This document shows positions 1 to 64,000 of a stretch of DNA of 64,000 nucleotides, one piece after another; positions within the stretch are counted from its first letter, which is position 1; each line of letters opens with the position of its first letter. The notes beneath the pieces were generated by a model that worked only from the letters and a program-made list of their open reading frames with translations, ran no database searches and was not told where the DNA came from. Both the position numbers and the translations under genes were made by a program. This DNA is from Watersipora subatra (taxonomy: Eukaryota; Bryozoa; Gymnolaemata; Cheilostomatida; Watersiporidae): positions 19,795,243 to 19,859,242 of the forward strand of contig NC_088709.1 in the NCBI RefSeq assembly GCF_963576615.1, given 5' to 3'.

Positions 1-1005
1 ATGCATTATTATTGATTATCATTATTATGATCTATTATTATTAGATCTATGCATTCTGCTCTCGAAAATTGAAATAGAAAAAGAGGCAGGCTTTTGGTTT
101 GCATAATCCTCGGATGTATTGGTTTGGCATTATGTGTATGCAATAGCAAACTAGCTATGCTTCAGATCAGTTTAAAGCTGAGATTCAGAGGTTTTATTTG
201 ATGTAGTGCAATGTGTTGAGATTACATGACTACTTGCAATTTACTAAATCGGCCAGTCGCAAGGACAAATCATTATCTCTGTTACTCGCGTGTATCATTC
301 ATTCTGCTGGAATGTCTTTATAACGACTTGCTTTAGTACCTATACAAAAATCCTGATCATATACCACAGAGTTAACAAATCCGCCCAAAATTTTGCCACA
401 ATAATTTCAGGATATTGGGTTATCGTTTTGCCAAAAAAAAGAATTAATTTTTTTTTACTCAAAGTTCACAGCATAACACCGTGATTTCCAATTTTTTAAT
501 TTTTAGTTTATGATGGATGAAAAGAAAAGTTGTGAACAGCGACAGTGAACGTATTTCTGTAGTGTTGGTGAAATTCTTCATCATTGGAACTCAGATATTT
601 CTGATAATTAGATTTTTACATTAGAAAAGGGGGTCTGCGTTTTGGTCGAACTGCAAAAATGAGAGCATTTCTTTACAGCCGGTTCCACCAAACTAAAAAT
701 AATTAAAATGACTCTTGTTTTTTAAATGCATTGATTCTTGTGCAGAATTTTTTGCTGATTCCAAAAACTTTACATTAAAGCTCTATGACAGAGAGTCTAC
801 CTTTTACAGCAAAACTATCAGGTGTACGTCAGCAAAAACCTTTTAGAGAAAAAGTTAATGATCAAACAGCAGTGTTTGATCCACGACCATTTTCGCAAAA
901 TACATGTTGGACACCCTTTAGTGCACTTATAGACTCAGTATACTATCTGTCAACCCTAGCAGCCAAATATTGGTAGAAAGTAACGAGGCTAGAGAGAGAA
1001 CACAC
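1..1005. other. left-edge segment, no exon recognised
   Basis: Presumed intron of the PHRF1-like gene. AT-rich, with several poly-T tracts. I see no exon with convincing splice sites. Short open frames on both strands have no recognisable motif. Confidence 0.4.
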
Positions 1006-1163
1006 CTACTGAGAGTCAGACCCGACACCTCTTTGTCACCGTAGACAGACAGCCCCTCCTTCTCCTCTATACATTTCTTTTGTTTGATAAGAGGAAGGCT
1101 ACCGCCAGAGCTAGAGGGAACCATCCCAAGCTTTCCAGCGAGTCGTTGTCTCGTGGATGTCTT
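1006..1163 (-). CDS. PHRF1: PHRF1-like exon: TRxRLAxxLG motif
   Basis: Acceptor TTTACTGTCTTGCAG, phase 0. It starts KTSTRQRLAGKLGMVP and continues to LSVYGDKE. This parallels the TRSRIARTLGL...LSLFGD stretch of vertebrate PHRF1. The 3' boundary at 1006 (donor GTGTGT) is chosen over a weaker donor at 1031-1036. Confidence 0.65.
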
Positions 1164-4100
1164 CTGCAAGACAGTAAACAATATATTTTGAGCAAGCAAA
1201 CATTAGCACCAGAGAACTAGCTATGACTTGTTAATTGTAACATACCATTGCGCAGGCTTAAAGCCTGGTTCTTGACTGTCTCACCCAGCAAAAGATTGTG
1301 GCATAGGCTTACCAGATTGTTTTTCATGTATAGCTGCATCGCCGAAAATTGCGTAGCCAGGTTGATACAGAATGCAAAGGTCATTTTGAAAATGGCCACT
1401 CGCAACAGCAGACAGAAGTTGATGAACGTAGTTCTCGTATTAGTTGCGAGAGCTCGTTGCAATCTTGCGCAGCAAAGTGGCCATCTGAATGTGTACAACA
1501 TGGAAAGGTTTTTGTCTGCGGCTCTTCGCATCAGTCAAACTAAGTTCAACTCATGCACCGAGTGCCAACAACACCCAGGAGCTCTCACAAGGGAAGGTTC
1601 CCATTCTTTCGCAATAATATTTTGTACTCTAACATCTGCTTCCTATATGGAACTACACTTGAGATCAGGCGATGAAGAGGAAAGACATATTTTATAGAGA
1701 CTACTTTAATATATATAATAATATATATGAATATATATAATAATATATACTAATGTATATTATATTAAAAATTATGTTATACGTCTGTCTCGAAGGTAAT
1801 AACTCTCTATGGTACGTGATATCACATGTGCTACGAAATGTCTGACCACAGACAAACATATGTTATTTGAAACTCCAAACTTGCAGCGGTTTGTTTTTAA
1901 CAGATATTCCTAGCACAAATCATAAATTAAAATAATCTAAAAATCATGGTTCAAAAGGGTTAAACTTTTTAGGATAAGTCAACTACATGAAAAATTATTT
2001 CAATTGAGTATTCATGTGAACCCGCACAGCTTCCCTGCGAAAACCAGTAAGCTAACTTATGAGTTGTCTCCCCTGAAATGCTGAAAAAGCTGTCTCCCGC
2101 CAGCCCTATAATATTTATACCCTTCGGGTTCTTGTGAAGCGATGCCTCATGGATTTCCTGCTGTATTTACTGCCACTCCTAGTTTTTCTCTTCTTTCGCG
2201 GTGACCGCTTTGCTTTTCGCTTGGTCGAAGTTCTTCTGGTAGAGCGCTGTAATAATTTATCATTTAATAGTATGGGCTGCCACTGCGGTACATGGAAGCA
2301 CAGCAAGCATTGTAAAGGGTACTAGGTGGAGTCAGCTGAATGGCGGAAAACACTAGTCAACGAGGTACTCGGCTAATAGATATGTCTATCGTTCAAAAAC
2401 AGACAGATTCAGGTGTTGGCGCTGCGTGGTTGATGGTACAAGCCCTGCTCTGCACACTTGCACCTAGCTGCCATCGTTCATATCAGCAATTCTCCTGTTA
2501 ATTAATATGGCTGCTTCTACAGCAGTGCGAAACTAACTTATGACTAGTTACTTATTCTAGGAAAAACAGAAGTGAAATTCTTGACAAACCTGATGCAAAC
2601 TTCTTAGCTTCAGATAAACCATTACAAGTACTAACACCAGACTATTCAATATTCCATTCAGACGGTATTATTGTTAGTTTATCTTCATTATTATAGATGT
2701 ATTTACACAGTTTACATAAATCAATATTGAGTTGCGAATGAACTTCACTGGCTGTCGAACTGGCAATAACAAAATAATATTGCTCGTACTGATAGGTAGC
2801 AGCACATAAGGGTTATGCCCCCTCTGCTATCATACCTAAAATATTAAGCTTAAAGGTTTACTTGCAACAAAATTCACATAACAGTTATTTGGTATCAAAA
2901 GATTCACCATGTCTTACTCTGCTGTGTTGTAGGCGCAAAATATATGTGGAAATGTGATTACAAGCTCTTAAAAGCTCAAAAACGAACAGTTAATCGCAGC
3001 CATCACAAAACCGCCGTAGATTAGAATCTCTTTCCAAAACGGCTCAAATGGCACGTGGTTGTACAAGATGGCTTCTGTTTACACTTTCACGCAACCCCAT
3101 TCATCGAAATATTTTCACAAATATACTTCACGCATTCAGTAAAACCATGTCTATTGTTCTTACGCATCTATTTTATCACCGTTGTAATGCTGTCACTTTC
3201 AGCACTGATATCTTATAACTTACCGTAAAAATTCATTTAATTCTTTAAACCTTAGCTCGAAGGAATACATATCATTGTCTGATAAATATGACGAGCCTGT
3301 TGGTCACCTGTGATAATCGAAAAATGCTGCAGAAATTATTTGCGAAGTATGGGTTACATAATCAGATTACGACTAGACGATTAGACCAAGCCGAAACAAA
3401 ACTGTAAAGTAGCGAATATCTATATTTGATACGGGTCTTCGGTAAAACCCGAAGTGTTTGTCATAAACTAGTGCTACGAGAAGTTTTATATTGAGTCTTC
3501 TATTGGCCTTTCAATTTACGTGAGAACATCACGTGACAAAACAATAACCAAATGTAATGATTACGTCAGAGAAATAAACTGATTCCGATCTACGGCGGTT
3601 TCGTGATGGCTGCGATCAACTGTTCGTTTTTGAGCATTTAAGAGCTTGTAATCACATTTCCACATATTTTGCACCTACAACACAGCAGAAAAAGACATGG
3701 TGAATCTTTTGATACAAAATAACAGTAATGTGAATTTTGTTGCAAGTAAACCTTTAATAAGAAAGTATATATAATGATATGGACAGTAGAAATGTTTTAT
3801 TATGTATATTAAGGTATGTCAAATGATGCTCAATAGAAACACGAGATACAAGGTCGGTTCTAACCTGTTGTCCATAGCACAAGGCTAGTTTAGCTATTTG
3901 AGTACATACTGTACGTGTACCTATAGCAGCAATGATACATGTTTGTCATTGACCAGGGGTAGTACTCGTACGCAAGCACACCTAACAATTATAAACTATT
4001 CCGTTTAGAACTTATTTTTGGTTACAATAAAGTGGTCTCTCGTGTAAATATATTTTGACTCAATCTGCAGACTGCTGCTTCTATAATTATATGGACAGTA

Positions 4101-6684
4101 AAATTGTTTTTATTATGTATATTAACTTATTGCGTGCCAAATATGTGACGTACCAAATACGTACCAAGTTGGTGATGGGTCAGTCGGCCTTTGAGAAAGG
4201 TTTTGTTGTGTTTATACCATGTAAGAAGAATATTTAAGGTCATTCAATTTGTTGAGCAGATAGATATGGCATTAGTGGTTTTTATGGGATAATTTTGGTT
4301 GATATACCGTTTGCTGCTTACAAATACACCAGAAATGTGCAGCGTAACTCGCGAGCTTTCAGCAGAAGTAAAATAAATGCATTCCCTGATAAGAAATATT
4401 GAACAGCAAGGGCATTGTCTATAAGTACAGCCTTTAAGAGTGTTGACACGCGCTGTTTCTAAACCCAATGAATGTATTCATAATAGGACATACCGCTGGT
4501 GGTGTGGTGTCAGTCGTGCGTGATTGAAGCAGGAAAATATCTTCATCACTGTCATCAAGTTCAATGACTTCTGTCTCGGCCTCAGATTCTGAGCTTTCAT
4601 CGCCAGAACTAAGAGCTAAGGCTACTCGTCTATAGATGCGAATGTTATCTCTGGTGCGTGGTATAGTTGTACCTCTCCCTCTTGTAGATACTAAACAGTA
4701 TTTTACATAAAGAATATGTATATAAAAGTATTTCTATAATGAGATTGATTAGACAACATATCTAACCAACTCCAGTCAAATAAATTGTGCACCATGTGTA
4801 GCCAACTCCCAACTGATAACGAAAAATCTTTATTATAATAAGAGCGGTGTTCGTCCGTCTGAAGCCATGCTGACAGCATTAAGAAAGAAATCCACACGGA
4901 ACTGCCAATCCGATGCCCCTCACGGGAATCAAACCCGGGGTGTAAGTTTCAAAAGCAACTTCACTACCACTAGACCAATCAGTCACCTTACCATTTCACG
5001 GGATATTTGTGCGTGTACTGATTATTCATGCCGATCTCTCACAGTGAACGGGACTGCCAAATGTGCTAGCAGTAATAAGGCTAAGTTAACATTGATTTGG
5101 AGTTATCTATCACAAGTCAGTGTTCACAATTTGAGCATAGCACCAAAGCGTAACAATATGATATACAAACACTTGCTATTGAATATTAGGAGTTATTTCC
5201 CTAAATTAAGGGGTCAGCAATAACCATAACTAACAATTTACAAAAGAGCACGAGGAGAGATGTTTTCAGTGAGCTATAAGCGGAAGAGCTAAGAAAGTGT
5301 TAAACCTGGAACTGACTTACTAGAGGCAGTTTGTGGTTGGGGTCCTCTGGCTACAGTGCACTCAGGACAATACCAATTATCTTGAGGTACAGCATCGAGG
5401 GCAGGAGTCAAGCAGTATAGATGGTACCTAGAAATTAGCTACTGAAATATACTCGAAGAGCAAAACATGACTAATGATTTGCATTCAGTTTAAAATGATG
5501 ACTATTTGTATGCATACTAGATATTGCATGGATTAGGCGTCATTTGATTTTTTCGCTACCACGAGCCGCATAATGAGGCTCTGCAAAGCGTTTGTGAATG
5601 ACCAAGAGCCGTGTAGTACCACTTTAATAAGCTTTCTACAAAACGTTTCTGGGTAGTGAGTAGTCAACTAATTAGCCTATCATATCTGTACTTACACAAA
5701 AGGAAATTACCCTGCATGCATTAAACCAACAGAAAATATGTTTATGACCCATTTTGAGGGTCATTTCGATATGCAAAAAACCTTATTTTATGTCTCAATT
5801 TTTTCTTAGCGATGACCAGTTGTGTCAGATGCATTACAACTAAGTTTTTATGAACTGTAGATCAGAATTTGGGTGATTTTTATTGAACAATATTACTACT
5901 GAGTGATTTTTGCAGCAATAATGTCATAAGTTGTAATAATATTTATAACATGTCCGACTTGAATATGCTCAGGTAAAAGTGAAAATGGCTAAAAAAAGTG
6001 AATGAGCTCATTCAGGAATACATTTGTGACATTTCTTATAGCATCAGCTTATGTAAAATTTTATCCTGATTAACTTGGTATCAAATCATGTTTATAAACC
6101 GGGTGGTTCAAAAGTTATGACAATTTATATGAGCCCTTGTCAAATATTAGGTTTTACCAAATATTTAATTATCTTCCAGTAAAGCAAGAAATTTGGTAAC
6201 AAAAGAGTTGATGCAGGAACTAATTAGATGAAAACTGACCCATTGTCACACTCATCACAAAGCAGCAGACGGTCCTCATCATTACACTCCCCACAGACTT
6301 CACAAAATGTTGGTTCATCTTCCAGTTCTTCTTCAGGTTTCAACTCTGCATCTGCTACTTCAATCTTTTCATAAATATTTCCTCCAACAGAGTGTCGGGC
6401 AAATATAATGTGAAATACTTGTCTGTCATTTGGACATGTGTTCTTTTGCTAAAATATACATTATGCACAAATGATGGATGGGTGCATCATGGAGTTTGAA
6501 CACAAGAATTTATGCTCAAGAAAAGATGAATTCAACCACTAAACCACACCTTGGACCACTCAAGAATGCAGCGAAGGCAAAAGTCATGGTCACAGCACTC
6601 TGGTGTCCCAACATCTGACTCGCTCAAAGACAGCAAGCATATGGGGCATTGGGCAGCAGCTTCATCTTCTTCATTTGGCTCCAT
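1006..6684 (-). CDS. PHRF1: PHRF1-like PHD and RING finger protein, partial, six exons
   Basis: Six minus-strand exons (6684-6550, 6448-6240, 5427-5321, 4690-4494, 2246-2121, 1163-1006) join with matching phases. In order they give a C3HC4-like RING finger, a linker, a C4HC3 PHD finger, a stretch ending in a Ser/Glu/Asp-rich acidic run, and a Lys/Arg-rich segment followed by a TSTRQRLAGKLG motif. This order, RING directly followed by PHD and then a basic region, is that of PHRF1, known in vertebrates as a nuclear ubiquitin ligase that also reads histone H3 methylation and binds RNA polymerase II. The RS-rich and C-terminal parts are not in the window, so the gene runs off the left edge. The true start exon is unresolved: 6684 is an in-frame Met, but an AG acceptor lies just upstream. 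An extra exon could be hidden in the 2247-4493 intron. Family assignment is by motif order only. Confidence 0.8.
1164..2120. other. PHRF1-like intron with unexplained open frames
   Basis: Between two exons. Positions 1217-1697 are open in two plus frames and one minus frame and are less AT-rich than the surroundings, perhaps an old repeat. An (AT)-rich simple repeat covers about 1707-1770. Confidence 0.4.
2121..2246 (-). CDS. PHRF1: PHRF1-like exon: basic segment
   Basis: 42 codons in phase 0 between acceptor TTATTACAG and donor GTATAA. About 40 percent Lys and Arg (TSTKRKAKRSPRKKRKTRSG), matching the basic stretch downstream of the PHD finger in PHRF1. Composition alone is weak evidence; the phase match supports it. 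Confidence 0.65.
2854..3753. mobile_element. 900-bp inverted-repeat element flanked by TTAA
   Basis: Two arms of about 170 bp are inverted copies of each other: 2854 to about 3030 and about 3580 to 3753, both starting AGGTTTACTTGCAAC when read inward. Each end abuts TTAA (2850-2853 and 3754-3757), the target duplication used by piggyBac-type transposases. The centre has no coding capacity, so it would move only with a transposase supplied elsewhere. It lies in an intron of the PHRF1-like gene. The TTAA is strong but could be chance in AT-rich DNA. Confidence 0.75.
4494..4690 (-). CDS. PHRF1: PHRF1-like exon: Arg-rich then acidic segment
   Basis: Phase 1 start after ACTGTTTAG. It encodes an Arg-rich piece (STRGRGTTIPRTRDNIRIYR) and a strongly acidic Ser/Glu/Asp run, ending TTPPA before GTATGT. 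The NIRIYRRV stretch resembles the region after the PHD finger in PHRF1. Confidence 0.75.
4824..5085 (-). mobile_element. tRNA-derived SINE copy
   Basis: Read on the minus strand it holds an A-box-like segment with GGTCTAGTGGTAGTGAAG and a B box GGTTTGATTCC in a degenerate tRNA body, and it ends with the tail TTATTATAATAAAGATT. Further copies at 26747, 30262 and 42440 share the tail or body and the CTCTCACAGTG extension. Confidence 0.7.
5321..5427 (-). CDS. PHRF1: PHRF1-like exon: second half of PHD
   Basis: The acceptor TTTCTAG joins in phase 2 to give GYHLYCLTPAL and then NWYCPEC, the H-x2-C and C-x2-C ligands of a canonical PHD finger. Donor GTAAGT. Confidence 0.85.
6240..6448 (-). CDS. 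PHRF1: PHRF1-like exon: end of RING, linker, first half of PHD
   Basis: Acceptor TTTTAG. The start NTCPNDRQVF completes the RING, like the NSCPVDR of the vertebrate protein. An acidic linker follows, then PHD ligands CEVC and CDEC. The exon ends in phase 2 in the middle of the PHD finger. Confidence 0.85.
6550..6684 (-). CDS. PHRF1: PHRF1-like exon: RING finger
   Basis: Encodes MEPNEEDEAAAQCPICLLSL and then zinc ligands in CDHDFCLRC, ending LEWSK before the donor GTGTGG. The frame stays open upstream of the Met through about 18 codons to a possible acceptor near 6726, so the exon may be longer and the Met internal. Confidence 0.8.
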
Positions 6685-6729
6685 CTCATCATCCCTATCG
6701 TTACACGAAGCTATGTAAAGATAGCTTTC

Positions 6730-9700
6730 AATCTGCTAGCTACAAAAGGCTTTCATGCTGCTACAAAACACTAGTCTTGTAGAGCCGTAGTTCCTAGTAA
6801 AATAGCTAAACAAGAAAACTGAAAACCCCGCAATTAACATTTACTTGTACATAATACGATTGTATCAGATTACAGTAACAAATGCTCATCTTAGTTACAT
6901 TAGTGAACAACGTATTTTTTATAATCCGCGTGGCTGTAGCCATATGCAGACGATTGCGAATGTTAGATTATTATGTAATTGTAAGTTTTGTACATGTGAC
7001 TTTAAAACAGAGCTACGTACTAGTCACGGAATTGTAATTCAAAGAGGCATATTTTATCGTAACTATTAAAAATATGCCGAGAAACCAAGCTTACGGTTTA
7101 GTTCACCTTTTAACAGCGTTTAAAAAATATATAGATAAATATGAAACTTCGAACATTAGTATGATTTGTATTTTTATAAGCCACGTTAGTCCTTATGCAC
7201 AGTTTATATTTTTCGCATGCATCATTTCCAAAGCTATGCAAAATAACAACCACGCAAATACAACGCTTATGTCCGTTTAAAATAGCGCCGATTTTGGAGA
7301 GTAGTTTTGTCTGCGATACCACCATAAATAGTGGTGCTAGACCTCGTAGTACTTCACGCTCAGTACTATTTTCTTTCTACTTCATGATCTAGCATGCTCA
7401 ATTTTAAAAATCCTGACCTGTCTTCCGCCATATTTGATGTTCATCTAAGAACAGTTAAAATATTGCATTTGTTTAAAATTTTAAATGCCGTAAGTCTGCC
7501 ATAAAACTACACCATACGGATGAATTAATTGAGCGTATGGGCAGATGGCCCACCAAAGCTCTATCAGCTCGTCTTAACGACGGAACGTTTTATCGAAGAG
7601 GAAATAACTCCACAAATTGCTGCGTTATCAACAATATTCCCTTTGAAAACAACTTGTCAAAAGCTAAATAAACCCGATATAACAATAGTGGCAGCCACAA
7701 AAGTTAGTTCTACAATAACAAATAGACTTGAATGACTGTTAAGTTTATCTGCACATAATATTTGTTCTTCTAAAACTGATTCAAAACAATTAAGATGGCT
7801 GTTGCTATTTGTTAAACTAAACTTTAGTAATAAACTAATAATAATATAAAAGCTGAGATAATCATTAAAAGTGCAGCAGTTCCAGTTGTGTTTCAGTTGT
7901 TGTTACAAAACGGACTCACTCACCAAAAGTTTGTATATTTGCTTGAAGTTTTTTGTTTGGCAGACACTTATTATGGTTCTGGAAACTATTCTAACTACTA
8001 AAGTGTTTGTGATTGGTTGGATTAGAGTGCTGGCTAATTGTAGCTTTGTAATACATGTAGTCAATAATGTACTCAAATCAATAACAAGTACCTTAGCAAT
8101 GCAGTATGTCAAACAGGTGCACTTTAAATTTTGGCTATTATTTTGCAAATATTATAAAAAATAAATTTAAATATAAAAGATTTGAAATAAAAAAAGGTTA
8201 TTTGTTTTGCTCAACTAACAACTAATTACTGTTTTTTGTTGTAACATTGTAGTAAGTTTATAGCAATAAAGTTGCTCATGTCAACGAACTCATGTCGTTT
8301 GTAACAAATATAGTCTACACTGTAGTTGTTGCTTTTAAGCAAACAGTCTTACATTTAATATTTTTGCTTGTAATATACGCAAGAGTGCAAGTGATGAAAT
8401 TGTTCAAATGTGATGTACCTTTTAATTAATAAATGCTTAATGTTCGGTTAAACCTAAACTACTGTATATTGTAGCAGCAAGATGTTTCTACAACAAATAG
8501 TTTGCTAAAATTACAACAAATTAAGCAAATTCTGTCAGTCTCTGTAGCAAATATTATATAGCAGCGTCTCAAACAAGATAGAATTTAATTTATTATTGTT
8601 TATTGATTTAAATGAAATAATTGCCAGATTTAACTCCCCCTGCTCAGAGCATCCTATTGCTATGCTTTATGGGCTATCTTACTTTTGCCACGTTAGTCGC
8701 TTTGACTGAAGCGTTGATTACGTTAGGCGAATGTGTATCAGCAGTTAAGGAGCCACATGACTTGAAAACGAGTTTTTCGCTGGTCAAAAGCGAAATTGGA
8801 GTTAGGCGGATGTTGAAATTACGCGCTTTTTCCATATTAATGTAGCGACGAATCGTTTGGAAACAAATCAGACAGTGAAAGTATAGCGCAGGTTTTCAGA
8901 CAACTAGGGGAGTGCATGGAGCGTTTGGTCTTAGAATTAACCACTTCGACAAAATAAGAAAACAACTTCATTTCCGATATTTTATACCAATTTGCTACGG
9001 AGATGGATTGATCGTAATAATCGTTGGTTGTATTTAGTGTTAACATGTTTACTTTCAAGTAGTGGAAATGGATATGCAAAATACGCCTGAATATATAAGT
9101 TTGAGATCTTCAGTTCCTCAGAGGAAGGTATTGTAACTCCTTGAATATAATAAATTTCATCAAAAGTAACCGATTTCAAACAAGTGTTGCATGCAAAATG
9201 GAAGTTGAGCCTATATTCTCTTGCAGCACGTTGATACTTTAGGTAGACTAATTATATTAGATTGGGTAGCTTTAAGAAAAGGAATAATAGTCGTCCAATC
9301 GTTAGTGCGCCGGCTTATGATCATTGGTAGGTGGTCGAGTCACATAAGGCCCACTAGTCGTGTTAAGATCAGCATCCTGTGCCAAATCTCATGAGCTGAT
9401 TATCACAATAAATATTATACTATGTCGAATACGATTTGCAGTGGCAGTCCCTAACAGGAAAAATCAAAAGAAGAGGATTGTCTCAGAACGTCTACGACTT
9501 GTGTTTCTTTGCTTAGCCTTCCCATATGAGTAGTTCAATATGCTGTAGTCGTAACAGTGCTCATGAAACTCGATTTTTTATGTTAGCTATAGTAATCAGT
9601 GGGAAACAAAAATTGGACCAGTACCGGAGGTCATTGCTAACTAAGCTCTATCTTTTAGACCTGTAAGTCCAATATGATTTTAAAACAGTACATTTTAGTA

Positions 9701-11173
9701 TTGTAGTCACTAGCTGCTTTATAGCCCTTTTCATTTAACAAGTTGTTTATTGCATATGTAAGCATAGAAAAAAAACAAAGTTAAAATCAAATCATCATAA
9801 TGAGTAACTATTAAAACAAAAATTAATCTTTTGATCAGTTAAATATCTTCATATTTGTGTGTTGCATGTTCTGTTTTTTAAATGGTGTGCTTTTACAACA
9901 CCTTTTTGTCTCCAATATACTTTCATTCTAATTTGGGTGTACCATTGCAGTGGTGTCATTCTGATATGAATGGAGCCCAAGAGTGTAAGTTATTATGCCT
10001 TATTTTAGTGGGCCACTGTCATGGCTTGCCGATTGTTGAGAATATTAATGGAATAGCTCCCTGGTTAGAATGGAAAGTTATTAGGTTGTAGCTAGGCACT
10101 ATCCATATATATACTGAGCGCAAGTTTGGAGTTTTCGATACCCATCTTTGCCACTGGAAGGTTAAGGCTAAGTTCACTCGAAGACTAACCCTAGGGCTAT
10201 CGGGCTGATCTGCGTTTCTCTTTACAGGAGAGGAGCACACCAACAGTGTGGTGACTCCAAACTGCAGAGTGCAGTTTAGTGGAACCATAGTGTTAAAATG
10301 AACTTTTCTGGTTAACTTAGCAGGAAAGAGTAGGAGAAACTATAGCCGGAAAATATGCATATTTTTATAAAATATTCATCCTGTGGTGGAACTTACCATG
10401 ATAGGTTATCTTTGAGGCTGACTTGACTTCATTATTTATGAAGCCATTTTAGCTACATATCAAGCACTGAGCCAGTTAGTACCTGTGTCTGTGTCCGTTA
10501 TGTGGCAGTGTGCACTATTAAACTTAGTTAAGCACTGAGGATTACAGTTGTAATTTAGATGCTCAACGGAGCAAAATATTTTCAATGTAATATTGCAGCA
10601 GATAACATTTGATTTGAATAAAATTAATTGCATTATAGGCCTACATGTAGATACTTTCCTTGTAGAAAGTCATCCAGCCTCCACTAGCTCATGACATCAG
10701 GCGTAGCTTCTAGTACATCCTGTACTAGTTAGTGTTATAGATTCAGCATCAGTTGTGTTAAATGTGAGACCCACAACAATAGCATGCATCGAACTCCAAC
10801 CTAGAATTTTGCTACAATTGTTAATAGTGACTAGAGAGAGATACATTACTCTGTGTGAATGGTACCTCTCTCCTTTTCCTTCTGGTATACATAGACTTCT
10901 AATGTTTGACAAGCTGAGCTCGTTTTTGCATTTTCACGAAACAATTAGACTACTAATGACAGAGTGGTGAATCTTTAGTGTTTAATTATGCAGAAACGAT
11001 TGTGGAGGCCTGAATTCCTTCTGTAGAGTCTGTTCACTGTATTTGTAGCTCTGGCAGTTTGTCTCTTCTGTAATATACGATGCTTGTTTTATCTACAAAC
11101 ACCAACTTTACCTGTATATGGTGTCATTACTTCTTGCTAGTGTCCTGAGAGCTATCAATTTTAAATTTCACAG
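6730..11173. other. region between PHRF1-like and maspardin genes
   Basis: Holds the unseen 5' ends of two divergent genes, the PHRF1-like gene to the left and maspardin to the right, so at least one promoter must be here. I could not place either first exon. AT-rich with many short open frames and no recognised domain or tandem repeat. 10130-10290 is a little more GC-rich. Confidence 0.45.
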
Positions 11174-11329
11174 GTAGTAGTTGATGGGAACATCGAATGG
11201 TCTTATTATGATGCTGGGCCTAGGTCTATCCAGAATCCAATAGTATTTCTTCCTCCTGCAAGTGGAACTGCCGATGTTTTCTTTAGGCAACTACTTTCTC
11301 TTTCTTCCTTTGGATGCAGGGCTATATCA
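11174..11329 (+). CDS. SPG21: maspardin exon 2
   Basis: Acceptor TTTCACAG, donor GTGAGT, 52 codons. Contains YDAGPRS and [17 protein letters not shown], the first beta strand and oxyanion-loop region of the family. Confidence 0.9.
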
Positions 11330-14300
11330 GTGAGTCCATTTGTGCAGTATTTGCTTACTATTAGCATCTCGCAACTCATGGTCAGAGAACCTTTAGTAGG
11401 AATACATAGATGTACTAAATAGGTAGCTACATTGGGCAGGGTTGGAAACATTGGAAATTGATTTTTTTTCGAGAAAAATCGAATTATTTCAATTTTAATG
11501 ATTTGGTCAATTTTTTGATGATTATGATTCTTTTGATGAATTTGATTTTTTGCTCAGTTTGCTCATGCAACTTGCCTTTTTATTGCGTTTCTCATCAGAA
11601 TGTTGGTGAACCCAGTATTTAGTTTTACTGACATACATGCTTTAATTTGACAAATTCATATATTTCACGGAATCATCAGTCATATAAAATATGACTTACA
11701 AAGTACACGTAAGTTAGTAGAGTCAATATAATATAAATACTCAATATAGTAGTCATAGTTACTACTAGCAATAACTTTTTCAATGTTCAATAACATGTAA
11801 TACCATGAGCTAATAAGAAGTGTGTAGTTGCTGAAAAACAATTGTTATTGGCCAGTGGCTGACAACTCCCTTCAACTCGATGTATGCATTACTGACGATT
11901 ATTGTAGGTGTAGGAGGTACGACTCGCAGCTTGTTGTTTACACGTGTAATATATATATAGCCCATGCGATTTCAAAAAACGAAATTGAAAAATGAAAGGC
12001 AATGTAAACTAGCGCTATGTTTCTATGTCTATTATTATGTTTCTATGCGGCCATTAATCCACATTAATCCATTAATCCACAAGTTTTAGTCATCCGCAAG
12101 ATGGAATTGGCAAGTCTAGTGAGTTTTGTTATTAGAAAATTTTTACCGATTGGTTCGTGTTTGGGAATGATGGAAAGTGCTTTTGCTAATGATGCGCAAG
12201 AAGATGTGGCGTAAGCTATTCTATTTTGAATATTTCCACACTTTAGTCATTCCTATTTCGATTTGATGATGCTGGAGTTCGCCACTATGACCTCTGGCGT
12301 AGAATTGCTTATCTTTTTAACAAAGTACCCGTGATAATCCACAGCGCATGTATATATTCATCAAAACACTTTTCACATGGTACTCAACGGGTGCACAATT
12401 CCAAATCCGCATCAACTGCCTCATGGAAACATAGCGAAGGCGTGATTGATGTCTCTTTGACGTGCTGTGTCTAAACGAACATGCTGGTCATTATAGGCAC
12501 AATTATAGCGACTGGTACATCTGCGATTACTGGCCGAAAGATCTGTTACCCAGTCGACAAAATTCATTTATTTTATTTCCAGCACAAATTTTTTTATTTG
12601 AGATTTGCTTTCAAATGATGATGAACAGGGCCTTTGCACAAAAAACTTAGACATAGGCAAAGACATTCCTACACGTGCCTTCCTTCTGTGTCTAATGAAA
12701 CTGTTTATTAAGTCTTTCAGATTATTCTTTGGTTGATTAAATTTATTGAAAACCGATTTCCTTTCCTATTTAATGTATTTTTTGCGACTGTCTTAATTTT
12801 ATTGCCAACTAATAGCCTTTTTTCTGTGAGCGAACATATAACATTCCAAGTAGTCGCGCAAGCGTATTTCTCATCACAAATTGTCAAGGATAAGTAAGGC
12901 ATTGGGAATGCTTCAATAACGACACACAAAGATTTGGCAAGGATGTGGTCCCTTCATCCGATGAAGGCCGATTTTTATTGATTATTCTATTTGTCAACTG
13001 TTGTTTCATAGAGTTGGCAGATTTTCATACTGCGTGTCAAATACTTATTGGCTATACATTTCGTTGGTTTGTGCAGCCAGTGCCTGAAGGCTGAAGCACA
13101 TGGCAAACAAAATAAGAGGCTTTGTGGATAGCTCATGCAGATGAACTGCTACGTCTTTGAATTTTGTAATATTTAGTATTATGTAAAATTTTAGTATTTA
13201 TATTTTAGTATTTAATATTTAGTATTTATGTAAAATTTTAGTGAATATTTTTCATGACATAAAAAGTAGCTTCTAGTATACAGTGTTCAAAGTGTCTATA
13301 AATATTGCAGTTTTGAAAATCAGTACATGCGCAAGTATGCAGTTCACCATAGCTTTGGTTCTACAGAGCTCAACTTCTGTTAAATATTCATAACTTTCTG
13401 TTTGAGTTCTAAAATTGTAAGAAAACTTGTACAAGTAGTACTAGTGGTGGAAAAGGAAGAAAGTCTCTTAAAGTTAAACAACAAATAATAATAATATTAA
13501 TAGAAAAAATGAATAAACATGTTCATATCAACTGTTTTAAAATTCGCTGAGTTTATCTAGTAGTTATTTTGAGAAAAGGGAAGTTGGTACTAAGAAAAGA
13601 AATCCTAAAAATACGGTGAGACTTCACGAGATTATGAAAGGTCAAATATAAAAATAAAAAAGTAAATAATTTATGTCAGTGTGGAGTTCACTAGCTTTAT
13701 ATCATTAAGGTTCAAGCCTAAAGGATATACCATTATATCCTTACAGAGCCATCTCCTTGTATTGGTATCAATTTGAAGGGTGAGAATATGGGACAAACTC
13801 TTGCAGAATGTTGTTTCTCCTAGGATGTTGGGAAATATTGAGGTACAATAATGATGGCTAGGTAAATCTCTTCTTTGGCATCGTTTTCTTCCAGTGTGAT
13901 TGCACGTTTCAGCTACATTGTGGCAGTTACATGATAGAGAAAGTAATGCTGCCTCTCTGATTATCCTATGAATATTTTTTCATGAAGCCATGATTGGAAA
14001 ATGTAAAGAAATGTAAGGAAATGTAGGCCCAGGTATGCATACGGTCGTATAACACCATTGGCATAATTTACTCTAACCTAGACTAGGTAAAGCTGCACTT
14101 GATCTTATTTACTACTGTCAAATTAAATACGTTTTAGTGTTTTATTTATAATTTTCACCTTTAGTTTCACCACTGTTTTTTTAAACTACAATACAATGCA
14201 TCATGGGAATTCTAACATATGTTGTTATACAGCTACAAACTCACACAATACATGTTTTCTACAAAACATCTGTTTGTCACCCTTTAGGTGAATCATCCAG

Positions 14301-17300
14301 TGGTCTGGAGCGTACAAGCATGGTGTTTAAGTTTCAACGCTTTTCTCAACTCTCTCGAGGTTGATAGGGTAAGTGCTGCAGAACCTTGCTAGGCCTACTT
14401 ACTGTATACCATGCATATCCTCCAATGCTATATTCCATACATTTCATTGTCATACATAAAATGCCATTGCCAGAATAACTGGAGTCAGACTTGGTTATAT
14501 TATTATCTATTTGAAGTATTTATTAGAATTATAGCTTTCGAACATAATTATTATACAGAATATAATGTATTCTTGTATCTCAGCCTGAAAAATATTATGT
14601 ATTCTTGTTCAATTTTGCTGCGACATGATGGTTTTTCATTCCTGAAGCAAATATCAAAACGGATTAACTTCACATCTGGAGGTTTGACTCTGTACTTAGT
14701 TTTCAGGCATGAAAAGGTAAAGCTGTTATGTGTTACCTTTGTACACACTGTCACTGGATTGGACAAATGACAAAACTAGTTCTTGGCTTTGAAGCCCTGG
14801 CTAGCCATTCAGGCGACTAGAGAGTCAATCACTGTGTTTTCATGCTTCAAATGGGCGCGGAGTTGCCTCTACTCCAAATCAGCGAAATGGTGAAATCTGA
14901 ACAGATTTGACGGCATTTTGCTTCGCTAAATTTGTGCAAAGGCATTCGATGTGAAAAAGTGAGTCCACTTTACCAAGTTTTGTTTCGACGGAAACATCAT
15001 GAATCTTGAAAAAATCTATATAGTGCAACTTCGAATCGTTGAAAGAGATAGGTGCGAATTCGTCGGCGGTGGGCAACTCCAAACTCATTTGAAGCATGGA
15101 AGCGCAGTGAATAAAAACTCAATCATGCTGAATGCTGCGGCAGGTCAACCTTGCGTAAGGTGTAAGGTCAATACATTTGTTAAAGTCCAGTGATTGCTGT
15201 ATTTATAACATCCGCATAACACATTCCATACCCCTGCCTTTGGTTCAGTGTAAAGATATGTCAAAGGCTCATAAGGCTTTCACTAGGCTATAAATTAAAT
15301 AGTTCTAATGATTTCCTTAGTTAAGGAGTTCACTCACATCAGATTTATGTAAACTTTATCAGAAAGTATCGGTATTTTTCTATCATTTGCGATTGTTTTT
15401 GATGTTTGAGGTGGTCTGACTGCCAGGATGTTTCAAGATTAAAATCTATAAAACTTGATTACGGTTAAAACGCTTAAAAAAGACGTGCCTAGACTTCTCC
15501 CGAGGTGACGTCAGTAGTTGTGCCTATTGTTTATAACTGATAAATATACAGTCTCACCGGGTACTTGTGTGTCTTCACACCATTTATAGGAATAAAATAG
15601 GGTAATTTCTAACCAACCTACCGTATCTTTAAATTATTTGAAAAGTTAATAAAGATGTATCTGAGGCTATATTTAAAGTTTTATTCTAATGATCATGAGC
15701 AAATACAAAATAAAATATGTGACCTTTACCTAGTCCACAAATTGTCAGATTGTTTGTAAACTGAATGTTATTTTTCCATGAAGTGAGACAATTGCAAAAA
15801 TATACCATACAAATAATTGATGAAGGCTCCGTGTGCCCAATAGATTGGTTTATCGAGGTGCAGGCAAAGTTGGCAGGCAAATGGATAGTCACAGGATTTA
15901 CCAAGGACATTCCAAATAGAAATTAACATAATCTATATTTAATGGATGGAGGTGTCAATATAACTTAGCAATACAGGTTTAGTAAACCCTCTGCTTATTG
16001 GCTATCAGATGATCAGTAGAAACTATTAACGCTGAACATGCCATAGAATATCTTACGATGAGCTACCCTCAGAATTCTGTGCACCTTCGTAAAACTTATG
16101 ATTCTCAGGTGGCTTGAGAGAAATCTGTTAACGCCTAGGACTAACACCTACGGTAGCGTTGATCTGTATTGGCCTGTTCATGTTTATCTGTATATATAAA
16201 AGTGTGTATGCGTGTGAGCATCAGCTTGATCTCATTAGGCCTACAGTTGGCTGCACAGGTTTGCTGGGGAGTTTGCCTGTTTTCTACTGATCTATCGGTG
16301 AAGGTCTGACAAATAGGTTTTTCAAATTTTTTTTATTTTATATATTTGCTATATAAATTTTAATGAAATCAAAATATGGGCATGTCCATAAATAATAATT
16401 TGACATTTAGAGTTATTTGATACCAACTACATATGCACATTTGCTTCCATTATAAAATTCTTTGAATTGATTGATGCAGTACATTCTTGGCTTTCAGATA
16501 ATATAAAATTTACTGTTTTCAAAATAGCAGTTCTGGAGCTATGAAGTGCAACATGCGTAAATGATGGGACATTATAAAATGTCCCATCATTTACGCATGT
16601 TGCACTTCATAGCTCCTGAACTACTATTTTGAAAGCAGTAAAATTTTATATGATCTGAAAGCCAAGAATGTACTGCATCAATTAATTCTAAGAATTTTAT
16701 AATGGGAGCAAATGTGCATATGTAGTTGTAGCCTGTCTTGACAAGCTGTTGTTTTTGCGTAGTTGTCCCCCCGTCGAGCTGCGAGCAACAACAGCTTGTC
16801 ACAAGACGTACTGCACCTGGTGCATCAGCTGCACTTATAAGGAGTTGTTCTCGTTCGTCTACGCGGCTCGGCTGCGATGTTATTCCGGTCGCTCCATTGG
16901 TAATCATAACGGATTTCACGCAAAAATTTATGTAGAAAAATTAAGATAAGAACGTTTAACTGGCGACCCCTCTCTGCAGTAAATTTTATTAGAATTTGAG
17001 AACTTAGGCAACAACAGCGACTAAACATGTCGTTATTTGTGCGCTCAGTCAGTTTTATTTCTATTTTTGTATCAGTCAGTTTTATTTGTTCTTATGGATT
17101 TTATTTTGAGTTTATTTTATTCTTAAGTTCTACTAAAGTTTATCACAGAAACTGGTCTATGGTTAAACGTTGTAATCTTGTTTTTTTCTACATAAATTTT
17201 TGCGTGAAATCCGTTATGATTACCAATGGAGCGACCGACATAACATCGCGGCCGAGTTGCGTAGACGGAAGAGAACAACTCCCTATATGTGCAGCTGACG

Positions 17301-20300
17301 CATCAGGTGCAGTACGTCTTGCGACAAGCTGTTGTTGCTCGCCGCTCGACGGGGGGACAACTACGCAAAAACAACAGCTTGTCAAGACAGGCTAATGTAG
17401 TTGGTATCAAATAACTCTAAATGTCAAATTATTATTTATGGACATGCCCATATATGGACATGCTCATATATCATATTTAAAATAATACTTTTCATTATCT
17501 GCCTTTTTGAACTCTGCCAAATTTGTTTCGTAGTCTAACGATTTCAAATGATACTTCTTTCTGCTTAGGAAATGTTCAAATGTTCGGGAATTTTCGTTAA
17601 TTTGTTGAGTTTATCAATTTTTTTATTTTATCATTTCTATTCTTAAAATTATTTTAACAATGAAATTGTATTTTGTGATTCACAACTTTCTCCGCTTGTG
17701 TTATAAATGTACTCAAACGTTTTGAACTTACGATGGCAACAGTATGATCCTTTCTGCACACCACTCAGACATGCTTTGACTGCCCTCACATGGAGTGCTA
17801 GGGTGCAGGCTGGATACCTGCCAGCATCTGATTGTTAGCAACTTAGTGTGTACATGGAGCCCAAGGTACACCTGGAGCTAAGGGCATGCTTGGAGCTTAA
17901 GGTACACATGAAACTCCGGGCGTCCATGTAGCTCAAGGTACTCTTGGAACTCAGGGCATATATGGAGCTCAAGGTACACCTGGAGCTCAGGGCATATATG
18001 GAGCTCCAGGTACACTTGGAACTCAGGATGAACATGGGGCTCAGGACTCATCCATGATTCTTTGGTTTTTGTAACTGCAGGTTCATTTGTTCGGTGCCAA
18101 CTTAGGAGGCTTCCTCGCTCAGAAGTTTGCAGAGTACTCTGGGAATGGTCGCAGGGTGAGGTCTATGGTGCTATGCAATGGCTTCAATGACACTGATGTC
18201 TTCCAGCAGACTACATCTTCATTGTCGTAAGCTTTTGTATTGGATTAATGGGGTTAGGGGAAGCACAGGTGACCATCATGTGATCAGTTATTGGTTCTAC
18301 TCTCACAAGCTTTGATCCGCTGCATTTGTAGTGCGATTTGGAAGGTTGGTCATTGCATCAAAGACAGTTTAAGAAACAGCACCTTTAATTATATGTATTA
18401 ATTTTATACCAAATGTTTTATATTAGATGTTACATCATTCACCCTAATCTTTTTTACCCAAATTTTATCTGGGAGAACTCCTTTCACGTGTCAAAAAGTT
18501 CTCTACTTAGTGTACCGTGGCTGCTTGAACAGCTTTCTTATGTTTGTAACAAGAATATGTCAGGTTTGGCTATGGCCAGAGTATGCGCAGAAGTGGGTAT
18601 ATAGTAGTTACACACCATCATGTAGGACTCCACAGTGTATAATATACGGTAATTGTATGTATATATGTATCTATACATGTTTTATGTTATCTATGTTGAT
18701 ATATTCTATATATATATGTATAATTAAATGGTTTTGTATAAGTGGTGGTAGGTAGAGAACTCAATACAAATGTTAGCTGATAAGGTAAGTTTAGCGGTGT
18801 AGTCTGTCACTAGATCCTTGCAAAACATTTTTTCATAACAATAAGTATTCTTGTTGTGTATTTAGAAACCATAATTTTGTATACATTTATTTATTATTTC
18901 TATTATATATAAATTGATATTCTATATGTTATAAATTATTCATTATCTATATATTTATATTATTATATATATATAGATTTATGATGAATATTATAAATTA
19001 TTTATTATTTAAGTTATGTATATTATATATATATATATTTGTTGTGATTTTTTCACAATGAAGATAAGGCAGTTATACATGTCTGCAACATGTCTGATAA
19101 ATAATATAATATGTATGTTATATAATATGTATATCATATATCAGACATGTCACAGTATAACTGTCTTGTTTTTATTATGAAGAGGTCAAAGGATATAAAT
19201 GAAGGTACCTTAACATCCCCTTCATTCAATTTGTGTATAATATAGTATAACGTATAATAATAATACAAAGGGTATGAATAAAGACGAGTATAACAGTACG
19301 AGTATAATGTACTTACAATTCAGGTAAGGCTCAGGAAGCTAACCTAAAGCTACCTTCTTTTACTGGACAGTTTCTGGGCGCTGCCAGCTGTGATGCTAAA
19401 GAAGATGGTGATGGGTAACTTTGACAGTCAGGCAATGGATAGACAGATGTACGCCGCTGTCGAGTTTATGAACGCCAAGGTATGTGGCGATGTTTGGGGC
19501 GCCAATGCAGTCGATGAATAGCTGCAGGGATCAATCTCACAGAGTATGAATCACTATTACTACCTATTGGGGAAAATATTAAAAATGAGCACTAGTTGCC
19601 AGTTTGCACACTGAGCAGTTCCCATGATATCAGACCACCATGGTGCTAGTTAGACCACCTGCTAACATCAGTGAGTACTGGTAACAACATGCCAACACGC
19701 AGTGCCAGTGTCAGAGTATCGTCTGTAGTGTTTGCTAGTTGATAGATTTGAGTTTTTTGTAGATAGCTCTAATTCACACCATTTTACGCGGTGTTGTTGG
19801 GGCTGCGCCAGCTAGCATGTCCCTGGCCGAACTATTAGTTAGTATGAGCTACCAATCTATGTCCAGCCGTATCATGTCAAGGACTTAGAGCTGTTCTCAT
19901 TGTTTATGTTAAGTATTGCGGGTCCACCTCTTAACTTGTTCTCCATCACAATAACAATACCTTGGGTATATTAGCTATTTCTTTCAGCTTACAGCAATTT
20001 AATCGTTTGCGCTGGATAACAATTAGTATGTTTCCATTGTGCAAATGATGCGGATTTTGGAGTTGTGCACACATTGAGTTGCCTTGCGAGATGTATTTTA
20101 AGGACATTCACTTGTTGCGGATTAACGTTGCTGCTTTGTTAAAAAAGATACGGAATTCTACGCCGAAGGTCATAGCGAACTGCTCAAATCAAAATAGGAA
20201 CCACTGAAATGTGGAAAATGTTTAAAATGGAAAAGCTTACGCGGTAGTTTCTTGCGTATCATTCGCAAGTGCTGTTTCCATCTTTTGTGAGCTTGAAACA

Positions 20301-23300
20301 TTCGATAAAAAAGTTTGTTAGTAACTTGAGGTTAGTTTTGTTCAAGTCCTCAAGTCAAAAACCTCAAGTCAAGTTTTCCTCACTTGACTTGAGGTTTTCA
20401 CCATTTCTACCTTGCGAATGAACCGCAGCATTGAACCTAGTGATTGGCACACAGTCTTTGACAAAACTACCTTCCAAACTAAAGAGCAGTTGCACGCATC
20501 ACATTTTTTCTCGCATGGCGCAGCTCACTAATGGTACACACTTGTGATGAGCCAGATGCTGGATCACTCCAGAGGCGAACCTAAACAATTTTTATCTAAA
20601 ATGGTACTCTTAGTAACCCGTCCGCGCTGTACTTGTGACAAAGATAATAATTTGCCTCCAGATCACATAGTTGCATTCTGTGACATCGCTAGTCTAGACA
20701 TCAGGCAGTATTCAGTGCTGTATTTCATATTCCATATATTGTCATCCATTGAAAACTGTTGGAGAGGCAATATATGGTGACTCTGTTATTGCTGACTAGC
20801 TACCTGTTGGTGCATGTTTGTCCGCATGTCAAGACAGTCACTGCAGTTGTCAGCTGTTCTCTGTAGATGGACTCACTCTCCCAGCAGGAGCTTGCCTCTC
20901 GGCTCACTCTGAACTGCGTCAGCTGTTATGTGGAACCGCAGAATGTGCAGGTGGACAGCTCTGATGTTACGCTCATGAACGTGAGTCTCTGGTGGTATCA
21001 ATACCCAATTGCTGCTAATTTATATTCTGAACTATTGACCAGTCCTAGGGCGCTTTCACATTCTCAGTGGGTACCCTAGAGGGTTACGGTGATAAAATGG
21101 CACTTTATCGGAATGCATATGCATGCCCGTACATAGCAAAGATATTTGTTGTGGAGACTCCATGAATGCTGCTAAACGATGCGTCGCATTAACAGATAGA
21201 TTGACCGATGAGGCTCGGGTTCAGTTTTGTGAAGGTTGTGACGTCATTGCGGGATTTTCCATTATCCTTATCGAAATGCTGGCAGTATATTTATTATCCA
21301 ATAAGAATAACCCAAATAAATGCTGGCAATGGCTATTTGCATTGATATGTTGTTGCTCATAGAAAAAATGCTAAGAATGGCCAAGAGAAAAAAACATTTT
21401 AGGTTCACAACATGAATCAAACCTAGGGAAAGACTAGTTTTCAGTTTAATTATCTGGAGAATTATTTGATGAGTTTTATGACTAGTTACAATTTATACTA
21501 GTGGTCTTCATATACCTGTTACAAGTAAGAATATCTCTGTCCATATATAACTAGCTTTGTGGGAAGCCTGGTTACTACTGTTGTTTCAAGTGAATACTAG
21601 ATCAAACCAGCTTCTGTTGGAGATTAATAAAATAATCTTGATATTATCTACACTATTATAAATTATTTTAGACAATCACTGATGCTGCTGTTTTATTCCT
21701 GCCAACATAGATCAATGTGTTTGTCTTGACATTCTATATGGACAACATATAGCTGACTTGGCAATGTGTTGGCTGGGCATAAAACGCATTTTGTCAGGTG
21801 TCAGTAGTCAAGCCTATAGTCCTACTTGCAATAAATTTGCAGTGAACATTTGCATGTCCCTTTGCGGCCAATGTAGCACATTTTTAACATAAACAAGCAC
21901 ATTTATTATATGGCAATTGTTCGGTTGTCATAGCCTGAACTATTGACATATCTATAAGAACTTGGTCAATGACTTTAGCCCAGCATGTACTTATTCCATG
22001 TCAACCATTCCTACTGGATTTGGGGATCAAGGACCCCAATCAGAGGCACAAGCTACTGTATTTAAAACTGTGAGCATGCATGATTAGAATTGGACTATCT
22101 CTTGTGTAATCAAACATGTATCACCTACACATAGGAAATCCAAAGGCACTCCTAATTTTAGATTGTTTTTAAAGACATTTAGAGACGTTAATGGAATGAC
22201 AGCGTTAATGGAATGGCAGCGTTCGGTTTAGTGTCATTCTTACGAAATATCTTTGGTTTTGCTGTGGAATGTATGCTTTTATCTGTTGGTAGAGTTATTC
22301 ACAGTTAGGTGTTATGTAGTCATGTGTCTGGCAGAATGTTATTTGTTCTAGATATTAACCACAACGATGCTTTATAGTTTGTGTTCAGTTTGCTTTCTGA
22401 ATAGTTTGCAATCCTGTCAGACGCATAGTGCTATCAGTTGCATAGGGCTGTCAGTTGCATAGTGCTCTCAAATGCATAGTGCTGGCAGTTGCATAGCGCT
22501 GTCAGATGCATAGCGCTGTCAGATGCATAGCGCTGTCAGACACATAGCACTGTCAGATGCGTAGTGCTGTCAGATGCGTAGTGCTGTCAGTCTGTAACTG
22601 GTCCTCTGTGTAGCAAGTTGAATATGGTTTGTTGAATATTAAAACTGTTATAAGTGACTGCTAGCAGTATCTTTATGCAGAGGAGATTGCTGATAAGCTA
22701 TAGTTATTACGCATAATAAAAATGGATGTTTATTCCTTGTTTAGCGACTGGATATGAATATCAGTTCTTCTTTTCCTTAATACTTATCCAGTTAGAAATT
22801 TAGATGTAACAACAGAGTAGAGGCAATATTACTTCCTTATCAAATTGATGTGAAACTCAGACCAGCCCTACCTACAAGGAACTGTGTGCTAATAAGCACT
22901 TAGTCTATTCAATGCTCATCTTGCGAAAGGACACGAAACCAACAATTGGAGCCCAGTGTAAGAGGTGCAGAGCACTGAGGAATTGCTGGCTTTCAATCCA
23001 TCCCTCATTTGGTCACATTTTATCATCATTCGACCGCAGACAGTGTGAGAGATAAGGAAACTAGTTTCAGACTTGAGACAAATACAATAGCTTGTGAGCT
23101 CTTTGTTTTTACACAGGTCTTTGATGATCAGGCTCTGTCCAATGCAGTGCAGAATGAGATGGGCAAGTTATATCCGGAGGCTAGGAGAGCATATTTAAAG
23201 ACAGGGGGTAACTTTCCTTACCTCAGTCGTAGTGATGAAGTTAATTGCTACATACAGGTTGGTGTTAGCGTCTGGTTAGCGGTTTATTCCATTGTTGATT

Positions 23301-25778
23301 CATTTTATCACCATGTTTCTATGACGGATGTTTGGAGTTGTGCACACTTTGAGTTATCTCGCGTTAGGTGTTTTGTTGCGGATTAATAAAGGCACTTTGT
23401 GTAAAAAGAAAAGGAATTCTGTGCCAGAGGTCATAGCTGCGCACTCCCGTCTCACTCAGAGCACGCTTTCGAAATAGGAATGACCAAAATGTGAAAAATG
23501 TTTAAAATGGAATAGCTTGCGCTACATTTTCATGCGCATCACCCGCAAGCGTCGTTTCCATCATTTACAAGCATGAAACATTTGGTGAAAGTTTGAAAGT
23601 GGCAAAACTCACTTGAATTGTGACTTGTTACTGCTTCAATCTTGCGGATCTGACACAAACTTGTGAATTAACAGCATCATGGAAACACATTGTATGTGAT
23701 TTTTCTGAGTACACACATCAACTTTAGTTTCCTTGAGAGTTCTCAGACCTGACAACGTTTTGAATGGAGTTCACTGCACTTTCAATTGATGTATATTGTG
23801 CATAATCGCTCAAGGTCACATGAGTGTAAAACTAAAATTCTGCTAAACTATGGGTCAGAGTGGAAACTAAGGCTCCTTGCGTTTGACTGACTTTCACAAA
23901 GAGACTTCCAAATAACTTAGTTTCCATGGCAGCAATGTTTACCTTTGGATAGTACACTCCTTAGAAACAACCCAAAGGAAACAGCTTACTGAAAGGAGTC
24001 TGCCATTTCCATAATTTTACTATTCAGATATCCCTAAAGTTCATAAATGGTGAGCTCACAGAGACCTAATGATAGCTTGAAGGCAGTGTTTCTTATAGCA
24101 ATGTGATTGTAGGCTTATTCCCCATCACTTGTTCAAACTTGTCAAAGCTGTAGTCGCACATTAAGATTATGGTTTATCTCTGACGCATGGTTGCACTGCA
24201 TTACTTATAATCAAACATGGAGTTGTGTAACCACTAGTCATGCGCTAATCATGTGATGATCTGCTGATTAGATTAGTTATTGCGCTCCGCTTGTATAGCT
24301 GTATGACTCATAGCACAAACACCGCAATCATTCTCTATTATAAGTGTTGTCATGGTAGCCTCTCTCATTCCCTGCATTTTTACTCCAAGCTCATTGGCTA
24401 ATTTAGCTCATCTGATTCTGGGTATACCAGTGAAAGACACATCAGCGTGAGTTAGGCCCTTCATTGTTCATTTAGTAAAAACCAGTTGTTTTTAAATAAA
24501 AGCAAAGGCTATGTTTCCATATAGCGATAGGGTAGTGACACATCCCTGTATGGAGCTGCAATGCCATCATGGAAACAGTCGTCTCACCCTCATTCTGTAA
24601 TGATTCAGTGTTGCTGTTTGGAAGCAAAACACCCTGCGATGCACCATCTTTGTGTCATGGAAACGGCCTAAGCAACTTAATTAATGAAACAATTAAAGTT
24701 AATTTTTTGTAATTAAATGCACTAAACTCACTTTTCTAGCATTTAATTTACGTCATAAACATGAAATGTTTTTGTACTTGTCTGCTTTCATCGTTAACAT
24801 GTAGCTATGTGTTTCTTTGAGCAAAATACAGCGATGCAAATTGCTACAGAGTTGCTTTTCCTATCATAACTTGTTGATGATCCGAAAGTATCGGTATTTT
24901 TTTAGCATCTGCGATTGTTTCTGATGTTCGAGGTGATTTTACTGCTAGGATGTTTCAAGATTGAAATCGACAAAACTTTATCGCAAGCAATCAAGATCAG
25001 ATCAAGCGAACGCGCGATTATGACGTATGTAGTTGTGGAGACCAACAGAATAAAGATGCGCAAGGTTACAGCTTTAACGCAATAGCCGATATCAATTACA
25101 GCAACAATATCAACTAGTGAAGTCATTTCACACGCTCTTGATTTGAGTGTTTAGACAGAGATAAAGTTGTTTTGATTTTAATCTCGAAATATCCTGGCAA
25201 TCAGATCACCTCAAATATAAAAAAATCACAAATGATAGGAAATTATCGATACTTTCCGATAACATCTACAATAATTCTGTGCAAGTTCATCTTCAACCCT
25301 TTAGTTTCGGCTGTTATAATTACATATTTGGCTAATTTGGTAATTCTAATATGCCTTTTAGTCCACTTGTATCCAGCATATAAAACATCAAAAAAGACAG
25401 TAGTGCGCTGCTTTCCCGGTAGTGCTTTACAAATGCTCAATTTTCTCTGAAATAACAACAATAATTTGTTTTTAGGTACATTTACAGAGGTACGCCGACA
25501 CAGTTTACTCTGCTTTTGAACCGAGGCAGTTTGCTGAAAGCGCACAACCCTCAACTTCGGCCAGCAAGCCGCCTCCATCCGGTGACAATAGTGAGGAGCT
25601 AATCGAAAGTAGCTCGGAGCTGAAGGAATCCGAAGATAGCTTCGAGACCTTTCTCGAACAACCATTAGAAACTAACTCTGAGCAGCGAGTGAAACCCGAG
25701 CCAGAGGTGACATTCCAAGAAGCTGCTGTTGACAGTCACAATATAGACAGCGCTGCCGCCAATGAAAGTTTTAGTTGA
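11174..25778 (+). CDS. SPG21: maspardin (SPG21), seven exons, first exon not found
   Basis: Exons 11174-11329, 14288-14368, 18081-18226, 19371-19479, 20867-20980, 23117-23257 and 25476-25778 (stop TGA at 25776) join in perfect phase to 349 residues. Landmarks match maspardin throughout: YDAGPRSI and [15 protein letters not shown], the elbow [19 protein letters not shown], then [42 protein letters not shown]. Maspardin is an alpha/beta-hydrolase-fold protein of the cytosol and endosomes that in mammals binds CD4 and ALDH16A1; its loss causes Mast syndrome (SPG21). Here the serine of the usual GxSxG elbow is Asn (codon AAC). The C-terminal exon is longer and more acidic than in vertebrates. The N-terminal 20 or so residues are missing because exon 1 lies somewhere upstream. 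Introns are large and full of repeats. Confidence 0.92.
12150..12436 (-). repeat. dispersed repeat family R1, copy 1 (minus)
   Basis: Shares long stretches with the copies at 20025 and 23315: ATGTTTCCAT at the start, GGATTTTGGAGTTGTGCAC, then GAGGTCATAG, AATAGGAA, and the terminal TTTCCATC. It lies in maspardin intron 2, opposite to the gene. No coding capacity, so a non-autonomous DNA element is most likely. Confidence 0.65.
14288..14368 (+). CDS. SPG21: maspardin exon 3
   Basis: Acceptor CCTTTAG, donor GTAAGT, 27 codons beginning [16 protein letters not shown] and ending SLEVDR, matching the YPVYWDHLEF...LQLDK segment of the human protein. Confidence 0.85.
15357..15485 (+). repeat. MITE family R2, single arm
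   Basis: Begins TTATCAGAAAGTATCGGTAT and matches the left arms at 24878 and 31980 for about 120 bases. The right arm is not seen, so this is half an element or a diverged copy. It lies in a maspardin intron. Confidence 0.6.
16378..17449. mobile_element. nested inverted-repeat element with inner palindrome
   Basis: Outer 55-bp inverted repeats (16378-16432 and 17395-17449), starting GGGCATGTCCATAAATAATA, enclose two further structures: a near-perfect palindrome (16424-16728, centre GGGACATTATAAAATGTCCC) and a second element (16729-17394) with its own inverted arms of over 200 bp that start TAGCCTGTCTTGACAAGC. ATAT flanks both outer ends. The arms are more GC-rich than the surrounding intron and give mirrored open frames with no known domain. 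It lies in a maspardin intron. Confidence 0.75.
17838..18050. repeat. minisatellite, GGAGCTCAAGGTACACNTGG unit
   Basis: About nine imperfect tandem copies of a unit of roughly 24 bases with GGAGCTCAGG and GTACACCTGG blocks, ending 30 bases before maspardin exon 4. On the minus strand it reads as a run of Leu-Ser-Ser and Cys-Thr repeats, which I treat as an artefact. Confidence 0.75.
18081..18226 (+). CDS. SPG21: maspardin exon 4, nucleophile elbow with Asn
   Basis: Acceptor TAACTGCAG, donor GTAAGC, phase 0 to 2. Encodes [20 protein letters not shown] and then [13 protein letters not shown]. The elbow reads GANLGG where the human protein has GASLGG. Confidence 0.93.
18880..19160. repeat. AT-rich simple sequence
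   Basis: Runs of TATATA and ATTATTTAT in a maspardin intron, with a small inverted repeat around ACATGTCTGATA and TATCAGACATGT (19087-19152). Confidence 0.6.
19371..19479 (+). CDS. SPG21: maspardin exon 5
   Basis: Starts by completing Ser, then [19 protein letters not shown], ends EFMNAK. Donor GTATGT. This is the lid-like helical region of the fold. Confidence 0.9.
20025..20285 (+). repeat. dispersed repeat family R1, copy 2
   Basis: Second copy, starting TATGTTTCCATTGTGCAAAT and ending CTGTTTCCATC. It sits in the maspardin intron between 19479 and 20867. Similar short TTTCCAT segments at 20400-20440 may be a further fragment. Confidence 0.65.
20867..20980 (+). CDS. SPG21: maspardin exon 6
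   Basis: 38 codons, [17 protein letters not shown] then SYVEP-like CYVEPQNV, ending VTLMN before GTGAGT. The first Met is internal to the protein. Confidence 0.92.
22415..22592. repeat. 18-bp tandem repeat, GTCAGATGCATAGCGCT
   Basis: About ten imperfect copies in the maspardin intron before exon 7. Variation is mostly A/G and T/C changes at a few positions. Confidence 0.8.
23117..23257 (+). CDS. SPG21: maspardin exon 7
   Basis: Acceptor TTTTTACACAG. 47 codons from [11 protein letters not shown] through [20 protein letters not shown] to VNCYIQ, one of the most conserved parts of the family. Confidence 0.93.
23315..23572 (+). repeat. dispersed repeat family R1, copy 3
   Basis: Third copy, in the last maspardin intron just after exon 7, with the shared GTTGTGCACAC, GAGGTCATAG and CGTTTCCATC blocks. 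A shorter related segment with CATGGAAACAG follows at about 24510-24590. Confidence 0.6.
24878..25265. mobile_element. MITE family R2, complete copy
   Basis: Two inverted arms: GATCCGAAAGTATCGG at the left and its inverse ending ACTTTCCGATAAC at the right. Both arms carry the GAGGTGAT and CCTGGCAATC or TGCTAGGATG blocks also seen in the copy at 31980. No open frame of note. Located in the last maspardin intron. Confidence 0.65.
25476..25778 (+). CDS. SPG21: maspardin exon 8, C-terminus
   Basis: Starts [16 protein letters not shown], the family end, then about 80 residues rich in Ser, Glu and Asp with no fold, finishing AANESFS and TGA. The acidic tail is longer than in vertebrate maspardin. 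Confidence 0.88.
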   Translation, partial: VHLQRYADTVYSAFEPRQFAESAQPSTSASKPPPSGDNSEELIESSSELKESEDSFETFLEQPLETNSEQRVKPEPEVTFQEAAVDSHNIDSAAANESFS

Positions 25779-26142
25779 ACATTGTAGAGCAAACGCAGGG
25801 CCATCATTTGTGCGCTGGATTTCCCACTCTCGCACTCAGCAACTAGTAACATAATACATGATAGTCATATCATTGCTATCACTTTAGTCGAGTCACTTTC
25901 TGTTTGATTTTATGCAATCATGTAATATTTTGCTCTCTGAATATGCATGAATTGCTCAACTCTAAGTAATCCCTCCCTAATTGTTAATCATCAAACCTTG
26001 TCATTTACTCCAGAATTCTCTTGTATGGAACAACGCACTTATGCCTATCTTTTCATCTCTTAATACATTCACAGATTTCTTTTATATGAGCTACATGTTT
26101 GTATCAAGAGACTGCCAGACATTTTAGGGAAAGTCTATTATA

Positions 26143-26197
26143 AATAAATATATGAAATTCCTATATGAAAGCTATCTGCATAGCAGGATTCAATAAA
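26143..26197 (+). promoter_or_regulatory. maspardin polyadenylation signals
   Basis: AATAAA at 26143-26148 and again at 26192-26197, 370 to 420 bases after the maspardin stop codon with no further exon in between. The second is followed by a GT-rich stretch, as expected downstream of a cleavage site. Confidence 0.55.
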
Positions 26198-26746
26198 GGA
26201 GATACACCGTTTTGAAATGCTAGTTGGGAGTTGTTGCAACAATGCTGATGGAGACCATTACTCCAAAAGTATTTTTGATCTGTGTTTCATGTCAAGCTAC
26301 ATTATGCCATAGGTAATGTCCAATGCATTATTCTGTTAGCAGACTAGGAAGACAGCGTTAAAGCTAGTTTATGCTTGCCATCATTGTTGCTTGGTGATTG
26401 GCAATTGTCGACTAGCAAATGTGTACTTGTCAGCAAAGGTCATCCAAAGGTCATCAACAGCCAAAAAGTTTGTGATGCAGAAATTTATTGCCTTCAGCTC
26501 AAGTGGAAATATAGAATGGAAAACATTTGATTGTATAAGAATGCAATGGCAGAGTCAGAATAAACTACCATATAAGATCTTCAGCGGTTCTTGCTAGACT
26601 GTTCTTGATGATGGTGGCTGCACTATTTCTTAGCTACAACACCAAAGAACAAAGCTAGTATATGACAGTACTAGATATGTTTGTATAATAGTACGATCCA
26701 TTTATCAACCATAGAAAATTTAGCAACAGATTGGTTGCTAAGCTAG

Positions 26747-26885
26747 AATCTTTACTATAATAAGAACAATGTCCGTCTGTCCAATGCCATTCTAAGAGCG
26801 TTATGAAAAAATTGTCATTTGCGACAATTGAACTGGGACACTCCATTTTACAGACCGAAACACCAACCACTACACCACAGTCTAG
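26747..26885 (-). mobile_element. tRNA-derived SINE copy
   Basis: Minus-strand reading gives GTGGTGTAGTGGTTGG (A-box region) and CAGTTCAATTG (decayed B box), then the tail TTATTATAGTAAAGATT. Downstream of maspardin. Confidence 0.65.
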
Positions 26886-26908
26886 GCCACTTCATAAATT
26901 CATTATGA

Positions 26909-27273
26909 AGTATTAGAGTATTAGTATACTCTAATACTGTATATATAGTATACTCTAATACTGTATACGCAGTATACTCTAATACTGTATATATGGTATA
27001 CTCTAATACTGTATATAGCATACTCTAATACTGTATATAGTATACTTTAATACTGTATATAGTACACTCTAATACTGTATATAGTATACTCTAATACTGT
27101 ATATATAGTATACTCTAATACTGTATATAGTATACTCTAATACTGTATATAGTATACTCTAATACTGTATATATAGTATACTCTAATACTGTATATAGTA
27201 TACTCTAATACTGTATATAGTACACTCTAATACTGTATATATAGTATACTCTAATACTGTATATAGTATACTC
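26909..27273. repeat. minisatellite, AGTATACTCTAATACTGTATAT
   Basis: About 17 tandem copies of a unit of 19 to 23 bases that differ mainly in the length of the TATA stretch. Between maspardin and the FN2 gene. Confidence 0.9.
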
Positions 27274-27479
27274 CCAGTAATACTATTAAATTACTAACTT
27301 TTAAAACACTTTTGTTCAACTCACTCAATAATTACATGTTTAATATTATTTCTTTAATTTTTTTTAACAGAAAATATTCTTTTGTTGATGACTATTAATG
27401 ACAATAAAAAACTATACATACAAACAGTAAGCTTGGCACTGTGTGGAAGTACTTTAATGTTCAAGCAATTAGCCGACAG

Positions 27480-27640
27480 AAGGGTGTTCAAAAGACTCTC
27501 AGGAACCGTATTGGGTTTTGAAACTAAATAATTTAATAACCCAGCTGAAGGCACGGAGCACATGTGTGTGGGAAGATGCAGCAAGAAAATGTGACAATGC
27601 AACGCGCTTACGCAAACTAACGGACATACACAAAGACAAG
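27480..27640. repeat. dispersed repeat, also at 58560
   Basis: TCAGGAACCGTATTGGGTTTTGAAAC, GAAGGCACGGAGCA and the following stretch are paralleled at about 58560-58690. This argues against reading the minus-strand open frames here as the end of the FN2 gene. Confidence 0.5.
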
Positions 27641-27705
27641 TGGGAATTCTCAACAACTGAGGATACAAAAAAGTTCATATGTTGAATTATTGTGGTATAA
27701 CTTAC

Positions 27706-27881
27706 ACACATCGCAGTAACCAAATTCGCCCTTATACTCAGTTGTAAGTGAGCACCACAGCCAATTTCTGTAACTGTCTTCAGAGGTGCACTCATCATAG
27801 CGTCTACCCTCATAGTAAAAAGGAAAGACGCACAACTCCCCATCAACTGTAAGAATTTGCTCTATTGGCTCTGGCATGTTT
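27706..27881 (-). CDS. FN2 module exon e
   Basis: Acceptor CTTTGCAG. ELCVFPFYYEGRRYDEC, WCSLTTEYKGEFGYC, then donor GTAAGT or GTGTAA two bases apart. The last module found. Confidence 0.85.
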
Positions 27882-30800
27882 CTGCAAAGATCATATGTTT
27901 ATGATACTCAGCCATTTTCGATGTCTAATACTTTGTCTTCATGAATAAAGAAATATCAAGAAGAAGCGCCATTTAATATTACAAAAAAAGCATTCAGGAC
28001 ATTTCCTTAGACTTCTGAACAATCTATGTTAAGATGCTAAATAAGCTATATTACGACTTTGACTGTATGTTTATTAAAAGAGCTCTATATTCTGTTGAAA
28101 GTGCTTCTGACCACCATGTTAAAATCATGTTGGTGACAACATTGGTCTTATAATATAATAATATAATATAATAATATAATATAAGCCATCATGCTTATCT
28201 TAAGTTCACAAAAGATGCTGACAAAGTTTGAACTTTGAAGTAAATGTTTTCTGTAAATGCAAATTGCAACTGATAGTCATATACAACCTTCTATTTATAA
28301 TAATTTAATATTTATCTAATTTTTTTATAATAGTTGTATAATTTGTTTGTAATAATCTATAAACTCTAGCATTTTTAGTAATCTCATTTACATACATACT
28401 TATACTGGCATAACTTCAACATAGCATACAATCATGAACTTAATTATGGCATGTTTACAGTAGAAGCTGTAAAAACAAAGAACTCCATATCCACTACTTC
28501 TAAGGGCACACTTAGATAATGGGCTAAACCTGTGAAACATCAGAGTCTTTGGCAATGGATGTTTCAATAAGATAAAACGTTTTACTCTTGAATTAATGTT
28601 GCAGTAGTAAAACACAGAATTGAGTGCTATGTAAATCGCAAGTTTAATATACATACAGATACATGTAGTAGGACCATTGACCGTCGATCGTGTAGTTTTC
28701 AAAGGTGTAGCACCAACCAAACAAACCGTCCTTGACACACTTTGTATGCTCTTCGCCATCATAAGTGAATAGAAAATAGCATGGTTTCCTACCTTGGTAG
28801 ATTACACTAGCTAAGTTTGATCAAATTATAAAACAATATCTTATCCTAGAAGAAGCGGCTGCTGTCCTGTCACAATAGTTTGTAAAAAGACAGCGCTATA
28901 TTAATGTGAAACTCTGATGTCAACTCACTCTGTGCAGAACCTCCACTTGGAGTCAAGGTCATAATTCTTAGTTGTGGCACACCAGTATAATCCTACGCTG
29001 TCGACATCAGTGCACTCACTGTAGACCGTTGCGTTGTATGTGAAAGGAAAAACGCACTTAGGCTCTTCCGACCTTGGTGAGACAGAGAGAATAGGTTTTA
29101 CCAGAGGGGTGGTATGAGACAGGTTTCAACATCACGCAAAGAGAACAAAGTTACTCATCTGGTTTGCCGACATACAGTGCATACTCCAAATTCTAACTGC
29201 TGAATGAGCAATCTCTGGCCGCAGTGAGGTCAAAAGTTCAAACTCACTGCTGCCAGAACACAGACCAGGAGTTTAGATTTCTTTGATTTGTGTAAGTTTT
29301 AAAGTTAAAACTTTAAAACTTACTGGCAGCAGTGAGTTTGAACTTTCGAACTTCTTGCGGCCAGGAATTGTTTCAAGTATTAAAGTCACTTTAAACATAT
29401 TTAGACCTATTGCAAAAATTAATTAAGACTGCAAAATATTTACAGTGGTGACCATAATTATGATCACCACTGTAAGTAGTTTGCAGTCTCAAGTCATTTA
29501 TGCAATAGGTCTAAATATGTTTAAAGTGACTTTAAAACTTGAAGCAATTCCTGGCCGCAAGAAGTTCAAAAGTTCAAACTCACTGCTGCCAATTAAGTTT
29601 TAAAATAACTTAAGAATTTTTTCAAATTCGCATAATATATGTCACTTATGGCATAATATCATTATCGTTATTCTCTCAGACCATATTCACTATACATATT
29701 TTAGAAGAAACTTTTGGTAGACACTCTGTCGGCTACTTGAAGTATTATCAGTACATAATCTATTTATTGGGCAGCCATTTTTCCCTATACCGTGATTGAC
29801 AATACGGGCTGGACAACTAAATATTAAAATGCTACTAATACTCCAGAGGCCATCAACTTGCTATGATATTGTTATATGTACGCGTACATTCAACAACCAT
29901 TTAACATTCGGCCAGTTTTGTCGATAGAATTGATATAAACTTAGTTTTGCTAGGAACTTTTGCCACAATGTGCAAATACTGTTATGTTACACCAATTCTT
30001 GGCCACAGAGACAAATATAAGTTAATTTATAAACATATTTATGTGTCAGACATCTTTAGCTTTCCATTGATGTTTATATTGCAATAATTCAGGTAATAAA
30101 CAGTAAACAAACTGAATTAACAACAAAAAACATTTTTATTTGAAGTTGTCACATCATCATGACCACTGTAGTTCTTAACAAGACTGTTATACTAGTTTGT
30201 TTTTTAACCAGAACCTCGAGGTAGGAAATTGCTAGATTTAGGGCAATAAACATAAATAAGAAATCTTTACTATAATAAGATCAGCATCTGTCTGTCCGTA
30301 CGTTTCTCCAAAGCCCTTCTGAGCGAATTAAAAAAAACTGCTTCGCACTAGAGTTGAACTTGGATGCTCCTAGTTTACTGGTTATCACACTAACTGCTGC
30401 ATCACTCAGTCTCATCACTACTTCACGAATTAACTATGTACATACTTATTACTTATTACGATCTCTCACAATGCACTGGACTGCCAACCGTACTAGTAAA
30501 GAGTAAGAAGAGGAAAGATTGGCACTTACTTGGAGCAACTCTTCCATCGTCCGTCTTTATCATAATTGTCAGATGTGGCGCACCAGTAGACTCCAAAGTT
30601 AGCTACAGTCGTGCACTCGTCATATGACTCATTTCGGTAGATGAATGGGAACTTGCAGGGTTTTTCCTCGTCACTCGACTCGGTGCTAGGACTGGGCCAC
30701 AGTGTCTTGCTGCATTTACAATAGAACTACACTAAATAAAACGATAGCTAGATAGCTAGATAGCTTATCCCAGCTATATACAGTCTACAATCATATTTTC

Positions 30801-32663
30801 TTGTCAAATTATTCATTGTCAGAAATAAAACTATTTTTAACAGCAGCACAGAAGATTAAGTAAACTCTCATTTGCTTACTCGGCACAGGGCATCCACTTT
30901 TTGTCTTTGTCAAAATCTTTGGTGGTTGAGCACCAGTGCTGTCCAAAGTTATTGTGTGTTATGCATGTGTTGTAAAGTGTACCCTTATACAAGAATGGTA
31001 ATACGCAGTGTGCTTCACTAGTGGCAGTCGTGGTTGGCTCTGGGGCTACAGGGATGGTTGGCTTTGGAGCTACAGGAGTGGTTGGCTCTGGCTCAGGACT
31101 GCAACATAGAGCTTTTGAATATAACACTACTATAAGTAACTTTCAATGGTGCATTTTTATGATCAGCTAATAAAATGATAAAATGTTTCTATTATTTTTT
31201 TGATTGCCTCATTAAAGTGACATCATTGCTTTTATAATTACATCCATCATGCTTATCTCAGGTTCAGAAAATATTCTGAAAAAGTTTGAACTTTGAAAAT
31301 AATGTTTTCTGTAAATGCAAGTTGCAGTTTATATAGTCATATACCAATAACTCTCTATTCATAATAAGTTATTATTTATTTATTGAATTAGTTTATAATA
31401 ATTATTTCATATAATTATAATAATTTACAAATCCTTACATTTATAACAGTCACACATATCTTCTTGTAGCGACATAACTTCAACATAGCATACAATTATG
31501 AACTTAATTATGGCCTGTTTATTGTAGAATATGTAAAAACAAAGAATTCCACATTCACTACTTCCAAAGGCACACTTACATAGAATATTAAATCTGTGAA
31601 ACCTTGGGGTATTTGGCAATGAATGTTTGGATAAGGTAAAATGTTTTACTCTCGTGTTAATGTTAAGCCCTTCGGCAGCAGAAAAACACATTATGTTTTA
31701 GCTATAAGTAAATAGCAAGTTTAATATACATACAGACAGTAGGACCATTGATCGTCGATTGCGTAGTCTTCAGACGTGTAGCACCAATCAAACAAACCGT
31801 CCTTGACACACTCTGTATACTCTTCGCCATCATAAGTGAATGGAAAATAGCATGGTTTCCCACTGACAGTCTCTGTACTTGAGACTGTAGCAACAGCTGC
31901 AAACAGTTGAGAATATAACAGCTTAAGAACATCAGCTGGCGAGTGTTAAAGATGAACTGGCACAAAGTTTCAGTAGATTTTATCAGAAAGTATCAGTAAT
32001 TTTCTATAATTTGCGGTTGTTTTTGATGTTTGAGGTGATCCGACTGCCAGAATGTTTCAAAATTAAAATCGATAAAACTTGATGCGGTTAAAATGCTCAG
32101 ATCAATCGAAAGTGAGATTATGATGTCTATAGTTGCAAAGAGATCAACAGAATAGAAACGCAGAGCGCTGCAACTTAAATGCGATAGTCGATATCAACTA
32201 TCACAGCGATAACAACTAGCGACAGTTTGTACATATTTTTCCTCTGACAACTTTTAAAACATCCTGGCAGTCAGATCACCCAAAGATTAAAAACAATCAC
32301 AAATCATAGAAAAATACCGATACTTTCTGATAAAGCTAACTAAAATTTTGGTTAAGTTTATGTTAAGAGGTAAAATACGGATACAAAACTAGACTGACAA
32401 GTTGTTAAAGTTAGATCAAACCTTTTTCAACTTTGCATCTTCATTTGTGTACATCATGTTCCTATGTATGTAGCAGTCATAATATTACTAGTGGGTTCCT
32501 CCTTGCTTACCCCTCGTACGAGAAACAAATCTTGCTGTTTGTAGTTAATGAATACAGGCATCCACAGTAGAATCTACCATATGTTTAGCATTTCTACAAT
32601 GTTAGCTACTGCTTACCAAATGCACTCACCAAATAATGTCAGAAGTAATGTCTGCCACAGCAT
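27706..32663 (-). CDS. secreted protein with multiple fibronectin type II modules, 3' end not found
   Basis: A signal-peptide exon (32663-32630) joins module exons 31896-31734, 31098-30880, 30709-30530, 29072-28929, a doubtful one at 28788-28657, and 27881-27706. All the boundaries between module exons are in phase 2. Each exon encodes one FN2 module: C-x-F/L-P-F, a second Cys after the Tyr-x-x-C turn, W-C, and a final W/F-x-x-C. A Pro/Thr-rich linker (EPEPTTPVAPKPTIPVAPEP) precedes the second module. FN2 modules bind gelatin, collagen or phospholipid headgroups, as in fibronectin, MMP-2/9 and seminal plasma proteins. I cannot name an orthologue; five or six FN2 modules after only a signal peptide resemble seminal-plasma-type proteins, but a further domain may follow. 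The terminal exon and stop were not found below 27706. Confidence 0.82.
28145..28800. repeat. local segmental duplication, left copy
   Basis: Matches about 31245-31870 in the same orientation, covering intron sequence (CATGCTTATCT, AAAGTTTGAACTTTGAA, TGTTTTCTGTAAATGCAA) and the FN2 exon. Offset about 3.07 kb. An (ATAAT)n stretch lies at 28149-28187. Confidence 0.75.
28657..28788 (-). pseudogene. duplicated FN2 exon, decaying
   Basis: A near copy of exon a with its flanking intron (28180-28800 matches 31245-31870). Usable splice sites and phase remain, but the module start reads CYFLF instead of CYFPF and the last disulphide Cys is replaced (QWSYY). If spliced in, it would give an FN2 module with three of four cysteines. 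It could be a relic or a module in transition. Confidence 0.65.
28929..29072 (-). CDS. FN2 module exon d
   Basis: Acceptor CTCACCAAG. KCVFPFTYNATVYSEC, YWCATTKNYDLDSKWRFC, donor GTGAGT. NAT is a possible N-glycosylation site. Confidence 0.87.
29313..29603. mobile_element. palindromic element in FN2 intron
   Basis: Two inverted arms of about 145 bp meet at TGGTGACCATAATTATGATC (centre near 29458). The outer ends read AAAACTTACTGGCAGCAGTG and its inverse. A separate fragment of the arm (AAAGTTCAAACTCACTGCTG) lies at 29232-29262. A fold-back MITE is the simplest reading. Confidence 0.7.
30262..30512 (-). mobile_element. tRNA-derived SINE copy
   Basis: Shares the AATCTTTACTATAATAAGA tail, the decayed tRNA body and the CTCTCACAATGCACTGGACTG extension with the copies at 4824 and 42440. 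It ends 18 bases from FN2 exon c. Confidence 0.65.
30530..30709 (-). CDS. FN2 module exon c
   Basis: PCKFPFIYRNESYDEC, YWCATSDNYDKDGRWKSC, donor GTAAGT. NES is a possible N-glycosylation site. Confidence 0.87.
30880..31098 (-). CDS. FN2 module exon b with Pro/Thr linker
   Basis: A Pro-Thr-Val-Ala linker of about 25 residues, likely O-glycosylated and flexible, then HCVLPFLYKGTLYNTC, HWCSTTKDFDKDKKWMPC. Donor GTAAGC. Confidence 0.87.
31245..31870. repeat. local segmental duplication, right copy
   Basis: Presumed parent copy because its FN2 exon is intact. The two copies differ by many substitutions and small gaps, so the duplication is not recent. Confidence 0.7.
31734..31896 (-). CDS. FN2 module exon a
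   Basis: Acceptor GTTTGCAG. Module KPCYFPFTYDGEEYTEC, then WCYTSEDY and QWSYC. Donor GTATGT in phase 2. This is the parent of the duplicated exon at 28657. Confidence 0.85.
31980..32333. mobile_element. MITE family R2, complete copy
   Basis: Inverted arms TTATCAGAAAGTATC and its inverse ending GATACTTTCTGATAA, about 90 bases each side, with blocks shared with 24878-25265. It lies in the first intron of the FN2 gene. Confidence 0.72.
32630..32663 (-). CDS. FN2 gene exon 1, signal peptide
   Basis: Eleven codons, MLWQTLLLTLF plus one base, then donor GTGAGT in phase 1. Spliced to 31896 it gives MLWQTLLLTLFAVATVSS, a classic hydrophobic signal with a likely cleavage site after AVA. It starts about 55 bases after a TATA box, which supports it as the first coding exon. 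Confidence 0.7.
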
Positions 32664-32717
32664 GTTTGATATGGGTTACGCCGTTGGTAATGTCCACTGT
32701 CAGGCTTCTTTCTCTCA

Positions 32718-32738
32718 TTTATACATCTTTTAGCCAAT
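32718..32738 (-). promoter_or_regulatory. TATA and CCAAT boxes of the FN2 gene
   Basis: On the minus strand ATTGGCT (inverse of the CCAAT at 32734-32738) lies a few bases before GTATAAATGAG (about 32715-32725), and the signal-peptide ATG follows about 55 bases later. The CCAAT box is closer to the TATA box than usual. Confidence 0.5.
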
Positions 32739-32739
32739 G

Positions 32740-33521
32740 AGATTACAAGAAACAGAGCGTAACATCTCAAGGAACGATAAAGCGATATGCAACACGTTTA
32801 GTTAGCTTTTATATGTATATATTTTATAAATGCAATATAGACCTTTGGCACTGTGCTCCAGAGAATTAAAAATTAAGATGTGAAACAACCAATAAGTGGT
32901 CTACTTCTACACGATTGGCCAATTGCGGATTCGCATACATACAGCTGAGAAGATGTTAGAAAGTCTAATTTTGTAAGTCAATTTGAGATCTTTTTCTGAC
33001 AAAATATATTATAGATGTTTGTTATAATTTACACTAATTAATGTCTTGATATATGCTGATACCAAAAAGGTTTCTAGTTATTCCATACAAAAGTAAGTTC
33101 CTTGCTCATAAATTTATGCAGCAAAACCTGATCCAAGAACAGCCCCATATGGTTGTTTTAATATTCCAAGAGATGAATAAATGAGAATAGTACGGTTGTT
33201 TTCCTGGCAAAGAGTCATGACTTTAATTTAAGCTATTAATATACAGTACACTGCAAATAGTCTTGAACTATGCAGTTATTCAAGATGATTGTTATAAAGA
33301 GAAGTATATTGTTAATCGTTGCAGTTCAAGTAGATATTTACAAACTCAACCCTCCACAATTGTGTCTTGTCATTGTCCTTGTTTTTACTGAGTCACAAAT
33401 ACTGACAGCTGTACATAACAACACCACTATTTACATGTATGTTATTCATATACAGGTTTCATATGTTGGAATTTTTATGTAAAAGGAATGGCAGCAGAAC
33501 ATTATGAAATGCATTAATAGT
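32740..33521. other. gap between FN2 and innexin genes
   Basis: Carries the upstream region of the FN2 gene and the 3' flank of the innexin, which is transcribed towards it. AT-rich, no repeat or domain recognised, and no convincing innexin polyadenylation signal close to the stop. Confidence 0.4.
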
Positions 33522-34504
33522 TCAAACTAGGCACTTTACAGACGAGTTGTCGTCTCCCCTTTCTCTGCATACTTGCTGTATGTATGGCGCGGTCTTGGTC
33601 GTTTGATAATTGCACTTCCTGTAATAGTCATAGAGGGCTCCTATGATCTCCGTAGTAACAATATCATTCGTGTTTTTAGCTATAACTCTTATTGCGAACA
33701 CACCGTCCGGCCTCAAATAGTCTGTTACAAAATGTCGTATGCTGCGGACTTCAAGCATGCCCGTTTGCTGACGAACTTTGCAGATGACCTTGAGGTATCT
33801 GGTGATGTATGACTGGCAATTGGTACTGAAGAGCTGCCAGAGAAGCTGTAAGAAACCAAATGTGCTGAAGAAAAGGACGCAGCACATGTGGAACCAAAGA
33901 TAGATATATATCTTTTCATTGAATAAGTTAATTGGCAGCGTACATTGTATGGTGTAGTCATGAACATTCTGCATTTGTCGAATTCGAAAATCACAGAGAG
34001 TTACTCGTGGAAAAAGGAATGTTTCAGGTTGTCTATTCGCAAACAGAGCTTTCACGACTTCAACCCCGTAGAAATAGTACGAGTCCCTTCCATCAGTTAG
34101 ATAAGCGTTCATAACATAGAGTTGTCCGACAGCGTTGACGATATATAATATTTTGACTAGAACATAAAGTGACGTTAGGTAGTTGCCATATATTTGACCA
34201 ATAGGAAGGCAGAAGTGTTTGGACATGCTTTGCAAACAACGTCTGTACCGACTACGACGATACTCTCTCTGATAGGCGAGAGCTCTGTCAAAGTGTTTAC
34301 AGATGAATTTAATGCTTTTATCTCTGATATCAGGGTTGATGCTTTCCATGCCGGAGACGAGCAAAACCATTCTGTTCATATCTAGTCCAGGACGACCGTT
34401 GTTCATAGCCCAGACAATAGACGGTATGTAGCAGAAGAGGCCCTGCAAGAGCAGCATGAGAGGCACCCACTGGTAGTAGCCTATCACCTGCAGCCTTTCC
34501 ACAC
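33522..34504 (-). CDS. innexin exon 3
   Basis: Acceptor TTGTTGCAG, then [18 protein letters not shown]. Contains helices 2 to 4, extracellular loop 2 and the cytoplasmic tail ending SSVKCLV and TGA. Upstream open frame to 34622 is intron. Confidence 0.93.
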
Positions 34505-37500
34505 CTGCAACAATCACACCTGTATGTCTACCTGAACAAACAGTGAGACTAAATACCTTCAAATGCAAGAAAACAGCCAAGATTTTGTTAAGGCGTTGAT
34601 TTCTTATGTTTCCAGACAACAAACAGGTTTAAAATTACAGTGCTGTGCAATGGTAAGTAGCCCTGCATTTCATCATGGCTGGTGATGCAGGTATGTGAGG
34701 GTACATCAACCATTGTATCAGGATATATACTGGGTGTCATTAGTTGCACCTGCACTCTCTATCATACTGCATCAACTTGCCTCAAATGGGATAGCAGACC
34801 ATATTATAAACCTGGTTCTATAATCGTATACCTCAATTTTCCATAAATGTAAATTTATTAATACAACGTAATGTGCTAACGATAGATGAATGCCTATTGA
34901 TTCACGTATTGATTAATGATATTGAGTAAACAGTGCAAATATATATTATAACATTAAAAATGCCTTTTTGCTATTGTATAATAGATATTTCATTTTAATT
35001 CATGTTCATATCAACATTTAACGCAAAATAAATAACCTTAGTGTATCGCAAGGTTGTTTGGAGACATTCCATAGCGCAGCAACTTTTAAACTTTTTTTTA
35101 CGAATATTGCAGATTTATTATTATGAATGTATTTGTTTACAATAATAATAATAATAAACTCCAATAGTATTAATAACGTAAGGTAATGTATACGCTTATG
35201 CTAGTAAGACTGCACACATTGTCTGGCACCAAATATTTAGAGCAAGCTCACCAAAACTCAACTCTGTTCCTACCCTTAGGGCCATTACAGCAATTTATCC
35301 ATAAGCACTCTACAACGGCTTACACAACGCATAATGTTAAAGTCAAAACCCGAGACAGCTAGAGCAATAGCTGATACTCTACCATGCTTGTCGGGCATCT
35401 TCTCTATCGGAAGGTAGTAGGTGTTGCTGATCCAGCAGACGTGGTTTGTGTATTCTATCATTGCGTCTGTGAATGTAGCTGGGCACCAACAAGAGATTGG
35501 ATCTCCAACATACTGTTTAGTGCTAACGATCTACAACAAGAGGAAACGCAATCTGACTGGATGGAAAAATGTGGTGCAACCAATTAACCTACTTTGCTTA
35601 AGGTGTTTTATCTATTAGCCGCTGTCTATAATCAATATTTGACCAATTTTCTAAAGTATTGACCTTTATAAAATGTAGTTTTGATATCTGTTAATTGGTC
35701 TAGTGACTCATCACAAGGTCAATATTTTATAATCTAATATGTAATGTTTCTTTATCTGTTGATAAATACCAAATAAATTCCTATGGTGGTGACAAAAATT
35801 GTATATCAAGATCAATAGTAACAAAAAATGACTCGGCAGCGGTGTTACTATAGCGCAAAGATGTCAAACTCAATTGTACATGGGGCCAAAATTCAAAACA
35901 CAATCTAGGTCGCAGGCCGAACAGGATAAACATTTATTGAACACACTAAAACTAAATGTTTTTGGAACAAAAATATGGATAAAAATAGACAGGACTATAT
36001 CTCTGGAACAAACTTCAGGTTAAATTGTATGTGGCCCGCGGGCTGTGAGTTTGACACATGTGCTATAGCGTGAGGGGGATGTCTACCGTTGTATGTGGCC
36101 TACTCAGTTGATGCTGAGGTCTACCACTTGACCTGTGTCCATTACCACATTCATCTGGAAACAGATTTAAGGGGGTACTGCGGTCAAATGTATGCATGGA
36201 CCAGCAGCGTGGTGACAGCAATGTCAAAAGACAAACAAGTTACCTAAGCGAAAGAGAGGCTGAAAATTTTTTTAGCTTTTTGACAAAGCATTAAAGCCAA
36301 AATTCATCAAAAGCGTGACCTGCCCATCTAAATGGAAGCAAATTGAGTGCTTAAATTAGTTGTTCCCTCAGCCTAAAAGAGAGGTCATTGATTGAGGGTA
36401 CTACAAATGTTGCTGAAGGAGTTTTATAGGAGAATCAATCTGACAGAAGAAGCAGCACTCGCTTTTCTAAGAAATACATTATCTTGGATACAGTTCAAGA
36501 CGCAGATCCATGCCATAATTGTGGTTCTGCTAAGCAGGAAAACTGGAAGTGTAACACAGGAAGAGAATTCAAGCCTGTGTGTTGCTAGAATATATGCATG
36601 GAAATACTTGATAAAATTTTTATTTTTACCCTTATTCCTTTTTTATTGTAATTAGATATCCAATTATTTTTACTAGTCTTTTCTAAGATACATACAATTT
36701 AAGTGTTTATTGCTTACACAAATGTATGGAATGTGTTTTATCTATGAGAGACAAATAATACAGCAGTAGACTTCATGCTATAGTACTAATGTATGGAATG
36801 TGTTTTATCTATGAGAGACCAATAATACAGCAGTAGACCTCATGCTATAGTACTAATGGGAGATAGATCTTATGCTATAGTACTAATGTATGGACTGTGT
36901 TGTATCTATGAGAGACAAATAATACAGCAGTAGACCTCATGCTATAGTACTAATGGGAGATAGATCTCATGCTATAGTAGTAATGTATGGAATGTGTTGT
37001 ATCTATGAGAGACAAATAATACAGCAGTAGACCTCATGCTATAGTAGTAATGGGAGATAGATCTCATGCTATATTTCGATAGACTTCACGCTATAGTTTA
37101 GTAGACATACTATAGTTTGGTAGACCTTACGCTATAGTTTGGTAGACCTCACGCTATAGTTTAGTAGACCACACGCAACAGTTTGGTAGACCTCACGCTA
37201 TAGTTTAGTAGACCTCAAGCTATAGTTACACAAATGTATGGAATGTGTTGTATCTATGAGCAACAAATAATACAGCAGTAGACCTCATGCTATAGTACTA
37301 ATGGGAGGTAGATCTCATGCTATAGTGGGATAAACCCCACACTATAGTAGTACCAACTCAGCTGTGTGTGTCACAAGAAACGGTGTGTTAAAGTTGGTAA
37401 CAAAATTGGATGACTCAGTTTTGTGTAACCACAAAATTGTTGGTTTTATTTGTTGCTTAGCAACATTACACCTATTTTTTAGCACGATAGTTGTGTTTTC

Positions 37501-40500
37501 AAGGTCAACTTGCTTCATTAGCATTGTTTTATTGATAGGAACGATCTGTCAAATTGTACCAACCAAATTGCATCGATCTAATTTCTGCTGATCTTTGCTG
37601 GTACGATGTCAGTCCATGGCTGTATGTTTATCGATCTTATAACTTATTGACTGTTTATCGATCACATTTGTGTTACGAACAGTGACTTATGATAATGCCA
37701 TTATTGAGCCTTTATGATTTTTAGCGCAAGAAGGAGGAATGAAGGGCGTCACATACTTCTATTATTATGCACTGTCGCTAAGCTAACCATAGATGTTCAC
37801 TCGTCCACATCCTGTCTGGTGTTTACAGTATTATATGTCTTTCTCAACATCTGGTCATTGTTATCTGTTGTCACAGTCATAGATAATGACCAGCCACTGT
37901 CCATAATTTAACTATTGCACTTTATAATTGGTTAGATGTGTTGCCAGTTAAGCAACTAGTTCAGAAATATCGTCAATGAATGGCTACCTATCCAATCATC
38001 GTATATACAGGTAGTCTTAACTTAACAATGACTCGGCATTACAACGGTATGTCAAAAATCGTGAAAATTGTCAAAAATATACTTTGAAAAGCCAAATGAC
38101 AAATAAATAAAATGAATTTTTTAAAACTATTTAAGCTAGCCTTGTCATAGTTTTAGGCACATATGGTATCAGATGTCCTGCTAATATCTGCTGTAGTTTA
38201 GGCCTTATGAAAAGATATGTGATACATACAAACATTAAATGAAAAGAGAAATGCCAAAAAAAGGAAAATAAAAAATAAGTAAAATACATAAGATCTATCG
38301 CTATGACTCTACAGTAGCCTAACATTAGTTTACATGTTTCTGCACACGCAAAACCTAAATAAAAAAAGATAAAATTGAACTCATTAAAAGCGTACACTTA
38401 CTATTAAAAATCCAGTAGAAAGTAGAGAAAGGGAAAAGGTGAAGAAGTACATCACAATGTAAATGACCTATGTGTATGCAAAGAATGATCGAAAGGGAGG
38501 GAGTCAGTTGTTAACAGCGGGATTGCTTTTATCAACAGGGTTATCAAGACGGAACTCCATTGTCAAGTGTGGACTACCGGTAACTTTATTTCTGCTAGAC
38601 AGAGTTGTCAGAGGCAAGCAGTTGCACGATTTGGTGAATAACAAATTCGGTCAATGAGAGAGTCACTACTACAGTGACAGATTATGGTCGCTACCAGCAC
38701 AATAACAAACTACTCTCAGCTTAACTATCCTGGTAGTCACTGTGGCTTTCATGACAGACCACAGCCTGTAGCGGCTGCCATATGAGTTCACTCGTCAGAC
38801 ATATGACATCAGTAGATGTATGCAGTGACAAAAAGTTTTGATGGTCAATTTAAAAACCGCATGGCACAGGAACTGGACTCTCGCCAGCCACCAACTAATT
38901 TATTTCTCAACTTTACATATTGTTAGCGACCTTTACTAATACTTTGTGTAGACTTTATGAAGGGCTGGTGAATAAGGCCTAACTTACCAAACCTTTTTAG
39001 TCCAAGTTTTGAAACAATAAAGAAAGACAATATTGCAGTTGTAAAGAGCAGCATGTATAAAAATTGAAGCAAACCAAAAATAGCCAAGGAAAAGCAGCAA
39101 CCAAGTTGAGAATGAATTTCTGAAGCAATGGTAGGCTTTCTAAGCTGCTGTCGGGCGTAGCAGCAATGAGAATGGTCATTGTTACCTTATAGGCTGCCAC
39201 TTTTAGAACTCTATATAAATCAAGTTACTGTATCAAGAGCATTTAGAGTTGAACTTCTTATTAAGCCTGGTTTTTTATATATACCGTATATTACTAAAAT
39301 AATAAATTAACTACTCAATGAATTTTAGTAACTTGCCTCGTAAGCTAATAGTCTAAATCTTTACTCAAATAATATCAATGTTTGAAATCAAATTAATAAT
39401 CGTTACATGTAACTATCAACTGTTCTAGTTAATGACCCCGGGGCGCTTTAAGCGCGCGTATTTAGCCGATGTAATGAAAGTCATCACAATCATTCATCGC
39501 TACAGTAAGTTCAACGATCATTGTGTATACTTGTTAAGGTCGCAGATCTTCGGACCTGAAAGTTCCGTGACCAAATCTTCTGTGAAGTGAATTTTTTCAT
39601 GCTAGATTTTAATTGCCACAACTGGACACATGGACAAACAAAAAACAAAAGGTGAGCAATTAGGTTTATATATATTGATTGGGAATAATTTCATTTCGAA
39701 CAGAAATGTTTTTCAAATTGTGCTATACAAGCTTTTAAGTAATAGAAGTATTTTTGAAGTAAAAACTAACTTAACTTTAAGACCTATATTAACCTTAAGT
39801 AAGAAGCTTTACAAACAACTTCTTTAAGCTGTCTGTGAATTTTCAGTGATTACCTTTGAAACAAATTGTGTAACTCTCCTATGGAAATAATTCCAAGCCT
39901 GAGCATATTTGGGTGAGCATAACCACAAAATATGAATATTTAGGCCGGAGGCACCCGTATTCATTCCTAGCTAATGTCCAAATATGCGCTGGCTGAGCAC
40001 TGATAGACCTTGCCCATGATGGTTCTCCTATGAACTAGTTTTAGGATAGAACTGCAAATGGTTTTAGTTTAACCTGTTTACAACAAAGATAATAATTCCT
40101 TTGGTATTTGGTCAGCCAAATACCGATACTAATGGTGGCATGTTCTATCTCCACACCAAGTTAAAATAGAATAGGGGTATTCAAACAGAGTGTGTAACTG
40201 CAACGACGCATCATTTTCTGATCGAGTATGTCTCTTAGCGAACACCACTATTTAGTGAGCTCCGACAGATTTTGTTCTTTCGTCTAAACTTCGTTTTAAA
40301 ATATTTCTAACTCAGTTTACTGATTTGAATATTGATTGGCTGATTGTAGGTTATGAATGACACTATAGCATTGAGAACAGCCTCAGTGTGATTATTGTTG
40401 CACACTTCAAGTATGGTAGCTAGCTAGGAATGCGTAGACAAAGGTTACACTCAACCATGATAATAGCAGCACAGTTTGAGATTATAAATAGTAACATCTG

Positions 40501-43500
40501 AAGGAGACTAGAACAGTGACTCTCCTACAAAGAGCTTGCTTCCAAAAAAGCTGAAAGTTTGAGTTGGGTATTAGAAGAGAGTTTGAAGGACAGGGGAAAC
40601 TTTTGGGAGAAGCTTGTGTGCGCAAACACATCACGTTTTCTCTCTTCTTTAGATTAGAAGAGGAGGAGGGGTGGCGCGTCAAGCGTAGATCTCATTGTGT
40701 ATAGACAGAAGATGAGATGAACAAGAAAAAAAGGAGGAATGAAGAACTCCGTATCTGTTCTGGGTAAAAGTCGGAACTTGACGGGTGAGTCTATAATCAA
40801 AACAGGTCTGTGAGGAAGTATCTGCCAGATTAGGAAATCTTTGTGGCTTTTGAGAAAAGAGTCACACATCAAACAGTAGTGTTTTTAATGTATCTGTAGA
40901 TCTTTATAGACATTTTTAACTGGAGAAATCTTTGAGAGTAAGAAATTAACCTTACAAACGTGTGTAGTTTCTCGTAGCCAAAATTAGGCAGTTATACCTA
41001 AGGAAGTGAATGAAGCTAACAAGTTAAAGATCTCCAAGAGGCATTTTAGATAAAGGTTCAAGGCGGGAAGTCTGCCAGAAGAATATATAAAGATAAGGAT
41101 GCCCTGTGAACATTAAACTTGAAGTAGTCAAGGTGATTCTGCAACTGGTTCTGTGCCTAAATGGTTCAATTCTTGAACCAGTGTGAGGTGATTACCATCA
41201 TGCCCTTACTTGGGTCGTAAGGGAGGCAACCCTTCAATACGAAGGCAGCTAAACATGAGAAAATGTGTACCAAACTCTGCCCATGTATTCTGCCAAGAGA
41301 AGACAAATGACTGATGTCATCCCTAGTATAGCGGCTAAAACTACATTCACTGGTACATGCATACCTATACACCCTGGCATAGTGCCAATATTGCATTATC
41401 ATTTGATAAGAACATAGATTACTATCGCTAATGATGCTTCAAGGTTTAAAGGCCATCGAGACTTTTGTTTTTATATACTGGAATAAAAACCTCAATAAAG
41501 TTGTTAGTATATATCATACATATACATAGATTCACATTTATAGAGACTGGCAAATCTTGATTTAGAATCCACCTTCAATTTATTCAGTGGTTAGACAACT
41601 CCATTCAAATAATTGTTGTGAAAGACAGATACTATGGTGAACCCTTATTACAAATGGTTTTTTCTAAGCATATACATGTAGCATACTTGGTGTTAACAGA
41701 GCCTCAATAATCCGACAAACATCTCCCACTCAGCATAAGTTCATCCAAAGACACTCTTATGCTGGAAATCCCAGAAAGCAGTTCTCTAACTAAACACTAC
41801 TCAGAATTCTAAGGTGAATTCAACTAGCCTGTGCCTTACATCTAATGTGTACAAACAAGTTGTGTTGCCGACGAGGCTCACCTCAGAAGCACACTTGGCA
41901 TTAATGAAAAACTAATTTAACCAGTTGAAAGAATAGAAAGGTATTGCATCACTAATGAGCATCAAACAAAGTCAATGAAAATACTGAGTGCTGACATCAT
42001 CAAACCACTTCTTGTAACCTACTCTGACTGTTTGAAATTCCTAGACTCATGAGTCAACCAGCAATGACAAGATTTTAATAATGTAGCCCTGGGTCCTGTC
42101 TGGATAAACCATTGAACCATGGTAGCACATAACTAGTGGTAGCATTGGAGTTCCTATTCCAGTTTCAAGCTTTTTTTATAGCTAATGCCTAATCTTTGCT
42201 ATGACAACTCTTCATTTTTTTGTGATGTCATTTTATCGTTGTCGGCCATCTTTATACACAAATTTATTATTAAAAACACGAAGCTTTTGCAAAGAATTTT
42301 TGAAAACGATGCCTTTGTTTGCAATTTTTTTTATTATAGTATCAAAACAACACCAAAAAGTACTATTAAATAAAAGAAAAACGACCGTTTTCTACAAATA
42401 TGGCAGCTTTTTCATGAACAAGCGCATGTGCAAACGACTTGATGACGTAAAAAAAATGTTGGATAGTCATGTTTGTCTGTCCAAAACCATGATGGGAGTG
42501 TTAGGAAAATAGATTGTCTTGCACAGGAATTGGACTAACATATTCCGCTTTACAGCCAAGACCGCTACTAACTACGTCACTGTACCACTTCTCCATGTCA
42601 AAGAATTATTGTGCGCATAGTTATTACACATCATTGTCTCTCACAGTGCACATGCCCGCCAGCATACTAGTAACTGTTAATAACTTAGCATGTGTAATTG
42701 TGTATCCAAATTCCCCCACAATCCTTTGTCTGCTTTAGCATGTCTGCTGATACATTCATGTATAAATACGCTGACAATCAGTCAGCACTTCTGCTTATAT
42801 GATTACGGGAGACAGCTGATTTAACGGTATACTTTTATTGTATTTTGTATTTTATCAGTATTTAGTTGGGTATGACTGCCACATCACATACAGGCACTTT
42901 TACATGTAGTCAATTCTTTGTCATACAGGGCTATCAGGGTACATCTGAACACACCTGTAGCGTCTACCATGTAATGTACCGTGGTTATTAGAACTCGCTA
43001 GGAAATTATTAAAAATGCATGACTTTTTTGGCGCCATATTCAGTTGCTGTCGCTGTTTAAAGGCAGCACTGTAATGTTATAAATTTCTCAAGTTTGATTA
43101 AATTTGAAAATTTTTTAAATTAAGAACCATCATTGGATTTGGTTTTAGCTTTTTTCACCAACTTATGCTGACGAAAGAAAATCAGACTTGGTCGATAACG
43201 CAAATAAATAAATAGAATACTAACATGGGAATTCTATTGTATTTAAATAGAAACTCTCATAATATAAGGATGTTCTTGATAGTGAATGGACAGGATGTGC
43301 ATGTTGTTTGTGGGGCGGAGTTATGATGTGGGAGGTTGAGTACACATGATAGTCTGTTAGAGCACTTTGAACAGCAGAGATCCAAAAATGACGAGAAAAT
43401 TTTTTTCGGCCCAAAGCCTAAAACATTTTTAGGCCTTGGGCCTAAAAATGTTTTCCAACGAGTTCCCCAAAGAGTTCCCAACTACATATAGCAGCAAGAA

Positions 43501-44153
43501 CTTTTATACTGTACTTTAATAAATTCAATTAGATTTCATGAAACCCAGCACTGAGTCACCCCAAAGAACCATATGATTAATTTGCTGCCATTTTATATTT
43601 GATTTAGTCGCTGTGTTGTCGCTCTGGTGACAACAACTTCTGGTGTATTAAAAGTACTTGCTATCGACACATGCCGTTGTGTAGTAATTGATCTGTACCT
43701 GCCAGTGAGTATGTTTCTAAGTAAAATCTTAGACGTTAAAAGGTAATTAAATTTTAAATTGTCACTAAATTCAGTTAAACAACTATATATAAAATTATTT
43801 ATACACAAACATTTGTTTAAAGCTGGAAAAATCATACAACTCATAAACATTATATGGCCATGCAAAACTTACAAGGACAAATTATTTGGCTTTTGCATCT
43901 TTTACCTATAGTCTGCTTCACAGCGCACACACTGGCAAGCCCAGTCTCAGTATTGCATAATACTTCTTATTTCACCTACAGAGTACAACAACCTAGTAGG
44001 GAGTGTTATGTGAATATGAACGGGTGTCCTTACCACGGTGAAGAGAGCACAGACCATGACTGTGTATCTGTGGCTAAGTCTATCATAGACATCATCATCC
44101 CAGCGAAGAGCAAACTTGGAGACTTTGGATACTGCCTCCAAGAAGCCGGACAT
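33522..44153 (-). CDS. innexin gap-junction channel, complete, three exons
   Basis: Exons 44153-44034, 35530-35383 and 34504-33522 join in phase 0 and phase 1 to 416 residues, a normal innexin length. Residues 18-22 (RWDDD) and DRLSHRYTV precede the first membrane helix; extracellular loop 1 has [11 protein letters not shown] and HVCW; then [15 protein letters not shown] is the second helix; loop 2 has LCDF and TIQC followed by [16 protein letters not shown]. Innexins form the gap-junction hemichannels of protostomes in the plasma membrane. Loop 1 has an extra Cys (C54 and C56 besides C72). The C-terminal tail is short and polar. A pyrimidine-rich AG sits directly before the ATG, so a 5' untranslated exon may lie upstream. 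The first intron is 8.5 kb. Confidence 0.93.
35383..35530 (-). CDS. innexin exon 2, extracellular loop 1
   Basis: Acceptor [47 protein letters not shown], ending DKHG with donor GTAGAG. All the innexin loop 1 signatures are present. Confidence 0.93.
35856..36062. mobile_element. hAT-type MITE with 8-bp target duplication
   Basis: Ends CAAAGATGTCAAACTCA and TGAGTTTGACACATGTG are inverted, and the internal CATGGGGCCAAAAT and TGTGGCCCGCGGGC blocks are typical of hAT MITEs. The flanks CTATAGCG (35848-35855) and CTATAGCG (36063-36070) are an exact 8-bp duplication, the hAT hallmark. 207 bp, non-coding, in innexin intron 1. Confidence 0.85.
36240..36380. other. flank of the transposase relic
   Basis: TTTAGCTTTTTGACAAAGCA and further AT-rich DNA between the hAT MITE and the relic at 36380; nothing else recognised. 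Confidence 0.3.
36380..36610 (+). pseudogene. relic of an IS1595/Merlin-like transposase N-terminus
   Basis: One frame gives [12 protein letters not shown] and, after a frameshift near 36470, another gives [23 protein letters not shown] and a stop. The EAALAFLR helix followed by a CxxC zinc ribbon with WxC...GREF is the layout at the start of ISXO2/IS1595-type transposases, which include eukaryotic Merlin. Nothing of the catalytic domain is seen. Motif-level guess. Confidence 0.4.
36720..37345. repeat. complex tandem repeat, CAGTAGACCTCATGCTATAG
   Basis: Several copies of a unit of roughly 75 to 120 bases with ATGTATGGAATGTGTT, ATCTATGAGAGACAAATAAT, ACAGCAGTAGACCTCATGCT and TAATGGGAGATAGATCT. 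Between 37075 and 37215 it becomes a shorter repeat of about 24 bases, TAGTTTGGTAGACCTCACGC. In innexin intron 1. Confidence 0.85.
38387..39190 (-). CDS. possible exons of a small membrane protein inside innexin intron 1
   Basis: Minus strand, 39190 to about 38987: an open frame from [16 protein letters not shown] to a long hydrophobic stretch [20 protein letters not shown] and SKLGLKRF, ending at GTAAGT. A second segment, 38473 to about 38405 after CACATAG, gives [20 protein letters not shown] and a GTAAGT donor. A third after TTTATTTAG could end VLRVQKHVN. The phases of the first two do not agree in the favoured frames, and T-rich DNA readily encodes hydrophobic runs, so this may be chance. 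No family recognised. Confidence 0.25.
39200..42430. other. innexin intron 1, middle part, nothing recognised
   Basis: No domain, tandem repeat or convincing exon. 40500-40900 is purine-rich. A short hairpin with GGTATTTGGTCAGCCAAATACC lies at about 40109-40130. Confidence 0.4.
42440..42690 (-). mobile_element. tRNA-derived SINE copy
   Basis: Shares the GTCTGTCCAAAACC, tRNA-like body and CTCTCACAGTGCACATG segments with the copies at 4824 and 30262. The tail is lost or diverged. In innexin intron 1. Confidence 0.55.
44034..44153 (-). CDS. innexin exon 1
   Basis: 40 codons, [20 protein letters not shown] and on to [13 protein letters not shown], then GTAAGG. Joined to exon 2 it gives [14 protein letters not shown], as expected of innexins. 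The opposite strand carries an unrelated open frame (see rejected). Confidence 0.92.
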
Positions 44154-44159
44154 ACTAAA

Positions 44160-45057
44160 AGAAATAACAAAGCCATCAACCTGGCTACATGAAGCTAGGC
44201 CGCATTTCAAATGTCGATTTCAGTCTTTGTACACATATATTCAATTACTTTATTTAAACCTATAAAATTTCAAAGTATTTGAAAAAATATATTTCAAACT
44301 GACTGAAATTTAAAAGTAATTACAAGTAAATAAACTCTTCGCATATAAAAAAGACGTGTTTCAAGTTTTGCAACTTGAAAATTATATGAGAATTGATGAA
44401 AATAATGAACATACAAAAACCCGAGCTCCTCCATGGCTGCTCCTCAGTACCCAGTACACTAGTCTTTTGACACCCTATTAACAGTGCTCCGAACTGACAC
44501 CCTATTCACGGTGCTTCGAACTGACACCCTGCTGACAGTGCGAGCAAACTCTCTATGCTGCACTGATTACATAACGCTTTGGAGGAATGTGAGTAGGGAG
44601 AGAGGACAGGCGGAGGCAATTAGGGTGTAGTTAGATGCAGATGGTTGTGTAACTGTGAATAAGTAATCACTTACATGTGTCTAGAAGTGTACATAAGGTA
44701 AGACAGCAATGGTCCAGCACTTATATTTACACTGTATCTTAATTTTCAGCTACTTCCTGTAGGATCTAATAGGTTTAAAACTGTACATGACATACATACA
44801 AGTTAAGCCTGCGAAGTAGAGCTTGTTTGTAATGTCCGGATAAAAACATGAGTAATAATTGAGAACAAACCAGTGATTCAAGCCAGTTAACATATAATAA
44901 GCTATACTATAATTGGTAGAAGAGATTTGTGTACAATCATGATTCGCTGATCTCTTTGACTTCATTTTGTCCACTTAAGCTGGATCCCCTACCACAGACC
45001 TGGGAGTTAAAGCCCTTATCTCAAGGTCTTAGCCTTGCTAAGGTTATTTGTATGTAT
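44160..45057. other. upstream flank of innexin exon 1
   Basis: Presumed promoter and 5' untranslated region of the innexin. Around 44475-44545 a short tandem, CGAACTGACACCCT, repeats about three times. No TATA box stands out. Confidence 0.4.
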
Positions 45058-45068
45058 AAATATATATG

Positions 45069-45122
<54 letters not shown>

Positions 45123-45240
45123 TATATATGTATATATGTATATATATATATATGTATATATATGTATATATATATATAAATAGATGTAAATATATATTTA
45201 CATATAAACATTTATGCAAATATATATTTATATACAGTAT
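45058..45240. repeat. TA microsatellite
   Basis: A long (TA)n run interrupted by TATATAAATA and TATGTATA variants. Open frames in it are Ile-Tyr repeats of no meaning. Confidence 0.95.
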
Positions 45241-45699
45241 ATAAAATTAGACAATTTTTGACTAAAATTTTCTCGCGGTAACAATAATGTTGTTTCGCAC
45301 TTAGCACTCGTTAGTCTGTCACTCTAGTCGCAGGCTCATGACTCTAGTCATGAGCTGACTCATAACTATCTATTTGTCTAACTTCTCTATCTATCCCAGA
45401 TAGACAGAGAAGCGAAATAAAAAGAAATGGATAATATACTCTGAGCCACTGTGAATGGCACTTCTAAAATATTAATCTAGGCAAGCATTGAGGGCAAGGA
45501 TTGTAAACAGGAAATTCAACACCAAGGAGGCTAGCCTCAAATTGCTGATTAATGTAATCCCTTATCTAACCCTGTCCAGTATTATTTTATTATAATTATG
45601 TTTGCTCACCCTAATCTTTCAAAGTAATGAATTGGTGAGCAGGTAATGTGACATGTCTATCATAACATGATGTAACCTTAGCTGTAGCATTAGGGGTTA

Positions 45700-46600
45700 A
45701 GAGCTAACATGAGACATAGGTAGACATTAAACATGGTAAACATGAGACATGGATAGACATGGATAGACATGGATAGACTTGGATAGACATAAAACATAGG
45801 TAGACATAGGTAGACATGAAACATGGGTAGATAAGAAAACATGGGTAGACATGAGACATGGGTAGACATGAGACATGGTAGACATGGGTAGACATGGAAG
45901 ACATGAGACATACGTAGACATGAAACATGGGTAGACATGATACATGGTAGACATGGGACATGGTAGACATGACACATGGTAGACATGAGACATTGTAGAC
46001 ATGAGACATTGTAGACATGAGACATGGGTAGACATGAAACATGAGTAGACATGAGACATGGGTAGACATGAGACATGGTAGACATGAGACATGGTAGACA
46101 TGAGACATGGGTAGACATGAGACATGGTAGACATGAGATATGGGTAGACATGAAACATGAGTAGACATGAGACATGGGTAGACATGAGACATGAGACATG
46201 GTAGACATGAGACATGGTAGACATGAGACATGGGTAGACATGATACACGGTAGACGTGGAACATGGTAGACATGATACATCGTATACATGACACATGGTA
46301 GACGTGAAACATGGTAGATATGAGACATGGCAGACATGGTAGACATGAGACATGGTAGACATGAGACATGGGTAGACATGAGACATGGGTAGACATGAGA
46401 CATGGTAGACATGGGTAGACATGGAAGACATGAGACATACGTAGACATGAAACATGGGTAGACATGATACATGGTAGACATGAGACATGGTAGACATGAG
46501 ACATGTTAGGCTTGAGACATGGGTAGACGTTAGACATGGGTAGACGTTAGACATGGTGAACCCGAGATATGGTAAACATGAGACATGGTAGACACAAGTT
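45700..46600. repeat. minisatellite, GACATGGGTAGACATGA
   Basis: About 60 imperfect copies of short units (12, 15 and 18 bases) built from GACATG, GGTAGACATGA and AACATG. Because units are mostly multiples of three and lack stops on the minus strand, three minus frames stay open for over 260 codons each (Met-Ser-Thr-His-Val-Ser-Cys-Leu-Pro repeats). This is a property of the repeat, not evidence for a gene. Confidence 0.92.
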
Positions 46601-47711
46601 GATATGAAATGTATTTAACTTACGCATAGATACATCCTGCATCTTGTCCTCCTCCCTTTACTTTTTTGATGTTTGGCATAGTCAATATTACCTGCAACAA
46701 TACATGGTCAATATTACCTGCAACAATACATGATCAATATTACTTGCAAAGTGTTTTAGTAGGCTATAAGATGAGGTTACAGCTGCTGTTTTTCAATTAC
46801 TTGGTACATGTGTCAGCCACTGACAAATGCACAAAAATATTGACAGACATACAAATATTGAAGACTGCTCTAGTGTGAGTATTTAAGTAAGAACACTTCT
46901 ACCGAGACAGTTGCAACTCCTTTAATCCTTGAAAGAACGGATGATTGAGTAGTGATCAGTTCAAATTGTGACTAACAGAGAAATACATATTTTAATGATC
47001 TTTCCTGCTCTGCACTTTAAACTGGAAAGCTGGAATATTTTATTTCTAATAAACAGCTTTCCACAACAGAACAAAATATGACTAAGTTGTTACATCTACA
47101 TGCTGATTTTAACTATCAGGATTTGATATAGTTTTGTCACTAAGCTGGTGCACTGGTACTTCATGTCTTCTAAGCTACACATGAACATGCTTAATGCGTT
47201 TCTGACAAGCAAAGTAAGGCCAGTGACAGTTAATCGAGAGACTCTTGCGTCGAGATGATACAATAACGGAAAAGTGTTGATGCTGGTACAGCCGTCTATT
47301 ACATTTCTACAACTCTTATGCAGAGAAGATATTAAGATGGACAAAGATATTCAAGTAGAAAATTTGTAACCTTAGAGACAGCTGATAACTTAAGCATATT
47401 TGAAATTGTCATTTATCACTATGGTTACGGGTTTTCCACGTTCATCCACTTTTAATTCACTTTTTTGTCTCTCTCAGTTAAGGGAGAGGTGCAGGAAAGG
47501 AGTTTTTAGCTCTCATAGAATAATGGAGTGAATAAAATATAAAGCAAAGATTGTTAATTTGGTGAGATTAGTAACAAATAACTACATCAGTGCTTGTGCG
47601 AGAAACCCAGCATCACAATAGCTTCATGTCGGCTTCATAGAGCCATCAAATAGATCCTAGCTAAAGCTATCTTTGTGGCAATGTAAGCTAAGAATAGTGG
47701 CTAGGAACAGT
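46600..47711. other. gap before the P-like element
   Basis: A three-fold GTCAATATTACCTGCAACAA tandem at 46681-46750, otherwise nothing recognised. Confidence 0.4.
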
Positions 47712-47857
47712 GGCTAGGACATTGAACTCAAACCCCTGGAATGGGCAAGGTCATTCGCGAGTACGGAAATCCATCGGCGCCATGTTGAGTTAAGCGTGTG
47801 GGTAAATTTCATTGTGTTCAATCTGAGAAAAGAAATCTAGTTTCTCATTTAACAGTT

Positions 47858-48020
47858 ATGAAAGATCACGAATACACCGCTAAATTGAAGAGACAGACTA
47901 CTGAGACGACTGCTAATAATTCATGCAAGCGACAGAAGGATGTAAGTGCACAGTGCTATTCCATCAACTGCAAAAACCGCAGGAATGCACTTTCAAAAGA
48001 GAAGGGCATAACATTTCGAA
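47858..48020 (+). pseudogene. P-like transposase exon 1, start of THAP domain
   Basis: ATG at 47858, then a basic leader and SAQCYSINCKNRRNALSKEK and GITFRK, donor GTGAGT. CYSINC supplies the first two Cys of the C2CH zinc module of a THAP DNA-binding domain. The basic leader before it is longer than usual. Confidence 0.65.
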
Positions 48021-48140
48021 AGTGAGTCACTTCTACTACTAGTTCTATTACTATTGCTACTGCTAGTCTACTATTACTACTACTAGTAGTAGCGCTATTA
48101 CTAGTTAGTACTACTACTAGTTAGTTCTACTACGCTAGTC
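48020..48140. repeat. TACTACTAGT-rich simple repeat
   Basis: Degenerate (TAC) and (CTAGT) repeat in the first intron of the P-like transposase. Confidence 0.7.
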
Positions 48141-48479
48141 AGTGGGGAGTGAGAGTCGAACAGTGTCACTACTGAGTGTGTGAGTGTGACTGTAGGTTGT
48201 CAGTGATTAGATGAATTTATATACTAGTGAGTAAACTTTTTTCCTTCTAAAATGAAGGTTTTTTATTATTTAAATTTAAAGTTTTTATTATAATATTTAG
48301 GCACTACAAACCATTGCATTATTTCTAAATAAATGTTTGAAAAAATGTTTGTAGTGCATATAATATTATTTATTGTTGTACCAGAATATAGCTAACTAGC
48401 AGTAAGGAGGTAAGAGTAGTAATACTACTGTTATTACTAATGTTGCTAACTAACGGCTACAGTTTCATTTTACCTTATA

Positions 48480-48677
48480 GATTGCCAAACAAAGTAACTG
48501 AGAACTTTTGTTATTTACAATAGCATTGCAACTGCAGAAGAGTGACTAAGCCTGGTGCTTGGGCACTTGTCTGCAGCAAACATTTCAACGATCCATGTTT
48601 TGACACAATAGGCCAAAAAGATCGACTGAAACCAGATGCTGTGCCCACACTGTTTACACTGCCCAGTCATTTAAAGG
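48480..48677 (+). pseudogene. P-like transposase exon 2, rest of THAP domain
   Basis: Acceptor CCTTATAG. LPNKV, then an in-frame TAG at about 48522, then VTKPGAWALVCSKHFNDPCF (the C-x2-H ligands) and RLKPDAVPTLF, the AVPTLF signature of THAP domains. The stop codon breaks the domain unless a different splice is used. Confidence 0.7.
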
Positions 48678-48789
48678 TTTTTCCTAAAGTTGAATAGTGT
48701 TTTTTAATGATTGAATTAAAAACAATATTGTCAAGCACAGTGCTTCTAGGTTGTTCAACTTATTGTAGATATATCTAAATTTCTTTCAG

Positions 48790-48909
48790 AAACCTCAAAC
48801 AGCACGCAAAACAGCGGCAGCTGCCACAGCAAGTGCTTATGAGTATGATGTCTGCAGCTTAGCAGAAGATGTTCATGTGAATCTCTCTAGTGATACATCT
48901 GTGGCAATG
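48790..48909 (+). pseudogene. P-like transposase exon 3
   Basis: Acceptor TTTCTTTCAG, ends at GTTAGT. About 39 residues, Ala- and Thr-rich (KPQTARKTAAAATASAYEYD), the usual low-complexity linker after a THAP domain. No domain of its own. Confidence 0.5.
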
Positions 48910-49228
48910 GTTAGTACTTCTTTGCAGTATTTCTGCAATTTGTTTGTTGTCATTTTTGTTGAAGTAATCTCATGAATGCAATCTATTTTGCATGGTTGAT
49001 AAAGAAATTTCCATTAAGCGTTACGCCTAAGATGTGTGTGAATGACTTCCAGTGAAAATTGCGACATTTTAATTTTACATACCGAAATGTTAGCATTTTG
49101 ACTTATTTTATTTTGACCAAATTTTGCATAGCTGCATTGTTGTATCTTAATTTTACTATCTTTTATGTGACTGAGACATTCATTTTCATTGAATTTATGT
49201 AATTGTTATACTTGATGATTCTGTTTAG

Positions 49229-49780
49229 GTGGTTGGAATAATAATCCTACTGTTACTCAGTTTAAAGCTACCTTTCGCAAACTTATCAGCAAATGTGGTG
49301 CAGAATCAGATGCTGGTAAGGCAGCTGATGTTACTGCTCAAGACGAGATTCTCATGACATGGGCTACTCCAGAAGTTGATCAGTTTGTGGAGCTGCAATG
49401 ATTTCATATGTCAAAACTTCCGTTATAGGTAACACAATATGTATAGTCTATACAGCTGGCTACATTGTGCGAAAGCTAACTAAAGTGCTGTCATGTGACA
49501 TTTTCTGTCAGTCGCTGGTTACCACTAAGTCAAGTATCCAGTACCGACATCTCTATACTCTACTCGAGCTACAAAACAATGGAGGATTGGTGCATCCATG
49601 AGACGATGTCATCAAAATCCTGCGAGCTGCAGATCCGATACTTTCGTATTAATGCAAAACCAGATACGTTCCATTGTGTGGTGTAAGTTATCAGTAGTGT
49701 GGGCTCTGGTGATGTGCTATGCTTTGGGAAACACCTTACAGACCCAGCAGATGACATATTCAAACACCGTGTTTCATTGA
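49229..49780 (+). pseudogene. P-like transposase C-terminal fragment
   Basis: After TCTGTTTAG: GGWNNNPTVTQFKATFRKLI, then a stop after VDQFVELQ at 49400, then in another frame YTAGYIVRKLTKVLSCDIFC and ELQNNGGLVHP, stop, DDVIKILRAAD. GGW-NxPT-xxF, then Y-AGY-VRKL with C-x2-C and NNGGL are landmarks of the C-terminal part of P-element and THAP9 transposases. Several stops and a frameshift mark it as a relic. Confidence 0.65.
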
Positions 49781-50671
49781 TGAGAAACCTCATTCAGTCT
49801 ATGATCCCCGACAGCATAATTATGCTAAAAATTGTACATTCAAACTGCAAAGCAGTTACTAACCAGTGAAAATGTAATCACTGTAATATTCATCTGTGGC
49901 TGTTGTATAGTTATTTCTAATCTGATTTAGTTTTAAGAAACTGATACACATTGGCTCAATATCTATATATCTCAATATCTAGTGATATACAAATCTCCTT
50001 TTACACAGTTTTTGTAATGTGTATATATAGGTTCAATCATCTGATTACACTGCTTCCAGCATTTCCTTGTTTGCATTCTTTTTATTATCCACTATTACAA
50101 CTGTTTTTAATGTCCGTTTAGTTGTTGCAGTAGTTTATTCCATACTTTACAGATACTATATTATACATATCATACATTCATGGGCTATTATCACTTAAAT
50201 CTTGAAAGCAGTTTCTGTTTTCGCAGTATATGTGTTGTTTTTATCATATGAAATACTTCATGTGCTAGGTATCTCCATAATGGTTTATGCATCTTTAATA
50301 TCATCTGTAATATAATGAAACAGTTGTTATTTGCCTGAATATATCACTTGCTGGGTTTATGCATCTGTAATACAACAGTTTGTATGAATAATATGGTCCA
50401 CTAAAGCCTATTTTACATCCAACTATATTATATCCTACTCCATATGTTATAAATACATTTTCTTTTATCAGGCACTCTGAACGCTGTGTAGGAGTTGACA
50501 TTAACACAAAAGTAGAAAATAACCATTCAACATATACACTTCTGTCCTTTTCACTGTTTGTTTACATCCGTAAGGGTACACGATTAACTCTCCAATATGG
50601 CGCATGCACTACGCATCGCTATTAGTGTAAAAGTCACGTGATTGCCATTCCAGAGGTTATGAGTTCAATTG

Positions 50672-50815
50672 GGTAGGAACAGTGGCTAGGAACAGTGGCT
50701 AGGAACGGTGGTTAGAAGCAGTGGCTAGGGACAATGGCTAGGAACAGTGGTTAGAAATAGTGGCTAGAAACAATGGTTAGGAACAGTGGCTAGGAACAGG
50801 GGCTAGAAACAGTGG
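50672..50815. repeat. minisatellite, AACAGTGGCTAGG, beside the P-like element
   Basis: About ten copies of a 13-base unit. Two units also lie left of the element (47693-47719), so the transposon interrupts the array, or the array grew from its target duplication. Confidence 0.85.
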
Positions 50816-51256
50816 CATGATGGAGCGACAGCAGATACAGCGAGTGAAAATGAGACTTGATCTTCCAACCAGTTAGCATGGATAACTTATCAGGTGTTTT
50901 TCTTAGACCAAGAAAAGCCCATTTGATAGTGTACAGACTGACAGATAAGTTTTATTAATAGAAAAAATGCTTTTGCAACAATGCAAGAGCTTGCTGCTAT
51001 ACACCTTAGTTTGCTGATAGCTGGAGGAATGAAAAGAAATAGAGTTAAATTGACAAGATATAAAAAGATAAAACTGCTAATGGCTATAGAGGCAGAGTTT
51101 CTGATTACCATCTTTGTTTCCTTCATGTTTAATATTATTATTAAATAATAGAATTGTATCCAATTTGTTGAAACACCTCATAATGGATGTAGTGAACAAA
51201 AGAACAGCAATCAGTGACCTGTTTAAAAGTAGAACTGGCTCAAACTGGGAAATCAT

Positions 51257-51375
51257 TAGCCTGTCTTGACAAACTGTTGTTTTTGAGGAGTTGTCCTCCG
51301 GAGAGAGGATAATAATAACAATAGCCAGCTATTGTTATAATGTATAACATTATAACAATAGCTGGCTACAGCGGG
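51257..51375. mobile_element. relative of the inner element of 16729-17394
   Basis: Starts TAGCCTGTCTTGACAAACTG and continues TTGTTTTTG and GTTGTCCTCC like the arm at 16729. A perfect-looking palindrome AACAATAGCTGGCTAC / GTAGCCAGCTATTGTT type follows at about 51315-51367. The matching far arm is absent, so this is a truncated copy. Confidence 0.55.
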
Positions 51376-51379
51376 TAGA

Positions 51380-52090
51380 GTAAACACCCTGATAAGACTT
51401 TTCAACAAGTTTGACTCACTGCTGTATAAATCACAGAAGGTAAATGCTGTCAAATTATGTTACAAAAAGGTTTCACTAAATTTTTCAGCCAGATGGGCTA
51501 ATTTTATTTAGGTGACTGAAACAGAAAGCTTTTGAAATTGAAGTTATCCTAAACAACTACAGAAGTATTACAGAAAAACATCTATTTCCATCATGAGAAG
51601 CAGCTGTGTTTCAAAGGTTAGTGGACCATTGGTGGTGTTAGGAAAAGCATCCAACAACAATAGCTCCTGTGATATCTCGGTCTAAAGTTCATAGACCTCA
51701 CTCTAAAATTGGTGGTGTTAGAAAGCACAATTTCTTCTGCGATAAATTTGAAGAGCAACTGGTTGCAATAAAACCTACACCAGGGAGATAACCATTATCA
51801 GTGGCCTTAATGGGTAACAGCCTAAAGAAAAAAGGAATATCTATATTTATCATCGAATTGTAAAGCCATTCCTCACAATACTTATCTTAGGATTGAAGGC
51901 ATTTCCTCAAATATGTTTGGCTAATTAGTTCATAGTATTTTATAAAACTAATTGGTGCGAAGTTACCAATTTAAACCACATTCAAAAGAAAACTTTATAT
52001 ATTATATACATAGGGCCTACATGTATATTTATATACCACCTGGTTTTGGTATGCACAGGTTCTTTGTCTGCTGCTACCTCATGAAAAGGG
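51380..52090. other. gap, nothing recognised
   Basis: Ordinary AT-rich DNA after the truncated element at 51257. GGTGGTGTTAGGAAAGC and GGTGGTGTTAGAAAGC at 51632 and 51711 are a weak direct repeat. Confidence 0.35.
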
Positions 52091-52099
52091 CTCAAGGCA

Positions 52100-52635
52100 T
52101 AACTTAATATAAATGTATATATATTATGTATTATATATTATATGTTATATATTAAATACTATATGTTACTTATTATATATTATATGTTATATATTACATA
52201 TTGTATATTATATATTATATAACATATAATATATACTACATATTGTATATTATATGTTATATATCATATATACATGTATATATATTATGTATTATATATT
52301 ATATATCATATACTACATACTATATATTACATATTGTATATTATATATTACATATTTTATATTATATACTATATAATATATTTTAAAAATATACAGCTGC
52401 TGTATATTTACAGCAGCTGTAAATATTACAATATTACATTAATATTGTAATATTAATGTGTAATATTAATATGTAATATTGATATGTAATATTATTATGT
52501 AATATTAATATGTAATATGTAATGTTATATATTACATATTATATACTATATAATATATATTACATATTGTATATTATATATGACATATTATATATGATAC
52601 ACTATGTATTATATATTATATATACATGTATAATA
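52100..52635. repeat. AT-rich satellite-like tract
   Basis: Long run of TATATTATAT, ATATGTTATA and TAATATTAATATGTAATATT units with small palindromes such as TACAGCTGCTGTA at 52394-52406. Open frames are Tyr/Ile repeats without meaning. Confidence 0.9.
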
Positions 52636-53587
52636 CTTTTGAAAAAGAAGAGTGCCAGTCATATGTGCTACATGAGCAGCAGTCCTTGTTACACAAAGGC
52701 TAAAGTGTGACAATTGGTGCTGTTAATAGTCAAAATTTGCAATTAATAGCAAACAGTTACTTATTGCAAGATAAAAGAGCCTAGTAACTAGACTATTTTT
52801 AGACCATTAGACCATTTAGTAATCAGACCATTAAGTAATTAGACCATTCAGTAATCAGACCCTTTTTTATAACTTCTTACATGCCTGGTACATCATATAA
52901 GTACATGTCAGCGACTTTCCTAGATCAGTCTCTACTACTCACCAAGACGGCGACGTTACAAAGTTTGCTTTTGAAAATCTTGGTAAAATTTACTTATCAA
53001 TTTATCAACATAATGCTTTTATTATAGTAGAGACTTTTCGATATACAATAAATTATACCAGTTGGAAAAATATTTTAAATAGTTTCAAATACTAGCAAGG
53101 TTCTAATGAGAGGAGAATAGAAAAAGGCTGCAGTCTAGTGGGTGAAAGACTGGCACCCACAAAACATCAAAGGTTTCTGGTACTACTTTAGCTAAACAGG
53201 TCTAAAAATCACTGATTTAAAAACTTTTCAGGCGAAGCACTTTGCAGCCTTTTTCACCCGAGTTTAAAGACTAGGTAAGCTAGTTTATTACTACTTGTGC
53301 AATCTCCTTATCATCCTTATAAGAAATCTCCAAAAATACAAAAAACCTTTCTTCAATATAATTGAGATATATAAAATTAAATTGCTAAACACAATTTTTA
53401 CACACACCCATTCCTATGCTTACCATTACCAGGTCACTAGTTTGCCAGAAGCGATGACCTTAAACTTTGCTCAACAGTGAATATGTCTTTGCATTCACCT
53501 AGCTATTTGCTATTTGCTATTTGCTATTTGCTATTTTACTTTAGTGCTAAAATAAATCTACTGGTCTTCTTCTATCTTCTAGATGTA

Positions 53588-53740
53588 TAAATCTCAATGT
53601 TTGTCTTTTTGTTAAACCCTGTGTCCAGTTATAGCAATTATAATCTAGCAATGAAAAGTCGGCACTGCAATAAATTTGATCTCAGGACCCTTAGATCTGG
53701 AGGCGACAAACTTGACCATTAATCTACACAAAATGCTATG
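53588..53740 (-). mobile_element. SINE-like copy, second subfamily
   Basis: Parallels 56405-56560: ATCTCAATGTTTGTCTTTTTG, GTGTCCAGTTATAG, then a tRNA-like body (minus strand) with CCAGATCTAAGGGTCCTGAG and a B-box-like segment. The A box is poor. Confidence 0.4.
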
Positions 53741-54302
53741 GATTTAGGACAAATAGTCATTACATTGGTTAAGATACTTCCTCTTAAGGGGCTTGCTTGG
53801 TGTTAATGATTGGCTGTGTTGACCGTTAAGTGTAACGATTGTTAAGCTAGCATAAAATGCAGGTTTTGTTTTAGTAGAGAGTTTAATAAAGATCTAGTTT
53901 TCCACGTAAGTTACTCAAAATCATTATGTAATTATTCTATTATCCGTGCAACACCGGGCATTCATCTAGTACGGTCATAAATTTCAGCAACACATAAATA
54001 TTTGCAAGCCCTTTGCGTAACATTATAACGTGCATCCCTGCGGTATAGATAAAGTGACAACTAGTAAAAATCTTTCCTATAATTCAAAAAACTCATAATA
54101 GAGTGCTATCTGTGACAGTAAATAATGTTTCTGCTGTATATATAAATAGCACAACTCTATCACTATTACGAGGCTAATTAAGATATAATCATTCAAAGCT
54201 TATTAATATTCTGATATTTTCTCAAAAATATTATAATAGAAATACTCAGATGATTATGTAACTAGGAGTTAAATAAAAAAAAGCAAAGTGAGAAACACTT
54301 AC

Positions 54303-54365
54303 AGAGAACAGAGATCTTCGCTCGGCTCCACTTGTCTGCTAGAAGTTGAGAATGTTTAGAGGCCC
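54303..54365 (-). CDS. candidate 63-base exon of an unknown gene
   Basis: Acceptor CTGTTTCTTCAG, donor GTAAGT, one open frame of 21 codons (ASKHSQLLADKWSRAKISVL) that looks coding rather than random. Neighbouring exons could not be fixed; a weak one may end at the GTGAGT at about 52944 (reading SNFVTSPSW). No family recognised. Confidence 0.35.
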
Positions 54366-54369
54366 CTGA

Positions 54370-55980
54370 AGAAACAGTAATAACTACCAGACAAACACTA
54401 TTAGCGCCACTCACAATACTGCTACTCAGCGTTACATAGTATTATGCAAGGTAGCTGAGCTATTGTAGGTTAAATAATTAATACAATTTCTTTATAATCT
54501 TGGATTAACATTTGATTATTTCTGCTTTGAAGGCGCAGGTAATTGGCAATTTGTGCTCTAATGAACATCATCTGTCAAACATGCATCCAGTCATTACTTA
54601 GCTATCGATATCTATTGCCTGTCTATGATATAAACATCAATAGACAGTTGGCTCACATTGCCTGTTGTTTTGAGAAACTGAACTTTCATAAATTGCGTAG
54701 ACTTTTACATACACCTTTTCATAGCACCTCTGTCAATCAAAGGCTATGAGGCTAAGCAGCCAATGTTTGTATTTTAAATTTCTTACTTGCACCATTGCTG
54801 GTACACACCCTAAGTATTCCTTTCACCGATTGAAATGATCTCAGCAAGATGTTGCATATAGCTTAGTTATTCCAACTGCACGCAAAAGACACAGTTGCTG
54901 TTGACCCGATTGCTTTTAATACTGTTGCACCCTACTCATAAGAACCCTGTCACTTTTTACTGTATAACGCGCTAAAAGGCTCAATAATTTTACCCATAGA
55001 TCATTAAAACAAAAACAAAAATAAGCCAATCATTCAATTCACTAAGTACTATGAGTTGTTAAAAAACAATAAAAGGTCATAGGTCATAGACATGCCCAGT
55101 ATTTTGAAGATGTGAATGTAATCAACTGTTGCAGTTTCGACAATGTTTCAAAACAAAAAAAGGTATATTCCCATGGTCAACATAATTTCAAAAGATTTTA
55201 GCTAATGCTTCGTTATTAATTAAATCATCAGCTCATTGATTTGGCCTTAGCCTGAATAAAACTTCTAATTTGTAAATAGACTGTTTTGAAACATTTACGA
55301 TGAGAGTTTAACAATTTTGAGCTAAATTGTTAAACTGTGTTATTTGATGAGTTAAACACTTCAAACCAACAGACAGTCTGTTCGTTTCTACCTTACCTGT
55401 CTCCTATCTTAGTCGCCATAAATCTACCTCATGTGATGTACTGAACACTGAGAGCCTAAGTCTACTGTGAGGCATATTATTTGCTGTCCCATTATATACA
55501 TTTAGATATAATAGGGAATAATAGACAAGTATTATTAAGGAGGCAGATTACGGCCTCATGGCGATTGCCAAGCATTCATGCCATTATTATGGATAAGTAG
55601 ATCGTCTGCCTTCTGGGAACAGAAGCAAACAGCAATCATGTACATTGTAAGCTGTTGAAGTATGCTTGTTCTTTGCTGTCACAAGATATCATTGTGATGA
55701 GAATATTCTGATTGAAAATGTTAGATTTTCATGGCTTTTCTCGAGCTAGTTAGGTTGACTTGGCGGTAGGAGATAAACTTTTTTATAAGCATAACAGGGG
55801 CAGTGATGATAACATATGAAACACTGCATTGTGATGTGAATCAAACAGGCTTCCAGTTGTAAACATTATTATCAGTTTCGTTACAGGGCAGGAAAGAAAG
55901 ACTATTGCAACCAGTATTATTAATAGAGCTGTAGTAGGCACTAGAGCCAGAACAGTATGAATTACTTAGAAATAGATGGT
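54370..55980. other. gap, nothing recognised
   Basis: AT-rich DNA with no domain, tandem repeat or strong exon seen on either strand. Confidence 0.35.
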
Positions 55981-55984
55981 GTTA

Positions 55985-56335
55985 CGTCCTGCCATCCACG
56001 TAGTTCCACTAAGTCTTGATGAACAGGGCCTTACTGAGGATGCTAGCTGATTCTAAAAGGGCTGTCTGTTGTACCAATAGGTTTTTCTTCATATCAACTC
56101 TCAATAGCACCGTCCAATCATTTAGTAACCCACCTGATGTTTGGCACCGAGAGCTTCTACCACAATGAGAATAACTTTTGCTGTTGTCTTCTACATCTCG
56201 GTTACCTCCAGTGCCAGGTCTTCGTGTTTTGTAATCTTCTCTGGTTCCTTCTCTCGTCCAAAAATCACCAGGTACAGAAATATCACCAATCAACATGTTG
56301 TCATTAGTGTCAATTAGCATATTTTAACAGCAAGG
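55985..56335 (-). pseudogene. relic of a non-LTR retrotransposon C-terminus
   Basis: Minus strand LIGDISVPGD, then EDYKTRRPG in one frame and EDLALEVTEM, KTTAKVILIVVEALGAKH in another, then QQTALLESASILSKAL. The series DxxVPGD, LA.E...MWK..., V.PIVVGALG and KxALLGSARILRKVL is a familiar tail of reverse-transcriptase polyproteins in marine invertebrates. At least one frameshift and several stops separate the pieces. Confidence 0.6.
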
Positions 56336-56404
56336 ATTGCTGAACCAAACCAGTTGATAAAGTTAACCACTTCAACTGACAAGTACATAGCGGTAGTAAA
56401 GCTA

Positions 56405-56560
56405 TATATATCTCAGTGTTTGTTTGTCTTTTGTTTGTCCATTTGTCCAGTTATAGTTTATAGAATGGAAAATTTGCTGTGCAACTGGATTTGAACTTGG
56501 AGCCTCCAGTTCTGCAGACAGGCATTTATCCAATACACTACGCTGTCCAACTGGCTATAC
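56405..56560 (-). mobile_element. SINE-like copy, second subfamily
   Basis: Minus strand: GTAGTGTATTGGATAAATGC (A-box region) and AGTTCAAATCC, an intact B box. It shares the GTTTGTC and GTCCAGTTATAG part with 53588-53740. Confidence 0.6.
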
Positions 56561-57339
56561 TATGGAATAAATTGTGCTCATACCCATTACACATGCCAAT
56601 CTTTATAGCTTCACGCTAAAAATTTCAGCTAGTTATATGTTAGCATTATGCTGAAATTGTTGGCCAGAAGAAGATGCTTAAATTCACTTGGGCAGCAAGA
56701 CTATTGCAATCAGTATAGAGTTGTAGTTGGCACTGTAGCCTGTACAGTATGAATTGCACAGAAATAAACAAAGACCTCACTTTAAAAGTTAGAGTGGTGG
56801 ATCTTGTATATGCTTATTAAAAGTAAAATTTCTGTGTAAAACATTTCTATTACTTGCGCAATGTTGGGTAATACTTTAATAATGCCTTAATTACTCAATT
56901 ACCTTAATAATATAACGTAATGGCTTATAAAGTATATCTTCAGTATTCATTCTTGATAAACAAGTGCGCATAGCTTAAATTTTAGATATGTGGCAAATAC
57001 TTTTAACCAGAATGTTGCTGGTAGATGAACAAAATATTTATGTCAATGCAGTGCAAGCATATAGGTAGATGATACGCTTATTTCCAAGAAAAACATGAAA
57101 CATCACGATATCCGTATTAGCCTATCAATGTGAGCCATAGACCTATTAACAATACTATTAACTATACTATACTAACTTACTAGTATAGTTAATAGGTCTA
57201 TGATGTGTGCACACCAATTTATTGTTGCTGAAATACCTAATTCTTATAGTTTCTTAGCTATTTCTATATGTAGAAAGTTACTTTTACAGCTGAACTAGTT
57301 TGTTGAACTAGTTGAACTACAGTTTATACTAGAATTAAG

Positions 57340-57790
57340 TCAGGCGTTGCCCAGGATTTTGTTCATGTTCATTTAGACTGCCTGCAGCATGCGTATAGAT
57401 TTTCAACACAAGTTGCTCCAGTGTTTTCACGACAGCGATCTATCATCGATGGTTGTGGTGAAAGTGAACTCAGCCAAAGAGCTTGTCAACTGCGTGACAT
57501 CAAAGTTGTTCAATTTTGCAAAGGAGAGCGCAAGATGTTTGTGAAACAGCATCACAGTGCAAAGGATTTCACTCCCTTTGATTCTCTACACGTCAAGTAT
57601 CAGTTTGGTTGAGATCCATCACCACTCCGTCAACAATACAGCGGCATACCAGACGCCAAGAAGAATGACATTCTAGCGAAACTGTCCACTAATGCCACTC
57701 AACTGACACAGTGCATGTCTGGGAGAACCTGCATGTTGACAATGACGCTGAAAATCTTGTCACCGGTGGTCAGAACCAGTAGTTTAAAGT
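57340..57790 (+). pseudogene. unrecognised coding-like segment with a stop
   Basis: From a TTCATTTAG acceptor an open frame runs HAYRFSTQVAPVFSRQRSII, ESELSQRACQLRDIKVVQF and SLHVKYQFG to TGA at 57610. The same frame goes on past the stop in coding-like style (DPSPLRQQYSGIPDAKKNDI), and TGA could be a mutated TGG. The base composition is less AT-rich than the flanks. A transposon or retroelement relic is likely, but I do not recognise the family. Confidence 0.35.
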
Positions 57791-57799
57791 AGATGATAA

Positions 57800-58555
57800 A
57801 GGGATGGAATTTTTTTCCATTACCTGTACATTCCGATTAACTGATTCACATAGTGGGAATTTAGTTTAATTTCAGAATCTTATCACATTTTTTCGTGAGG
57901 TTTTTTTACGGTTGTTTTATCTATTATGCAAATAGAATTGTTTTTTTTTTCAGTTATTTATATGTTAGGTAAGATCAATAAATCCTAGTTAATCTAATCA
58001 AATTTCAGGATAATCCTATTACCTGGTAACAACTAGGCTAGGAAACTCTCAAATCTGACATAATCCCCTTTGATAAAATAATTAGATCGATGCATCTCTG
58101 TCTTTGAAAAGGAATTGGTCATTCAAAACGCCATAATTAGAGTTGCAGTGGGTTGCTATCTCAACCTCAGCCTATTGCCATTGTTGATTAGTCACCGCAA
58201 CACAATGTCCACTGATACAGTGTTTTGGCTGCCTTCATTCAGCCTGAATGCTATGCATGGCTAGTCATTCAAAACCAATTTATCTAGGATTACATGATTA
58301 ATATTATTATTATTAAAATTTGATTTTCGAGAATCAGACATATCATCAGATAGTGATAGAAATTCTCTTCGAGACAGCCTAATATACTCTCTTCAAGATG
58401 AAACCGGTAACAGCGGTGAGGTGGATTTACATTTTTGATTGCTACCGAAAGTTATGAAAAGTTGAGAAAGTTGTTTTACCAGCGCAGAGCAGTATGAATT
58501 TGTCCACTGAGGGCATTTATCCCTGATTCATGTAAAGGTGCTTTCTGAGTTTTCA
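57800..58555. other. gap with one exon-like segment
   Basis: At 58323-58437 plus, an open frame DFRESDISSDSDRNSLRDSL and QDETGNSGEVDL ends at TGA. It is acidic like the N-termini of some transposases, but it has no clear acceptor. Otherwise AT-rich with nothing seen. Confidence 0.3.
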
Positions 58556-58559
58556 ATCA

Positions 58560-58690
58560 GATCGGTGTTTAAGAGGCGAGTTCTCAGGAACCAGACAGAG
58601 TTTTGAAACCAAATATTTTGGCCACCTGTCGGAAGGCACTTAGCATACGCTTGTGAAGCAGGGTTGTGACACATTAGAACTGCACTGTAT
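58560..58690. repeat. dispersed repeat, also at 27480
   Basis: CTCAGGAACCAGACAGAGTTTTGAAACC and GGAAGGCACTTAGCA parallel 27495-27560. Extent uncertain. Confidence 0.45.
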
Positions 58691-59067
58691 CATTGCAGTG
58701 CATTAACTTTGCAATAGTTTTGCAATAATTTTGCATTAGAAACTTGTAGTGCAGCAATTTTGCACTACAAGTTACTAATCTGCAGTACACATTTACTGCT
58801 ACTGCAAATGCACTCATATTGCAAATTGCCCACTGCGATCTACTGCCCATTAACTTCCGTTATGCATTACTGCAAACTCAGCAATTCATGCATACTGCAA
58901 ATGCACATTTTTCTAAACTTGTTTAACACTAGTAGCAGTTGCAATATAAAAAAGAAAATTATAGCTTGCTAATTAGGTATTTAGTAAATAATTCCATCTA
59001 TCGAAAAATTAAATTTTTAGTTAGTGGTACCTAGTGTGGCTTCAGTAAAAGACAATGAGTTGTTCAA

Positions 59068-59466
59068 TACACAACACTACATACACAACACTACATACAC
59101 AACTCTACATACATAACGCTGCATACACAACACTACATACACAACGCTACATATACATCGCTACATACACAATGCTACATACACAACGCTACATACACAA
59201 CACTACATACACAACTCTACATACATAACGCTGCATACACAACACTACATACACAACACTACATATACATCGCTACATACACAACGCTACATACACTACA
59301 CACACGACACTACACGCACAACACTACATACACAACTATACATACACAGCGCTACATACACAACGCTACATACACAACGCTACATACACAATGCTACATA
59401 CACAACGCTACATACACAACGCTACATACACAACACTACATACACAACACACGACACTACATACAG
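59068..59466. repeat. minisatellite, ACACAACGCTACATAC
   Basis: About 27 copies of a 14-base unit with variants AACACTACATAC, AATGCTACATAC and ATCGCTACATAC. A larger unit is doubled (59085-59170 and 59190-59275). Confidence 0.92.
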
Positions 59467-60106
59467 TAATTCATAAACACCTCAAGTCTTTAAATTACTC
59501 TATATAGTTTATGATAACCTATGTCTATTAGTATAAGATACATTATATCTTAATTGATTATGCTACTAAAAGTCCTATCAGGGTTTCTATAACTATTAGC
59601 GTCAACAGCTAAATTAATATGAAAATTTAAAATATTCTGATTGTTATTCAGTACAGCTACTTTTTACAGACCTTTGTAGCAGCACCATTTAAATAACTAA
59701 AGTGACCTGCGGATGTCAGTCTAGTCTCTTTACATCATCAAAAGATTTCATACTGGAAGCCTGCTCAAAACAAACAAACAAAAAAACAAACAAACCAGCA
59801 AATGATGACATAATGGAATTGACTAATCAATGAATAAATGTGTTACTATTATTACTTGCCACGCTTACCAAAATATTTTGTGAGAATAATGACAATTGCA
59901 CTCAAAGCTGCTTTCAATTCAACATCTAATTTTGTCATATAAACATTTGTTGCAACACATGGAAAAACTAAACAGCCTCTCACAATTCACTTTGTATGAA
60001 TCAGTAACCATTGGTAGAGCTACGATTGCTGAAATTACTTGTCAAGCATTGTCCCAGTTTCGCATGTAAATTCTAACTTTTCTAAAACTAGAATACAATT
60101 TTGATG

Positions 60107-60508
60107 TTATTTAAGGCCTTTTAACGGTATTACATTGCGTGTATGTAGAAGGACCATGTACTTTTGAAAGCTCTGATAGGAATTAAGGAATGGGAGTACT
60201 AACGTAATATTTGTACATCGAAATTTAGAAATTTTGCTTCCTTGCCTAAACCAGACTCGTATAGCTTCACAGAGTCCCGTGACCAAAACCGAAAACAAAA
60301 ACGCTTGTTTCAAATAAACATGATCAACATACTGATCTCTAATGGAGTATTCATACTTCGCTCTCAATACCTCACTTTTTGCAAGTAGAGAGATTGTTGA
60401 CTTATATTTATACAACACCACTTGAATAAGCAAAACTTTAATTTCTAACCACAAACAAGAAGTGTAGTTTCCGACCATTTTTAATCTGATTAATACCTGT
60501 CTAAGCAC
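60107..60508 (-). CDS. possible exon of a two-pass membrane protein
   Basis: After acceptor GTGCTTAGACAG an open frame has ATG at 60478, MVGNYTSCLWLEIKVLLIQV, KYKST, a polar loop with RAKYEYSIRDQYVDHVYLK, then a second hydrophobic segment FLFSVLVTGLCEAIRVWF, and ends KGLK at a stop. A helix ending EAIRxW with a KY...SI...Y segment before it is faintly like TMEM17/TMEM216 proteins of the ciliary transition zone, but similarity is too weak to name it. A splice donor GTACAA after KFRC would shorten it. Confidence 0.35.
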   Translation of the reverse strand: MLRQVLIRLKMVGNYTSCLWLEIKVLLIQVVLYKYKSTISLLAKSEVLRAKYEYSIRDQYVDHVYLKQAFLFSVLVTGLCEAIRVWFRQGSKISKFRCTNITLVLPFLNSYQSFQKYMVLLHTRNVIPLKGLK

Positions 60509-61115
60509 GAACAGGCGCCAAAATAATTTCGAAAGCTCGTTCGATCATTTGCCTCGTGGATACAATTGCAGTTTGGTTATGTAAATGGTTAATTGATGGG
60601 CAGTTAAGTGCACAAACCGATCTGAAACCGGTTTCGATTTTTTTTCAGTTTCCTTGAGACAGTTCATTGAGATTAATATGGGTTCAACATGTCAACAGGT
60701 TGGACTCAAGCAGCGACCCAAGAGCCCCTAAACTTCTAGAGCCAGGCAACGCAGCTGTACTCTGTGAGATGGGTTCCCTTTTTGTAATAAAAATAATAAT
60801 CCTAGTACTTTTTTGCTAAAACAGTGATGACATTTAGCTAGTTGTTGTTTTAGGTTAGAGGAAAATTAAAGAAAGAAGTAGATAAGTATAATTGATTTGA
60901 GTGAATTGTAGATTAAAAACAAGAAGTCTTTACCGTCACCACCACCACTGTGACCATGACATGGATCATATCAATCTATGTTTCAAGAAGAAAATCAAGC
61001 ATCAGCCTTAGGCCTGCAATCATTCTGCTTATACATGTACTTACTGGCCTGATTTTATGTGCGTATCAATAATTATATGATATAGTATGCATGATACATA
61101 TGTGTGATAAATATT

Positions 61116-62045
61116 TAACAGAAAAAATTTGAGGAGCAATGATTTACCCTGGCTAAGACCGAAAACAGGCGTTTGAAAACTGGGGCTATCCCTACTGTAT
61201 TTGCTCACAAGAAACTGCACCCTCGGACAGAAAGAGCCAAGAGGCACAAGGCCATAAAAGACTGACACCAGAGCAGTAGCAGCCATGCATCTCATGCAGT
61301 TGCTTCACCCACGATTGGCTGCCTTGATTTTCATGAGTCTGGCAGTGTTGAACGGTTTGGTGAGACTTGGTGAGATTTTAATCAAATTTCACGTTACATT
61401 TTAAACTGTAACAAAGATTTCCTCATATTGATTATAATTTATTGCCATGCTCTATTTTTTCACATGCAGCCAACTCAGCAAACTGGCATGTCTTTGAAGT
61501 GTGTAACTACTGTGCGTGTGGTAGATAGCAGCATATGGTGTTGCTACTGTAGTATTGCACGTGATTCATCTGTTTCAGTAATAGATTTCTGCTACCATCA
61601 CAATTAACACTAGTTTCTGTTGTACATTACTGCACCCTGAAATGCATGGTATGGCTAACATATCACTTACAACCTATCAACATATCAGATTGAAGAAATA
61701 ATAACATAATGATGCTAAAAAATGCTAACAAAATACTAACAGCTGTGACATGTTTGTCATTTAACCTTTCATCTACCTTAAACACCAATTACCTTTTCTT
61801 CTCGCAGCTGAACACAAGGTCAAGCATGCGGGTCTCTCTATAGTTTCTCTATCTGAGATCATGCTTCGACACATGGAGGAGAAGCACAGGACATAGAGTA
61901 AAAACTGAGTAATTGAATATTTTAGGCTGTTCTAAAGAAGCTTAATGTCTATTCCTTTTCCTTTCTAAGTCTAGTCTATGATACCAGTGATGAGAAGTTT
62001 ACCAACTCAAACGCAAGGTTATTGGCCTTTAAAAATACTCAATCA
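61116..62045 (+). pseudogene. second THAP-like fragment with downstream exon-like segments
   Basis: After ATTTAACAG: FTLAKTENRRLKTGAIPTVF, then AHKKLHPRTERAKRHKAIKD. RxLKxGAIPTVF is the end of a THAP zinc domain. An in-frame TGA lies just before it and the Cys/His part is not found upstream. Exon-like pieces follow: 61806-61895 (EHKVKHAGLSIVSLSEIMLR and HMEEKHRT, stop) and 61970-62037 (SDEKFTNSNARLLAFKNTQS, donor GTAATT). It may be a decayed THAP gene or a second P-like remnant. Confidence 0.4.
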
Positions 62046-62313
62046 GGTAATTATATATACTATATATACATATTGCCACTTTTCTGCAAAGAATAACATT
62101 TTTACCCATTTTGGTCCAATTGTTACAGAGGGTGATGTTTTTGCGCATTAAATCATGCATGTATTTCTGTAAAAGGTATCTTAAAATACATCTGTTTTGT
62201 TGGGTTGCGTTCATAATTTTTTCCGGCGCAGAAAGATAAAAAGGCAGATGAAGCCAAGCTCAGATAGTACGAGATAAAAATAAAGATGCACATGTTATTT
62301 AACAAGGACCAGC

Positions 62314-62346
62314 CATCGGTATTATCTCTTAATGAGATAATACCGA
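62314..62346. repeat. perfect hairpin
   Basis: ATCGGTATTATCTC and its exact inverse GAGATAATACCGAT separated by five bases (TTAAT). Followed by (TTAA)n. A fold-back remnant or small MITE core. Confidence 0.7.
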
Positions 62347-62865
62347 TGCAGATTAATTAATTAATTAATGCAGATGATCTTAATATCTGTAACTGTTTAC
62401 CTGAGCCTGGTTTTGCATCTGTATTGCGATATTGTATACAATATATTTTACATATATCTTTTGCATAATTGATCTTCAGCTGATAGAACCTTGGCACGCT
62501 TGTGAGAGGGTGAGTTGAAGGAAAGGTATCCACAAACAGTATTCAAATGAATATTGCTGCCAGTCACTACGTCATATCTGTTTAGAAGTGATATCCATGG
62601 TTTTTAAACAAGCATTAAAACGTAATTCAGCTAGAAACCCAAACCATAATCTGGTTGCAAATACAAAACCTATTAGAACTTGAGCTATATGCCAATTTAA
62701 GTAAGATGCATTTCATATTTGAGACTTGAAAGGCTTATATTTTCCCAAATTACAAAAATATTGATAGCTTCTTGTAGGAAATTTTGTTCTCTTTCAAATG
62801 CTGTATTATACAACAATCAATTTCAAAGCGACTGCCAATTGGAGTAATTTTTGCTAACAAATGCT

Positions 62866-63215
62866 GCAGCTTCTCCCCCAGGGTTGATACTAAAAAGGCC
62901 CCCCAAAAGGCCCATTAGGCTCAGCCCAAAATCACGTTTTAAGGGGGTTTTCAGACCATGGGGCACTGTCAGTGAATTGCTACATTTAGGGGGTTTCCAC
63001 AGCCAAGCCAGTGAAAGGGCCCAGAAAATTATTTTTATAGCTACTGAATCATATTGGATATTTAGCGGGGCGTGGAACCTGGGCGCCCCCTAAAAAACTC
63101 CCAGTGTTTAGGGGTGTATTTCCAATCGACCAACCATGTGGTTGGGGGGTACAATACCCAAGTCTGGGCCTAGCCAGGTGGGTGTTTCTTTCAGAGTATC
63201 AGCCCTGGGGCCTCT
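62866..63215. other. GC-rich island of unknown nature
   Basis: About half G+C in a window near one third, with G and C runs (CCCCCAAAAGGCCC, GGGGCGTGG, GGTTGGGGGG). A plus-strand frame is open for 80 codons (62851-63093; RFKGVFRPWGTVSELLHLGG) with no family I recognise. It lies 400 bases upstream of the J-protein start, so a CpG-like promoter is an option, but CpG itself is not frequent. Confidence 0.4.
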
Positions 63216-63612
63216 CCGTTGTAACTTATATGTACGTGTATTTTGATGTATATAAAAATAGTGGGGGCGGCCTGTGTGTTGGAAACGAGCGAGCTCCCAT
63301 ATACAACGGAAGCGTATATGGGCAGCGCATAAGGTATACGCTTCTGTTGGTCGAGGGACTTGGCGGACAAAGCTATACGGCTCTGTCCTAAGCTATAACT
63401 TTTGGTCATATGCTAGTAACTGAATGAACCGAAATAAATAACGACGTACATGTACATACAGTATTGGAATTATACATTCGAAAAAGACTTGACTAGTTAT
63501 AGCGATCCCTATTTCACTTATTAACTCTCGTTTCCGTCTCCATTGTGTCACGTTATTGCCTTTACTTCGTTCGCTATATACGATATATAGGTACACAAAT
63601 AAAATAGTTACA

Positions 63613-63715
63613 ATGGTTATGCGCTGCCACTATGAAGTATTAGGAGTCGAACGGGATGCAGATGACGACACTATTAAAAAGTCTTATAGGAAATTAGCCC
63701 TTCGTCTCCATCCTG
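63613..63715 (+). CDS. DNAJC21: DNAJC21-like J-protein, first exon
   Basis: ATG at 63613 (a second at 63619), then [20 protein letters not shown] and [12 protein letters not shown], donor GTGAGA in phase 1, which lets the next exon complete the HPD motif of the J domain. The start M-x-CHYEVLGV and the intron inside HPD fit DNAJC21 (yeast Jjj1), a co-chaperone of Hsp70 in late 60S ribosome maturation. Only about the first half of the J domain is in the window, so other type C J-proteins remain possible. Confidence 0.72.
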
Positions 63716-64000
63716 GTGAGAAATATATATTCTAGAGCAAGATTCAAACATCCTGTAGTCAAAGCTTACTCTATGCTCCTCGTCAAGCAGGAGAACTTTT
63801 ATATCAATAATTTACTTCAGCATATTATTTACACATTTTGTTTAAGATTTTGCTTATATTTAGTTACTGTTTCTAAAATAACTATCAGAGGCAGAGTTAG
63901 TTTTCTTGAGCTAAGAGAAATTAATTATTTTGGATTATTGAAAGAGAGACGAGTTAAACTTTGGTACAATTATGAACGGTGATGTTGACATAGATATACG

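Follow-up and report, generated by a model that had tools for sequence, protein, structure and literature searches.

A probable decayed copy of an internally deleted P-superfamily transposon in the bryozoan Watersipora subatra

The element, its borders and its coding remnants

The DNA analyzed here, referred to as the window, is a stretch of 64,000 nucleotides of Watersipora subatra (contig C2, positions 19795243 to 19859242, in an assembly of 783.7 Mb and 239 contigs). It harbors an innexin gene fragment on the minus strand (33522-34628; PF00876, E = 4.7e-62), of a family that occurs in protostomes and cnidarians, as well as long tandem arrays (26918-27273, 36718-37228, 45706-46594, and 59067-59465), and a region of five nested inverted-repeat pairs, including 212-nt arms that are 94% complementary (16343-17484), which looks like a foldback element. 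A search of the window against Rfam gave no match. The element under study, 2951 bp long with inverted ends, lies at positions 47720 to 50670, and its predicted coordinates proved exact to the single base.

The terminal inverted repeats, of approximately 29 bp, span positions 47720-47748 (plus strand) and 50642-50670 (minus strand), and the left end is common to other copies. Local alignment of the two ends gave a score of 39, compared with a maximum of 21 among 500 shuffles, and in the majority sequence of 19 aligned copies the 29-bp ends are complementary at 28 of 29 positions, in line with the ~30-bp repeats originally described. Immediately outside lie the target-site duplications GGCTAGGA (47712-47719, plus strand) and GGGTAGGA (50671-50678, plus strand), which agree at seven of eight positions. 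The element is surrounded by a minisatellite with the 13-bp unit TGGCTAGGAACAG (47687-47719 and 50670-50816); because both flanks belong to this tandem repeat, their match is weak on its own. The near-identical 8-bp flanks noted in the original prediction are present, and it is the other copies that establish an 8-bp duplication, seen directly at all eight positions in L014, L016, L018, L020, and L024. A subterminal inverted repeat had also been claimed. In the window copy it is clear, with a left arm GCGCCATGTTGAGTTAAGCGTGT (47777-47799, plus strand) and a right arm (50578-50603, minus strand) whose score was equalled by 2 of 500 shuffles and, in a second test, by none of 200. However, it is poorly kept in most of the 19 copies (window included): in eight, including L019 and L030, which score through other stretches, at most 10 of 200 shuffles did as well, and from the majority sequence the repeat is absent, with 311 of 500 shuffles equally good.

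Next, the coding remnants of the window copy, all on the plus strand and with exon limits set by eye, were evaluated by a Pfam search of seven pieces. Remnant exon 1 (47858-48021), delimited by eye and by translation, holds an ATG and the first half of a THAP domain (CYSINC) and is open here; in Pfam it gave two sub-cut-off matches to unrelated models. The second half, to the predicted AVPTLF ending, is carried by remnant exon 2 (48481-48676), which has an in-frame TAG at 48521-48523 and matches the THAP model PF05485 over positions 48524-48697 (E = 5.7e-8). Remnant exon 3 (48790-48909), a linker with splice-like AG/GT borders, had no Pfam domain match. It is followed by an intron-like stretch (48910-49228) with a donor-like GTTAGT at 48910 and an acceptor-like TTTAG before 49229, which is the putative site of the deletion junction and thus the place where the P helix-turn-helix (HTH), RNase-H N-terminal, and GTP-binding domains would be missing. 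The majority sequence has the same layout of exon 3 and intron-like stretch (~320 bases) before the GGWNNNPT exon.

Beyond this stretch are C-terminal transposase remnants with a broken frame (49229-49860), comprising the GGWNNNPT and YTAGYIVRKL motifs and later pieces. The TNP-like P-type RNase-H C-terminal model PF21789 matched over positions 49219-49401 (E = 2.7e-6), so that the GGWNNNPT fragment fits the transposase C terminus it was taken for and the proposed comparison of the 49229 fragment with P/THAP9 transposases came out positive. The YTAGYIVRKL motif, assigned to the same C terminus, fared less well: the window piece matched neither Pfam nor PDB, and its majority version reached the THAP9_C model PF22824 at a sub-threshold E of 0.025 (14.6 bits, below the cut-off of 24). 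Two C-terminal window pieces and one majority piece had no PDB match up to an E of 10, and the other five Pfam pieces gave sub-cut-off matches to unrelated models (two pieces) or none (three). By itself, the C-terminal fragment would be weak evidence; the THAP and RNase-H C-terminal matches, both above the Pfam cut-off, lie on the same strand and in order.

Copies across the genome and their coding status

When the genome was searched with the whole element (40 of 977 candidates scored, 64 pieces returned), at least 10 other places aligned end to end in one piece at approximately 81 to 83% identity, with alignments that began no more than 9 bases from the left end and stopped no more than 19 bases short of the right end. 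The identity of the 19 aligned copies to their majority, 60-base flanks included, ranged from 0.886 to 0.947 (0.887 for the window copy), and mean pairwise distances ranged from 0.096 to 0.142 (0.139 for the window copy). By eye, L010 and L012 have flanks in common, as do L019 and L032, indicating that the copies are not all independent insertions. Among 46 family loci examined, 20 were without both ends and 26 had both; two of the latter were second fetches, leaving 24 distinct places. The 8-bp flanks at these places, window included, agreed at 8/8 positions in five, at 7/8 in four, and at 6/8 or fewer in 15, scored with shifts of up to 3 bases per side, under which low scores mean little.

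The original prediction had asked whether other copies in the genome have these ends, and hundreds of sites do. With up to two mismatches, the 29-base end was directly observed at 264 forward and 293 reverse sites genome-wide, compared with none on either strand for a reversed-pattern control. Among these 557 matches, 100 were listed, every one perfect and on contigs C1 to C5, and these contained 26 facing pairs less than 20 kb apart: 20 spaced 2847 to 3195 bp, one at 4497 bp, two at exactly 5288 bp (C5:8402913-8408200 and C5:12867529-12872816), and three at 11.9 to 19.1 kb. Position 10 of the end is mostly T among the matches listed, whereas it is mostly C in the left ends of the window family, and none of the 26 listed pairs coincides with a place found by the whole-element search. 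Therefore, the listed perfect-end pairs may belong to a distinct, younger class of elements.

Coding capacity is broken in most of the copies examined. A stop falls within THAP exon 1 or 2 in 18 of the 19 aligned copies; the sole stop-free copy, L021, no longer has an ATG, and part of it is out of frame. The majority sequence has no intact reading frame. Substitutions per site across the 19 copies were 0.077 in exon 1, 0.071 in exon 2, 0.050 in exon 3, and 0.056 in the C-terminal exons, and similar in the three introns (0.067, 0.083, and 0.066); within exons, third positions showed no excess and were no faster than first positions. Since stops are this frequent and exons have diverged as much as introns, most copies look like non-coding passengers. 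The single window copy is most likely inert. A later check covered 21 loci outside the 19-copy set, 12 of which had both THAP exons readable. Three of the 12 (L037, L038, and L040) have both exons open with an ATG, and the remaining nine are broken or without an ATG. L037 and L038, located at ~61.7 and ~61.9 Mb of C1, were near-equal matches in the element search and may be one duplicated copy. L040 (C1:76994200-76997200) has a larger deletion, a THAP match of 1.1e-11, and no recognizable left end. These loci may represent an older branch that stayed coding for longer.

The missing catalytic core and a sister element

No Pfam match to the RNase-H N-terminal or GTP-binding domains was obtained in the window pieces. 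Genome-wide, the RNase-H N-terminal model had at least 175 matches (150 of 342 candidates scored) and the THAP model at least 150 (150 of 736 candidates scored). Ten of the RNase-H loci were compared with the family and had no long DNA in common with it; the longest match, of 24 bases, lay at the end of L063. This locus, on C9, was extended upstream and corresponds to a sister element whose THAP layout resembles that of the family by eye. Its Pfam matches comprise THAP (1.1e-5), the P HTH domain PF12017 (6.4e-15), the RNase-H N-terminal domain PF21787 (7.3e-30), and the GTP-binding domain PF21788 (1.3e-16); its exon-1 piece alone had no match. The right end of the sister aligned with both family ends (score of 46 each, not reached in 500 shuffles each), and a left end was looked for and not found. 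For L057, a second sister copy, the alignment of its end with the family ends was marginal, being equalled by 7 and 14 of 500 shuffles. The sister's RNase-H exon, the only piece to show likeness to the Drosophila P element by sequence search, matched the Drosophila P transposase structure 6p5a at 4.6e-7.

The RNase-H and HTH exons of the sister were then compared with the 46 family loci; the best E was 1.7 and the core was observed in none, indicating that its absence belongs to the family and not to the window copy alone. The original prediction had described the window copy as having lost its catalytic middle and gained stops. Both are seen (TAG at 48521-48523), but the loss of the core is not private to this copy. 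The same comparison led us to reject the extra middles of some copies as surviving transposase. A genome-wide search with the sister's RNase-H exon (143 of 143 candidates scored) gave 62 matches, none of which falls inside the 5288- or 4497-bp end pairs, and the 5288-bp pairs, being without such a match, were discarded as autonomous masters. The 100 ends among the matches listed (C1 to C5) all lie more than 22 kb from the 69 listed RNase-H sites. The window copy had also been proposed as a marker for active relatives; related P transposases do exist in the genome, but none has the family's own ends among the matches listed. On C8, P-type RNase-H matches, many of them truncated or interrupted by stops, were also seen in clusters at ~8.0 to 13.6 Mb and 49.5 to 49.7 Mb.

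Origin of the family and alternative explanations

As described above, the window element is very probably a decayed member of a non-autonomous family of P-superfamily DNA transposons with an internal deletion, probably moved in trans by a P transposase. The family is new and non-autonomous, within a known superfamily. Its ancestor would have been a THAP-bearing P element with several introns, in which a deletion between two introns may have removed the HTH, RNase-H N-terminal, and GTP-binding exons, giving a derivative of ~2.95 kb that retained both ends. P transposase from full elements would then most likely have bound these ends in trans and excised the shortened element, with the terminal and perhaps the subterminal repeats as sites of action, and reinsertion around the genome would have left the 8-bp duplications. 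We infer this trans mobilization from the kinship with the sister element and from general P biology, as given in the available portions of two reports (PMC7776569, PMC1562414).

A THAP domain alone cannot distinguish P elements from Kolobok, another superfamily with THAP domains, whose target duplication is TTAA. The 8-bp duplications seen at the copies vary in sequence and are not TTAA, the C-terminal match is to a TNP-like P-type model, and P HTH and GTP-binding domains are present in the sister; a Kolobok identity was therefore rejected as exceedingly improbable. Nor is there any appreciable chance that the locus is a THAP9-like host gene or pseudogene, as its THAP and C-terminal remnants, separated by intron-like gaps, might suggest, since the common ends present as hundreds of matches and the exact 8-bp duplications rule against it.

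Another reading concerns the remaining THAP portion. The available text of a review describes internally deleted Drosophila P elements as often encoding repressors, such as KP (PMC7776569), and this family, or one of its older branches, might likewise have been kept because the THAP protein of the shortened element binds the ends and blocks transposition. The open exon 1 of the window copy and the intact THAP exons of L037, L038, and L040, the last with its strong domain match, are in favor, and since these three loci lie outside the 19-copy set they add weight to such a role and take some from the passenger reading. However, the interrupted frames of 18 of the 19 copies, the defects of L021, the equal divergence of exons and introns without third-position excess, the nine further defective loci, and the unrecognizable left end of L040 argue against it, and we regard it as rather unlikely. 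A further reading, less likely than not, is a recently active P system in which a young class of ~3.18 kb with perfect 29-bp ends would have been spread by some transposase, and an older branch with THAP only (L037, L038, and L040, to which the window copy would be a decayed cousin) would have acted as a KP-like natural repressor.

Returning to the internally deleted, trans-mobilized element that we favor, shortened P relatives are known from mosquitoes, Drosophila, and zebrafish in the available parts of the reports (PMC1562414, PMC7776569, PMC10983969). The P-MITE families of Anopheles gambiae, as excerpted, are likewise non-autonomous, with P ends and 8-bp duplications, measure 205 to 2450 bp, and number 5 to 310 copies each (PMC1562414). 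Their centers are given there as unrelated to P, whereas the Watersipora family retains THAP and C-terminal exon remnants and thus looks like a plain internal-deletion derivative. According to the portions available of a preprint (PMC10983969), zebrafish Pdre2/THAP9 shares ends starting with CAT, 8-bp duplications, and internally deleted relatives, and has subterminal repeats, which here are clear in the window copy and weak in most others; in contrast, its ends are 13 bp and its subterminal repeats 12 bp, compared with the 29-bp ends found here, and zebrafish THAP9 is reported active, whereas no working partner was found for the Watersipora family among the matches listed. Drosophila P and KP, in the review text available, have 31-bp ends, internal inverted repeats, 8-bp duplications, a THAP transposase, and shortened copies (PMC7776569); the 19 aligned Watersipora copies differ in their disrupted THAP frame, although it is open in three other loci.

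P-like elements outside insects and vertebrates had been called poorly described, a statement in need of correction, since the accessible passages of the review and preprint already place them in Ciona (PMC7776569) and sea urchins (PMC10983969). None of the literature titles or abstract openings searched names the family. The finding extends the P superfamily by a sizeable non-autonomous family, along with a sister element in which the missing domains are present. Should a partner bearing these ends come to light, the rules of end recognition known from fly and zebrafish could be compared in another animal. THAP genes are described as expanded in Hydra, Capitella, and Crassostrea in the available text of another report (PMC10027918). 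At a further locus, L056 (C2:60041000-60047000), a long minus-strand frame resembles a Helitron helicase by eye.
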